Source: a virus
Virus record (IMG/VR): IMGVR_UViG_3300038423_000056
Coordinates: 1-42,284 of that record
Strand: one strand, 5' to 3'
DNA length: 42,284 nucleotides
Notes under the pieces: model-generated
What the model was told of the DNA's origin: nothing
Databases searched by the model: none
The model's input: the letters and a program-made list of their open reading frames with translations, nothing else
In this document: positions 1 to 42,284 of the stretch, one piece after another
How the letters are laid out: each line of letters starts with the position of its first letter
Position numbering within the stretch: position 1 is the stretch's first letter
Program-made: the position numbers and the translations under genes

Positions 1-127
1 TTTGCATTTCGATATTCTGTAGAATCAATTTGGAGTTGCTTATTCTGAGTTGCAATTCAGTCTTTTCGTCTGCCCATACCGTAGTCGCAAACAACAGAAC
101 CAATGCCGTGATGATGATTTTTTTCAT
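1..127 (-). CDS. Small exported coiled-coil protein, 3'-truncated copy
   Basis: This is the first 42 codons of a gene cut by the window edge. It starts at ATG 127 with an N-terminal signal peptide (charged KK, hydrophobic stretch, cleavage probably after VWA) and leads into a helical, Glu/Gln-rich segment. It is base-for-base identical to the start of the complete gene at 39997-40233. It lies just downstream of the short tail fibre, as its twin lies downstream of the long fibre. Whether it is a true second copy or the same locus reached from another assembly branch cannot be decided here. Confidence 0.75.
   Translation of the reverse strand, partial: MKKIIITALVLLFATTVWADEKTELQLRISNSKLILQNIEMQ
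1..127. repeat. Left-end copy of a 127-bp exact repeat (other copy 40107-40233)
   Basis: All 127 bases match 40107-40233 in the same orientation. Divergence begins at base 128 versus 40234, directly upstream of the start codon of the small exported protein. The length of exactly 127 bases at a contig edge is what a de Bruijn assembler with k=127 leaves at a graph branch. The repeat may therefore mark a fork between two fibre versions rather than a physical terminal repeat. Confidence 0.85.
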
Positions 128-138
128 GTGTTTTCCTT

Positions 139-873
139 TCAGTTTATTGCGGAATATGCTGGAACATATACCGTTGTTCCGGCACTTCCTTCATACATTT
201 TTATCCAACCCCAAAAAGTAGGTGCAGCACCGCCTGATGAAACATTATATGGGGCTGTTTGATGCGTGCCGCTAACATAAACCGTTGCACTATTTGTTGG
301 TCGCCATTGACCCGCCCCACCACTTCCGGGGTCGCTACCAGTACCGCTTACAACACCCGCACCGCTTACATGAAGGCATTGAGTTGAACCCGTGATCGGG
401 AAAGTGACTGTGCCAGTAAATGTGGGAGAATTTAACGGAGCATATCCCCCCCCCGCATTGTCTTGGACAATCATTGTCACTTTATCAAGCGCACGTTCAA
501 AGGTCTTATAGAGGGTAGGCATCCCGTCGGTAAAGGAGCTTAACTGCGTCTCTGGCGTGCTTCTTAAAATCTTCAAGGTATAGCCGGAGGTACAGGCGAC
601 AGTCAGCGTCACAGTTCCGCCGTTTAAATAACTGTTGTTTACGGATGCAGTTGTATAGTCAGTCGAGTAATTAAGTGTCGTGGTATTTCCGCTAAGGTCT
701 TTTTCAGTCACTATAAGGGCCGTGCCATCAGGCGTTACGGGGAATGTGAAGGCAAACGGGCCTGTAGTACCAGCGCAAACATAGCTGACGTTATTTACAG
801 TCGTGCTGATTGTTGCGGATGCCACACCCGTCATCATTAGAAATATAAAAATAAGTGTAATAATCTTTTTCAT
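139..873 (-). CDS. Tail fibre, short version, T7 gp17-type N-terminus behind a Sec signal peptide
   Basis: The 244-aa product probably mediates host recognition. After a signal-peptide-like leader (residues 1-20, ending GVASA), residues about 24-125 resemble the T7 gp17 virion-attachment domain: beta-rich, then a Gly-Tyr-Thr-x-x-Ile-x-Arg strand, an FTDG motif and a helix. A Gly-rich linker follows, then a C-terminal tip ending in WGWIKMYEG...YVPAYSAIN. The ATG at 873 overlaps the stop of the upstream ATP-grasp gene (ATGA), and a GGGG ribosome-binding stretch precedes it, so the leader is very probably translated. It is much shorter than the T7 fibre and than the alternative version at the right end. 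The Gly-rich part contains a run of nine G. Similarity to gp17 is by eye. Confidence 0.8.
   Translation of the reverse strand: MKKIITLIFIFLMMTGVASATISTTVNNVSYVCAGTTGPFAFTFPVTPDGTALIVTEKDLSGNTTTLNYSTDYTTASVNNSYLNGGTVTLTVACTSGYTLKILRSTPETQLSSFTDGMPTLYKTFERALDKVTMIVQDNAGGGYAPLNSPTFTGTVTFPITGSTQCLHVSGAGVVSGTGSDPGSGGAGQWRPTNSATVYVSGTHQTAPYNVSSGGAAPTFWGWIKMYEGSAGTTVYVPAYSAIN
332..448. repeat. 117-bp exact repeat inside the fibre gene (other copy 42168-42284)
   Basis: These 117 bases are identical to the last 117 bases of the window. They encode the junction after the fibre attachment domain, including the QCLHVSGAG stretch. Left of base 332 the two versions diverge into different fibre C-termini. 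Together with the 127-bp repeat this brackets a swapped fibre segment: 128-331 in the short form, 40234-42167 in the long form. Confidence 0.85.
446..454 (-). repeat. Homopolymer G9 tract (C9 on + strand) in the fibre gene
   Basis: Nine consecutive G on the coding strand encode part of a Gly run between the attachment domain and the tip. A change in length by slipped-strand pairing would shift the frame and remove the fibre tip. The right window end stops three bases into the equivalent tract, which may reflect length heterogeneity or poor coverage there. Confidence 0.6.
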
Positions 874-2129
874 ATACGTATTCCCCAAGATGCCAACTCT
901 TTAAGTTTTTCTTTTGCTATCGGAATTGAACGGGTGAAGCTCTCAATCTGGATGCCCTTCATCTGTTCGGATATTTCTTTTACTTCATCATAAAGCGGGT
1001 CTAAGCTATCACCCATAGCCACGATGCCAGCAATACGAGGGCCAGCATCTTGAGGCATTATCCACGTATGCCCGTCAAACTCGCTGTCATAACGGAATTT
1101 AATTTGCTCCCTGTATTTCTTTGGATACTGAACCATTAAGGGATGCTTAGAAGCCCAATCGCTATGTACGCAAAGCATAACCCCATATTTAGCGGCGTAC
1201 TCAGGGTCTATCATTTTACCCTCTGCCCCGAACCAAAATACATCAGGAGAGTTTGTAATCATGTTCATTTGCAATTCAAACGGCGGCGAACCTCCGCGCA
1301 TACAGGGATCGCCCAGCTTTATATCTTTGCCCTTTGCCCTTGATTCAAGGCTTATAAAATTCCGGCATTGATATTTTTTAAGCGTGTCGCTGAGCTTGTC
1401 ATAAATGACGGTCAGGTTGGGGGTAATCTGTGACCATTTTTTTACCGCACAAATATAGAATTCCCCCTTTTCCTCAGTACCGAGAAGCGCAACGGAAGGC
1501 CACAACCCATCAACACCATGCGTATCAATGGCTATGTCAATAGTGCCTTCTAAATGCTTCTCAACAACAAAGGTCATTATCTCCGCCTTTGGCCCTAAAT
1601 GATATTCAAGGTCGTCAACCTGTCCTTTATAAAGCTCATAACCTTCTACGAAAAACGATTCCATATCGCCGCGCGTCTTATCACACTTAATCCATAGCTT
1701 TTCGTTGTCATGTTCTTTAATATATTTTCTGAGCTTGCTTACACCCTTGACAAGTTCATACTCGCCCTGGTTGATTCCTAATTCGTCAAAGTACGGTTTA
1801 GCCTCACTTCGATAGATTTCAAGCTCATCAGCGTTTCTGCTGCCCCATACCCTCTTGCCGGAATTAACAAGCTCTATTTGTTCTTTCCCGTAGTATGTAT
1901 CAGGGAATATAAACAAGTCGGTTTCTTCCCTCACTTCCGCAATGCCTTCTACGCGGTCAAACTTATCTGAGCCTTCTCCGACCTCCGTATCTTTAGAAGA
2001 AGGAAAGGCGTTAATCCAGGGGCTGCTATACGTCACACGTCCAAACCACTTCGCAAGGGTACGCGGCAATTCCGAGAAGATGCCATTGTCCTGGATATGG
2101 ACTGACTTGCTTTTGTAATCCTGAATCAT
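870..2129 (-). CDS. ATP-grasp family ligase-like protein
   Basis: The 419-aa protein looks like an ATP-grasp enzyme of the carboxylate-amine ligase type (GAR-synthetase or CPSase-like fold), which couples ATP hydrolysis to formation of an amide or peptide bond. Visible marks are a central-domain lysine (IKCDKTRGD, about 147-155), the acidic hinge region FVVEKHLEGTIDIAIDT (187-203) and a late RGGSPPFELQMN motif (278-289), where E285 and N289 would fit metal and ATP binding. The N-terminal 100 residues resemble a pre-ATP-grasp domain. Its gene sits between the ejection-protein gene (4-bp overlap at its start) and the fibre (ATGA overlap at its end), so it belongs to the late structural operon. 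The substrate is unknown; amidation or glutamylation of a virion or host-surface component is possible. The family call is by eye. Confidence 0.6.
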   Translation of the reverse strand: MIQDYKSKSVHIQDNGIFSELPRTLAKWFGRVTYSSPWINAFPSSKDTEVGEGSDKFDRVEGIAEVREETDLFIFPDTYYGKEQIELVNSGKRVWGSRNADELEIYRSEAKPYFDELGINQGEYELVKGVSKLRKYIKEHDNEKLWIKCDKTRGDMESFFVEGYELYKGQVDDLEYHLGPKAEIMTFVVEKHLEGTIDIAIDTHGVDGLWPSVALLGTEEKGEFYICAVKKWSQITPNLTVIYDKLSDTLKKYQCRNFISLESRAKGKDIKLGDPCMRGGSPPFELQMNMITNSPDVFWFGAEGKMIDPEYAAKYGVMLCVHSDWASKHPLMVQYPKKYREQIKFRYDSEFDGHTWIMPQDAGPRIAGIVAMGDSLDPLYDEVKEISEQMKGIQIESFTRSIPIAKEKLKELASWGIRI

Positions 2130-5100
2130 TGCTGACCCCTGATTGTAAACATCTTCTGCATCCTTCTTAATTCCTTAGTGGCTTCCGGCCCTATTGCTTT
2201 TTCAACCTGCTTCTGTATTTCCTTTCTCTGCTCTGCCTGTTCTTTATGAAGATCCATGATTGCGATTTCCGCGTCAGAAGGCGCATTCCATGAAGTCACG
2301 CCTATGGATTGAAGCATGGACTGATACAGCGTATAATCTCTCGCGTTAAACAATCCCTGTATTGGTATAGGGGCAAAGCCCGTCACGTAATCGCTTATCT
2401 GTTCGCCTACGTCTTTTTTCCTACCCCATGCATCACGGCCAGTAAGCCCTTCAATAGCGGGTCTCACCGTTGCCGGATTTAATCTATGATATGAAAAGCT
2501 ACGGAGGTCTGTGATTAAATGGTAAATATCGCCCGGTACTGTCCTGATAGAATATTCCTTTCCGTCATAGACGAACCCGAAGGGATGCTTCATAGTATAA
2601 GCAGCATAATCTATGGGGTCATTCGCAAGTCTATCCGCTTCGTCTCCTATAATCGCACCAAGAATTCTTGCACCTATAAAGTTATAAGCGGCAAGTCGGA
2701 TTAAGGCCGCCGCCTGTTCTTTTCCGTATGGCTTCAATGCCTGTAATGCAAATCCCGCCCGCGCCTCGAGAAAATCCGGGGCAAGCGCCGCAAGCCTGAA
2801 AACATCTTGCAGGGTAGGGTTTCTACCCATAGCCTTATAGTTCAGTTCCCCAAAAGCATGGTTAGCCTGATCCGCGCTTAACTTTAAAAGCTGATCCCTG
2901 TTTAATTCAGGATACCGCGCCTGATTTCTTTCAAAAGCATCCATAGCCATGTTCATCTTAATTTCAGGAATCTTTTTCTTGAATAGATATTCCTTGTATT
3001 TGTGGGATGCAGGGCCAAGCAGGGGTATCTTTTCTATTAATCCTGATCCGAATAATCCCTCAGAGAACAGCGAAGCCGAATCACCGCCATAAACTTTCAG
3101 TCCGTGATTGATAAGCTCTCTCTGTACGGGATCTTCCGTATCGAGTGCATGAGTACCCCACGGATTAACCTTGTGACCGATAGCGTGTTCAATTTCCGTC
3201 ACCTGATGAAACGGGGAAATGCTCAGGAGTGTATTCTTTAATTCCCCGCTTCCTTTGAGTATGGCAGCCGTGACAGCGTTTTCTTGTAATGCTGATTTAG
3301 CTAGGGCGTTTTTCAGCTTTTTGTATCCCTCTTTATGGATAAGTAAATCACCTTGTAAAAAGATGGGTTTGCCCTCGGCATCCTTACCTACCCATTTATA
3401 ACCCCTTAATGCGGAGTGTGGTATTTCACGGTAAAGACCGTAATCCTCGTCCTTAATTGTACGGGGCTTAATTAGATAGGATTCTGACGGCTTCTCCCCT
3501 CCGGGTAATTCAACACCAGAACCCGAAACTATCGCAAGGGGCTTCCCATCGGCTGCATCTTGAGAAGGTAAATCCTTGACGAACTTCCTTGTCAGAATAG
3601 CCTTGTTAAAAGAATTCTCGTAAATAGTAATGAGTTTTCCAATGTCCTTCTCGTAGGTGTATCCTTCCTGCTCACCATCGAAGAAGTGTTCAAAAATTCT
3701 CTTTTTAAGAAATGCGGGGTTTGCCCTGAATAATCCGGCGTTGGATTCCGCCATAATTCTGCCCGTCATCGGGTCTTTTTTCTTCAAGACCTGATTGACG
3801 TAATCAGAAACACCGTGGTCTATCATCTCCGCTTCGATAGCCTTATCGAGTTTTGCGCTGTAATATTGCCTGATGTTTTCGGCAAAAGTCTTTTCTTCGT
3901 CGCTTAAATCTAATGCGCTTTCGTATCCCTTCTTGATAGCGGGGTCTTGTGATTTGTCCGCCCATTCTCTGAGCTTTGCAACATCCCCTCCGGCTGCAAC
4001 GTAATTTGCCATTGCCTCGCGTTTTTCTCTTGATACCGTGGAGATTATCTGTTCCGCCCATTTCTGCGTTTTGAGTCCTGAAACATCTATCCCGCCAAGA
4101 TGCTCCATGAAAACCTTGTCAAAGTTAGTGAACTTGACTTCTGAGTTTTTATACCAATCCCATACCGAAGCCCCTATAGCCTTGACCTTCTCGAAGGCAT
4201 TACGTGGCGCTGCCAATGCTCCTTTGTAGATAGCGGTAGCCTGTTCTGAGAACTTCATCCTGTCATTGAAGGTTGTAGTTTTGGGAAGGTTCTCAAGCGA
4301 TTGCGTAAGCTGGTCTATGTCGGGAGCGGTTTCGCCTTTTGCGCTGGGGGCTTTTGCGCCTACGCCTTTAATTTCGGCTTGCGACGTTGGCTCAGGTTCA
4401 ATTCTCGTTTCCTCTATCTCTTTTCTAAACTCAGGCACGCTTCGCCCAATCTCAGGGTATAAATCACGAACCTTCACACCGCCGGGAGAAGATAAAGAAC
4501 TAAAAAGCAATCCCGTTCCTAACCCCTTTGCGGCTTCCTTTATCTTCTGACCTTCAGGAGCTTCCATAGCACTCTCTAAAGCGAACGTACCGCCCATCAT
4601 GGTAGCCTGAATATATCGAGAAAACGGCTGTATCATTTTGAACACACCGTATAGCGTCCCTGTTTTTGCCGCTTCTATAAGACCGCCGATAAATGGGTCT
4701 TGGTCATGCTCTTTTGCCTTCTCCGCACCTGTAACGGCGGGTATGGTAAAGCCGGATGCCACTTTTAAGGCAAAATCTACAATCCCCGGAACTGCTCCGC
4801 CCACCGCTTCACCTACCAATTCTTCAAGAAACCCCACGCCTACTTTGTCCGCCCTATCCTTCCAGTAACCAGCATTACGGTTATATTCTTCCGCCGCCTT
4901 CTCAAATAGTCCGCCGCGTTCCATGCCTGTCTCACGCTGTATATATTTTGTAAGCACATCAAAAGTATCCGCCATGTTCGCTATGCCGCGATTAATAGCA
5001 GATGCCGCCGTATATCCCGTAGCCATCCACGGGTCAGCAATATTACTGAAAAACTGGGTGAATCCGTTTCTCTGTTCAACCTGCTTATCAGGAGTAAAAT

Positions 5101-5233
5101 CTTTCACATGGTTGTCCACGTACTGATCAACGGGGAATGGAGAAGGCTCGGCGTGATGGGGTAAATCCGCCATAGGTACAATATCCCCCCTGCTTACATT
5201 TGGCATATCATTCTGTGAAACTATATCGTTCAT
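2126..5233 (-). CDS. Large internal virion (DNA ejection) protein, T7 gp16-like position
   Basis: At 1035 aa this is the largest of three adjacent ejection-type proteins. In T7-like phages the last and largest of these is packaged in the head core and is released into the cell envelope at infection to form the DNA conduit. Here the protein has an acidic, Pro-rich N-terminus, Gly/Ala-rich hydrophobic segments at about 130-260 that could insert in membrane, and a long mostly helical body. No clear lytic transglycosylase motif is seen at the N-terminus, unlike T7 gp16. It overlaps the neighbouring genes by 4 bp on both sides, indicating translational coupling. Assignment rests mainly on order, size and helical character. 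Confidence 0.6.
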   Translation of the reverse strand: MNDIVSQNDMPNVSRGDIVPMADLPHHAEPSPFPVDQYVDNHVKDFTPDKQVEQRNGFTQFFSNIADPWMATGYTAASAINRGIANMADTFDVLTKYIQRETGMERGGLFEKAAEEYNRNAGYWKDRADKVGVGFLEELVGEAVGGAVPGIVDFALKVASGFTIPAVTGAEKAKEHDQDPFIGGLIEAAKTGTLYGVFKMIQPFSRYIQATMMGGTFALESAMEAPEGQKIKEAAKGLGTGLLFSSLSSPGGVKVRDLYPEIGRSVPEFRKEIEETRIEPEPTSQAEIKGVGAKAPSAKGETAPDIDQLTQSLENLPKTTTFNDRMKFSEQATAIYKGALAAPRNAFEKVKAIGASVWDWYKNSEVKFTNFDKVFMEHLGGIDVSGLKTQKWAEQIISTVSREKREAMANYVAAGGDVAKLREWADKSQDPAIKKGYESALDLSDEEKTFAENIRQYYSAKLDKAIEAEMIDHGVSDYVNQVLKKKDPMTGRIMAESNAGLFRANPAFLKKRIFEHFFDGEQEGYTYEKDIGKLITIYENSFNKAILTRKFVKDLPSQDAADGKPLAIVSGSGVELPGGEKPSESYLIKPRTIKDEDYGLYREIPHSALRGYKWVGKDAEGKPIFLQGDLLIHKEGYKKLKNALAKSALQENAVTAAILKGSGELKNTLLSISPFHQVTEIEHAIGHKVNPWGTHALDTEDPVQRELINHGLKVYGGDSASLFSEGLFGSGLIEKIPLLGPASHKYKEYLFKKKIPEIKMNMAMDAFERNQARYPELNRDQLLKLSADQANHAFGELNYKAMGRNPTLQDVFRLAALAPDFLEARAGFALQALKPYGKEQAAALIRLAAYNFIGARILGAIIGDEADRLANDPIDYAAYTMKHPFGFVYDGKEYSIRTVPGDIYHLITDLRSFSYHRLNPATVRPAIEGLTGRDAWGRKKDVGEQISDYVTGFAPIPIQGLFNARDYTLYQSMLQSIGVTSWNAPSDAEIAIMDLHKEQAEQRKEIQKQVEKAIGPEATKELRRMQKMFTIRGQQ

Positions 5234-7206
5234 TTCTTTGCCGCTTGTTCAAGGTCGTACATTTCACGATATTGCGGGTCAACTTCTTCTCTGCTTTTTG
5301 GTATGTCCTTTGTGGTCTTTGCTGTAGCCGTTGGCGCACTATAATGATACTGACCATCAGGCCATAACCACGCTTGCTTGCCGGACTTCGTAGTAATCGT
5401 GTTTTCCTGTTTTGCTTCTGTGCTCGGCGTATATTTCGGAACAAAAAAGCCCTTTATCTTCTCCCATCCGCTCGGCTTCCCTGATTGCATGCTCTCTTTT
5501 ATTGACTTCACCTTTTCGTCAATCTTCATCCTGTAATGAGGTACGATCTCTTTCGCCTTATTGAATATTTCTTCTGTTGTAACTGGTACTCGTTTTCCTT
5601 CTGTGGCTTTCTTTGTTTCTTCCTTTACCCACTTTTGAAGTTCCTGTTGTGCTTGCGCCGCCTTTTCGGTCTCAGCGGGTATTGAAGGAAGTAGCGCACC
5701 TTTGCTCGGAGCAATCTGGCTTGTGAGATATTTATTCGCCTGAGATAATCCATGATTAGTGTCTTTCAATTCTCTATTATCAAGACGACCAAGAAGCGCA
5801 AAGGCTGTCCCGCTTTTCAGATGATTGGTATTGACAATCTCCTTTTTGGCTTCATCATAGTTCCCGCCGTCTATTAATTCCTGTATGCGTAAATATTCCT
5901 TTCTGTCCTCATGGTTTGAAACGTCTTCATCCGTCCTCTTGCCCCATGTCCTGATGCCGTTTAAAAGTTGTAATCCTTCAGGCGTTCCCTTGAGGAACTT
6001 GCTCTGCTTTAATTTTTTACTTGCTTCTCCGAGTTTCCCGCCTACAATATCTTCAATAACACCCCGCGCCTCTTTCTCTTTGCCTTCCCTCTGTATCCTC
6101 TCTGTATCGGCGTTCTTCGCATGAATGTAGGTTTCTGCTTCATTTATTAATTTACGGTTAGGATTGCCGTTTTTATCGAGAAGCCCGTTCTCCCTGCGAA
6201 AGTCCTCGCTCTGTAATTCTCTTTCGGCAGAACCAAAATCAAAACTTCCGTCTTCGTGCTGCCATCTGGATTCGAGTTTTCCTATTGAGGCATTTACCGC
6301 AAGTTCGCCCTGCTCCCTGTCCATCTTGTTTTTAACAACTTCAAGCCTGTTCTCTCCGTATGTTTGAAAATTGGCGAGTTCCTTTGGATCAATGTCCTTA
6401 TATATTCCCGCGTCCATCTTCTTTAATGTACGGACAATCAATGATGGGTCATTGCTTTTCAGACCTAAAATAACTTCCGATTCCTCCCGCTTCTTAAGAA
6501 ATTTCTGTGTGCGTTCGTGCAGTTCATGTGCTGTAATGATGTGATCGTTTGCCGCTAATGTGAGCTTTGCCCTGTATTCGTTTTCCACGGCCGCACGCTG
6601 GGCTAACAGCTTGCCTATTCCTTTTGGTTTTAGATCAACACCCGTCTGTAAAATTGAAGCGTCAGCATCAGCGGATATTAGGGTTATGCCCGCTTCTTCC
6701 GTGGCATGGTCTATTTGCTGTGTAAGCTCAGACCATTGCTGCGAGGCTTCGTCGGCTGCTATGTCAAGCTGGTACTTCCCATCTTCCGTGAGAAGTTTCA
6801 GCCGTTTCATTTCTATTGCATGCTTGACCGTGTTTATTTTCCCGCCAAGCCACGGCTCGACATGGTTCCATATACGTTCGTTATTCCCTAACTGGTCATG
6901 GTACTTTTTAAGAAGCTCATCGGTCTGCTTCTGAATATCACCAGTAAAATTATTATAATCAGTCCTTTGTTCAAAACCCTCAATCACCTTTTCAATATCG
7001 CCATTGACAAGGTTCTCCGTCTTCAGCATCGAAACATGGTCTTCTGCGCTTTGAATGGCGCGATAAACTTTTGCCCCATACTGCGCGGTTGATTCAATAC
7101 CCTCTGCCGCTTTTTCCACGGCGGCAAATGGAGCACCCGCCATGCCCGGTGATAGTTCGGGCATCGGTACTTCTTTAGGTGTTATTGAGGTTGGTATTAG
7201 CGGCAT
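5230..7206 (-). CDS. Internal virion protein, T7 gp15-like position
   Basis: A 658-aa, highly charged, mainly alpha-helical protein with many Lys/Glu-rich stretches and no signal peptide or membrane segment. It lies between a small Ala/Gly-rich membrane-active protein and the largest ejection protein, the same order as T7 gp14-gp15-gp16. T7 gp15 forms the periplasmic tube for DNA entry, and the same role is inferred. The C-terminus is Pro/Lys-rich. No enzymatic motif was recognised. Confidence 0.6.
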   Translation of the reverse strand: MPLIPTSITPKEVPMPELSPGMAGAPFAAVEKAAEGIESTAQYGAKVYRAIQSAEDHVSMLKTENLVNGDIEKVIEGFEQRTDYNNFTGDIQKQTDELLKKYHDQLGNNERIWNHVEPWLGGKINTVKHAIEMKRLKLLTEDGKYQLDIAADEASQQWSELTQQIDHATEEAGITLISADADASILQTGVDLKPKGIGKLLAQRAAVENEYRAKLTLAANDHIITAHELHERTQKFLKKREESEVILGLKSNDPSLIVRTLKKMDAGIYKDIDPKELANFQTYGENRLEVVKNKMDREQGELAVNASIGKLESRWQHEDGSFDFGSAERELQSEDFRRENGLLDKNGNPNRKLINEAETYIHAKNADTERIQREGKEKEARGVIEDIVGGKLGEASKKLKQSKFLKGTPEGLQLLNGIRTWGKRTDEDVSNHEDRKEYLRIQELIDGGNYDEAKKEIVNTNHLKSGTAFALLGRLDNRELKDTNHGLSQANKYLTSQIAPSKGALLPSIPAETEKAAQAQQELQKWVKEETKKATEGKRVPVTTEEIFNKAKEIVPHYRMKIDEKVKSIKESMQSGKPSGWEKIKGFFVPKYTPSTEAKQENTITTKSGKQAWLWPDGQYHYSAPTATAKTTKDIPKSREEVDPQYREMYDLEQAAKK

Positions 7207-7209
7207 AAT

Positions 7210-7677
7210 CTATCCTATCCACGGGCTGTTTATGCCCTTTTGCGCGGCTGCGTACCCTAAACCCGCACGCCCTATACTTGTTAGAAAAGTGCCCATAGCC
7301 CCCGTTGTCCCGGCGTATGAGGCAACATCTCCATAATATTTTTGCAAAGTAGCGGATGTTTCCCCGGCGTATTTAATCCTCTCCTGTTCTTCCTCTGCCT
7401 GCATAGCGGTATCGGCAAGGATAAGAAGCGGAGAGCCTTTTGTAATATCAACTCCGGCTTTTGCATAAAGCGACCTCTGCCTTCCCATAAGGTTAGAGAA
7501 TTTGGCTGTGGAGGCTTCGGATTCTTCCCTCATTTTTTCAAGGGCTACATTTGCGTTATAATCATAGGCCGCGCTTTCCGCCTGACCCTTTTTGTATTGG
7601 GCAACCGCGCCGACAGTACCGCCAGCAAGACCCATCCCGGAAAACAAACCCGCCATATTGGTAGCAGTTAGTTCCAT
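7210..7677 (-). CDS. Internal virion protein, T7 gp14-like (small, membrane-active)
   Basis: This 155-aa protein opens with a Gly/Ala-rich amphipathic or transmembrane segment (about residues 8-27). It continues with a helical central part rich in Glu, Ala and Gln and ends with another Gly/Ala hydrophobic segment. That profile and its place ahead of the two large internal proteins match the T7 gp14 class, which forms the outer-membrane part of the ejection channel. It overlaps the upstream GNAT-like gene by 10 bp. Confidence 0.6.
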   Translation of the reverse strand: MELTATNMAGLFSGMGLAGGTVGAVAQYKKGQAESAAYDYNANVALEKMREESEASTAKFSNLMGRQRSLYAKAGVDITKGSPLLILADTAMQAEEEQERIKYAGETSATLQKYYGDVASYAGTTGAMGTFLTSIGRAGLGYAAAQKGINSPWIG

Positions 7678-8138
7678 TTTATTGCATCCTTGTTAAAAAT
7701 TCGGGAATACATATATACAGATTCATTTGAAGGCCCGTAGCATTTAAGAAAACCCTCCAACTCAAAACCGAGACATTTAAACCATTTTTCATCATGTGTT
7801 AGCGACACCGCCTGTACCCTGCAAAAACCTTTTTCTTCAGCCATTAAGGGCAATCTTTTTTTAAGTTCTCTGAATGCGGTCAGCTTGTATTTATAAAAAA
7901 GTGCCGAAATAAGTATCCATGCTTCTCCGCGTTTCCATCCGAGGTTTATTATGCCCGCACACATGACCGGGGCTTGAAAGCACATAAGCGTAAGAGCTGC
8001 GCTGCCGGGGCTAAGATACGCGGTCAGCATTTCATTCACCATCTTTTCAGAGAGCACCTTGCCCATGCCCCGGTTACGGGTTATAATATCTATCGCATGC
8101 TCTGCCGCAAAAGGCACAACCCTGAGATCAATTCTCAT
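7668..8138 (-). CDS. GNAT-like phage protein (T7 gp13-type position)
   Basis: A 156-aa protein with the outline of a GNAT acetyltransferase fold: an N-terminal strand-helix segment, a central strand region and a late CLGFELEGFLKCYG segment typical of the last GNAT strands. The AcCoA-binding R/Q-x-x-G-x-G/A loop is not clear, so it may be non-catalytic. In many short-tailed phages a gene of this type sits between the nozzle and the internal proteins and is called the gp13 or internal protein A homologue. It overlaps the nozzle gene by 4 bp. Confidence 0.5.
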   Translation of the reverse strand: MRIDLRVVPFAAEHAIDIITRNRGMGKVLSEKMVNEMLTAYLSPGSAALTLMCFQAPVMCAGIINLGWKRGEAWILISALFYKYKLTAFRELKKRLPLMAEEKGFCRVQAVSLTHDEKWFKCLGFELEGFLKCYGPSNESVYMYSRIFNKDAIKWN

Positions 8139-11100
8139 CCGCCGTCTGCAACGCTCAATCGCGGAATTATGGCTTTAAGCGTAAAGGGTAAGGGCAGATC
8201 ATGGACGATTGTTATTGTTGCCTCATCGTCCCACCCGCCATCTATATCAACCGTTATGTCGCCTGTAAAAAGAGTAGGCGCTGTACCCGTTCCAAACGGG
8301 ATCAAGTAGGTATTGCCCGGACTCAGGGAATAGCCGAAAACGCCGAGAGTTCCCGGAGCAATAGAATAACCATAGCCAACATTGTAAAGTTTTTTATTAT
8401 TAGACCCCACCTTGCAGCCAAATGTTTCATAGAAGCATAAAGTAGCACGGCTTATCTTTTGCTTTTTCCCCCTTGATGTTCCTTGCTGGCTGCCGATATT
8501 AGGATTCATCGGATCTATTGTTGTGGTATAGGGAAGTCCTATGTGGATTTTATTACAGTAATACGAAAAAGTTATAGTATCTGCGGCAACCGTTTCGTCA
8601 AAGATAATTGCCCCGTCACCCAGCGCCTGCACTTCCTTGCCCATAAGATAGGTCATGCCGGAAATTACATTCGTGACTTTCGTGGCAGTTCCGCCCGACG
8701 CGTAAGCAGTCCATCCCGTAGAATCAATACCTAACAGCGAAAAAGTATTCGTTGTATAATAGACTGTGATTGTAATTGACGTGCAACTCCATGTTGCTCC
8801 AATGGCATGTGTGCTGACCCCAACATCTACACCGAAACCGCTATTGTTATTGATGTCAGAATATAACCAATCGCCATCCCACAAATCAGAAGAACTGCCT
8901 AACGGGGTTGTGATATTAGAAAACCACCATGACGTTCCGCCCTCAAGGTTTATCCAGTTTTGCGTGTCACCATAATCTGAGCCAGCCTTCATTAATGTAG
9001 TTTTGGGGTCAATAGCGACAGTAGAACCCGTAGTATTATATTGAACCTTAATTCCCCTTATGACCGCATTGGAAGGAACGGTAAAACCAAAGCCTGTTAT
9101 TTTTTCATGCGTGTTCGTGCCGATGCTGCTTGAACCCCAGCCCGACACAGTTTTGGCCTGATTACTTACAGCCCCTACTCCCGTTACGGTGTAGGCTGCG
9201 GTATTGTCTTGATTGACTTGCGTCATTCCCAGCACGCCGGAAATATTAACTAAATCACCGTTAGCGAAAGTATGGCCGGGAGCGGTCACAACCGGGGGAG
9301 CGGCCTTGCTGATGTTCGTTATATTAACTGCGTCTCCGCCGTCCCACGTCAAGCCTGCATGAACAAAGAAGGCTTCTGTAATGTCTCCAAATATCTCTTG
9401 CGGCATGAAGTATTCAACATATCGAACCGTCGCCCCGTTAATAGTTCTATTGACAATAATCCATACCTGATCTTCGTCATTGTCCTGACTGACAGAAGCC
9501 ACAGATTCAATAACGCCGTCCGTGACGATTCTAAACCAAGCATAGACCTGTTCCTGACTTTCAAAGGTCATGCCGAGTAATTGGCCGTCCGCCCTTACCG
9601 CCCAAAAGATAGGGTAAGGTTCTGCCTGAAAAGCCGTTTGTATAATGCCGGAAGTGTCTTTAGTTGGCCCTATGGTAATATGCCTTGCAACGCGGGTTAA
9701 ATCCGGGGCTATCCATTGATTAGTCTGCCATTGATATTGAAGCAGCCGCACAACCCTTGCTGACCGCGTAACCCATATAATTGAATCATTGACCATTTGC
9801 GGGGCTATCTTGCCAACGCCTGTTGAAATCTGTTTTTCGTTATCCACATTGGCCTGTGAAAGAGAAGCGCCATTTGTTCCGCCCATCCCCCAAACGCCAT
9901 CAGCCGTGCCGATCATTAACATCTGCTTCCCTACAAGCCAGCGTATGCGGTCAACCTGACCTGAAACCATCGTAAACTGAAAGGCATGATCTTCTTCGTT
10001 AAGGTCACAAATGAAATCGGGGTAATCGCTTTGCACGCTACCATCTATATCTTGTGGTTTATTGTCAGACCCGGCAAGGACAAGACGCTGTTGAAATAGG
10101 GTTCCGCAATCAGGATAATCTCCCGTAGCGGCGAACATATTATTTACCGCAACAACAAATCCGCCAGCGACATAGGCATTAAACTGTGTTGTATCTATTA
10201 CCGCCCCGGTATCCGGGTCTTGAAGGTTAAACCGTTTCCATGAACCTGGCCCACCCGTAGTATAGTTATAAACAAGAAACTCCCCCCCGTTAAGTTCAAC
10301 CATGCCGGAAATTCCACTCATGTAGATTCTCTGACCAGTTGCTAATCCATCTTTAGTTACGTAAACGAGTGCGGGGTTTTGTTGAGAAATTGAAGCTATT
10401 GGATTGCCTATGTCTGCATATCCGGCGCTAACCGGGCCTTGAGTTCCCCTGCATGAAAGGTTTTGAAAAACCCAGCCAAAAGAGCAATACCGCATAAGTT
10501 CTGCCGGAGGATAGGAATGGTGAAAAATATATAATACATCCGCACTTTGCGAATTGACGTCTAAATCAAACAGGTCTGCCGCGAGGTATGGTGTGGTAAT
10601 CTCAACAACAGTAGCGGGTGAATAAATAGACCAATCAACGGTAAAGAGCGGAGGGAATTCATATTGATTATTATGGTTCGCCACGTATGCTTGAGCAACC
10701 GTGGTCATTGACGAAGATGTGGTTGTAGGGGCGACGATAGCCGGAGTTGTATTGTATGCTGAATTCGCGTCAACCGTCCAGCCCGTCAAGTTAATATATT
10801 CATCGGTAGCGCCGTTTAAACCGACCAGCGCAACGATTGCGGCTTGAATATTCGTGGCACTATTTTTAGAAGGAGTTGCGTCTGCAAGTAGAATACTAAG
10901 ACCCTGATTCGGTGTTATGCCATTTTTAGCAACGGAGAGTGTGTCTCCTGTATTAACGCCTATGGTAATGGTAACATTGCCTGTATAAAATTGTGCAAAG
11001 GGGGCTATGATGTTAAGAACCTTTGACCCCGTAAAAGAAAAAGAGGCATAAGCCCCTACCTTAACGTACTGTCCCGCCGTGTAAGCCGTGCCGGGAACGT

Positions 11101-11431
11101 AGTTGCTCAGGGCGGTAACATCACCTGTAACAAGTCCGGCATTTGCGCCTGTAGCCCATACCCTTATATACTGATTGCCAAACTCTAAAATATAATTCTG
11201 AATTGTGGAAAAACTGAAAGAGACAAGCCGTGCCTTGCTTGCACTGCCATACTTAGTAGAACCACCATAATAAGTACCGGGCATTTTCTTTGCCCCACCC
11301 TCTACAAGAGGTAAGGCGTTCTCAAGCGTTTGACAGCCGCTTGCGTATTTAGAAATGTCCGTGCGGGCTTCTATTAACCCCGAAAGCTCCCCGGCATTAA
11401 AGCTATTGATTGGAATAGAAGACTTAAACAT
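8135..11431 (-). CDS. Tail nozzle protein (T7 gp12-like, tail tubular protein B)
   Basis: A 1098-aa beta-rich protein directly after the adaptor gene. Its N-terminus (NSFNAGELSGLIEARTDISKY) is typical of podovirus nozzle or stabilisation proteins, which form the tip of the tail tube. A segment around residues 290-560 contains the characteristic QRLVLAGSDNKPQDI and WLVGKQMLMIGTADGVWGM stretches. It is longer than T7 gp12 (about 794 aa); the extra length is largely a Thr/Ser/Gly-rich insertion at about 700-980 that may form surface beta-domains. The stop of the adaptor gene overlaps its start. Confidence 0.75.
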   Translation of the reverse strand: MFKSSIPINSFNAGELSGLIEARTDISKYASGCQTLENALPLVEGGAKKMPGTYYGGSTKYGSASKARLVSFSFSTIQNYILEFGNQYIRVWATGANAGLVTGDVTALSNYVPGTAYTAGQYVKVGAYASFSFTGSKVLNIIAPFAQFYTGNVTITIGVNTGDTLSVAKNGITPNQGLSILLADATPSKNSATNIQAAIVALVGLNGATDEYINLTGWTVDANSAYNTTPAIVAPTTTSSSMTTVAQAYVANHNNQYEFPPLFTVDWSIYSPATVVEITTPYLAADLFDLDVNSQSADVLYIFHHSYPPAELMRYCSFGWVFQNLSCRGTQGPVSAGYADIGNPIASISQQNPALVYVTKDGLATGQRIYMSGISGMVELNGGEFLVYNYTTGGPGSWKRFNLQDPDTGAVIDTTQFNAYVAGGFVVAVNNMFAATGDYPDCGTLFQQRLVLAGSDNKPQDIDGSVQSDYPDFICDLNEEDHAFQFTMVSGQVDRIRWLVGKQMLMIGTADGVWGMGGTNGASLSQANVDNEKQISTGVGKIAPQMVNDSIIWVTRSARVVRLLQYQWQTNQWIAPDLTRVARHITIGPTKDTSGIIQTAFQAEPYPIFWAVRADGQLLGMTFESQEQVYAWFRIVTDGVIESVASVSQDNDEDQVWIIVNRTINGATVRYVEYFMPQEIFGDITEAFFVHAGLTWDGGDAVNITNISKAAPPVVTAPGHTFANGDLVNISGVLGMTQVNQDNTAAYTVTGVGAVSNQAKTVSGWGSSSIGTNTHEKITGFGFTVPSNAVIRGIKVQYNTTGSTVAIDPKTTLMKAGSDYGDTQNWINLEGGTSWWFSNITTPLGSSSDLWDGDWLYSDINNNSGFGVDVGVSTHAIGATWSCTSITITVYYTTNTFSLLGIDSTGWTAYASGGTATKVTNVISGMTYLMGKEVQALGDGAIIFDETVAADTITFSYYCNKIHIGLPYTTTIDPMNPNIGSQQGTSRGKKQKISRATLCFYETFGCKVGSNNKKLYNVGYGYSIAPGTLGVFGYSLSPGNTYLIPFGTGTAPTLFTGDITVDIDGGWDDEATITIVHDLPLPFTLKAIIPRLSVADGG

Positions 11432-12144
11432 TATCTACCCGCGTTCTCCCACTCTTGCCCCCCGGCCTCATCATCTAAATAGTCAAGTGATTCATTAACA
11501 GCTTCGGCGGAGTTAAGGGAGTTCTTATAATCCTGCATCTTATTGACGGCCTTTTCTTTGTCTTCTGTGATGGAGATTGCAAGTTCCGCCGCAAGCCTGT
11601 TCGCAAGGCAGTTGATAAAAGCGGGTGTGCATAATGTGTAATCAGAAATCAGGCGGATATAGTTGATGTAAAGGTCTTGCTCTGTATTGTCGTAATCGGT
11701 AAAGAGACAAAGCACGCTGGTATCAGGCAATGCCTCTATGACATACGGCAATCCGGCGGGATAAACAGGCGGATCATAATTAAAGAAACGTGAATAACCC
11801 GACGTGTCAATAATGTTGTACCAGTAGCCCAAAGGATAGGCCACGGGATTAACGCCTTTTGAAGTTGACTCTTTCGGTTTAACAAGACGTAAGAAATCAG
11901 AAGGCAGGGGATATGCAAATTGATAAGCATAGAGCGGCGCTTCCGTAGATTGCGACATTTTATATCGTGTCTTTGCAAACCGCCAATCCCGCGCCTGTAA
12001 TACTTCTTGAAAAATATAATCCCAAACGGCAAGGGCTTTTATCGAATTGGCCGACCCTTCATCAATGGCCGAGATTATGCTGGCACCAATGCGTAACAGG
12101 GCAAGATTTATAATGCCCACCTGCGAAGCGCTGGGAGTTCCCAT
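11431..12144 (-). CDS. Head-tail adaptor (T7 gp11-like, tail tubular protein A)
   Basis: A 237-aa mostly helical protein. The N-terminus (IINLALLRIGAS) followed by LQARDWRFAKTR and later YINYIRLISDY is the pattern of the gp11/gp4-type adaptor that docks under the portal and connects to the nozzle. It is followed immediately by the nozzle gene. A strong hairpin at 12157-12190 lies just upstream, between this first tail gene and the last head gene. The SD is AAGGGG, about 6 bases before the ATG. Confidence 0.75.
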   Translation of the reverse strand: MGTPSASQVGIINLALLRIGASIISAIDEGSANSIKALAVWDYIFQEVLQARDWRFAKTRYKMSQSTEAPLYAYQFAYPLPSDFLRLVKPKESTSKGVNPVAYPLGYWYNIIDTSGYSRFFNYDPPVYPAGLPYVIEALPDTSVLCLFTDYDNTEQDLYINYIRLISDYTLCTPAFINCLANRLAAELAISITEDKEKAVNKMQDYKNSLNSAEAVNESLDYLDDEAGGQEWENAGR

Positions 12145-12156
12145 AAAATCCCCTTA

Positions 12157-12190
12157 AGGATAAGGGGGCGTTTTAAGCCCCCCCTGTCCT
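12157..12190 (-). terminator. GC-rich hairpin between head and tail genes
   Basis: GGGGGC (12164-12169) pairs with GCCCCC (12177-12182) across a short A/T loop, and AGGA (12157-12160) can pair with TCCT (12187-12190). On the transcribed minus strand there is no run of T after the stem, so it is not a classical intrinsic terminator. It could attenuate transcription or protect an mRNA end. The outer arm overlaps the stop codon of the zinc-finger gene. Confidence 0.4.
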
Positions 12191-12557
12191 AATTATGCGA
12201 CCTCATGTGTGACTGTAAACCAAAGGCGTTTTTTGCGATAAACTCGCATCCATCAAAGGTACACATGAATTCGTTGTCATCTATCTTTACGCCGAGGCTT
12301 TTAAGTTCAGCGTCGAATTCATTTGGATTTGCCTTTGATAAACGCTCATCCTTGTAACCAAGCGCCCTCTGGTTTTCCAGCGTTTTCAGCCGCCGTTCCT
12401 TTTCCGTTTGGAGGGCAATGATTCTGCCCTCCTTTGGAAGTTCGAAATAAATCGCGCATGGATTAGTCGGGTCAATATTGTATATCCTTTCCCGGTCATA
12501 CCTTACTGCCTGACCATCAATGCAGTCTTTTAAACACTTCACTGCTTTACAAAGCAT
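12189..12557 (-). CDS. Virion-region protein with a C-terminal C2H2 zinc finger
   Basis: A 122-aa protein of unknown function placed between the capsid cement gene and the adaptor gene. Residues 99-121 read C-x4-C-x12-H-x3-H (C99, C104, H117, H121) with Leu at the position two residues before the first His, the classical C2H2 finger spacing. The N-terminal 35 residues carry four more cysteines, and the middle is charged and helical. The position suggests a structural or assembly role; DNA or protein binding through the finger is inferred. Bacterial Ros/MucR fingers differ in spacing. Confidence 0.6.
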   Translation of the reverse strand: MLCKAVKCLKDCIDGQAVRYDRERIYNIDPTNPCAIYFELPKEGRIIALQTEKERRLKTLENQRALGYKDERLSKANPNEFDAELKSLGVKIDDNEFMCTFDGCEFIAKNAFGLQSHMRSHN

Positions 12558-12572
12558 TTAAAATGCTCCTTT

Positions 12573-12974
12573 CTATGAGGGTGGTTCCGCATCGCCAAGA
12601 TACATTGTTACATACCCGGCGGTAAGTGCCTCGGACACATGCGCGGCAACAGCACCAACATACTGAAGCATGGTGTGGGATGCCATTGGAATAAAGATGT
12701 GCGCCCCTGCGGTACAATCACTTACCTGAATCCGCGCCGTTGTGTGCTTCGTGCTTGATGTGCTGAGGTTATCAGAGGCGCTATGGACAATACTAAAATC
12801 CATACCACTTGCCGCACCTGTGAACGCTGTAGTGATAATGATGTGCAGCCCGAACTTACCGCCCTTATTTACATTCGGCTTTGCTACTCCGAAGTTCACG
12901 GTGTTCGTGGAAACAATATCCGTTGTCACTATCCCGTTGTCGGTTAAAAGATATTTATAATCATAAACTGGCAT
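12573..12974 (-). CDS. Capsid decoration/cement protein, Bbp16-like
   Basis: A 133-aa beta-rich protein with no cysteine cluster, directly downstream of the major capsid gene. Its size, the N-terminal strand pattern and the C-terminal AGYVTMYLGD ending fit the cement protein of Bordetella phage BPP-1 (Bbp16), which clamps capsid subunits. The identification is by position and overall pattern. It is preceded by a strong AGGAGG ribosome-binding site. Confidence 0.5.
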   Translation of the reverse strand: MPVYDYKYLLTDNGIVTTDIVSTNTVNFGVAKPNVNKGGKFGLHIIITTAFTGAASGMDFSIVHSASDNLSTSSTKHTTARIQVSDCTAGAHIFIPMASHTMLQYVGAVAAHVSEALTAGYVTMYLGDAEPPS

Positions 12975-12987
12975 ATTGCACCTCCTC

Positions 12988-14031
12988 CTAACTCAACCCG
13001 GTTTCGGTGTTGGTAATTTTTTCTGCGACCATGACCGGGATGCCCTGGAAGCGTGTTACTGGCCTACCCCACACGTCGCCCGTTGCCGGGTCTTGCGTGA
13101 AGTAGGTATTCGTCTTCTGAGACACCGCACGAATATCCATCTGCGTCTTCACGGTTCTGTTGCAGAAAATCACCGTGCCGGGATCTTCACCCAATCCAGG
13201 GAGCTGATTCTTCAACTGGATAAGAGCTTCCTCGTCGAAATTGGCCGCACCGCCTACCATGGTTCCGATGCTGGAATATCTTTGGACGCATCTTTCATCG
13301 TCTATTTCAATACCAACAAACCAAGTGAAGTGTGTACGGAGAACCTCAAAGAGAGAACCGCTTGTCCCGCCGGATGCTCCCGCCTCCTTTGTGACTTTTC
13401 CGAGGTCTTCAATTTCAAGGCCGCCCGGAAGGTTCTTAGGATAAAGCCCGTAAACTTTCTTGTCGCCGAATTCGATGATCCAGATTGACGTGGTATTTGC
13501 GGAGGTTCCGCCGCCTCCTGAAAGCACGTTGTAATACCATGTCGAATCACCGTTCGGATAAGTCGTGAGGCTGTTAAATCTTGTCAGAAGCCCGTTGAAT
13601 TCACCGGGATAAGTGGCGAGGCTTCCGTAATAGAAGTCATATTCGACCTTCTGTGTCATTCCCTCCACCTTCCGGCGATCCTGGCTCTGCCTCCAAGCGT
13701 TCGGATCATTCTGAATTCTCCACAGTGCATAATCCACTTCCGAATAATCCTCAAACATGGCGATTGGTTCGGACAAGGGCTGTGAGTGTGTGCTTGTAGG
13801 AACGATGCCTTCATTGAACCGTCTTGCTCCGGGAGAACCTATATAGGTATCCCGTGATCCGATGTTGCTCATAATCTGGTTAGAAGCAACCATTGGAAGC
13901 ACTCTCACAAGAGGGCATTTCCTGTCTAAAACCTGTGCCGCCCAAATATACTGACCCTGTGCGTCAAGGGACGTATATTCATTAACGACATCCATTAGGG
14001 TTGCGTAACCCAATACTGCCGCTGTTGTCAT
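12988..14031 (-). CDS. Major capsid protein
   Basis: A 347-aa protein located directly after a scaffold-like gene and before the cement protein. The N-terminal part (LMDVVNEY...LPMVASNQIMSNIGSRDTY) and the late GTVIFCNRTVK...GIPVMVAEKI segments fit the HK97-fold capsid proteins of BPP-1-like podoviruses. No N-terminal protease or cleavage region is evident. The ribosome-binding site GAGGAGGAT lies in one arm of a 6-bp inverted repeat (14037-14042 with 14053-14058), which could modulate initiation. There is no overlap with neighbours. Confidence 0.8.
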   Translation of the reverse strand: MTTAAVLGYATLMDVVNEYTSLDAQGQYIWAAQVLDRKCPLVRVLPMVASNQIMSNIGSRDTYIGSPGARRFNEGIVPTSTHSQPLSEPIAMFEDYSEVDYALWRIQNDPNAWRQSQDRRKVEGMTQKVEYDFYYGSLATYPGEFNGLLTRFNSLTTYPNGDSTWYYNVLSGGGGTSANTTSIWIIEFGDKKVYGLYPKNLPGGLEIEDLGKVTKEAGASGGTSGSLFEVLRTHFTWFVGIEIDDERCVQRYSSIGTMVGGAANFDEEALIQLKNQLPGLGEDPGTVIFCNRTVKTQMDIRAVSQKTNTYFTQDPATGDVWGRPVTRFQGIPVMVAEKITNTETGLS

Positions 14032-14057
14032 TTTTTATCCTCCTCAAACAGAGAGGA

Positions 14058-14786
14058 TTATTTCTTTGGAGGCTCGGGACTCTTATCGTAAACGATTCCG
14101 CCCTTCTCCCCCGCTCCCGGTCTTGGAGACCCCGGAGGACTCTTATCCTCTCCCGTAAGTTTTGCTACGTTAATCATGAAGCGGATAAGGCTTGGATGGT
14201 TTCCAATTTTGGTTTCATTTACGAACTTATCGAATTCATCATTAGAGAATTTTTTCCAAACCCTCTTGACGAGTTCGACGCTTGCATCGTATTTGTCTCC
14301 TAATTCCGCCTTGAGTTTCGTTTCCGCTTCGCCTTTTTCCTTCTCACGCAGCTCAACCTCGGCCTTTACAACATTTCCCAAGTAGGCATTCCACGCATCC
14401 CCGATCTTCTTTCCAACTTCTTTTGAGATGCCATTTTCAAAAAACAGGTTTCTTGCCCACTGTGAAATTTTCGAGTCCATCGGTTTCCCGTCCGGGCCAA
14501 GAAGCTCATAATCTTCTGCCTTGTCCGGCCTTCCGATAGCTTTGTAATAAGCCGCTTTGTCTGCGTCCGTGGCGTTTTCTGACAACTTCGGGATTGAATT
14601 CTCAAGGCGCTTATTCAGGTCAGGTATTACCTTCCCCTCATAGTCCTTTACCTTCCCCTCGAACTCCGAAACTTTCCCCTTCACGTCGAGATAGCCTTTT
14701 GCAAGGTCTCCCGCCGTATTCATTCCGGTAAAAGCCTCATTCGATCTCAGGTCTTCCGGTAGCTGTGCAAGTATCTCGCCTGCCAT
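14058..14786 (-). CDS. Scaffolding protein
   Basis: A 242-aa acidic and Lys-rich helical protein. Residues about 30-60 form repeated GKV-type coiled-coil segments, the middle resembles the widespread phage scaffold segment with the IGRPDKAEDYEL motif, and the C-terminus is Pro/Gly/Lys-rich. It sits immediately upstream of the major capsid gene, the usual place for a scaffold that directs procapsid assembly and is then released. Confidence 0.75.
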   Translation of the reverse strand: MAGEILAQLPEDLRSNEAFTGMNTAGDLAKGYLDVKGKVSEFEGKVKDYEGKVIPDLNKRLENSIPKLSENATDADKAAYYKAIGRPDKAEDYELLGPDGKPMDSKISQWARNLFFENGISKEVGKKIGDAWNAYLGNVVKAEVELREKEKGEAETKLKAELGDKYDASVELVKRVWKKFSNDEFDKFVNETKIGNHPSLIRFMINVAKLTGEDKSPPGSPRPGAGEKGGIVYDKSPEPPKK

Positions 14787-14804
14787 TAAAACACTTCCTT
14801 TCTT

Positions 14805-14990
14805 TTAATGCGCGTTGCTGTTTGGAACAGTTTTATAAACTATCCCTAATTTCCCGCTATAGTTCATGGCGGGTTTCTTCTTTGGTTTTGGCGGTAAAAA
14901 CTTTTTATTCTGCTTGATGTTCTTCTGGATGAAATAATCTTCTTCCAACATCGAGGGGTCTTTGGATTTACCGCCGCTTCCCTTAGCCAT
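14805..14990 (-). CDS. Small Lys-rich protein of unknown function
   Basis: A 61-aa strongly basic protein (many Lys/Pro) between the scaffold gene and another small gene whose stop codon it overlaps by 8 bp. No domain is recognised. Its place in the head operon suggests a minor head or assembly role, possibly contacting DNA, but nothing in the sequence proves this. Confidence 0.6.
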   Translation of the reverse strand: MAKGSGGKSKDPSMLEEDYFIQKNIKQNKKFLPPKPKKKPAMNYSGKLGIVYKTVPNSNAH

Positions 14991-15144
14991 CTTTCTTCTC
15001 CTCTATTGTAGCGGTCTTCACCGCTTCAACTACCGCTGTGAACTTTGGTAACATTTCTACAATGCCCTGATAGTCTCCCTGAATCGGTTGAGACATAAGA
15101 GCATTAAGAATCAATCCGCGCTGGTCTTCGCTGTCGAGAACCAT
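14983..15144 (-). CDS. Small head-operon protein, 53 aa, unknown
   Basis: This short gene fills the gap between the presumed head-fibre gene and the Lys-rich protein. It starts at ATG 15144, preceded by the purine-rich AAGGAAGG, and its stop overlaps the start of the next gene. The product is a mixed helical protein (LILNALMSQPIQGDYQG) with a Lys/Glu C-terminus. Coupling to neighbours on both sides supports it as real. No function is recognised. Confidence 0.65.
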   Translation of the reverse strand: MVLDSEDQRGLILNALMSQPIQGDYQGIVEMLPKFTAVVEAVKTATIEEKKDG

Positions 15145-15160
15145 TCAAAAACCTTCCTTT

Positions 15161-15835
15161 CTATGCTACTGTCCCGTAGGGGATATAATAGAGGCTACCG
15201 CCCACATATATTTTAATCTGGCCTACCTGCGTGAAACTCCCCTTGCTGTTTGCCGCAAATGTTGTATTTCCTGTAAATGAGGTAACAACACATTCCGTTG
15301 ACTGAATACCAACAAGTCCATCCCATGAACCGGCCACGGGCGTAGTCACAGCCATAGCGCAAATCGGCCCGGTGTGCGTTCCTGACAGGTCGTTTGATGC
15401 AGCCATAAAAGCACCTGCCAAAGTGCCGACTACCGCCGTACTTGGACAATCAATTTGACCCCTAACGGCCCCGGCAACATTCACTTTTGAGGATGCCTTC
15501 ATTTCAAGATACCCCCAATGTCCTGCTACATGACCCGTAACCGCACTACAATCCGAATTGACAGATACCCGGTCACAGCCGCCATACCATGAGTTGTTGC
15601 CTGTCTGTGCGGCAGTTAAAAGTAATCTTCGCGAGCCGAACAGATAAGCCGCACCTGAGCCGCTTATAACCGCTCCGCCATCGTCTGCATTGCCCCTCTC
15701 AATCCATGTGCGGGCCGTGGTTAGCTTTAAACCATATCCGGCAGTCGTGGCATTGAACACACCCTTGATTAACTGGCCCGCTGATCCTGACCAAACTAAA
15801 TCTGTCTTTTTCCTCCAAAAATTAATTGCTCCCAT
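15161..15835 (-). CDS. Head-fibre or decoration-like protein sharing the fibre tip motif
   Basis: A 224-aa Gly/Ala/Ser/Thr-rich beta protein in the head operon. The start is taken at ATG 15835, five bases after AGGAGG. Its last 21 residues end in IKIYVGGSLYYIPYGTVA, which closely resembles the ends of both tail fibres (GKVYYGGNTYYIPLYGTIQ in the long form). This suggests a shared C-terminal folding or trimerisation tip. A surface appendage of the capsid is the likely role. The N-terminal part is not recognised. Confidence 0.55.
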   Translation of the reverse strand: MGAINFWRKKTDLVWSGSAGQLIKGVFNATTAGYGLKLTTARTWIERGNADDGGAVISGSGAAYLFGSRRLLLTAAQTGNNSWYGGCDRVSVNSDCSAVTGHVAGHWGYLEMKASSKVNVAGAVRGQIDCPSTAVVGTLAGAFMAASNDLSGTHTGPICAMAVTTPVAGSWDGLVGIQSTECVVTSFTGNTTFAANSKGSFTQVGQIKIYVGGSLYYIPYGTVA

Positions 15836-15851
15836 CACATCCTCCTTTTGG

Positions 15852-16139
15852 TCATTTACGTTTTCTGCGTAAACCCAACAAAGCGTGAATCACGCTTTCA
15901 AAGTTATCCGGCGCAAGAATCCCGCACCTTGCGAGAAGCGACACGCCGACATTATATTCCGCAACCTGAACCTTATTGTCTGGATCAAGTGTAGAACCGA
16001 AATGACAAAGGGCAAGAATATCCGCAAGCACCTCAACGCCAATGCCAGAACCAAATAAGGCGCGATACTTGTCTTTGATCTCCCGCTCATATTTCTCCGC
16101 TTCTGTTTCCTGTTGTACTAAATCAAAATCTTCAGGCAT
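15852..16139 (-). CDS. Bbp19-like phage protein
   Basis: A 95-aa protein with a charged N-terminus and a helical core, RALFGSGIGVEVLADILALC, followed by an acidic loop and a second helix. This is the pattern of the Bbp19-like domain found next to portal genes in BPP-1-type and some T7-like phages. The function of the family is not established. It overlaps the portal gene by 8 bp. Confidence 0.6.
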   Translation of the reverse strand: MPEDFDLVQQETEAEKYEREIKDKYRALFGSGIGVEVLADILALCHFGSTLDPDNKVQVAEYNVGVSLLARCGILAPDNFESVIHALLGLRRKRK

Positions 16140-17889
16140 TCATTTCCTCGCCTGTTCCGCCGCCCATTAGTGCCGCAAGTGGGCTGCCTTCCTGTGTGGC
16201 CTTCCCTGCTGCCGCCGCTGCCTTTGCAATCTTTGGCAGGTTCTCAATCTGTCTCTGTTTCTCCTGGGCCTGTAATCTCATTTGACGTATCTTATTAACC
16301 ATGTCGTCATTACGGATCAGCTTTGCGGGGAATCCTGTTGAATCGAGTATTTCTTTTATCGAACTATCCCAATCAATAAGGTCAAGCGCTTCCGGCTTGC
16401 GGTCTGCTACCTGGCTGATTAATGTCAAGCCTGCCTGTATTGAACGGGATTTTGTAAGCCTTGTCTGCGCCTGTGCAAGCGGGCCAAGATACTGCACTCC
16501 GATAACTCCGCCGATGTCCATGAGGATTTGTGGAGGCTGTGGCATGCGTCCCGCGTTCATTTCAATTTCAAATACCCTGTCGTGTATAGGATCAAAGGCT
16601 TCTGATTGAAGCATGCCGACGCGAGTTCCTAAGACAGCCGCTTTCTCGCCCATCATCTCAATAACCTGAGTTGCGGTAAGCTCTGTCTTATTCATGGCCG
16701 CTTGATAGAGCATCAAAAAGAAATCGACGTGAAAATGCTCCCTGATGATTTTCTCCGTCCTACCCTGAGCCTCTACGGAAAACGGAAGGCTTGCTATGGT
16801 CATCAACTGACGGGGCATGACCTCGCCTAAATTCGGGTTCGTGGTCTTGTCCATGAACGTCCAGCCGCGAGGCCCCACATTCACGTTCCCGCGCATATCT
16901 GCAAAGGCTACCATCGGAGGCTCGGCCATCTTGTGGCTTGCTATAAGGTTTGTCCTGCCCTGCTGGTTTGACAGCATTATGTCTATGTAAGCGTCCCATG
17001 CCGGAGACCTCCCGTACCATTCGTCATTGTTTTTTCTCCATCTCCACGTTATGGTAGGCAGCCAGTTATAACCCGTTTCTTCAATGAGTTTTAACGGAGA
17101 CAGATAAACCCACATGGATGCTATGGGTTTGTTCTTCCCATTTATCTTGCCGTGGTCATAATCGCTGCGGGGATAGATTGCATGCAGGATTTCTTTTTCC
17201 GCGTGCATATTGTCGTCGTATGCTTTAGAAAATCCGGGGTCAACCTTCTTCATCGTCTCCATGCCGAACTTGTCCTTGAGTTGCCGGAGCGTAAGTTTAT
17301 AAAGGCGGTAATTGGTATCGACCCTGCCCCATTGGTTTTCTGCAATAAAGTTTTCTCTGAAATGGGGAACGGTAAAGGTAATGCGGCCAGACGCTACTTC
17401 TTCTTCTGCAAGTAAATTGGCTGTCCCGCACGTTGCGCCGTCGCCTATGAATTCGGGAATGACATCGTAAAAATTAGATCTGTTGAAAGCGGCGTATGAA
17501 ACATCCATGCAGTCCTGTAGGAATACTCGCACCTGCGGCATTTCATCCATGCGCTTGCCCGACCAGTGACGCATGCCCGAAGTGCGCGGAAAGTTAAACT
17601 TGCCCGGAAGTTCATAGCCAAACCAATCAATATTTCTTCCGCAGAGATAACCCACCATGCCGTCAACAAGAAGGTTTTTTGCCAGCATTGAAGAACCGTC
17701 ATAGACCTCAATGCCCGTCTTCTGCCCCTTCTTAGATTCCTTATCGACTATCTTCCGGCGTGAATGATTTACATACGTAATAATATTGTCAATCATCGGC
17801 TCGAACGGCAGCCGAACAGAGGCTAAATATTTTTGATATTTCTGACAGTCTTGCGCTTTTTGGTCGTCGGTTCTTTCTTTTTCGGCCAT
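16132..17889 (-). CDS. Portal protein (head-to-tail connector)
   Basis: A 585-aa protein of the podovirus head-to-tail connecting family. It forms the dodecameric ring through which DNA enters and leaves the head. Typical parts are an N-terminal helical region, the GSSMLAKNLLVDGMVGYLC segment, the LPTITWRWRKNNDEWYGRSPAWDA segment around residues 282-305, and the TATQVIEMMGEKAAVLG helix at about 405-420. The C-terminus is Ala/Gly-rich. Its length is normal for the family, and it sits three genes after the large terminase. Confidence 0.85.
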   Translation of the reverse strand: MAEKERTDDQKAQDCQKYQKYLASVRLPFEPMIDNIITYVNHSRRKIVDKESKKGQKTGIEVYDGSSMLAKNLLVDGMVGYLCGRNIDWFGYELPGKFNFPRTSGMRHWSGKRMDEMPQVRVFLQDCMDVSYAAFNRSNFYDVIPEFIGDGATCGTANLLAEEEVASGRITFTVPHFRENFIAENQWGRVDTNYRLYKLTLRQLKDKFGMETMKKVDPGFSKAYDDNMHAEKEILHAIYPRSDYDHGKINGKNKPIASMWVYLSPLKLIEETGYNWLPTITWRWRKNNDEWYGRSPAWDAYIDIMLSNQQGRTNLIASHKMAEPPMVAFADMRGNVNVGPRGWTFMDKTTNPNLGEVMPRQLMTIASLPFSVEAQGRTEKIIREHFHVDFFLMLYQAAMNKTELTATQVIEMMGEKAAVLGTRVGMLQSEAFDPIHDRVFEIEMNAGRMPQPPQILMDIGGVIGVQYLGPLAQAQTRLTKSRSIQAGLTLISQVADRKPEALDLIDWDSSIKEILDSTGFPAKLIRNDDMVNKIRQMRLQAQEKQRQIENLPKIAKAAAAAGKATQEGSPLAALMGGGTGEEMNA

Positions 17890-17892
17890 ATC

Positions 17893-18150
17893 TTATGTCC
17901 CTAATGTAGCCCGTTGCGTCTGCGGGGTTCCGCCCACGCCCAACGGACTTGTGAGTATCGTCGATGCCGCTCCCTGCCTTTTCCTCGATTCCATGGCCTG
18001 AGCGTAGGCCGCCGCTTCCGTATCCGCCGATGAAGGCTGCGCCGGAAGGGTGGGCATTTTGGGGGCGCTCATAAGAGTATAAGTAGTGCCAGTTACGGTA
18101 GCTGCCGCTGCGGTTACTGCTGCATATTCACCTATTCCCCAATCTGCCAT
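17893..18150 (-). CDS. Small Ala-rich protein between terminase and portal
   Basis: An 85-aa protein with an Ala/Thr-rich hydrophobic N-terminal half, a Pro-rich middle and a C-terminal SPLGVGG motif. Small proteins with a terminal SPLG- or LG-rich motif are often found beside the portal in short-tailed phages. The function is unknown. The ATG at 18150 overlaps the terminase stop (TGATG), which suggests coupled translation. Confidence 0.6.
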   Translation of the reverse strand: MADWGIGEYAAVTAAAATVTGTTYTLMSAPKMPTLPAQPSSADTEAAAYAQAMESRKRQGAASTILTSPLGVGGTPQTQRATLGT

Positions 18151-19793
18151 CAATTCACCGCCAATCCATGACTGAGGGGTTCGTAGTTTGCTCTACCCAT
18201 TTCCCTGTCCCTTATCATCTTCATGATCCTTTTCTCCGGGGAATCGGGTTCCGCAAGTCCAATCTGTTTTGCTGCCAGCCATAAATAATTTAAAGTATGC
18301 CGATAATGGTCAACCGCCTTCAGATAAACATAGCGTCGTGAACCGTCGGGCGTTTCCACCAACTTCTTTACTGCCGCGCTCACCTGTTTGGCGAATACGG
18401 TCATTTCCTCGCTTTTCCGGGGCAGAATCAAAAGACCGGGTTCTGATACGAGATTATGTGTCGCGTCACATACCCATGTCCTATTGACCTTGACTAATCG
18501 CTTGTCTTCGTGCCACTGGATGCCCGTTAAATTATCATCGTAATCACACACCCAACATGGATAGGATTGAGACTCGGCAAACTCCCGCGCCTTCCTCAGT
18601 TCCGGCTCGGCATCAATCACGCATGACTTCACGTTAAATCTCTTGCCAATATCATGCACGTCATTGAACGAGGACACCCTCGCCATATAACAAACCTGTA
18701 ACTGCTTTTCTTTCGGTTTGAAACCGACCAAAACATTAAGCATAGACCCGACATCAACACCCATCCCACAAGGCCCCTGGTGGTTAATAAGCATGGCCTC
18801 TTTATTACAGCACGAATAGACATCGTTCATGGTCAGTTTGTTCTCTGCCGCAACATAGGCCATCCCCATCTTTGAGTTGTAAAATTCCTGCAAATCCCCG
18901 TTTGGAGGATTGCGGAACATGTCTAAAATTGTCTTCGGGGAAACGTACTTGCTGTTGAGTTGTGATATCCAGTAGCCTTCAACCTCGCGCCCCGGATACT
19001 GTGCGATCCATCGCCCGCTTTTTGAAAATATTTCCTTGCCGCATTTAATGCACGCCCGGTAAACCGTGCCGTCTGCTAATGTTTTTAAACAGTCGGGAAA
19101 CTCAATTTCAAGGCAAGTATCCGCCCCGCACGCTTCACATTTCAGCATCCATACACGCTGATCTGAATTCTCATATGATTCATCAACGCCCCAGCCCGGA
19201 GTGGTGGGAGTGGATATTTCAACCTGCTCCTGAACCTCTGAATGCGAAAACCGTTCAAGTGCCATCGCAATAGCGCCATCCTCCATTAGATCCCTCTCGT
19301 CAAAGACAACCTTGTCCACAGACCGTGTACGTAATTTGGAAGAATCCTTCTTCTCGCCCTGTATCTTCTGCGTCAACCTCGCACCATGCAGATACAGAAA
19401 TGCCCGTCCTATTCGCTTAATGTTCGTCGCATCCGTTGAAGTGACATACCTCCCTATGGAATCCGGGTTGTACTCGATCAGCGGCGTAAACCGCGCCTTT
19501 GAAAACTCGCCTACATCATCATCCGTAGGAAATAAATACAGGCAACCCTTCGGCAAAAACCCGTGAATCATTCCATGTAACGTCCGCAAAATCTCAGACT
19601 CGGAAAACGTCATCTGTGCGGCCTTCTTATACACACGCTTCCTCGCCCGGCTCTGCATCAGACCAACCTGATATTCGTGTCCCTCAACCCTGAATTCACC
19701 AGCGGAAAGCCTTAACTTGTTCCAATACGCCCAGCACCACGGGTCAATCTGTGCGAGTTCCCTCATGCCAGTTCTGGAAGGATCAAAAGCCAT
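18150..19793 (-). CDS. terL: Terminase large subunit, GpA family
   Basis: The 547-aa packaging motor combines an ATPase and a nuclease. The ATPase has a divergent Walker A (KKAAQMTFSESE, 57-67, like the GpA family, which lacks a standard GKT) and a Walker B VVFDERD (162-168). A zinc ribbon follows, CEAC at 219-222 and CIKCG at 248-252. RNase H-like nuclease residues are D347 in GVDVG, D394 in VIDAE and D495 in AVDHYRH. Length is a little under lambda gpA. The gene lies two genes after the small subunit. Confidence 0.88.
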   Translation of the reverse strand: MAFDPSRTGMRELAQIDPWCWAYWNKLRLSAGEFRVEGHEYQVGLMQSRARKRVYKKAAQMTFSESEILRTLHGMIHGFLPKGCLYLFPTDDDVGEFSKARFTPLIEYNPDSIGRYVTSTDATNIKRIGRAFLYLHGARLTQKIQGEKKDSSKLRTRSVDKVVFDERDLMEDGAIAMALERFSHSEVQEQVEISTPTTPGWGVDESYENSDQRVWMLKCEACGADTCLEIEFPDCLKTLADGTVYRACIKCGKEIFSKSGRWIAQYPGREVEGYWISQLNSKYVSPKTILDMFRNPPNGDLQEFYNSKMGMAYVAAENKLTMNDVYSCCNKEAMLINHQGPCGMGVDVGSMLNVLVGFKPKEKQLQVCYMARVSSFNDVHDIGKRFNVKSCVIDAEPELRKAREFAESQSYPCWVCDYDDNLTGIQWHEDKRLVKVNRTWVCDATHNLVSEPGLLILPRKSEEMTVFAKQVSAAVKKLVETPDGSRRYVYLKAVDHYRHTLNYLWLAAKQIGLAEPDSPEKRIMKMIRDREMGRANYEPLSHGLAVN

Positions 19794-19896
19794 AAGCCCC
19801 TATGTAAAACCAGCAAAGCAAAAGCACAATGAACAGCCACACGTAGAAACACAACTCTATGCCGGGGTCTTGTGAGTAATCACGGTCTGGATTCAT
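19783..19896 (-). CDS. 37-aa single-span membrane peptide
   Basis: This small ORF starts at ATG 19896, with AGGA about 9 bases upstream, and overlaps the start of the large terminase by 11 bp. The product is an acidic N-terminus followed by a strongly hydrophobic aromatic segment (CFYVWLFIVLLLCWFYIG), a clear transmembrane helix. The role is unknown; tiny membrane proteins in late operons sometimes act in lysis control. Confidence 0.5.
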   Translation of the reverse strand: MNPDRDYSQDPGIELCFYVWLFIVLLLCWFYIGAYGF

Positions 19897-20189
19897 AATG
19901 CGTTCCTAAAAACTAAAGGCCATAGGGGTTATACATGAAAACGGAGTCCGTGAAATTCCGAGCCACCCTCTCAAAAAGGGGGGTGGGGGGTCGTCCAAAA
20001 AGCATGCTTTGGAACCGATTTTCAGGGAAGCTCCATCGTCGCCCATTCTCCACTTTGATCCTCGTTTCAATCCTTCAACTCCACCAGCTTTTTAGAGTTT
20101 ACATAATACTTCTTATACACAGTTTGGCTTGCCCATAAGCTATTGATATTATTGTGGATGATAAATAAGGTGTATCGTCTGGATACTTA
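19897..20189. other. Intergenic region upstream of the large terminase, with inverted repeats
   Basis: This 293-bp gap between the two terminase genes is the longest non-coding stretch in the late unit. It holds CCACCC/GGGTGG (19963-19968 with 19981-19986), an 11-bp palindrome ACGGAGTCCGT near 19941, and an imperfect long hairpin (about 20153-20199) that spans the small-terminase stop. A cos or pac site, or a late promoter, would fit here. No convincing sigma70 promoter was found. Confidence 0.35.
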
Positions 20190-20768
20190 TTATCCACTAT
20201 TACCTACCATTTCGGCATCTATTGTCTCGCCCTGTTGGTCTTTCCCTCCACTTTGGGGTGGCTGGGGTAACTGACCAGAGGCTATTCTAGCGCCGATTTC
20301 GCGGGCCATCTCTGCCATCATCTCTAGTTCTTTGGGATCGCGTCGTAGGGTAAGCTGAAGGTTGTTATCTACCGTAAGTGTGTTTCTCATGTCTGTGACG
20401 TTAATCGCCACAAACTGAGCAAACTTACTATCATAGACACCCATGATTCCGCCCTGAATCAACAACTGTTTCTGCCAGGCCTTCACTCGCGTAACGGCAT
20501 CGGCAAAATCTGGATGTCGCTGTGTCCAATCCCATACGGTTCCGGGATGTATTCCGTGTTTACAGGCCCAACCCTCAAGTGTGGGTAGTTTTGTGGGTAG
20601 AAGTTTTGTCTCTGTTCGTTCCCAGTTCTTGCCGCCTACCGTGACTTCACTTTCCCTGTAACATTCTTCTGTAGCGCCGAAGAATTCAAGGATATCATCA
20701 CAGAGTTCAGGTTTGTAGTCTGTGGGTCTTCCGCGTTTAAGACCGGGCTTCTTCTCTTGCGCCGTCAT
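20190..20768 (-). CDS. terS: Terminase small subunit
   Basis: A 192-aa DNA-packaging protein. The N-terminus is basic (KRGRPTDYKPELCDDIL), followed by a helix-turn-helix-like region, TLEGWACKHGIHPGTVWDWTQRHPDFADAV (about 78-107), the usual DNA-recognition part of this family. A helical oligomerisation core follows, and the C-terminus is Gln/Pro/Gly-rich. It lies before the large subunit with the 293-bp gap and one tiny gene between them. It should select phage DNA and regulate the motor. Confidence 0.8.
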   Translation of the reverse strand: MTAQEKKPGLKRGRPTDYKPELCDDILEFFGATEECYRESEVTVGGKNWERTETKLLPTKLPTLEGWACKHGIHPGTVWDWTQRHPDFADAVTRVKAWQKQLLIQGGIMGVYDSKFAQFVAINVTDMRNTLTVDNNLQLTLRRDPKELEMMAEMAREIGARIASGQLPQPPQSGGKDQQGETIDAEMVGNSG

Positions 20769-20920
20769 TGTTTCGCGTACTCCATCAGGCAGAAGGTTAA
20801 GCTGAGAATCAGCATGATTATAAAGAGTGAGATACCTATCTTGAAGAGCATGTTTTGTGCTCCGTTGTTTGTTAGCCGCGTTGCTTGCGGCTTGCCAGGG
20901 ATCAGTAGGTTTTGAACCAT
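20765..20920 (-). CDS. 51-aa single-span membrane protein
   Basis: The start is taken at ATG 20920, with AGGA upstream. The product has a polar N-terminus and a C-terminal transmembrane segment (LFKIGISLFIIMLILSLTFCLM). It overlaps the small-terminase start by 4 bp, so it is coupled to it. The topology would be cytoplasmic N-terminus with a very short tail. No function is recognised. Confidence 0.5.
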   Translation of the reverse strand: MVQNLLIPGKPQATRLTNNGAQNMLFKIGISLFIIMLILSLTFCLMEYAKQ

Positions 20921-21032
20921 GTTTGATCGTCCTGGTGGTTGTTTTGTTGTCCTTCCGGTTCTATGCTCGTGGGATTGCATTCGCAACCCACTACGGAAAG
21001 AACTTAAGGTACTTTTTACTTACAGGAAGATT

Positions 21033-21452
21033 TTAAACCGATTTTTTGATGTTTTCGATGATTATTTTAGAATAGTGTTTTATGATGCGGTGGATGTACT
21101 GCCTTGATTTGTGATAGTTATTTGCTATTTCCCGTGGTGTCATGCGGTCTATAAAATAATTTATTAATATAGCTTCGCAAGTTGACACCCCTTGGGGCAT
21201 TTCCTTGGCGTGTTTGCCATTAAGGTGGGCAATCGTTGTTACCTTTTTCCATGATTCAAGGCCATCGTCGTGGTTAAGAAACCTCTCTACTTTGGGGCAG
21301 GGGTCTTTGCAGGTCTGATAATCCTTGCATATCGGACATGGGTCGAGTGCATATCTTTTTCTTACTTTGGCGCGGTCTGATGATTTGTGAATAGTAGGCA
21401 TCTTGCGGATTCTACCACCCTTAGCGATATAATCGTTAATTGCCCCATCCAT
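21033..21452 (-). CDS. Cys-rich helix-turn-helix regulator (sigma region 4-like)
   Basis: The 139-aa protein has a Cys cluster C-x2-C-x5-C-x3-C at residues 39-52, which could bind zinc or an Fe-S cluster. The C-terminal half ends in a helix-turn-helix of the sigma-70 region 4 type (MTPREIANNYHKSRQYIHRII, about 103-124). It is the last gene before the packaging genes, the usual place of a late-gene activator. That role is inferred. The gene overlaps the upstream coiled-coil gene by 17 bp. Confidence 0.6.
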   Translation of the reverse strand: MDGAINDYIAKGGRIRKMPTIHKSSDRAKVRKRYALDPCPICKDYQTCKDPCPKVERFLNHDDGLESWKKVTTIAHLNGKHAKEMPQGVSTCEAILINYFIDRMTPREIANNYHKSRQYIHRIIKHYSKIIIENIKKSV

Positions 21453-21849
21453 AGGTATTCTTAGGTGATAATGCTGCTATGATTTTGTCTTGAAGCTCAC
21501 CAATCTCTGCTTCCGCGTTGCCCCACCGTACCGTAAGCCTATTGATGGTGTCTTTTGCATCGGTACCAGGAAGCTGAGAGTTATAGGCTTCCAATAGAGA
21601 TTTATAATCAGCCCGCAGGCCGTTGCACTTCTCGATATATGAAACTATTAGCGATTTGCTGGTTTCAATTTTATTACGTAGCCCCTCTGTCTCTTTCCAT
21701 AATGCTTTTTCATGGTAATAGGCTGGTCGCATACCGTTTACATAAGGATCTTGGGCAAAAAGTTCATCACCTTCATAGTAAAATAATTCTTCTATCGTGT
21801 GCGTAATTGTCTTCACTTTGTCCTCTTCCCCTCCTTTTCTTTTCGCCAT
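21436..21849 (-). CDS. Helical protein of unknown function, 137 aa
   Basis: The protein has a basic N-terminus (MAKRKGGEED) and a long helical, probably coiled-coil region (about 60-125, rich in Glu/Lys/Leu). No catalytic motif is seen. It lies in a compact chain of small genes between SSB and the late regulator and overlaps both neighbours. It could be a replication or regulatory accessory protein. Confidence 0.6.
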   Translation of the reverse strand: MAKRKGGEEDKVKTITHTIEELFYYEGDELFAQDPYVNGMRPAYYHEKALWKETEGLRNKIETSKSLIVSYIEKCNGLRADYKSLLEAYNSQLPGTDAKDTINRLTVRWGNAEAEIGELQDKIIAALSPKNTYGWGN

Positions 21850-21965
21850 TCTTCAAACTCTTCCGCACGTTCACAACCATTCTCTTGAAAAAATTCTAAT
21901 ACATCATCAATAAATTCTGCGGTTTCAGCGTTGGCAAACCTTCTGTCTACGTCTGCACTATTCAT
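21813..21965 (-). CDS. 50-aa acidic helical protein
   Basis: This gene is too short for usual cut-offs but is well supported. It starts at ATG 21965 with GGGAG upstream, overlaps the end of the preceding zinc protein, and its 3' end overlaps the next gene by 37 bp. The product is acidic and helical (FIDDVLEFFQENG, EEFEEWRKEKEG). The function is unknown. Confidence 0.6.
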   Translation of the reverse strand: MNSADVDRRFANAETAEFIDDVLEFFQENGCERAEEFEEWRKEKEGKRTK

Positions 21966-22176
21966 TTTGTCTCCCTTGATGCCTATTTTTCCAAAATTCT
22001 TTAAGCGATATTGTTAATGGGATAAATATGTCCATTCCGCGCTCTCCAGTCTTTTTAAATCTTTCACAATAACAGCGGGTACGAAAACATAATCCCCTGC
22101 CCCCTTCGTGAGCTATTCTTACATGGCCACAGTTATAACAAAGTTCATTTGGGTAATTTGTCCGGGGCTGTTCCAT
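21958..22176 (-). CDS. Small zinc-ribbon-like protein, 72 aa
   Basis: Cysteines are arranged as CYNCG (13-17), then C30 and CYC (35-37), suggesting one zinc site. A His within HVRIAHEGG may contribute. The C-terminal half is hydrophobic then basic. Phage proteins of this kind are common in replication regions but have no assigned function. The start overlaps the 3' end of the frameshifted gene upstream. Confidence 0.55.
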   Translation of the reverse strand: MEQPRTNYPNELCYNCGHVRIAHEGGRGLCFRTRCYCERFKKTGERGMDIFIPLTISLKEFWKNRHQGRQNE

Positions 22177-22275
22177 TTTTCAACTCCTTGATGATTTTTT
22201 CGCTGGCATCTGTTATTTTCTGCATATCTTCTACCGAAGTGCCGTGTACTGGTCTACTACGATGTATTCGCTCAT
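22145..22275 (-). pseudogene. Frameshifted paralogue of the 55-aa protein at 33651-33818
   Basis: A strong ribosome-binding site (GAGGAG) after the SSB stop leads to ATG 22275, but this frame ends after 14 codons at 22231. A second frame without its own upstream start continues as SVEDMQKITDASEKIIKELK and stops at 22145. This matches SVEDMQKIMDANEKLVKEVK in the intact gene at 33651-33818. A one-base frame change near 22238-22245 (within CAGTACACGGCACTTCGG) would join both parts into a protein of about 43 aa. It is either a decayed gene, a sequence error or a recoding site; no classical slippery heptamer is seen. Confidence 0.55.
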
Positions 22276-22284
22276 TTGATCTCC

Positions 22285-22650
22285 TCAAAACGGAACGTCA
22301 TCGTCAACAACCTCTGATGCACTTGGTTTTTCTTCCGGCGGTTCTCCCCCGATCTTCCAAACCTGTATCTCTGTTGAGGTTCGCTTGTTGCCGTCTTTAT
22401 CGTCCCATTGACGATATGTAATCTTGCCCTCTACTTCAAGTTTATTACCTTTTGCATATTTCGCCAACTCCGCGGCAACATCTCCAAAAGCTACAAGCCG
22501 ATGCCAGGAAGCCGGACGCTTAACCCATTCCTCATTTTTCTTATAATCATTTGAAGTTGCAAGGTTTACATTTACAACCATCTTGCCATCAGGTAAATAC
22601 TTAACATCTGGATCCGCGCCTAACCGTCCAATTAACTTAACCTGGTTCAT
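22285..22650 (-). CDS. ssb: Single-stranded DNA-binding protein
   Basis: A 121-aa SSB with the OB-fold pattern (N-terminal NQVKLIGRLGADPDVKYL, central WHRLVAFGDVAAELAKYAKG, then VEGKITYRQWDDKDG). The acidic C-terminal tail ends in DDDVPF, the tip that recruits replication partners. The gene follows the primase-helicase and a small overlapping gene, so it is part of the replication cassette. Confidence 0.93.
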   Translation of the reverse strand: MNQVKLIGRLGADPDVKYLPDGKMVVNVNLATSNDYKKNEEWVKRPASWHRLVAFGDVAAELAKYAKGNKLEVEGKITYRQWDDKDGNKRTSTEIQVWKIGGEPPEEKPSASEVVDDDVPF

Positions 22651-22859
22651 TCACCTTCCCTCCATTCAGTTTCTATCTCTATTGTATAATTATCTTTGGA
22701 TCCGTCAAAGTAATTCATAACCAATGACGGAATTACGTCTTGTTTGCGGGCAATCTCTTTACACATAAGCAACCATGCCTGTCTTTTAGTATAAGCATAG
22801 CGGTAAAGAACATAAGATTCAAGGTTAAAAACAAACTTACCTCTCCAATGTTGTTTCAT
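22647..22859 (-). CDS. Small protein overlapping the primase-helicase end, 70 aa
   Basis: The start is chosen at ATG 22859, because an upstream extension would only read the primase gene in another frame. The protein is aromatic and basic at the N-terminus (KQHWRGKFVFNLESYVLYRY) with a helix and an acidic end. It overlaps the primase-helicase 3' end by 23 bp and the SSB start by 4 bp. The function is unknown; the position suggests a replication accessory factor. Confidence 0.55.
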   Translation of the reverse strand: MKQHWRGKFVFNLESYVLYRYAYTKRQAWLLMCKEIARKQDVIPSLVMNYFDGSKDNYTIEIETEWREGE

Positions 22860-24504
22860 CTTCAAGGGTTTCGCCTTGTTTTTTCCATTGACCAACGGGC
22901 GTAAACCTGCATCCGGCGGCAAGCTTGAATTGGATAAACTTCCTATCTGGGTTATCATTTTTATCCCTCCATATCTTTGCCTTTTCTATAGTTAATATTC
23001 CCTTTCTTTGAATAGTCAAATATACTCTTGACCTATTCATGGTTCCGGCTCCACCAAAACCAAACTGTTTATTTGGATCCTTCTGTATAGCAATAACAAC
23101 AATCCCACTTTGTAGTTTATCGGCTATTAGTCGGATCCTCATAGGCATCTTATATGCTTCGGCATCGCTCCCCTCGTCTAAATAATCAATTATGTTTATA
23201 CCATCAGGATTAATCTTGTCGGGGTAATTATCGGTTCTAAAAGTAAATTTAATTGCCCGCCATGCACTATCACCGACATGAAATTCATCCATTCTAATTT
23301 TAAGCTCAGACCCCTCCTTCATTTCAGAGCTCATATAATTTACGGGCATTAGGTCTTTATTTTTTAATGCAAAGTTCATACAATAAGCCGTCTTCCCTGC
23401 ATTAGATTCCCCAGCTACTACAATTACATTGCCCTTGTGAATCTTCACATATTCATGCACATTTAGCGGAAATTTTATATCTAACGGCGTTGTGTCTGCG
23501 TTCTCCCAGTCAATCGGTTCTTCGTCTTGATCTACTGTTCGCCATTGACCGCTTTTACTGCCATGCTTTACTATTAATCCCTCCGTAACAGCACGCTTCA
23601 AACAGATAGATTGGTTCTTCAACTCTTCTCTTGTAGACAGTTGTAGACGTTTTGCCTGTTCTGTAGACAAAAACACGCCGCTTGTAGACACAATGTCATC
23701 CCTGATGTCTTGCATTAGGTTCCGTTCTTTAGATTTTGCCCTCTTCCATGCGCTCTCGATTTTGTCTTGGATCCATTTCTCATCATGCTCTCCCCATGAT
23801 TCAGTTATAGAGATAAGCACTTGAAAGGCATATTCTTTTGTGCATTTACCTAATGCTAAAGTATAGGCTAATCTAAATAAACTATCGTCCCTTTTGCCCA
23901 CTTCCCATATATTTTCATTGTAGACATTTGTAGACTCTGTAGACACTTGTAGACTATCGTCTTTTGTCTTGTCTACATTGCCTATATATAATGTACTTAT
24001 TATTTTAAGATAAGCCTCTGGCATGGCGAGGCTCCGTTCATGGCTCAAATCTACGATCCATTGATACGGTTTGCCCTCACCGTTCTTTGATGGGGGGGCG
24101 AGGACATAACCACCATTGCCCCGGAAATCTGTACCCTTAATTTTTCCGGCTCCGATGGTTATGTTTCTGCCCTTTGGATATTTGAAATATAGATGCTGGC
24201 CGCCCCGGGGAGTTTTAACGATCGGTGTGCTGGCATTATCAAATCCGTATTGTAGAAGGTTTTGTTGTCCTTCCTCTGTGTCTATATCTACTACAAACAG
24301 ATCCGATATTTCGCCCGTAACAATTCCAATGTTTGCATCTGGTGTTGCAGACCACCAGGAAATAATTTGTGGTCTTGTTGCCCGTTGCTTTTGGAATGAT
24401 TCCCATTTGACCATCGGTTTCTTTTGACCGGGGATTATGGGAATAACAGAAAAACCCATTTCTTCATACGTCAATGCCGCTTCAAGAAGCTTATTCTTTG
24501 CCAT
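22837..24504 (-). CDS. Bifunctional primase-polymerase (AEP) fused to a DnaB-like helicase domain
   Basis: The 555-aa product (ATG 24504, preferred over a GTG at 24525 without SD) begins with a Prim-Pol domain. Its marks are PIIPGQKKP (23-30), the catalytic VVDIDTEEG (D73, D75), TPRGGQHLYF (98-107) and FRGNGGYVLAPPS (127-139). A linker of about 180-340 follows. The C-terminal RecA-like helicase domain has Walker A GESNAGKT (365-372) and a strand IVVIAIQKD resembling the hexameric helicase core. It should prime and unwind phage DNA. Unusually, the linker-coding DNA carries eight TGTAGAC repeats and an AT-rich stretch, a candidate origin. HNH lies upstream, SSB downstream. Confidence 0.85.
   Translation of the reverse strand: MAKNKLLEAALTYEEMGFSVIPIIPGQKKPMVKWESFQKQRATRPQIISWWSATPDANIGIVTGEISDLFVVDIDTEEGQQNLLQYGFDNASTPIVKTPRGGQHLYFKYPKGRNITIGAGKIKGTDFRGNGGYVLAPPSKNGEGKPYQWIVDLSHERSLAMPEAYLKIISTLYIGNVDKTKDDSLQVSTESTNVYNENIWEVGKRDDSLFRLAYTLALGKCTKEYAFQVLISITESWGEHDEKWIQDKIESAWKRAKSKERNLMQDIRDDIVSTSGVFLSTEQAKRLQLSTREELKNQSICLKRAVTEGLIVKHGSKSGQWRTVDQDEEPIDWENADTTPLDIKFPLNVHEYVKIHKGNVIVVAGESNAGKTAYCMNFALKNKDLMPVNYMSSEMKEGSELKIRMDEFHVGDSAWRAIKFTFRTDNYPDKINPDGINIIDYLDEGSDAEAYKMPMRIRLIADKLQSGIVVIAIQKDPNKQFGFGGAGTMNRSRVYLTIQRKGILTIEKAKIWRDKNDNPDRKFIQFKLAAGCRFTPVGQWKKQGETLEDETTLER
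23632..23689. repeat. Iteron cluster 1: four TGTAGAC direct repeats
   Basis: TGTAGAC starts at 23632, 23642, 23662 and 23683, spacings 10, 20 and 21 bp, close to whole turns of the helix. The flanks extend the motif to about YTTGTAGACA. In the coding strand the copies fall in two different reading frames, so the repeat is kept at DNA level and not as a peptide repeat. Confidence 0.8.
23919..23954. repeat. Iteron cluster 2: four TGTAGAC direct repeats
   Basis: TGTAGAC starts at 23919, 23929, 23938 and 23948, spacings 10, 9 and 10 bp. A single inverted copy, GTCTACA, follows at 23971-23977. The copies occupy three codon phases, which again argues for a DNA-binding site array. All lie in the linker between primase and helicase domains. 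Confidence 0.8.
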
Positions 24505-24506
24505 AG

Positions 24507-24866
24507 CTACACACCCAACAGGCACAGCACTAAATCTAAATGTCTTGATAATTCGGGGTCATAATTATCTTCTAAAATGTTTTCCAGCATCCGCCTACGG
24601 CTTTGAAGAAAGGCATCAAGAATAATTTTATCAACCAAACCGCCGAGCGTTTTAAAATCGTTTTTATCGTGGCATGGTTCGCATAAGGTCAATAAATATT
24701 TATCCTCATATTCCCACGGCTCAATTTTGGGGAAGTAGCACAAGTGATGAAGCACCAATGATTTGTCTGGCTCCTTACACAGCCTACAAGTCCAATTATC
24801 ACGGTTAAAAATTTCAAGTCTACGTTTTTGCCATTTTGGATCCTTGAGTTTGTCAGCATACTTCAT
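24507..24866 (-). CDS. HNH endonuclease
   Basis: A 119-aa HNH nuclease. It has C27-x2-C30, the HH pair at 40-41, and C62-x2-C65-H66...N69, the zinc-finger-supported HNH fold. The start is ATG 24866, with AAGGA about six bases upstream and the usual family opening (KYADKLKDPKWQKRRLEI). A terminator-like hairpin and a promoter lie upstream, so this is the first gene of the replication transcript. In many phages HNH proteins act in packaging; here the place next to primase could instead mean a role in DNA processing or a homing remnant. Confidence 0.85.
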   Translation of the reverse strand: MKYADKLKDPKWQKRRLEIFNRDNWTCRLCKEPDKSLVLHHLCYFPKIEPWEYEDKYLLTLCEPCHDKNDFKTLGGLVDKIILDAFLQSRRRMLENILEDNYDPELSRHLDLVLCLLGV

Positions 24867-24883
24867 GCCTATCCTTCGCCAAT

Positions 24884-24943
24884 AAAAAACGCCCTGTGAG
24901 TGGCACGTTTCCTGATAGACAGGCAAAACCCCACAAGGCGTTT
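24884..24943 (-). terminator. Terminator- or attenuator-like hairpin upstream of HNH
   Basis: On the minus strand AAACGCC (24937-24943) pairs with GGCGTTT (24887-24893), reinforced by GTG/CAC just inside, with a loop of about 30 bases and a T6 run at the end. It lies between promoter 25008-25035 and the HNH start, so it may attenuate the replication operon rather than end it. Confidence 0.5.
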
Positions 24944-25007
24944 AAATATTGGCTTTTTATCAAATTTTACAGATTCTATCACGGGCGTGCCTCCCACCTG
25001 ATACCTC

Positions 25008-25035
25008 ATCCTACCACTTTCATTCGCCCTGTCAA
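25008..25035 (-). promoter_or_regulatory. Sigma70-type promoter for the HNH-primase-SSB operon
   Basis: Minus strand TTGACA (25030-25035), 16-bp spacer, TAGGAT (25008-25013). It lies in the 123-bp gap downstream of the nucleotide-modification-type gene and points to HNH. The -35 is perfect; the -10 has two mismatches from TATAAT. Confidence 0.55.
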
Positions 25036-25049
25036 CAGATTATTTTGCA

Positions 25050-25496
25050 TTACTCCGTCATCCTCGTAAGACGCTCAAGCACCTCGCTGAAGGTTTTGTA
25101 AAAATCAACAGTGGGTAGCCAATGAAAAAGGTTTTCACGGTAGCCGACGACGAAGGTACGCTTTTGCAGGGCAAGGGCTATGCCGTATTCAACGTGCCTA
25201 CCTCCGCGACTATGGTTTGATCGTGGCGGCTCTGTAAAGTTTATGACAATATCCGCACCCGTTACGTCTTCCCAATCGTCCTGGGCAAATTTGGCGCGAA
25301 GTTCGTTGTTTCCGATACTGTGTTCAGCTTCAATAAGTGCTTCGCCGTTATCACCTATCGGCACGCCCTCGCTTGTGATCTGATGTTTACCATCTAACCA
25401 CCGAGCCTGTACGGTATAACCCAAAGATTGAAGTATTTTACGATAAACGCAAAGTTCCTCACGCCTACTATATCGAGCCGCTAAATATACTTTCAT
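25050..25496 (-). CDS. Nucleoside 2-deoxyribosyltransferase-like protein
   Basis: A 148-aa Rossmann-like protein. It opens MKVYLAARYSRREEL, a common start of the nucleoside deoxyribosyltransferase superfamily. It contains ADIVINFTEP (about 81-90), the helix-preceding strand that usually carries the catalytic region, and GGRHVEYGIALAL (about 98-110), where the Glu is the family nucleophile. Relatives exchange bases on deoxynucleosides or cleave nucleotide glycosidic bonds. A role in nucleotide salvage or base modification is plausible. GGGGAG precedes the ATG, and the gene overlaps the preceding small frame by 29 bp. Confidence 0.65.
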   Translation of the reverse strand: MKVYLAARYSRREELCVYRKILQSLGYTVQARWLDGKHQITSEGVPIGDNGEALIEAEHSIGNNELRAKFAQDDWEDVTGADIVINFTEPPRSNHSRGGRHVEYGIALALQKRTFVVGYRENLFHWLPTVDFYKTFSEVLERLTRMTE

Positions 25497-25680
25497 TCTC
25501 CCCCCGTTTCGGAAACCATTTGTCTAAATTGGCGTGTTTGTAAACGTAGTCAAGTATCCTATCCGCCACGATTGCCTTCTCTTGTATGGAGAGGTGCGAT
25601 ATGTCGTAGCTCGGCTCAATGTTGCTACAGCAAGTCGGGTCATTCGATGGGATTATGGCGTGTATCCTTTTTGCCTTAAT
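25468..25680 (-). CDS. Probable small protein with a non-ATG start, about 70 aa
   Basis: An open frame fills the 156-bp gap between its neighbours and reads as a plausible folded protein (RIHAIIPSNDPTCCSNIEP, then a helical SIQEKAIVADRILDYVYKHA). It has no ATG, GTG or TTG near the start. An ATT at 25680 or a CTG at 25686 would be in frame, with AGGAGG about 10 bases before the CTG. Overlaps at both ends fit the tight packing around it. The start may be wrong, or the gene's 5' end may be frameshifted. Confidence 0.45.
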   Translation of the reverse strand: MKAKRIHAIIPSNDPTCCSNIEPSYDISHLSIQEKAIVADRILDYVYKHANLDKWFPKRGENESIFSGSI

Positions 25681-26045
25681 TGACAGTGTTCCACCGCCTC
25701 CTGTAATATTCTTAGTCCTTCATCATGGAAAAAATCTTCAAGGTTCTCGTATCCATTTTCCCCATCAAAGATGTTTTGATATTCTTCGCTTTTTGCAACT
25801 GCAACGAGGTCTTCTTGTTCGATAATTGGAAAAGCAATTTGGGCATATCCGTGTTCGTCTACCTTAAACTCGGCATCGGGTTCTATGTCCCACGTTTTCC
25901 ACTCTTTCTTAGTGAACAAGTTAAGAGTAACGGTTATACCTGTGCAACAATCTTGACAGCCTCGATAGATTTCAACTGCCAAAATCCTATTACCAATCTT
26001 AAATACCTTGTGCGGTATCATTTCTCCGCAACCACATTCTCCCAT
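25653..26045 (-). CDS. Unknown 130-aa protein with N-terminal Cys motifs
   Basis: The protein opens GECGCGE and has CQDCC at about residues 30-34, so a metal site is possible. The middle is beta-rich and the C-terminal half is acidic and helical (NIFDGENGYENLEDFFHDEG). AAGGAGG precedes the start. A 7-bp inverted repeat just upstream may be an operator. No family was recognised. Confidence 0.6.
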   Translation of the reverse strand: MGECGCGEMIPHKVFKIGNRILAVEIYRGCQDCCTGITVTLNLFTKKEWKTWDIEPDAEFKVDEHGYAQIAFPIIEQEDLVAVAKSEEYQNIFDGENGYENLEDFFHDEGLRILQEAVEHCQLRQKGYTP

Positions 26046-26062
26046 TATTTCCTCCTTACTTG

Positions 26063-26083
26063 TATTTCATTATTTGTGAAATA
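26063..26083. promoter_or_regulatory. Inverted repeat upstream of the 130-aa gene
   Basis: TATTTCA (26063-26069) and TGAAATA (26077-26083) form a perfect 7-bp inverted repeat with a 7-base spacer, between the stop of the membrane protein gene (26099) and the SD of the next gene. It could be an operator or a small hairpin. Confidence 0.35.
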
Positions 26084-26098
26084 TGAGACACTAATTCA

Positions 26099-26323
26099 CT
26101 ATTTGTGCATTCCTACCCATGTACCCCCAAATGCACCCATAACCGCCGCCGCAATAAGCCACGGGCTATCCACGACGATGGTAATTGAGATTAAGGTCAG
26201 CCCGACTATCGTTGCCGATATTAGCGATGCCATGAGGCGGTTGTTCAAGATGATACGCTTGTAATATTTCACAATGAGGTAATCAGAAATGAAGTAAAAT
26301 CCCGCCACCAAGAGCCAGTCCAT
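26099..26323 (-). CDS. Multi-span membrane protein, 74 aa
   Basis: ATG 26323 is preferred, with GGGGA about six bases upstream (26329 is also possible). The product has three hydrophobic segments: DWLLVAGFYFISDYLIV, LMASLISATIVGLTLISITIVV and PWLIAAAVMGAFGGTWVGM. It is a small integral membrane protein of unknown role, possibly altering the host membrane early in infection. Confidence 0.55.
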   Translation of the reverse strand: MDWLLVAGFYFISDYLIVKYYKRIILNNRLMASLISATIVGLTLISITIVVDSPWLIAAAVMGAFGGTWVGMHK

Positions 26324-26435
26324 TGTCATTCCCCATCGGTAATAATGTTGTAAAAAATACAAGGATTGTTGTAAATTATACCCGTTCGGTAATATTCTAT
26401 TTCTCTCAGATGGTCTGTCAAACCATTTAGGGGAA

Positions 26436-27260
26436 TTAAACAACCACCTTCTTTACGTTTGCCACTTTCTTGTCCCTGATTTCGATTAAGATATAGCCAA
26501 TTTCAATTGGTGCATACTCCGCCATTTCCGAATAGGTTGAAACTCCCACCATCTGGCTTCTCAGGAAGCTCCCTGTGCAACAATAGTATCTGTTTTCGGG
26601 TGGTATGAAGGGGTCTTTGCCACTTCCCGGCTTTGTGTAGTTTTTCCTTATCTTGCCTTTTTTTGTAGTAAGGTAAAGCTGTGGTAATGGAGAGGATACG
26701 AGAAGCTTATGTGCGTGTCCTTTTGCCATAACAACACAGTCGCCCGCTTTATCTTCAAGGTGTCTTTTAAGGATAAATTCCATATAGGCCTGACGGCGGA
26801 TAGGGTCAGGAGAGATGCTGTTGATGGGGCGACTACCGTGAGTAATATAGAATTTGTACCCGTCTGAAAATTCAATTTTGGCCGTATATGTGCCGTATTG
26901 GATTTTAAGGTCATTACACAAGTCCTCCATAATGTTGCCGACTTTGTTTAATAGCTTTCTGCAATGATTGCCCATCAGCATTGTATCTATCTTTGACTGT
27001 ATGCAGGAGAGCTTGTCCTTCATTTGATTTTTTTGTTTTAATGGCGGGTCTTTGGTTGTTTCTATGTCGTAGCGGGGATCGTCAAGCCAGAAGGCTTCAA
27101 GCAAATCGCCCATAGTGCTTGTTCTGCCAATGGGGTCGTTTTGGATTGTGAGAATAAGTTTGTCCACTTCGCCGTCAGCTTGTGCAACATTGCCTTCATG
27201 TGAATCGCCCCAAAGATAGTAATTACAATCAGGCGGTGCGTTTACGTTTATTATTTGCAT
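26436..27260 (-). CDS. Calcineurin-like metallophosphoesterase
   Basis: A 274-aa two-metal phosphoesterase. The motifs are WGDSH (D19, H21), GNHC (97-100, in place of the usual GNHD/E), THGS with H141, and GHAH (181-184). The fold is that of phage-encoded metallophosphoesterases, which cut phosphodiesters such as nucleic acid ends or cyclic nucleotides. The substitution of Cys for the usual acidic residue after GNH is noted. Neighbours are RusA and zinc proteins, so DNA processing is likely. Its start overlaps the zinc-protein gene by 32 bp. Confidence 0.8.
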   Translation of the reverse strand: MQIINVNAPPDCNYYLWGDSHEGNVAQADGEVDKLILTIQNDPIGRTSTMGDLLEAFWLDDPRYDIETTKDPPLKQKNQMKDKLSCIQSKIDTMLMGNHCRKLLNKVGNIMEDLCNDLKIQYGTYTAKIEFSDGYKFYITHGSRPINSISPDPIRRQAYMEFILKRHLEDKAGDCVVMAKGHAHKLLVSSPLPQLYLTTKKGKIRKNYTKPGSGKDPFIPPENRYYCCTGSFLRSQMVGVSTYSEMAEYAPIEIGYILIEIRDKKVANVKKVVV

Positions 27261-27582
27261 TGTAATCCCCCATAATTTTATTTGGTCGCATTGAAGGTTT
27301 GCACATCGAGCAACTGATCCGCTCCTCCTCTATCAACGGTGTCGCACATCTGGTACACCTTCTCTCTTTTCGTAGTTTCTCCGTGTACGCCTTAATTCTG
27401 CTTGCCGTAGCCCTACGCTGATAATCCATGTGGTAGGGGCATCTTAACCGCCCATACTCCGCCTGCTGTGTGCAATCCGTACACAGCCCTTGCCTGATCT
27501 GATTCTGTCGCCATCGTTCACGGGAACTTAATTCTTCCCCCTTCTCCCTCTTCAGCCTATCGAGAAACTCCTTGCGCTTCAT
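27229..27582 (-). CDS. Double zinc-ribbon-like protein, 117 aa
   Basis: The protein has CTDC (about 34-37) followed by CPYH (about 49-52), and a second pair CTRC (77-80) and CSMC (92-95), giving two likely zinc sites. The rest is Arg/Lys-rich, which suggests nucleic-acid binding. The gene lies between RusA and the phosphoesterase and overlaps the latter by 32 bp. Similar phage proteins have no assigned function. Confidence 0.6.
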   Translation of the reverse strand: MKRKEFLDRLKREKGEELSSRERWRQNQIRQGLCTDCTQQAEYGRLRCPYHMDYQRRATASRIKAYTEKLRKERRCTRCATPLIEEERISCSMCKPSMRPNKIMGDYNANNKRKRTA

Positions 27583-27586
27583 GTGT

Positions 27587-28012
27587 CTATGTTTTTGCTC
27601 TTATTTTTATCTGTCCCTTGTATCCCCATACTTTTGTTAATCGCACATCGTATATTTGACAATCGTTCTCAAACAGGGCATCGAAAAGAGCTTTCGCAAG
27701 ATTATCAAGGTCGGGTGTTTGTTGGTGCATCTGGTAATTCATTATCTCTTTTTTCTGCTTTGACCAAGACTTTGGCATAGGCAAGACAAAGAGAACGTGG
27801 CTTCCAGATGGCTCAATGGTTATCTTCAAGGCCTTTGCTTCATTACAAAACGCCCTGTATTTGGCAACTTTGGGGCGTGGAGGATTAAGCCACTTATCCC
27901 GCCGTGTCATTCTCGGCTTTGCTACAGGAACAATATCAAAGACCGCCATATCCGTTATCTTCGTAACGGGACGATTTTTAAGTCGCTCATATTCTTGCTC
28001 CGTAACCCTCAT
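27587..28012 (-). CDS. rusA: RusA-family Holliday junction resolvase
   Basis: The 141-aa endonuclease resolves branched DNA. The key segment TPDLDNLAKALFDAL has D101 and D103, followed by D122 in IYDVRLTKVWG, the conserved acidic triad, with K127 nearby. The N-terminal PVAKPRMTRRD is the usual opening. Length fits the family. It presumably acts on replication or recombination intermediates before packaging. Confidence 0.88.
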   Translation of the reverse strand: MRVTEQEYERLKNRPVTKITDMAVFDIVPVAKPRMTRRDKWLNPPRPKVAKYRAFCNEAKALKITIEPSGSHVLFVLPMPKSWSKQKKEIMNYQMHQQTPDLDNLAKALFDALFENDCQIYDVRLTKVWGYKGQIKIRAKT

Positions 28013-28136
28013 TAAATTTTAACCTCAACTGATTCCCGCATAATTCCCTATAAACAAGAAAGTAGATAAACTTTTCTTTTTCAGGGTTGTATTTTTGTAA
28101 TTTTTTTATAGCCTTTATGGTAGTTGGTAATTTCAT
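27987..28136 (-). CDS. 49-aa basic protein, coupled to the HTH gene
   Basis: The start ATG 28136 overlaps the stop of the HTH gene (ATGA) and the end overlaps the RusA start by 26 bp. The product is Lys-rich and helical (TTIKAIKKLQKYNPEKEKF). It fills what would otherwise be a 120-bp gap. The function is unknown; it may be a small DNA-binding or regulatory peptide. Confidence 0.6.
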   Translation of the reverse strand: MKLPTTIKAIKKLQKYNPEKEKFIYFLVYRELCGNQLRLKFNEGYGARI

Positions 28137-28327
28137 AAAACAAAGTCCTTTGTTGGTCTGTTAAATAATTTAGCAAACTTATGAGCATAAGAAACGGGCT
28201 TTTCATGGAAGATATAAAAGGCTACCTGTCGGGAAATCCTCCATCTTTTACACAACATAGAGCGTGTCATGCCCGCCCTTTCCATTTCCTGTTTGATTAG
28301 TTTTGTGTTTAATGTTAGTGGTTGCAT
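28133..28327 (-). CDS. Small helix-turn-helix regulator (Cro/CI type)
   Basis: A 64-aa protein that is almost only a DNA-binding domain: basic N-terminus, helix-turn-helix GMTRSMLCKRWRISRQVAFYIF (about 19-40), and a short dimerisation tail. It is the first gene leftward from the divergent promoter region. The predicted transcription start is within two bases of its ATG, so the mRNA would be leaderless, as for lambda cI from PRM. It probably regulates the switch. Confidence 0.7.
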   Translation of the reverse strand: MQPLTLNTKLIKQEMERAGMTRSMLCKRWRISRQVAFYIFHEKPVSYAHKFAKLFNRPTKDFVL

Positions 28328-28334
28328 GATGTGT

Positions 28335-28362
28335 ATTATACCTTATAGAATCGACTTGTCAA
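28335..28362 (-). promoter_or_regulatory. Leftward sigma70 promoter of the divergent switch
   Basis: Minus strand TTGACA (28357-28362), 16-bp spacer, TATAAT (28335-28340), both hexamers perfect. The start site should be at about 28328, next to the ATG at 28327. Confidence 0.75.
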
Positions 28363-28393
28363 TAAAAAAAATAACATTGTGTAAAAATAATGC

Positions 28394-28421
28394 TTGACAA
28401 GCCGGATGCAGATGATATAAT
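28394..28421 (+). promoter_or_regulatory. Rightward sigma70 promoter of the divergent switch
   Basis: TTGACA (28394-28399), 16-bp spacer, TATAAT (28416-28421), both perfect. It drives the rightward early operon. The -35 lies in the palindrome CTTGACAAG (28393-28401), and the leftward -35 lies in the related CTTGTCAA (28355-28362). These may be operator half-sites for the HTH protein. Confidence 0.78.
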
Positions 28422-28448
28422 CCCCTCAAAAGCCGAAAGCCGCCGTTC

Positions 28449-28628
28449 ATGTTCATAGGCAAGCGGAAGGACAACCGACCGAACTTAGCCACCGTTGAAG
28501 CGAATAAGGCTGACGATCTAAAAACCCTGAATCGTCCTGTAGGCAGCTTGGGAAGCAGAGGCAAAATGTATTTACCCTTAATAGTCTGTTTATTTTTAGT
28601 ATTCACTTTAGCATGGGGCGGGTGTTAG
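28449..28628 (+). CDS. First early ORF; 59 aa or a 20-aa hydrophobic peptide
   Basis: The frame from ATG 28449 is open for 59 codons, but its SD is weak. The internal ATG 28566 has AGAGG at a good distance and gives the 20-aa MYLPLIVCLFLVFTLAWGGC. Either way the product ends directly after a lipobox-like LAWGGC, which recalls the broken lipoprotein start at 30870. It could be a regulatory leader peptide or a tiny membrane peptide. Between the promoter and this ORF no other gene is seen. Confidence 0.35.
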   Translation: MFIGKRKDNRPNLATVEANKADDLKTLNRPVGSLGSRGKMYLPLIVCLFLVFTLAWGGC

Positions 28629-28742
28629 GAAATAAACGGTGGAAAGAGGCTGTGCAGGAACCCACGTCAGAGAGTGCACCCACAGCAGACGCCTTAATAC
28701 ACGCCGATAGAAGTTACCGGCACTCGCCCTACAGGAGGATCA

Positions 28743-28910
28743 ATGTGCTACTCCATGCGGTGTGCCTATCAAGACCGTAGCGGCGGTTGCAAGTTAGACC
28801 TGACAAGGCGAAGCCCGCCTAACGACGCTAAGTGTAGCGATTATGAAGGAGAAGAAAGCGATCGTGACGATATGTTTCAACTCTTAGAAGATAGAGACAA
28901 GGAGAATTAG
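28743..28910 (+). CDS. 55-aa Cys-containing protein
   Basis: ATG 28743 follows a near-perfect AGGAGG. The product begins MCYSMRCAYQ and has four Cys in its first 31 residues (C2, C7, C16, C31), then an acidic tail. A zinc site is possible. It is the first strongly supported gene of the rightward operon and ends two bases before the next start. The function is unknown. Confidence 0.6.
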   Translation: MCYSMRCAYQDRSGGCKLDLTRRSPPNDAKCSDYEGEESDRDDMFQLLEDRDKEN

Positions 28911-28912
28911 CC

Positions 28913-29179
28913 ATGCCACTCCGAGGATACATGACATTAGTTAAACTGAAGCCGACAGCGGGGGAACGGATAGCGTCAGTATTTGTTCTTTTTGTCGTGT
29001 CCTGCTTTATTGCGGCGATCATGTTTTTCTTCATGCTCGGTGCGATACAGATGCACAAGGAGCAAGTAAAGCACCAATGGGCGAAACAGCGTATGGCTTA
29101 TCATGGGACAGAGATGTCTTATGAGTACCGAGGTCAACACTACTTTATCAACAAGAAGGGGCAGAGGTGCAGGTTATGA
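28913..29179 (+). CDS. Membrane protein of the early operon, 88 aa
   Basis: The N-terminal 20 residues are basic, then a hydrophobic segment (about 21-46: IASVFVLFVVSCFIAAIMFF) spans the membrane, followed by a charged region with QHYFINKKGQRCRL. The stop overlaps the ATG of the repeat protein. Membrane modification during early infection is possible, but nothing specific is recognised. Confidence 0.6.
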   Translation: MPLRGYMTLVKLKPTAGERIASVFVLFVVSCFIAAIMFFFMLGAIQMHKEQVKHQWAKQRMAYHGTEMSYEYRGQHYFINKKGQRCRL

Positions 29180-30291
29180 AAGAAATCATCATCAATACTC
29201 AAGCCGAAATGGACGCGGTAAAAGCCGATTTTGACGGCATTATAAAGATTATGGGCATCGGCATCCGCGTGAAAATCCGTTATCGGTATTATGTGGAGGC
29301 CTGGGAAAATGCGTCCGTGGAGGCCCGGGAAAATGCGTCCGTGGTGGCCTGGGGAAATGCGTCCGTGGTGGCCCGGGAAAATGCGTCCGTGGTGGCCCGG
29401 GAAAATGCGTCCGTGGAGGCCCGGGAAAATGCGTCCGTGGTGGCCTGGGGAAATGCGTCCGTGGTGGCCCGGGAAAATGCGTCCGTGGAGGCCCGGGAAA
29501 ATGCGTCCGTGGTGGCCTGGGGAAATGCGTCCGTGGTGGCCTGGGAAAATGCGTCCGTGGTGGCCCGGGGAAATGCGTCCGTGGAGGCCCGGGGAAATGC
29601 GTCCGTGGTGGCCCGGGAAAATGCGTCCGTGGTGGCCTGGGAAAATGCGTCCGTGGAGGCCCGGGAAAATGCGTCCGTGGTGGCCTGGGAAAATGCGTCC
29701 GTGGTGGCCCGGGGAAATGCGTCCGTGGAGGCCTGGGAAAATGCGTCCGTGGTGGCCCGGGAAAATGCGTCCGTGGTGGCCTGGGAAAATGCGTCCGTTC
29801 GCTTGTGGGATAAAATAAAAACCCTTTCCTGTTTCGGCTTCTCGGTAGTTATTCAGCCGTTCGACCTCAAATTCAAATTCAAAAAGACAAAAGATGTCCT
29901 TGTCCAGAAATTCAAGCCATTGCCATATCTGGAGCGTGAAGGAATCGAAGTCAAGAAGGGCAGCGTGATCCTGTTCAAAAAAGTGTCCAAGGATTTCAAG
30001 ACACAGGAAGGCACAAAGAACGAAACGCTGTGGGAGATCGGCTCGACGGTCACACACCCGGCGTGGGAGCCGAAAGAGAGCGAATGCGGCAAGGGCAAAT
30101 TCCATGCTGTTTTCCGTCCGTATTTTGGTAGTGAGTTTCGGAATGCCAAGGATGATAGATACGTCGCAATCAAAATTAAGGTTGACGACCTGTACGAATG
30201 GCCGAATCCTAGATACCCGCACAAGATAGCATTCAGGAAAGGTAAAGTTTTGTACGAGTGCGATAAGTTTGGGAAAGAGGTTAAGCCGTAA
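29176..30291 (+). CDS. Repeat protein with 21 NASV octapeptides and a C-terminal globular domain
   Basis: The 371-aa protein (ATG 29176, overlapping the upstream stop; a GTG at 29167 is less likely) has three parts. A 39-residue N-terminus (KEIIINTQAEMDAVKADFDG) leads into residues 40-207, 21 octapeptides of the form [V/E]A[W/R][E/G]NASV. The C-terminal about 160 residues are a separate domain with GSTVTHPAWEPKE...CGKGKFHAVF, a pattern I recall from phage proteins with an uncharacterised C-terminal domain of the same sort. The repeats could fold as a beta-solenoid. No enzymatic residues are evident. A role in shielding or host interaction is only a guess. Confidence 0.7.
   Translation: MKEIIINTQAEMDAVKADFDGIIKIMGIGIRVKIRYRYYVEAWENASVEARENASVVAWGNASVVARENASVVARENASVEARENASVVAWGNASVVARENASVEARENASVVAWGNASVVAWENASVVARGNASVEARGNASVVARENASVVAWENASVEARENASVVAWENASVVARGNASVEAWENASVVARENASVVAWENASVRLWDKIKTLSCFGFSVVIQPFDLKFKFKKTKDVLVQKFKPLPYLEREGIEVKKGSVILFKKVSKDFKTQEGTKNETLWEIGSTVTHPAWEPKESECGKGKFHAVFRPYFGSEFRNAKDDRYVAIKIKVDDLYEWPNPRYPHKIAFRKGKVLYECDKFGKEVKP
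29293..29796 (+). repeat. 21 tandem 24-nt units within the repeat protein
   Basis: There are 21 in-register 24-bp units. Nearly all variation is at three codons: GTG/GAG (V/E), TGG/CGG (W/R) and GAA/GGA (E/G); the rest, including AATGCGTCC, is invariant. Unit order contains larger duplications (the EARE-VAWG-VARE block occurs at units 2-4 and 6-8). Because 24 is a multiple of three, all frames stay open, which creates a false long ORF on the other strand. Confidence 0.9.
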
Positions 30292-30337
30292 GTTTCTACT
30301 TTCAGGGCAACGTGCCAGTGAAGGTGAGGAGGCAAAT

Positions 30338-30679
30338 ATGAAGAAATTAACCTTTAAACAAGCGGAGAAGTTGCACAAGGAACTGTGGGGATGGTTGGCG
30401 AAAACGGGGGATTCTGATAAAGAAGCTTGGCCGGGTTGGGTTTCTTACAATAAGGTTTATGAGAACAATAATAACTGTTTTGCTTGTGCGTTAGTAAATA
30501 GAAGTGGGCGTAATTGCCACGATATGTGTCCGGTGAATTGGACAAAGTGTTATGACTATGGCGATGATTGTCTGCAAGATGATAGCCCATTTATAAAATG
30601 GGACATTGCCAATACCGAAAAGACCCGCAAGAAGTACGCCGCAATCATCAGAGATTTACCGTGGAGGAAGAAGCCATGA
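30338..30679 (+). CDS. Cys-rich early protein, 113 aa
   Basis: ATG 30338 follows GAGGAGG. Residues about 45-79 have CFAC, then C, C and later C..C in NCHDMCPVNWTKCYDYGDDC, likely one or two zinc sites. The ends are Lys-rich. The stop overlaps the next start (ATGA). The function is unknown; such proteins are common early phage products. Confidence 0.6.
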   Translation: MKKLTFKQAEKLHKELWGWLAKTGDSDKEAWPGWVSYNKVYENNNNCFACALVNRSGRNCHDMCPVNWTKCYDYGDDCLQDDSPFIKWDIANTEKTRKKYAAIIRDLPWRKKP

Positions 30680-30870
30680 CCCCATGCGAATACGTACAAT
30701 GCACGTATAGGGAAGAAGATCAAGGTCTATGCTGTTTCGAGGGTAAAGAGGAATCATGCCCACTTTGGAAATCGTTTAGCACCAAAGCCAAGCAGAAGGA
30801 CATTGAGAGCCACCGCATTACAAGAAAGGTTAGGTTGCCAGACATGAGTAAATTTGAAAGGGGGAAGTGA
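30676..30870 (+). CDS. Small Cys-rich protein, 64 aa
   Basis: The start ATG 30676 is coupled to the upstream stop (ATGA), and the stop overlaps the next ATG. It has C4, C9, CC at 19-20 and C29, so it is probably metal binding (TPCEYVQCTYREEDQGLCC). The C-terminal half is basic. The function is unknown. Confidence 0.6.
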   Translation: MTPCEYVQCTYREEDQGLCCFEGKEESCPLWKSFSTKAKQKDIESHRITRKVRLPDMSKFERGK

Positions 30871-31203
30871 TGAAGCGAGTTATCCTACTTATTATTATGG
30901 TTCTCGTAGCATGGGGCTGTCACGCACCGGTTTATTGAATCGCTTATTAAGTCTGGTGCACTTGATACGGAGAAGTTTCATTTTTATACAAAACAAGCAG
31001 AGTACACGTCTGTTACATATTCCGGCCATGAGTATAAGGTAATTTTTATCGAATGTTCGGCAAAGATAATCCCTTGTGACGAAAAACCGGAAGATGTTAA
31101 AAAAGAGGCATCAAAGGTTTTTCTAACAAGCATAAAAAAATATGAACGGCTTTACGAAGATTTAAAAATATTTGGTGTTATCAAAGAAAGGAAAAAACCA
31201 TGA
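30870..31203 (+). pseudogene. Frameshifted lipoprotein gene
   Basis: A start at ATG 30870, right after AAAGGGGGAAG, encodes a lipoprotein leader (RVILLIIMVLVAWGC), but the frame stops at 30938. A second frame, open from 30910 to 31203, has no ATG, GTG or TTG and yet reads as a good protein of about 90 residues (FHFYTKQAEYTSVTYSGHEY and a Lys-rich end). One skipped base near 30930 would fuse them into a lipoprotein of about 109 aa. The 3' stop overlaps the next gene's ATG as in a normal operon. It is a decayed gene, a sequence error or a recoded gene. Confidence 0.55.
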
Positions 31204-31358
31204 AAACAACACGGCTCAACGTCATAGACCTTTTGATTATGCGATATCTATTAAAATTCCCGATAAAGGCGAAGACAATCGTCAAGCGGATATTCGAGGG
31301 TCAACATTTACACGGGAATCCACGGAGGAGGATTAAAAATGATATTAAAGAAAGCTGA
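31200..31358 (+). CDS. 52-aa basic protein
   Basis: The ATG 31200 overlaps the stop of the frameshifted gene, and its 3' end overlaps the RecA-like gene by 20 bp. The product is rich in Lys/Arg (LLIMRYLLKFPIKAKTIVKR). GGAAAG lies at a suitable distance. It may be a small DNA-binding protein; the region also carries the SD of the next gene. Confidence 0.4.
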   Translation: MKTTRLNVIDLLIMRYLLKFPIKAKTIVKRIFEGQHLHGNPRRRIKNDIKES

Positions 31359-32505
31359 GAGTACTATGGCATATTTTAAGGCAGGGATATTGGGGTTTCC
31401 GGGAAGTGGTAAAACCTATACGGCAACGCTTCTTGCAATCGGAATTGGTGAAGCCGTGAAGAATAAGAAGGTAGCCTATTTCGATACAGAAACCGGGAGC
31501 GACTTTCTTTTGCCGATGCTTAGGGGTAAGGGGTTTGAGAGCTTTCAGGTGAAGTCAAGGTCGTTCACGGATTTGCTTGAAACCCTTAAAGACTGTGAGA
31601 AGGAAAACATACCCATCTTGATTATAGACAGCATCACCCACGTATGGCGTGATCTGTGCGATGCCTATGATAAGAAGCTCCAAAGGCGAGGTCGCTTGCA
31701 GTTTCAAGACTGGGCAATTATCAAGGGCGAATGGAAACTCTACACAGACCTTTTTATTAATTCACGGATACACATTATCGCTTGTGGGCGTGCCGGATAC
31801 GAGTATGACTATGACTTTAATGAGGATGGTACAAAGGATTTAATCAAGACCGCTACCCGGATGAAGGTCGAAAGTGAATTTGCTTTTGAACCTTCTCTTG
31901 TGATCGAAATGGAACGCACCAGCGAGGGCAGGGAAGAATTAAAAGAACATCTTGGCAAGACAGATCGCAAAAGCAAAGAAATGAAGCAGACGCACAAACC
32001 CACAGCCGGGAGCAAGTGGATTCACCGGGCGTATGTTCTTAAAGACAGGACAGACACGCTTAATGGTGAGGTTTTTGACTACCCCGTATTTGACAATTTC
32101 TTGCCACACTTTAAGGCTCTCAATATCGGCGGGGAACAGCTCGGCGTGGATACTACCCGCACCTCAGAAGATCGTTTCAATAAAGAGGGTAAGCCACAAT
32201 GGAAAATCATTGAAGAACAGAAACAGATTGTCCTTGAAGAAATCAAAGGCGAGTATGAAAAGAACCTGCCCGGCTCTACGGATAAGGTTAAAAAAGCCCG
32301 CGTGATACTTGCGGAGAAAATGTTTGGCACAACATCATGGACAGCAACAGAGGGCAAATCTTTAGAAGACCTACGGCGAGGATTAAAGCGAATGAGGGTT
32401 ATCTTTACCGTACCAGAGAACACACCCGACAATATTGCATTGGGTAAGATAGCCGAACCACCCGACGAAGACGTGCAAGAGTCGCTGTTAGAGAAGCATA
32501 GTTAG
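31339..32505 (+). CDS. RecA-like P-loop ATPase, possibly a Sak4-type recombinase
   Basis: The 388-aa protein has Walker A GFPGSGKT (19-26), a VAYFDTETGSDF strand (45-56), Walker B ILIIDSITHVW (93-103) and a sensor-like IHIIACGRAG (144-153). This is the core of the phage RecA-like ATPase group that includes Sak4 single-strand annealing partners. Relatives work with SSB, which this phage has. The C-terminal half is Lys/Glu-rich. GGAGGAGG precedes the ATG at 31339; ATG 31366 is an alternative start. Recombination or replication restart is the likely role. Confidence 0.65.
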   Translation: MILKKAESTMAYFKAGILGFPGSGKTYTATLLAIGIGEAVKNKKVAYFDTETGSDFLLPMLRGKGFESFQVKSRSFTDLLETLKDCEKENIPILIIDSITHVWRDLCDAYDKKLQRRGRLQFQDWAIIKGEWKLYTDLFINSRIHIIACGRAGYEYDYDFNEDGTKDLIKTATRMKVESEFAFEPSLVIEMERTSEGREELKEHLGKTDRKSKEMKQTHKPTAGSKWIHRAYVLKDRTDTLNGEVFDYPVFDNFLPHFKALNIGGEQLGVDTTRTSEDRFNKEGKPQWKIIEEQKQIVLEEIKGEYEKNLPGSTDKVKKARVILAEKMFGTTSWTATEGKSLEDLRRGLKRMRVIFTVPENTPDNIALGKIAEPPDEDVQESLLEKHS

Positions 32506-32518
32506 CACAGGAGGCATT

Positions 32519-32932
32519 ATGGACGAGCAAGGAAAAAAGTTACTGACGGTAGATTTGCTGGGGGAGTGCTGGCATGAGTTTATAGACGACCCTCCCAACT
32601 GTTTCAACACCTGTTTAAATCAATGTAGAAAGATGTATGGCTCTGGTGAAATCAGTTATCGCACCTTCGCCACGCCTGACGACATGATGGCGGTCAAGGA
32701 GAAGTTGGTGGAGAAGGGGCTGTTAATTCCGTTTTCAATATGGGCTTGGGAAAACAGAGATCCGCGATTAGTCGTTGACCCCGAATCTAACCGCGTCTTT
32801 TGGGAAGAACCTTACATGATGTGGTTTTGGGAACTCATCAACCCCGCCCGTTTCTGCGACCTCGCCCAGCAGTTCTTGCGGGAACGGAAACTTAAAAGAA
32901 AGTATGTAAAGGACAGCCGACATGACAGATAG
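32519..32932 (+). CDS. Unknown 137-aa early protein
   Basis: The protein is aromatic-rich (several Trp, e.g. FSIWAWENRDPR and EEPYMMWFWELINPARF), has Cys at 17, 28, 32 and 36, and a basic C-terminus. Starts after AGGAGG. It overlaps the following gene by 11 bp. It follows the RecA-like ATPase, so it could be an accessory factor, but no domain is recognised. Confidence 0.6.
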   Translation: MDEQGKKLLTVDLLGECWHEFIDDPPNCFNTCLNQCRKMYGSGEISYRTFATPDDMMAVKEKLVEKGLLIPFSIWAWENRDPRLVVDPESNRVFWEEPYMMWFWELINPARFCDLAQQFLRERKLKRKYVKDSRHDR

Positions 32933-33107
32933 GGAGTTGGTGAAGAAAAGAAAGTGTGCTGGTATCCGTTCATCATGGCCGTGGAAGGGTTATCCTTGCG
33001 GGGCTTTTGGTAAATATCTGTTTAGGGAAAAGTGGTATTGCGGAACACACTTCGCCGTTGCTACAAAAAGGGAGTTGACAGAGCTACAGGAAGGAAAGGA
33101 GAAATAA
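32922..33107 (+). CDS. Small zinc-binding protein, 61 aa
   Basis: The motif KCAG...PCGAFGKY...WYCGTH has C12, C26, C40 and H43, a treble-clef or zinc-ribbon-like arrangement common in small phage proteins. A start after GACAGCCG has a weak SD, but it is overlapped by the preceding gene. The stop shares one base with the next ATG. Confidence 0.6.
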   Translation: MTDRELVKKRKCAGIRSSWPWKGYPCGAFGKYLFREKWYCGTHFAVATKRELTELQEGKEK

Positions 33108-33349
33108 TGAAGGCTAAACAAACACAGAGGGGCTTTATTGTTGTTACACATGATACCTATGCCAATGAGCCTATAGAAGAAAGGTTAATTCAAGAATCAT
33201 CCGCCATAGGAGATTATAAAGACTCTTGGCTTCATCCAGGCAGTAGTGCGTTGTGGATAGGAAAAGACCATCACCTAAATCGTGAGGAGGTTCAAGAATT
33301 GATAGAACGGATGCAATACTGGCTTAATAACAAAAGATTGAAACTGTAA
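33107..33349 (+). CDS. Unknown 80-aa protein
   Basis: ATG 33107 follows AAAGGAG and overlaps the previous TAA. The product has a beta-rich N-terminus (RGFIVVTHDTYANEP) and a C-terminal helix, EEVQELIERMQYWLNNKRL. An acidic IQESSAIGDYKDSW loop joins them. No family was recognised. Confidence 0.6.
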   Translation: MKAKQTQRGFIVVTHDTYANEPIEERLIQESSAIGDYKDSWLHPGSSALWIGKDHHLNREEVQELIERMQYWLNNKRLKL

Positions 33350-33392
33350 CTTTGCCCAGTTGGGAAAGGAGGAGGCGGAGGGGAGTATTAGG

Positions 33393-33602
33393 ATGAAAGT
33401 TGACGTTAAAATATTCTTGAAAGATAAGAGGTTCTTCGTGTATGAGGGTGCTGAAGGTTGTGGCTACGATGGGCCTCTTATTTGGGTAAAGGATAGTGAT
33501 GGGGTGAATCACTGCTACCCATTAGTTGATGTAGAAAAATATGAATGGAGGGAGGTTATAACTGCTTATGAAAATCCAACAAAATCAAAAGAAATCGGTT
33601 AA
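33393..33602 (+). CDS. Unknown 69-aa protein
   Basis: The start is taken at ATG 33393 (purine-rich GGAGGGGAG upstream). The product is beta-rich, KVDVKIFLKDKRFFVYEGAE, with WVKDSDGVNHCYPLVDV in the middle, like a small beta-barrel. The stop lies in the 5' arm of an inverted repeat that precedes the next promoter. The function is unknown. Confidence 0.55.
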   Translation: MKVDVKIFLKDKRFFVYEGAEGCGYDGPLIWVKDSDGVNHCYPLVDVEKYEWREVITAYENPTKSKEIG

Positions 33603-33637
33603 AATCACTTGCTTTTTAACCAGAAATAGTGTATACT
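33597..33637 (+). promoter_or_regulatory. Inverted repeat overlapping a possible internal early promoter
   Basis: GGTTAAAA (33597-33604) and TTTTAACC (33614-33621) form a perfect 8-bp inverted repeat with a 9-base loop. A promoter-like TTGCTT (33609-33614), 17-bp spacer and TATACT (33632-33637) overlap it. The hairpin could end the upstream transcript or be an operator on the promoter. The start site would be only about seven bases before the next ATG. Confidence 0.4.
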
Positions 33638-33650
33638 TAAGGAGTGAAAT

Positions 33651-33818
33651 ATGAAAGTCATCAACGTAACGAAAGAGTATTTCCAGACAGAGGACGAGGA
33701 GGTTTATTTCTTCGAGCCTTTGGAAAAAGAAATATCCGTTGAGGATATGCAGAAGATTATGGATGCAAACGAGAAATTAGTTAAAGAGGTAAAACATGAG
33801 TGTTATAGTAGCAATTAG
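33651..33818 (+). CDS. 55-aa acidic protein, intact paralogue of 22145-22275
   Basis: ATG 33651 follows AAGGAG. The acidic, aromatic N-terminal half (FQTEDEEVYFFEPLEKE) leads into a helix SVEDMQKIMDANEKLVKEVK that is nearly repeated in the broken gene next to SSB. The 3' end overlaps the PAPS-reductase-like gene by 23 bp. A protein-protein interaction helix is a reasonable guess. The function is unknown. Confidence 0.6.
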   Translation: MKVINVTKEYFQTEDEEVYFFEPLEKEISVEDMQKIMDANEKLVKEVKHECYSSN

Positions 33819-34569
33819 TGGCGGAAAGGCTTCGGCTTGGTGCGCAGACTGGGCATTGAAGCAGTATCCAAAAGGAGAGGTCATTTTGTATTTCAATGAT
33901 ACAAAATGGGAACATGCAGACCTATGTCGTTTCCTTGATGACCTTTCAAAACACTTTAATCACCCCATCACTTTCGATTCGGATGGAAGAAGTCCAGAGG
34001 CATTGTTTCAGGACAACAATGCCTTGGCAAATAATCGTATGCCTTTTTGCTCTCGCATCTTAAAAGCAGAACGACTGCAAAAGTTCTACAAAGATGGAGA
34101 TACGCTTGTATTTGGTATCGGTGCTGATGAGCCATATAGAGCAAACAGAATTGTCGGAGTTTATCAAACTGTTGCCGTAAAAACTGGAAAATACCCTAAG
34201 TTGAATTTTCCTCTCATCGAGGAGAACACAACAAAACAGCAGATTGACGACTTCTTAAAAGCAGCAAACATTCAAGAACCACTCCTCTACAGATTGGGAT
34301 TTCTACATAATAACTGTTCTGGGGGGTGTGTTCGTGCAGGGAAAAAACAGTGGAAACTACTTTTTGAGAAACTTCCAGAAGTCTATGCGGAACGAGAACG
34401 AGTAGAGAGGGAAATGAGAGAATATCTTGGTAAAGATATTTCATTCTTCAAAGATGAAACTCTTGAGGCGTTTCGTGGGCGGATAGAACGAGGGGAGTTG
34501 TCATCATATTATGACACGGATGATGAAAAAGAAACAGAGTGTATTGGCATTTGTTCGAGTATCGCATGA
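33796..34569 (+). CDS. PAPS-reductase/PP-loop ATPase-like protein
   Basis: A 257-aa adenine-nucleotide alpha-hydrolase-like enzyme. The N-terminal VAISGGKASAW has the SGGKxS PP-loop (8-13) that binds ATP, and the following YFNDTKWEH strand matches the family. Cys residues lie in PFCSRILKAERL and NNCSGGCVRAGKKQWK. Such phage proteins are annotated as phosphoadenosine phosphosulfate reductase-like and may act in sulfur transfer, nucleic-acid modification or sulfate metabolism. No partner genes (for example DndB/D/E) are present. The gene overlaps both neighbours. Confidence 0.75.
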   Translation: MSVIVAISGGKASAWCADWALKQYPKGEVILYFNDTKWEHADLCRFLDDLSKHFNHPITFDSDGRSPEALFQDNNALANNRMPFCSRILKAERLQKFYKDGDTLVFGIGADEPYRANRIVGVYQTVAVKTGKYPKLNFPLIEENTTKQQIDDFLKAANIQEPLLYRLGFLHNNCSGGCVRAGKKQWKLLFEKLPEVYAERERVEREMREYLGKDISFFKDETLEAFRGRIERGELSSYYDTDDEKETECIGICSSIA

Positions 34570-34643
34570 AAATCTATAAAATCACAGAAGCAAGCGATTA
34601 TCTTATGGAATTTGAAAAGGAGGTTAAAGATGTATCGGCCTGA
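34566..34643 (+). CDS. 25-aa leader-like peptide
   Basis: The ATG at 34566 overlaps the stop of the PAPS-like gene (ATGA). The peptide is acidic and helical (KIYKITEASDYLMEFEKEV). It contains the SD of the next gene (AAAAGGAGG), so its translation may couple expression of the Gly-rich membrane protein. It could also be a chance frame. Confidence 0.3.
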   Translation: MKIYKITEASDYLMEFEKEVKDVSA

Positions 34644-34953
34644 TGCTGTACGTCCAAAATTTCCATTCAGATATGTTCTGATTATTCTTGTGTGCCTGAT
34701 AAGTTTGGGTCTATTGTGGTACGATCAGAATGAGTTTGATAAGGCCATGTTAATGCCGATGAAACGGACGGCTTATTCCAAAACGAGCTATTCAAGTGGA
34801 TGGTATGTTACTGCAACAGGCGGGGGCGGTGGAGGCGGCGGAGGGTATACTGTTACGGGAGGCGGTGGAGCAAGCTATCATTCAAGGGGCTATAACGAAA
34901 ATAATTGTTATGTTACATTTGTCGGTAAAATGGCAACTACCGTATGTAACTAA
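34630..34953 (+). CDS. Membrane-anchored Gly-rich protein, 107 aa
   Basis: ATG 34630 has AAAAGGAGG upstream. A basic N-terminus precedes one transmembrane helix (YVLIILVCLISLGLLWY, about 18-34), then a region with a run of nine Gly and a second Gly/Ser/Tyr run, and two Cys near the end. It is the last gene of the rightward operon and abuts the endolysin stop. A single-pass protein with an outward Gly-rich tail is predicted. The function is unknown. Confidence 0.6.
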   Translation: MYRPDAVRPKFPFRYVLIILVCLISLGLLWYDQNEFDKAMLMPMKRTAYSKTSYSSGWYVTATGGGGGGGGGYTVTGGGGASYHSRGYNENNCYVTFVGKMATTVCN

Positions 34954-35427
34954 TCACGCAAAAAAACTGTGATGCCCTATCTTCTTGACTACCTTCAGCC
35001 CATGATCTAACCACTTTTGCATTGTAGGATACGCCGTTGAGGGATTCAAATATTGACAACATTTCACGGCGTGAAGGTCAGGGTCACGCGGTATCGTTCC
35101 GTTATTCAATCCCTTCGCTATATCAAAGCACTCCTGCAAAGGCACATTCTTGGCGATCTCAACATCGAAATCATCAGCCAATGCTACGCACTTTTCATAG
35201 TATGCCTGACCCGCTTCCGGCATAGTCCATGAAAATTGCCATGGCTTCAAGATAACTTCCTGTATGGTCTTTCCTTCCCAATCGTGCCTATCCACACGTT
35301 CAAGAATAACCGTTCCCACGGCTACCCTGCCTTCGTATGGCTCACCCGCCGCTTCACAGTAGATGCACAAGCCCATTAGCTGATTATCCTGCAAGGCTTG
35401 AAATATAGGTATGTCAGCGTATTTCAT
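34954..35427 (-). CDS. SleB-type cell-wall hydrolase (endolysin)
   Basis: The 157-aa enzyme belongs to the SleB/CwlJ Hydrolase_2 family, which cleaves peptidoglycan. The catalytic Glu is E25 in CIYCEAAGEP, followed by EGRVAVGTVILERV, the family hallmark, and later PWQFSW and a YLNPSTAYPT stretch. There is no signal peptide, so a holin would release it. It is the last gene of the leftward lysis cassette and overlaps the next upstream gene by 4 bp. Confidence 0.85.
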   Translation of the reverse strand: MKYADIPIFQALQDNQLMGLCIYCEAAGEPYEGRVAVGTVILERVDRHDWEGKTIQEVILKPWQFSWTMPEAGQAYYEKCVALADDFDVEIAKNVPLQECFDIAKGLNNGTIPRDPDLHAVKCCQYLNPSTAYPTMQKWLDHGLKVVKKIGHHSFFA

Positions 35428-35696
35428 TTCTTAGCCCCCTTATTCATGTGCCATACAAGGGCTTGAACGTCTTTTCGCATTTCACCGATATTGGTCTTTA
35501 TGTCGGCTACATCGGCACGATAGGTTTCTTTGTCAACCTTCTTTTCCTCAAGCCCCTGTAACTGGCTGGCATGGCTGTTTATGGTCGAGGTCATATTTGC
35601 CAGACCCGCCCCCACAAGGAGCATGATTATACCGAGAAATGTAGCGGCTAACCATGCCCACGTCGGATATTTCGCCCCGTTAGTTTCGTTTGCCAT
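35424..35696 (-). CDS. Membrane protein with coiled coil, holin/spanin-type accessory
   Basis: The 90-aa protein has one N-terminal transmembrane helix (about 12-33: WAWLAATFLGIIMLLVGAGL) and a long coiled coil (34-84, LQGLEEKKVDKETYRADV). This topology resembles inner-membrane lysis accessory proteins such as XhlA or i-spanin. It sits between the putative holin and the endolysin. Confidence 0.55.
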   Translation of the reverse strand: MANETNGAKYPTWAWLAATFLGIIMLLVGAGLANMTSTINSHASQLQGLEEKKVDKETYRADVADIKTNIGEMRKDVQALVWHMNKGAKK

Positions 35697-35711
35697 TTCA
35701 TAGAATCCTCT

Positions 35712-35894
35712 TTACGCTGGCGGTGTAGGTGGTGATCCTGTCATACTTCTGCCCGTGGCTATTCCAAATAGACCCGACACAACGGCGGTTACGATGTTCT
35801 CTGACGATTCACCGTAAATGCTCATTGCGACAAGGGCTATTATCCAGACTGCAAGTATGACCATAAACTTGTCATTACAAAGAATGTCTTTCAT
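35712..35894 (-). CDS. Putative holin, 60 aa
   Basis: Two hydrophobic segments (FMVILAVWIIALVAMSIYG and NIVTAVVSGLFGIATG) separated by a short acidic turn, and a Pro-rich tail, fit a small two-span holin. It lies in the lysis cassette two genes before the endolysin. No direct evidence of pore formation. Confidence 0.55.
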   Translation of the reverse strand: MKDILCNDKFMVILAVWIIALVAMSIYGESSENIVTAVVSGLFGIATGRSMTGSPPTPPA

Positions 35895-35901
35895 ATTAAC
35901 C

Positions 35902-36273
35902 TCACTTTGCCGGAACTGCCGTTAAACCCTGCACGAACCCATCAACCACGTCTTTAATAATCGCATTGTCAAGAAGTGCGGGTGTCTTCGCCGTGGGGTC
36001 AAATTTGATTGTTGCCAGTACGCCCTGCACAGCCGCAAGCACTATCGGATCGCCCCCCGCCATGTGTGCAAGAAGCTCCTGTACGCCGAGTGCAAACACA
36101 GCATTTACCGCTTGCTGTGAAGTCCCGCTGTCAACCGATGCCATGATGCCCTGTGCGGCGGGTAGGACAACCGCCATCATTGACGGATTCTTTACCGCAA
36201 ACTCTGACCCTGCCACTATTGCCGCTGTTTTTGTTGCCGTGTCTAAAACGCTTGAACAAAAAATTTTACTCAT
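35902..36273 (-). CDS. Ala/Val-rich protein of the lysis cassette, 123 aa
   Basis: A strongly Ala/Val/Gly-rich, mostly helical protein with hydrophobic stretches (AVVLPAAQGIMASV and IVLAAVQGVLATI) but no clear single transmembrane helix. It lies between the lipoprotein and the putative holin. The role is unknown; an antiholin or membrane-associated function is possible. Confidence 0.5.
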   Translation of the reverse strand: MSKIFCSSVLDTATKTAAIVAGSEFAVKNPSMMAVVLPAAQGIMASVDSGTSQQAVNAVFALGVQELLAHMAGGDPIVLAAVQGVLATIKFDPTAKTPALLDNAIIKDVVDGFVQGLTAVPAK

Positions 36274-36285
36274 TACCTTCTCCTT

Positions 36286-36495
36286 TCATCGTTTGATTAA
36301 TTCATAACCTTCCACATAAACGCTACCTTGAAATCCCTGTACTTCATATAGCGGAGGACAGATGCCTTTCACGTCTGTAACCATTGTAGGCATCCCCCGA
36401 TAATAAACCATGTCCCCACTATGGAATTGCTGTGGGGGGCAGAAAACGCTACAACCCACAAGTAGAAACACCGCCAATAAGAGTAACTTCTTCAT
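36286..36495 (-). CDS. Small lipoprotein, 69 aa
   Basis: ATG 36495 is preferred, because from here the product opens with a lipoprotein signal MKKLLLLAVFLLVGC; the lipobox LVGC gives lipidation at C15. The mature part has CPP and an SH3-like segment (FHSGDMVYYRGMPTMVTDVKG). AGGAT precedes the start. It could be an outer-membrane lysis or exclusion factor. It is not a clear o-spanin. Confidence 0.65.
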   Translation of the reverse strand: MKKLLLLAVFLLVGCSVFCPPQQFHSGDMVYYRGMPTMVTDVKGICPPLYEVQGFQGSVYVEGYELIKR

Positions 36496-37007
36496 AGAAC
36501 TGGTATCCTGTTTGTCCATTTTTGCATTTTTTCGGGTAACTCGCCCGGCCAGTAAGCGGTATCATTAGGTGTACCACCTAAACACACCTCAACATATTCT
36601 GAGCAAAAGAGCTTGTCCGTTTCAATTTTACAATGACCAATAAGTTGTCTTGTTAATCCTTCATAATCATATGGCACGCCGAGATATGAAAACGCCCGTT
36701 CTTCAATCAAGGGAATTTCAGGTGCATACTGCTCTTTAAGTAAATAAAGATATGCCTTGCCATCCCATTGTTCTAACTTTTTTGACAGGAATGTAACGTC
36801 TATTCCGTCACCGAGTGCTTCAAAGACAAAGATCCTTCTCTGCCCCGAATACGGGCTGTCCAGAATAACGGCAAGGGAACTGTGGTTCACGTCATAACCC
36901 GTTTTGAGCCTTATAGCATCACCAAGAAGGCTGTTGGCATGCCATTCTACCAAAGCTCCTGTACCAATCTGCCCCCTGACCTTTTGATAAAGGGTTAAAT
37001 CGTTCAT
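36492..37007 (-). CDS. YiiX/C92-like permuted papain-fold peptidase
   Basis: The start is set at ATG 37007, which overlaps the spike stop (ATGA). The 171-aa product has H42 in VNHSSLAVIL and C135 in LFCSEYVEVCL, the order expected in circularly permuted NlpC/P60 (YiiX, C92) enzymes. Such enzymes act on peptidoglycan peptides or lipoprotein-type substrates. It is between the spike and the lipoprotein, so it could help entry or lysis. No signal peptide. Confidence 0.65.
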   Translation of the reverse strand: MNDLTLYQKVRGQIGTGALVEWHANSLLGDAIRLKTGYDVNHSSLAVILDSPYSGQRRIFVFEALGDGIDVTFLSKKLEQWDGKAYLYLLKEQYAPEIPLIEERAFSYLGVPYDYEGLTRQLIGHCKIETDKLFCSEYVEVCLGGTPNDTAYWPGELPEKMQKWTNRIPVL

Positions 37008-39427
37008 CAATACGCCGCCCATGTCCCACCATTGGTTCCCACTTCACAGAACCACTGATAATAAGAGTTCGTAGCGTCTATACAGGCAGTCCGACAACGG
37101 AGAGTGTCACCTTTTACTGCTGCGGTATCTTTGATGCCCTTTCCTGAACCTATAACTCCATCCGTCCCAGCAAGCGCCATTAAATCACCCATTGGCTGTA
37201 GATAGACAGAGGTTACTGCGCCGTTGAAATCGGCTGTCGGTGTGAATTTGGGAGCCGTGGTCGCATTGGCGGTGAAGGCAAAAGAGTAAGTGCCTGCCGC
37301 CGTCCTTGCCGTGTCGGTTTGCCCCCCCGCTGAGAACGTGACAGAAGTGCCTGCTGTCATGTAAACCGTGTAGGTGGCAAGGTAAGACTGACCGTTGACA
37401 CAAGAGTAGGTAGAGGTCAAGGCGGTTGTAACAGTTGTGGTATGTAGGGCTTCCCCGCCATTTGCCGCGTTATACGCCCAATTTGCACCCGACCATCCAG
37501 TGAGACTTCCTATTCCATAGATGACATTCACAAGGTCAGTCGTAGTCGCTGGTACATTATTCAGGATGCCACTATTGTTTTTTAGACCCCAAAGATTAGA
37601 TTCTGCTGTGGTAAGATTAACCTGAAAGCTGTATCCCGCCTTTGCCGTAGGAAGATAGTTTGTGATGTCTGCCGCTGCCTGCCCTGTGTTGACGAGTATC
37701 GTATCGCTGACCTGAGCTACGGAGAGGCCAACTGCGGTAATGTTGATGGTAAGGCCGGAACCGTTAGTCCAGTATCCAGTTGCAGTAAGTGCCGAAGTAG
37801 GCCATCCTGTAGCAACCGTATAATCCCTGCTTCCACTATCGACCAATACAACGGAAGTTACAACACCGCTGTTTTGGGTAGCAACCTTAACGATTGCATC
37901 ACCCGTCCCCCCTGCTGAGGTCAGCGTAGAATTTGCGCCGTACTGTGATGTTATTTCTACCTTGACAAGGTCACCCGTATTGTAACCCGTTCCTCCATTG
38001 GTGGGAGTTGCACTAATAGTCGCAATCGAACCAGAGGTCACAGCGGCAGGTATTATCTGTTCAGTGTGTTTAAGGGGAGCCGTCAAAATTGCGTTTCGGG
38101 AAAAGTGCATATCGCCCAAGTTGTCAATGTAAGAAATATCCCTGAAGATTTCATAATTCACGCTCATGCACTGTGGTGGGTATTCAATGGGCTCTACAGT
38201 AAGTAGATGTTTTGCATCCGTAACAGATTTGACGGTGTAATAAGATTTTTGGAAAGCGTGGGTTCCAATGTAATTAGATATATGCAGAATGTCGCCAGGT
38301 AATACATTTGCAAAGGTCGCCCAAGGGTCGTTACCGTTGATGTTTGAAAAATTATTTAATGTAGCAGTTCCCGCACTACAGCCATCATTATAATTTATCG
38401 AACCGCTATAACCATTTGCCCCTGAATTATTTGCTATTGTAAGATACGAACCCCAAAGGTCTGTTTTGTTCCCGCTGGCAAAATTTAAGGTGGAATTATA
38501 TTGTAAACTTACCTGACCACCGTTCAAGATATTCCCGTACATAGAATATCCGTATCCTGCCGCAACGATGGCCTGGGGAGTTTTCCAAAAGATGTTGTTA
38601 CTTACAACTTCGTTAGCCATCTGTGGAGAGATTCCCGACTGACCCACATTATAGAAAATGTTTGAATCTATCACGATGGGTGTACCATATGTTGATATGC
38701 CTTGATTGAGAATATTATAAAAAGTGTTATGAGATATATCTATGTACGCACCGCCGTTTTCATAGATTCCCCAGTTAAGCGTATCAAAATAATTATTATC
38801 TATTCTCGTTCCGGTGTTAGACCCGCCTGTTGCTATCCCTACGCCCTGTGTGCTCGCACTTTGAACGAATTTATTATCGTGAATCGAGCTTCCGGTATCG
38901 TCAGCAAAATAGAGATGAGAAACCCATTGAACTGACCGATTTCCTACAAATGAGTTTTTTGAAATATCTCCGTATGTCGTATGGGACATATTTAAGTCTT
39001 GAAAACCGCCGTTATCAAAATATACGTCATAGACAAGTGGATAATCGACATAGGTTAACGAAATGCCGTTACTCGCTGCCCCACCTGCTTTAACACGCAA
39101 ATTTGAGATTGAAACATTTGTAAGGTGCGTTCCATTTGTCCCTACGACATCAAAGACATCTCCAGTTGAGGTATTGTGGATATAGGTGCAGTAACCCGCC
39201 CCTTGAATCGTCTGCTTATCATAGACGGAAAGGGCTGTCGTGATTGCGTACGTGCCGCAGGGAATATAGACGTTCCCACTTGCACCCGCAGCATCAAGGC
39301 ACGCCTGCAACGTCCCATACTTCCCGCAGTCGGTGACGTTGGTGAGGGAACCCGGCATCGGTGGTATTGCGAACGCAGTCGAGGCAATCAGCAATAAACT
39401 TATTATGAAAATAGATATCTTTTTCAT
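37007..39427 (-). CDS. Right-handed beta-helix tailspike, exported-type leader
   Basis: The 806-aa protein starts with a Sec-type signal (KKISIFIISLLLIASTAFA). Residues about 30-300 form a pectate-lyase-like beta-helix: YGTLQACLDAAGASGNVYIP is the usual opening strand and helix, and many short Asn-containing rungs (DNNYFDTLNWGIYENGG, SHNTFYNILNQGIST) follow. The C-terminal half is Thr/Gly-rich. Phage spikes of this class often degrade surface polysaccharide. Active residues cannot be assigned by eye. It lies upstream of the lysis cassette. Confidence 0.7.
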   Translation of the reverse strand: MKKISIFIISLLLIASTAFAIPPMPGSLTNVTDCGKYGTLQACLDAAGASGNVYIPCGTYAITTALSVYDKQTIQGAGYCTYIHNTSTGDVFDVVGTNGTHLTNVSISNLRVKAGGAASNGISLTYVDYPLVYDVYFDNGGFQDLNMSHTTYGDISKNSFVGNRSVQWVSHLYFADDTGSSIHDNKFVQSASTQGVGIATGGSNTGTRIDNNYFDTLNWGIYENGGAYIDISHNTFYNILNQGISTYGTPIVIDSNIFYNVGQSGISPQMANEVVSNNIFWKTPQAIVAAGYGYSMYGNILNGGQVSLQYNSTLNFASGNKTDLWGSYLTIANNSGANGYSGSINYNDGCSAGTATLNNFSNINGNDPWATFANVLPGDILHISNYIGTHAFQKSYYTVKSVTDAKHLLTVEPIEYPPQCMSVNYEIFRDISYIDNLGDMHFSRNAILTAPLKHTEQIIPAAVTSGSIATISATPTNGGTGYNTGDLVKVEITSQYGANSTLTSAGGTGDAIVKVATQNSGVVTSVVLVDSGSRDYTVATGWPTSALTATGYWTNGSGLTINITAVGLSVAQVSDTILVNTGQAAADITNYLPTAKAGYSFQVNLTTAESNLWGLKNNSGILNNVPATTTDLVNVIYGIGSLTGWSGANWAYNAANGGEALHTTTVTTALTSTYSCVNGQSYLATYTVYMTAGTSVTFSAGGQTDTARTAAGTYSFAFTANATTAPKFTPTADFNGAVTSVYLQPMGDLMALAGTDGVIGSGKGIKDTAAVKGDTLRCRTACIDATNSYYQWFCEVGTNGGTWAAY

Positions 39428-39438
39428 GGCGTGCCTCC

Positions 39439-39981
39439 TTACCGAGCCTTAAATATCAGGTCGAGGGTTACTTGCGCCGAGAAGTTAGTGGCGCCGTTTC
39501 CAGTAATCGCCACAGTAGGGGCTGACCTGATTACGGGATAGCCCGTTGCGGTATTTTCCATCAGCGTCAACTGTGCTACCGATGCTGAGCCGTTTGAGGT
39601 AAGCAATCCGAGATCAATTGCATATCCCTGTGTGTCCGTAATTGTGACCGTGTAAAGCGTTGTCGGACAGGCAACTGAGCATGTAAGCTGAGAAGAACTT
39701 ACATTTCCCGGCGTTCTTCCTACCTGATACAAATAGTAGCCATAGAGATTGTAGGGTGGATTTGTCGTTGTGGAAGGCACAAGGGCAATCGTAGCGGTTG
39801 GAAAGGTAGCCGAACCCCCCGAATCAGCGATACAGGTTATCGTGACTATGGCCGTTACCGCATCTGCAACTCTGTCCTGTGGTGTGTACGAGGTCTTAAC
39901 GGTCTGTGTGCATGACCCTAATCCGTAAGCCGGAACTGCAAACAGAATTACGAGCATCAATGCTAAAAGTATTTTTTTCAT
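39439..39981 (-). CDS. Exported beta-rich protein, 180 aa
   Basis: A signal peptide (KKILLALMLVILFAVPAYG) precedes a Thr/Ser-rich beta-protein with four Cys (CTQTVK, TCIAD, LTCSVACP), some of which may pair in the periplasm. It is between the spike and the small coiled-coil gene. It may be a fibre or spike accessory. No family was recognised. Confidence 0.6.
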   Translation of the reverse strand: MKKILLALMLVILFAVPAYGLGSCTQTVKTSYTPQDRVADAVTAIVTITCIADSGGSATFPTATIALVPSTTTNPPYNLYGYYLYQVGRTPGNVSSSQLTCSVACPTTLYTVTITDTQGYAIDLGLLTSNGSASVAQLTLMENTATGYPVIRSAPTVAITGNGATNFSAQVTLDLIFKAR

Positions 39982-39996
39982 TGTGAATCCTCCTGA

Positions 39997-40233
39997 TTAT
40001 TTCTTGGGTTTAGTTTCCTTTTCCTTGTCTTCTATAGCTTTCAATTTTGCCTCTAACTCAGGCAGAGCTTTTTGTATCTCCTGATATTGCTGTGGGAGAA
40101 ACCTCATTTGCATTTCGATATTCTGTAGAATCAATTTGGAGTTGCTTATTCTGAGTTGCAATTCAGTCTTTTCGTCTGCCCATACCGTAGTCGCAAACAA
40201 CAGAACCAATGCCGTGATGATGATTTTTTTCAT
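39997..40233 (-). CDS. Small exported coiled-coil protein, complete copy, 78 aa
   Basis: ATG 40233 gives a signal peptide (KKIIITALVLLFATTVWA, cleavage before DEKTE) and a highly charged coiled coil (LQLRISNSKLILQNIEMQM, then ELEAKLKAIEDKEKE). An upstream in-frame extension only reads the end of the fibre region. It directly follows the fibre, and its first 42 codons are repeated at the left end of the window. A periplasmic fibre chaperone is possible. Confidence 0.7.
   Translation of the reverse strand: MKKIIITALVLLFATTVWADEKTELQLRISNSKLILQNIEMQMRFLPQQYQEIQKALPELEAKLKAIEDKEKETKPKK
40107..40233. repeat. Right-hand copy of the 127-bp exact repeat
   Basis: Identical to 1-127 in the same orientation. 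It covers the signal peptide and the first part of the small coiled-coil gene. Here it is followed on the right by the long fibre, whereas the left copy is followed by the short fibre. Confidence 0.85.
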
Positions 40234-40246
40234 ATGGTTTCCTTTC

Positions 40247-42284
40247 TTATTGAATCGTTCCGTACAGTGGTATGTAATATGTATTACCCCCGTAATACAC
40301 TTTTCCCCATCCATAGAACCCCGGAGGGGTACTACCAGTTACACTATATGGTGCAGTTTGTCCTGTACCGTTACTATAGACAGTAAATACATTTGTTGGT
40401 CTAAATTGACCAGCCGAACCACCGGGATCACCCCCTATACCTATTCCACCTCCGGTATATACAAAATTAAACTGAACATTGGAATTTGTCGCCAACCCCT
40501 GATTGATGCCTGTTAAGTTTGCGTTGTACGCTTGCACATCACTTCCTATATTAAGACCCAATGAAGTTCTGCCTGTAGCAGCAACAAGATTTGTTGAACC
40601 ACCATCCCATTGTAGTCTTTGGGAATAGGCTGCATCCCAATTTGTATGATTGTCTGTAATAGTCGTAACTACCGATGCACCATTACCTACAAGTATTCCG
40701 GAAAGAGAATCAAGCTGAACCGTACTCACAACATGTAAAGTTCCACCAATACCAACATTACTCTTAAAATATCCCGCACCATTTTGGTCAACATCGAAAA
40801 GTGCAGTTGAGTTGTCCGTATCAAGAGCCAAGAATGGGTACTTCCAGCCCTTATTTCCCTCGGCAAGAAATCCCGCATATTGGCGAACATTGTTGAGGGT
40901 ATAGGGAGAAATATCACCAGAGTAAGCTCGGATACCGACACCATAAAGCGGCGTGCCTCCGGGGTCAACCTGACTAACCAAAATAGCATCAAACACTATC
41001 GTGTTTCCAGCATTTGGGGCGGCTCCCCCACTACTATTTTTAAAGACTTGAAATTCCCCGCCGTATATTCCCGCCGTATTCACATTACTTGTGACCAACA
41101 CATTACTTTCAATACCGCTTATCTCCACATTGGAATTAGCTACTGCCGCCGTCACATCAGATATGATACCATAACCATCATAAGTAGTTCCACCATATGT
41201 ATATGTCCTTACTATACCCAGTCCAGTTGATTGACCAGAACTAAGTCCCGATGAATCAGACAATGTGCCAGAGATATAAACTATCGTTGTGTTTTTATCA
41301 TATGTCATAGCTGACATACCCGCTAACACACCCGCATTATTATATTGTGCCTGAGTATCAGACCCACCTGGAGTTGATGACGACGAACTATATGAGAAAT
41401 TACCCGACCCATCATTCTTTAAAAATCCACTAGAGTTCGCCAAATTAGCAATCGAGGCAAGGTTGACATTATACGCCTCATAGTCGGAAGATGAAGATGC
41501 GGTAGATAATGTAGCTATACCGCCAGAAACCGCCATTTTCAGAAGCCCCGTTGTCAATGCTCCGAGATTAACAGCATTGGCAGGTTCACTTGTGGACTGT
41601 GTAACCACATAGTACCCACTTGCATTTGCCCCACCGCCTCCACTCACGCAATCCGCACCCGTAGCAGACAAAACACCACTTGAATTGACATGGAGGCATT
41701 GTGTTGTGCCAGTCAATGCGCCAAAGGTGGTTGTACCATTAAGCGTAGCCGCCGTAAGGGTAGGGGTAGTAAGCAAAGGAGATGTGCTATATACCAAACT
41801 GGTTGATGAAGTTCCCGTTGTGCCTGTAGCTAAGGCAAGATAATTTAACTGTGTTCCAGTAGCCTGTACCTGCGTTGTTCCTATAGTAAGACCCGAAGTC
41901 GCCGCGCTATAGGAAGGAACGGTTACAATTCCTGTAAACGTAGGAGATGCCAAAGTAGCATAATTCGCTATTGTTGCAAAAGCTCCTGTCCCGAAAGCTA
42001 CGTTATTGCTTTTTAGGCAAGTGATTACACCCGCCGATGTTATGGTACAGTCTTGACTTAGGGTTACACCTGCGATATGAGTAGAATCATACCACATGCC
42101 TAACTGATTGGCCGTCGGAGTGCCGTGGGTATAAACATTACCGCCACCTCCGCCCCCACTTCCGCAATCGCTACCAGTACCGCTTACAACACCCGCACCG
42201 CTTACATGAAGGCATTGAGTTGAACCCGTGATCGGGAAAGTGACTGTGCCAGTAAATGTGGGAGAATTTAACGGAGCATATCCC
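40247..42284 (-). CDS. Tail fibre, long version, 5'-truncated by the window end
   Basis: The frame is open from the window edge; the internal ATG 42097 is not its real start. The first residues visible match the end of the attachment-domain part of the short fibre (QCLHVSGAGVVSGTGSD). The body is Ser/Thr/Gly-rich beta with repeated modules: TTQCLHVNSSGVLSATGADC at about residue 135 of the Met-42097 numbering echoes the N-terminal module. The end AGQFRPTN...TYYIPLYGTIQ matches the short-fibre tip. At least 679 residues are present here. It probably starts with the same leader and T7-type domain as the short fibre. Confidence 0.75.
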   Translation of the reverse strand, partial: GYAPLNSPTFTGTVTFPITGSTQCLHVSGAGVVSGTGSDCGSGGGGGGNVYTHGTPTANQLGMWYDSTHIAGVTLSQDCTITSAGVITCLKSNNVAFGTGAFATIANYATLASPTFTGIVTVPSYSAATSGLTIGTTQVQATGTQLNYLALATGTTGTSSTSLVYSTSPLLTTPTLTAATLNGTTTFGALTGTTQCLHVNSSGVLSATGADCVSGGGGANASGYYVVTQSTSEPANAVNLGALTTGLLKMAVSGGIATLSTASSSSDYEAYNVNLASIANLANSSGFLKNDGSGNFSYSSSSSTPGGSDTQAQYNNAGVLAGMSAMTYDKNTTIVYISGTLSDSSGLSSGQSTGLGIVRTYTYGGTTYDGYGIISDVTAAVANSNVEISGIESNVLVTSNVNTAGIYGGEFQVFKNSSGGAAPNAGNTIVFDAILVSQVDPGGTPLYGVGIRAYSGDISPYTLNNVRQYAGFLAEGNKGWKYPFLALDTDNSTALFDVDQNGAGYFKSNVGIGGTLHVVSTVQLDSLSGILVGNGASVVTTITDNHTNWDAAYSQRLQWDGGSTNLVAATGRTSLGLNIGSDVQAYNANLTGINQGLATNSNVQFNFVYTGGGIGIGGDPGGSAGQFRPTNVFTVYSNGTGQTAPYSVTGSTPPGFYGWGKVYYGGNTYYIPLYGTIQ
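42168..42284. repeat. Right-end copy of the 117-bp exact repeat
   Basis: Identical to 332-448. It stops three C into the C9 tract, at the window end. Left of 42168 the sequence differs from that left of 332, so this is the second boundary of the fibre fork. Confidence 0.85.

Follow-up and report, generated by a model that had tools for sequence, protein, structure and literature searches.

A phage tail fiber with a T7 gp17-type anchor carries a Sec-type leader and a leader-linked cysteine pair, and may dock on tails only after export

Tailed phages are taught to be assembled completely in the cytoplasm. What, then, is to be made of a tail fiber whose gene begins with a Sec-type signal peptide and continues with the domain by which the T7 fiber is attached to the virion? 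Such a gene lies at the left end of a virus record (IMG/VR IMGVR_UViG_3300038423_000056), the full 42,284 nucleotides of which are referred to here as the window. The original prediction for this locus offered two readings: either the leader is uncleaved and has a role in the virion, or the fibers are attached outside the cytoplasm or presented by the host.

The start of the fiber gene had been placed by an ATGA overlap, and this assignment holds: its ATG (873-871, minus strand) overlaps the TGA of the gene just upstream (870-2129, minus strand), and a Shine-Dalgarno-like GGGGA (882-886, minus strand) lies 8 bases upstream of the leader start. The upstream gene is conserved in the window's clade and encodes a 419-residue protein with no Pfam or PHROG match; it is kept near the fibers throughout that clade at 47-57% identity, the locus L100 discussed below included. 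The 244-residue fiber ORF as it appears in the record (139-873, minus strand) is not the usual gene, and the record ends inside the fiber gene. The gene of four near-identical IMG/VR records (L005-L008) encodes 820 residues and maps to the window from 873 to about 312 and then from 42284 to 40247. The remaining 678 residues of this long allele (40247-42283, minus strand) are severed from their N-terminus by the end of the record; they are matched in the near-copy L018, which is 99.96% identical to the right end of the window and in which the right-end part continues the 820-residue gene. Positions 150-311 belong to a different, shorter fiber allele, the last residues of the left-end fiber ending are 59% identical to the C-terminus of the long fiber, and positions 1-149 repeat the start of the gene after the fiber with 96.6% identity. 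In our reading, the left end comes from a short allele present in the same population, and the record ends (1-311 and 40247-42284) suggest that fiber length variants occur in that population.

The first 20 residues of the fiber (MKKIITLIFIFLMMTGVASA; 814-873, minus strand) had been called a signal peptide, and they were signal-peptide-like by a crude scorer of our own, which looks for a net positive n-region, an uncharged hydrophobic core and small residues at -3/-1 and which cuts after ASA (ASA/TIST). The scorer requires A, G or S, so the final Ala is partly built in, but the position of the cut relative to the domain is not. That position is where the leaderless relatives start: the anchor of five cultured relatives begins M-T-V-S/N, and the leader occupies the place of that Met in the alignment. 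The features of a Sec and signal peptidase I substrate (positive n-region, hydrophobic core, small-x-small) were found in 4 of 47 window ORFs and in 27 of 166 fiber loci. The leaders vary in their letters and have in common a basic start, a hydrophobic core and a final Ala at the N-terminus of the relatives, and they stop at this point even in lineages whose leader letters are unrelated. The predicted mature chains begin with Thr-Val or Thr-Ile in 22 of the 27 leadered loci. A chance hydrophobic run is disfavored, as none of the other 139 loci scored one, and a lipoprotein-type leader was rejected, the scored cut not being before a Cys.

The hundred or so residues that follow had been likened to the T7 fiber attachment domain, and family matches and predicted fold agree on this. 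Matches to PHROG tail-fiber families begin at residue 21 of the fiber and position 2 of the profiles (phrog_1640, E 3.9e-20; phrog_5510, E 6e-17), and the anchor profile matches the Dpo31 tailspike (E 4.6e-41); the Pfam T7 tail-fiber model was not among the fiber's matches at E 0.1. An AlphaFold2 model of residues 1-150, built from a 47-row alignment (pLDDT 84.4, pTM 0.70), was compared with known structures by VIA-align and matched the Carin-1 fiber over residues 22-146 (8ck1_B; Z 14.6, 122 residues, rmsd 2.3) and T7 gp17 over residues 25-150 (7ey9_b and 7boz_b, Z 13.0 and 12.9; 116 residues and rmsd 2.3 for 7ey9_b). The anchor, with the start of the helix after it, covers residues 21-145 (439-813, minus strand). 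It is not at the translated N-terminus here, where the 20-residue leader comes first; 139 of the 166 loci have no scored leader. R104, T109, Q110, D130, T133, Q137, G86 and F44 are kept in all 23 distinct leadered domains (L108, described below, left out), and F120 and H125 of the plain fibers are among the residues not kept in leadered domains.

Structure prediction of the N-terminus, one of the checks originally proposed, places the leader outside the anchor fold, with a helix at residues 2-13. Such a helix would suit a leader that is retained for a role in the virion or in membrane anchoring, for example as a hydrophobic plug or tether. Nevertheless, the uncleaved leader of the original prediction is disfavored, and we regard it as highly improbable: the leaders share their type and a small-x-Ala end rather than letters, this end would not be needed at that place if the leader stayed on, and a cleaved fiber would have the N-terminus of its leaderless relatives.

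The comparison with relatives rests on 166 fiber loci among the matches listed, 27 leadered and 139 plain. An IMG/VR profile scan (A1), of which the best 80 of 335 matches were kept, contributed 76 plain and 4 leadered loci, L018 included, and further scans were added to these. Left out of the tally were loci from the four near-copies of the window phage besides L018 (L005-L012, L098, L099, L141-L144), duplicate contigs (L118-L120, L122, L152, L158), two loci with an open 5' end (L191, L197), the truncated L121, in which the leader and first Cys are seen and the second half is missing, and the cultured-phage loci (L013-L017, L115, L116) together with additional loci from genome searches. Same-domain duplicates (L103/L123, L153/L154, L160/L161) were kept. 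No leader was found in the cultured-phage records: among 40 of 110 matches listed, 35 begin at residue 18 or 20 of the query and the remaining 5 are Ab31-like, extending upstream without a leader, and in a second search the best 30 of 31 matches begin no earlier than query residue 29. Pseudomonas phage Ab31, in which tblastn ran into upstream sequence (from query residue 3), was rejected as a cultured leadered case; its annotated TTG start is at the plain position and the letters upstream are not a leader.

The leader does not come alone. Exactly two anchor cysteines, aligned with positions 33 and 94 of the window protein, are present in 26 of the 27 leadered loci among the matches listed, while the pair is found in none of the 139 plain loci, 4 of which have a single Cys. 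Taken separately, Cys33 (775-777, minus strand) is a Cys in 26/27 leadered and 1/139 plain loci and Cys94 (592-594, minus strand) in 26/27 and 0/139. Counting distinct domains only, the pair occurs in 23 of 24 leadered and 0 of 115 plain cases among the matches listed. Scans A2, A4 and A5 are biased in this respect, having used search patterns with Cys in them, and the patterns of A1 and A6 were free of it: the pair was present in 4/4 leadered and 0/76 plain loci from A1 (best 80 of 335) and in 16/16 and 0/37 from A6, or 20/20 against 0/113 for the two scans combined, among the matches listed. Fisher's test on the full table gives 1.6e-29 (2.2e-25 for distinct domains), values that take no account of relatedness and carry no weight here. 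The only leadered exception is L108, which has a leader-like N-terminus without the pair (L108:6001-6450) and an ATG at codon 20; this ATG may be its true start, in which case the fiber would have no leader.

The trees excluded both the leader and the two Cys columns. The leadered rows fall in separate groups, and in the 47-row tree the starred branches force at least three changes of the trait; a single origin of the leader, modeled as one clade, was rejected (p-AU 0.016, 47 rows). Starred branches of the 68-row tree force five leader changes, with L108 counted as leadered, and leader and cysteines agree in 4/4 informative independent pairs (sign test p 0.125, four pairs being too few to reach 0.05). 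Among these loci L100 branches within a leadered clade and is devoid of leader and cysteines alike, a joint loss, and the 180-residue-type protein beside its fiber keeps its own leader. A general Cys-richness of these genomes was also considered and rejected: the Cys content is 1.58% in leadered and 0.61% in plain fibers, whereas the proteins upstream differ little (0.33% versus 0.26%). Outside the anchor, the mean Cys content is 1.45% in 15 leadered fibers and 0.75% in 90 plain ones (p 0.005). The linkage of leader and cysteines is strong, as judged from these alignments, and was not part of the original prediction. A leader with a linked Cys pair points to Sec export followed by folding in an oxidizing compartment, and we consider it very probable that the fiber is exported and oxidized.

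Two alternatives would keep all or part of the fiber in the cytoplasm. In the first, the leader is untranslated or a start-site artefact and the fibers are ordinary; gene starts in metagenomes are, after all, predictions. This we find scarcely credible, given the purine-rich, Shine-Dalgarno-like bases before the leader starts examined, the presence of a leader in 24 distinct domains and its linkage to the cysteines. In the second, export is leaky or timed, so that part of the fiber is assembled in the cytoplasm and part is exported. Codons 13 and 14 of the window leader are indeed ATG and codon 17 is GTG (read in L018, with the same codons in the window), from which a leaderless form might be made. 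However, the leaders of L020 and L103 contain no ATG, GTG or TTG, which argues against both alternatives, and a virion pool made in the cytoplasm would leave the tracking of the leader by the Cys pair unexplained; two pools are therefore very unlikely in our judgment. An internal start after the leader was the outcome originally named as refuting export of the virion fiber. It is excluded for L020 and L103, and on their account rejected for the group, but the window itself retains the ATG codons.

Export would not be confined to the fiber. The 4 of 47 window ORFs flagged as leadered are the fiber and proteins of 80, 180 and 806 residues, and their genes adjoin once the record ends are joined as in the relatives. 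The chance of one block of four is 0.00026, a figure that ignores the clustering of genes of like function. No leader was flagged in the capsid, portal, gp11-like or gp12-like proteins. The 80-residue protein (39997-40233, minus strand) is predicted by the leader scan to be exported and cut at MKKIIITALVLLFATTVWA/DEK. The 180-residue protein (39439-39981, minus strand), likewise predicted to be exported, is beta-rich and has homologues beside the clade's fibers; Cys24 and Cys50 are invariant in 7/7 members of its family, a further sign of an oxidizing compartment. Its model is of low confidence (pLDDT 62) with no PDB match below E 0.001, and neither a credible Pfam model nor a cultured-phage match was found for it. 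The 806-residue protein (37007-39427, minus strand; predicted cut MKKISIFIISLLLIASTAFA/IPP) is a right-handed beta-helix protein (Pfam Beta_helix, E 7e-6) and a probable tailspike. The protein encoded after the spike (36492-37022) matches Peptidase_C92 (YiiX-type amidase) with 27.2 bits against a cut-off of 27.0.

In L018, which has the whole fiber gene, the same kinds of gene come after the fiber, with a 344-residue protein bearing a similar leader (L018:9283-10317) in place of the beta-helix spike. By tblastn the two are alike only in about their first 60 residues, the leader included, and such a swap in near-identical phages is as expected of a receptor-binding cassette. Among loci with at least 1 kb downstream, the gene after the fiber is leadered in 4/14 leadered-fiber and 1/79 plain-fiber cases (Fisher p 0.0016, relatedness ignored); several of the flagged downstream genes in both sets may encode spanins or other membrane proteins. 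In L027 a plain fiber is followed directly by a 625-residue ORF with a leader (MTRFLAIIFALFATVAYA), and possibly only this second protein is exported there.

If the fiber is exported, does it ever reach a virion? The window encodes the docking partners expected of a T7-type fiber, both without a leader: a gp11-like tail protein (11431-12144, minus strand; phrog_394, E 1.9e-34) and a gp12-like tail protein (8135-11431, minus strand; phrog_376, E 3e-153). The latter also has an E1_FCCH match (Pfam PF16190, E 8.7e-15, residues 352-429) in two stretches. Elsewhere in the window, an ORF at 29167-30291 has many tandem 8-residue units (xNASVxAx), with another frame and the other strand open as well. 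There is one anchor domain in the window, and the same holds for 25 of 26 related records, among them L100 and L108; many of these records are metagenomic fragments. The 26th, L157, has two, both leadered and with the Cys pair. A plain anchor-bearing fiber beside a leadered one was found neither in the window nor in the related records searched, many of them fragments.

The main rival is that the fiber is exported and disulfide-bonded and never joins progeny virions, remaining instead periplasmic, bound to the surface of the host or free in the medium and acting there, for example in receptor blocking against superinfection or in degradation of surface polymers. It shares the export evidence of the leader-linked Cys pair, and phages do set exported surface proteins beside tail genes: a passage of a published account describes lambda Lom as having a signal peptide and as encoded between spike and fiber genes (PMC12309495). 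Lom thus resembles the window fiber in having a signal peptide among tail spike and fiber genes but differs in being an outer-membrane protein. To our knowledge, it has no virion anchor domain. In the leadered fibers, on the other hand, the anchor retains its fold and its most conserved residues, the tail docking proteins are present, and, with no plain anchor-bearing fiber in the searched records, such virions would be left without this kind of fiber. The retained core residues, the single anchor and the docking partners favor fibers that join tails after export over fibers that never join. We consider a non-virion fiber unlikely and late joining of the fibers to virions fairly probable, again as read from the genes. 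The other original proposal, of fibers attached outside the cytoplasm or presented by the host, gains support for its export part from the leader-linked cysteines.

L114, one of the leadered relatives, was found in a MAG that carries the label delta proteobacterium, and the genes that follow it look bacterial, so a diderm host is likely there. Among 395 genomes of that MAG's phylum, 16 had an anchor match (18 matches), and only the L114 MAG was leadered by reading. The terminase of the window has distant cultured relatives (below 27% identity in the best 10 of 548 matches).

The anchor fold, the core residues and the gp11/gp12-like tail genes are shared with T7 gp17 (7boz/7ey9), Carin-1 (8ck1), Dpo31 and the uetakevirus spikes. 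Unlike T7 gp17-type fibers and podovirus tailspikes, the window fiber has a cleavable-type leader in place of the start Met and a Cys pair added to the anchor. The spikes of P22 are cytoplasmic products and are not known to have a leader. Israel, Anderson and Levine reportedly joined P22 tail parts to heads in vitro in 1967, which suggests that completed heads can still acquire receptor-binding parts outside the cell. The endolysin Lys44 of fOg44 is described, in part of a published account, as sent through the host Sec system by an N-terminal signal peptide (PMC6116005); it has a Sec-type signal peptide in common with the window fiber but is a lysis enzyme rather than a structural protein of the virion. 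No precedent for an exported fiber of a tailed phage was recognized in the open-access full-text literature, which was mostly judged by title and the start of the abstract.

On balance we judge it probable that the fiber is exported, matures in the periplasm and docks on tails at lysis. The fiber would be genuinely exported by the Sec system and processed by signal peptidase I in what would, for the window phage too, be a diderm host, and cleavage at ASA/TIST would leave a Thr-Val/Ile-Ser/Thr start like that of the leaderless relatives after their Met. The anchor would form a Cys33-Cys94 disulfide in the periplasm, where the shaft would also fold and trimerize, together with the 80-residue, 180-residue and beta-helix spike products of the block. 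Heads and tails would be built in the cytoplasm as usual, and docking of the fibers onto the gp11/gp12-like tail would wait until lysis opens the inner membrane, or take place in the lysate.

More broadly, we lean slightly toward the existence of a group of short-tailed phages that make heads and tails in the cytoplasm and fibers and spikes, with disulfides, in the periplasm, the last assembly step falling during or after lysis; fibers would have changed several times between the cytoplasmic and the exported state, on every occasion together with the same two cysteines. If this is true, a fiber that crosses the inner membrane first would add a route to phage assembly and couple fiber attachment to lysis, and the disulfide hardening of Cys-rich fibers would be explained. 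The linkage of leader and cysteines also cautions against dismissing a signal peptide on a tail fiber as an annotation error.

Follow-up and report, generated by a model that had tools for sequence, protein, structure and literature searches.

The 42,284-base viral stretch analysed here (the window) encodes a protein that joins a Prim-Pol domain, a winged-helix (wHTH) domain and a DnaB-like helicase, and within its coding sequence lies an array of short direct repeats, TGTAGAC. Our leading interpretation, to which we give a probability of about 0.8, is that these repeats are iterons specific to their type, which the wHTH of this very protein binds through its predicted recognition helix H3, and that they form a replication origin. 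The sequences compared show positions and spacing that are conserved, repeats that change in concert and covary with H3, block exchange and a nearby A+T maximum; from these we infer binding, melting, helicase loading, priming and use as an origin.

An exact search of both strands finds nine copies of TGTAGAC in the window, all within 23632–23977 and none elsewhere (Table 1). Eight direct copies form two clusters and one copy is inverted, with the coordinates and spacing that a sequence-only reading of this DNA had given; frequent occurrence elsewhere, which that reading would have taken as counter-evidence, is not seen. Whole-window shuffles contain a mean of 2.71 copies (largest 7), and none of 100 reaches nine or more. 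The clustering exceeds chance by far, and more strikingly than the copy number does: by arithmetic from the same shuffles, a 350-bp stretch should hold about 0.02 copies. Cumulative GC skew, put forward earlier as a check, proved uninformative as origin evidence, having no extremum at 23.8 kb in the window; near 28 kb its sign switches along with the direction of the genes.

On the coding strand the repeat of the linker array reads GTCTACA. In coding coordinates, direct copies start at nt 572, 582, 591 and 601 (linker array) and at nt 837, 858, 878 and 888 (wHTH array), with the inverted copy at nt 549. The linker array encodes residues 191–203, in the disordered linker. The wHTH array encodes residues 279–298 of the wHTH, its last copy ending at nt 894, directly before codon 299, which specifies the first residue of H3. 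The sequence-only reading had spoken of a protein linker; this fits the cluster at 23919–23954 but not the other, which occupies wHTH codons.

Several copies encode similar dipeptides (LST, for example, at three places in the wHTH), as if the copies were a protein repeat of ST/TT motifs and the DNA had no role of its own. The copies of the window gene nevertheless use all three codon phases, as had been pointed out from the letters, and one of them is inverted. Synonymous-codon shuffles that keep the protein fixed do not reproduce the count, giving a mean of 0.54 copies and a maximum of 6 in 2,000 shuffles against the nine observed. In three homologues (L144, L159 and L185) the entire linker array runs in the opposite orientation to the wHTH array, an arrangement that a protein repeat could not produce. 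Codon phase, inversion and synonymous shuffles together refute this explanation, to which we leave next to no probability.

Table 1 Features of the replication gene and its surroundings in the window
Feature	Position	Strand	Basis
Single-strand binding protein (SSB) gene, close downstream	22285–22650	−	PF00436, E 4e-27
Prim-Pol / wHTH / DnaB-like helicase gene	22837–24525	−	ORF list, translation, Pfam, PHROGs, AF2 model
DnaB/RecA-like helicase domain, residues 345–550	22876–23493	−	Weak PF03796; Walker A GESNAGKT; PDB folds
Winged-helix (wHTH) domain, residues 269–332	23530–23721	−	AF2 models; PDB fold-level matches
Predicted recognition helix H3 codons, residues 299–314	23584–23631	−	DSSP on AF2 model
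wHTH iteron array (putative)	23632–23689	+	TGTAGAC at 23632, 23642, 23662, 23683; exact search
Helical domain between linker and wHTH, residues 211–268	23722–23895	−	AF2 model
Linker iteron array (putative)	23919–23954	+	TGTAGAC at 23919, 23929, 23938, 23948; exact search
Inverted iteron copy (putative)	23971–23977	−	TGTAGAC on − strand; exact search
A+T-rich stretch, candidate DNA unwinding element	23984–24013		90% A+T
Prim-Pol domain, residues 17–160	24046–24477	−	PF09250, E 4.4e-36

The gene product is 562 residues long counted from GTG, with an in-frame ATG (residue 8) at 24504. The Prim-Pol/helicase fusion proposed from the letters is borne out. The primase of pRN1 ORF904 is among the best PDB fold matches of the Prim-Pol domain, and the helicase, weak by Pfam, is clear by structure (PDB fold matches to DnaB); PHROGs matches of the protein are primases and DnaB-like helicases. 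The AF2 model of the full protein (pLDDT 87, from an alignment of 34 rows that leaves out two from the annotated phage collection) has a disordered linker at residues 181–202 (pLDDT <50) and a winged helix composed of H1 (270–280), H2 (287–293), H3 (299–314) and two wing strands (318–320 and 327–330). A domain-only model of the wHTH also shows H3 at 299–314. In the PDB the wHTH model matches the Rpa2 winged helix, MecI/BlaI, MarR and AspA, in each case no closer than at fold level (best E 0.02). MecI and BlaI read TACA/TGTA operators; many of the iterons described below contain TACA, possibly by coincidence. The nearby SSB gene makes this a replication neighbourhood. Elsewhere in the window we noted weak or partial matches to a nucleoside deoxyribosyltransferase (25050–25496, − strand), an AAA_24 ATPase (31339–32505, + strand) and a PAPS reductase (33796–34569, + strand).

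The whole protein is found at 100% identity in three viral contigs, and partially, again at 100%, in two more. The next homologue found, L128, is 54% identical and contains no TGTAGAC. It has eight copies of GCGTTACA instead, placed in the two corresponding regions of the gene and with gaps equal to those of GTCTACA in the window (10/9/10 and 21/20/10). Conservation of TGTAGAC in all relatives was rejected on this evidence. The sequence-only reading had looked for one motif surviving across homologues, where in fact the repeat word varies in step with the wHTH. It had also reckoned with the opposite of what we find, namely loss of the motif with the amino acids kept: relatives carry another repeat and the encoded amino acids shift with it, from ST to TT, SS or VT.

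Homologues were drawn from viral contigs, genome contigs and annotated phages, the last including Methanosarcina virus MetMV (L191) and Caudoviricetes vir555 (L192). Repeats found de novo in each homologous gene include GTCTACA, GACCACA, GACAACA, GTCAACA, GTCGTCA, GTCCACA, GTTACA, GTGACA, TGTTAAAA, CTTACAG, CAGTTGAA and GCTTTCAA, more than 15 types in a single protein family; the word of MetMV is GACCACA. The array usually sits at the same two places, with spacings of 9, 10, 20 or 21 bp, while the word itself differs. In an unbiased test, 30 of the 56 homologous genes have a best 7-mer array that exceeds every one of 100 synonymous shuffles; the other 26 fail this strict in-gene test, and about a dozen homologues have no array even when their flanks are searched. 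Flanking DNA that was examined contains the repeat seldom or not at all.

The four codon-aligned sites of the wHTH part resemble one another within a gene (mean identity 0.592) more than the same sites do between genes (0.407) or than sequences shifted by at least 15 nt do (approximately 0.23–0.33). Copies in this part fall mostly at offsets 0, 21, 31 or 41, and 51, and the offsets of the window (0/21/41/51) recur in L128, L132, L165 and L185. Inverted copies ahead of the linker array, as in the window, are also present in L132, L140, L141, L145 and L185. Mapped on a helicase-domain tree of 39 rows, which is resolved only in part (17 of 36 inner branches open), repeat type must have changed at least 28 times.

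Which part of the protein would read these words is suggested by covariation. For the 27 genes whose repeat is clear, distance in repeat correlates with distance in H3 (r 0.62; partial correlation 0.59 when helicase distance is controlled for; permutation p 2e-4). Of 467 segments, each of twelve residues with codons not overlapping the repeats, the four that score best are H3, with starts at 300–303. The best covarying single residues not coded by the repeats are 306, 303 and 310, on about one helix face. GTCTACA pairs in H3 with K-N-x-S plus a following residue that is aliphatic or small, GACCACA with A-x-N-M-A, GTCGTCA with x-S-K and GTTACA with A-V/I-R. For pairs below 70% helicase identity, the gene nearest in H3 matches 7.30 of 9 bases, compared with 5.85 for the gene nearest in helicase and 5.79 for a random one.

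Some of this covariation could be linkage, because H3 and the wHTH array adjoin and lie in an exchanged block. Were another protein, of host or phage, to read the array, inheritance as one block would account for the covariation: H3 lies in physical linkage with the wHTH cluster, the H3-based prediction for ten genes with arrays outside the wHTH codons is weak and not significant (P 0.09), and TGTAGAC also turns up in other phages, whose replication genes are unrelated. We consider such a reader very improbable all the same. The covariation is uneven over the linked block, its peak falling on H3 residues spaced by about one helix face; apart from the wHTH, the exchanged block has no evident DNA-reading domain; and a fixed host factor is hard to square with a family that has more than 15 repeat types.

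Exchange of the block is best seen in L138 (GACCACA) and L145 (GTCTACA). Their nucleotide identity is 80–100% across the Prim-Pol and at least 84% up to residue 132, drops to 44–67% at residues 181–330 and rises to 91–98% from residue 331, just past the wing. The block of L145 is mostly 80–96% identical to that of L141, which also uses GTCTACA, although the Prim-Pol regions of L141 and L145 are only 65% identical. On these identities the pair is a natural recombinant, in which one block of linker, repeats and wHTH was replaced and the sequences on either side are highly similar. The window repeats the pattern: L130 (GACCACA), closest to it on the helicase tree, shares with it about 75% of amino acids in Prim-Pol and helicase and 25% in H3. 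Covariation with H3 and block exchange speak for a putative type-specific binding, in which each set of repeats would be recognized by the protein that it helps to encode. The L145 gene (from about 4001) has in addition an apparent intein-like insert at the helicase Walker A motif, where GIPNAGK is followed by about 330 residues ending in VHN and then by TAFLLNFA.

The A+T-rich stretch that had been placed at 23983–24013 is real, and no other 30 nt of the window gene are as rich in A+T as positions 23984–24013 (coding nt 513–542). In 16 of 21 full-length homologous genes with linker copies, the 30-nt A+T maximum of the gene lies upstream of the first such copy, at most 110 nt away. The placement may partly reflect the amino acids of the linker. 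We predict an A+T-rich unwinding element adjoining the repeats, its melting being proposed from base composition and position.

A working model can be drawn from these parts. The wHTH of the gene's own protein would bind the repeats through H3, and binding at both arrays would assemble the protein on the DNA in helical phase. The adjacent A+T-rich stretch would then melt upon this assembly, the DnaB-like ring of the same polypeptide would load and the Prim-Pol domain would prime. The gene would be initiator and origin in one, and autoregulation through the same sites is possible in addition. The repeats could instead serve the wHTH mainly as an autoregulatory operator, a road-block or a device for copy-number control (titration or handcuffing), with the true origin elsewhere. 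Self-binding within the gene would give feedback, and the binding evidence (within-gene site identity and H3 covariation) applies equally to such a role. We judge it unlikely, although less so than a foreign reader: the arrays lie roughly 550–900 nt into the gene, away from the promoter, they adjoin the gene's A+T maximum, the window has no second TGTAGAC array, and the arrays of RepA_N and lambda O, which are close parallels, act as origins (PMC5703833, PMC7466680). An origin read by the encoded protein itself remains our preferred interpretation.

The phages lambda, phi80 and 82 have type-specific O proteins and ori sites. The likeness to lambda ori drawn in the sequence-only reading, and with it the iteron-type origin, is supported by our comparison, with origin activity as the predicted part. 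In lambdoid ori (lambda, P27, 933W), iterons and an A+T-rich tract lie in the middle of gene O and are read by O itself (PMC7466680). Lambda O carries no enzyme and passes DnaB via P, whereas the phage reader described here is fused to helicase and primase, and its iterons, at 7–8 bp, are much shorter than those of lambda. In RepA_N plasmids (pSK41, pPR9), Rep boxes within the rep gene are read by the protein's own winged-helix domain, and in the natural chimera pPR9 the DNA-binding domain and origin were replaced together (about 500 bp), making it compatible with pSK41 (PMC5703833). RepA_N proteins lack a primase or helicase domain and recruit host DnaG, whereas both are fused in the phage protein; the RepA_N origin lies in the linker region, to which the phage gene adds an array in the codons of the DNA-binding domain (PMC5703833).

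Other systems share single elements. SaPI Rep and SCCmec Cch2 are initiator helicases that read short iterons by their own DNA-binding domain and may self-load, but they have iterons sited downstream of their genes, a C-terminal reader and a helicase of the AAA+/D5-MCM type, not DnaB-like (PMC7581432). Proteins of the pRN1 ORF904 type combine Prim-Pol, helical domain, helicase and winged helix in one polypeptide, as the phage protein does (PMC4234260; PrimQH, PMC5862659). In pRN1 the helicase is SF3 and the winged helix C-terminal, in contrast to the C-terminal DnaB/RecA-like helicase and mid-protein wHTH of the phage, and the origin is a stem-loop after the gene, without iterons (PMC4234260). 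In repABC plasmids oriV lies inside the repC coding sequence and needs an A+T-rich stretch; repC has no iterons, unlike the phage gene (PMC3155836). A Pfam scan, the sole basis of the sequence comparison with RepA_N, found Prim-Pol and DnaB_C only and no match to the DNA-binding domains of lambda O or RepA_N. The protein is thus predicted to work like lambda O and RepA_N while by sequence it is neither, its descent being that of a Prim-Pol/DnaB-like fusion. In the open-licence literature we found no description of iterons in Prim-Pol/DnaB-like fusions or in reader-domain codons, and the words replication, primase, helicase and iteron are absent from the main text of the MetMV paper.

TGTAGAC arrays are not confined to this family. 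A scan of viral contigs for three close copies returned at least 119 stretches; among the matches listed, 53 have copies on both strands or out of codon phase (reversed control, 6 of 120). The listed stretches include unrelated initiator loci, namely AAA_25 primase-helicases, VapE, D5_N, DUF927 with a Cch HTH, and DnaD/O-like genes. Arrays beside or inside unrelated replication genes occur in L007, L015, L025, L033, L048, L055, L057, L061, L084, L096 and others, and an array lies about 5 bp from the end of an AAA_25 gene in L007, L025, L061, L066, L084, L096, L113 and L122. A profile search with the wHTH at the TGTAGAC clusters of other phages (AAA_25, VapE, DnaD/O-like) gave no convincing match. 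One short viral contig (L117, 161–263) has thirteen TGTAGAC in perfect 8-bp tandem. Short tandem arrays of approximately 12-bp units away from an initiator gene, in L166 (1–179, GACGCTATCCCA) and L175 (5676–5943, GGCGGCGTA-like units), are probably low-complexity protein repeats.

Tentatively, and at somewhat less than even odds, we suggest a widespread class of initiators in bacterial and archaeal viruses, in which the codons of the reader form part of its own array, reader and sites form a self-sufficient cassette for origin specificity that moves by block exchange, and H3 residues 303, 306 and 310 relate to the repeat by a code. The TGTAGAC arrays beside unrelated initiators would then point to a site or code that may be shared across replicons.

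Other initiator genes are already known to contain their origins; candidate iterons in a Prim-Pol/DnaB-like fusion and in the codons of the reader domain are, within the open-licence literature searched, new. The many repeat types of this one family would offer a natural series for how a winged-helix initiator reads its origin, and the origins of many unannotated phages and archaeal viruses, Methanosarcina virus MetMV included, could be guessed from the initiator gene. Since reader and sites lie in one short DNA block, recombination can swap both and may change replication specificity in one step. The arrangement suggests why an initiator gene would house its origin: the linkage of reader and sites is kept, and a single recombination event can change specificity and escape incompatibility or titration.
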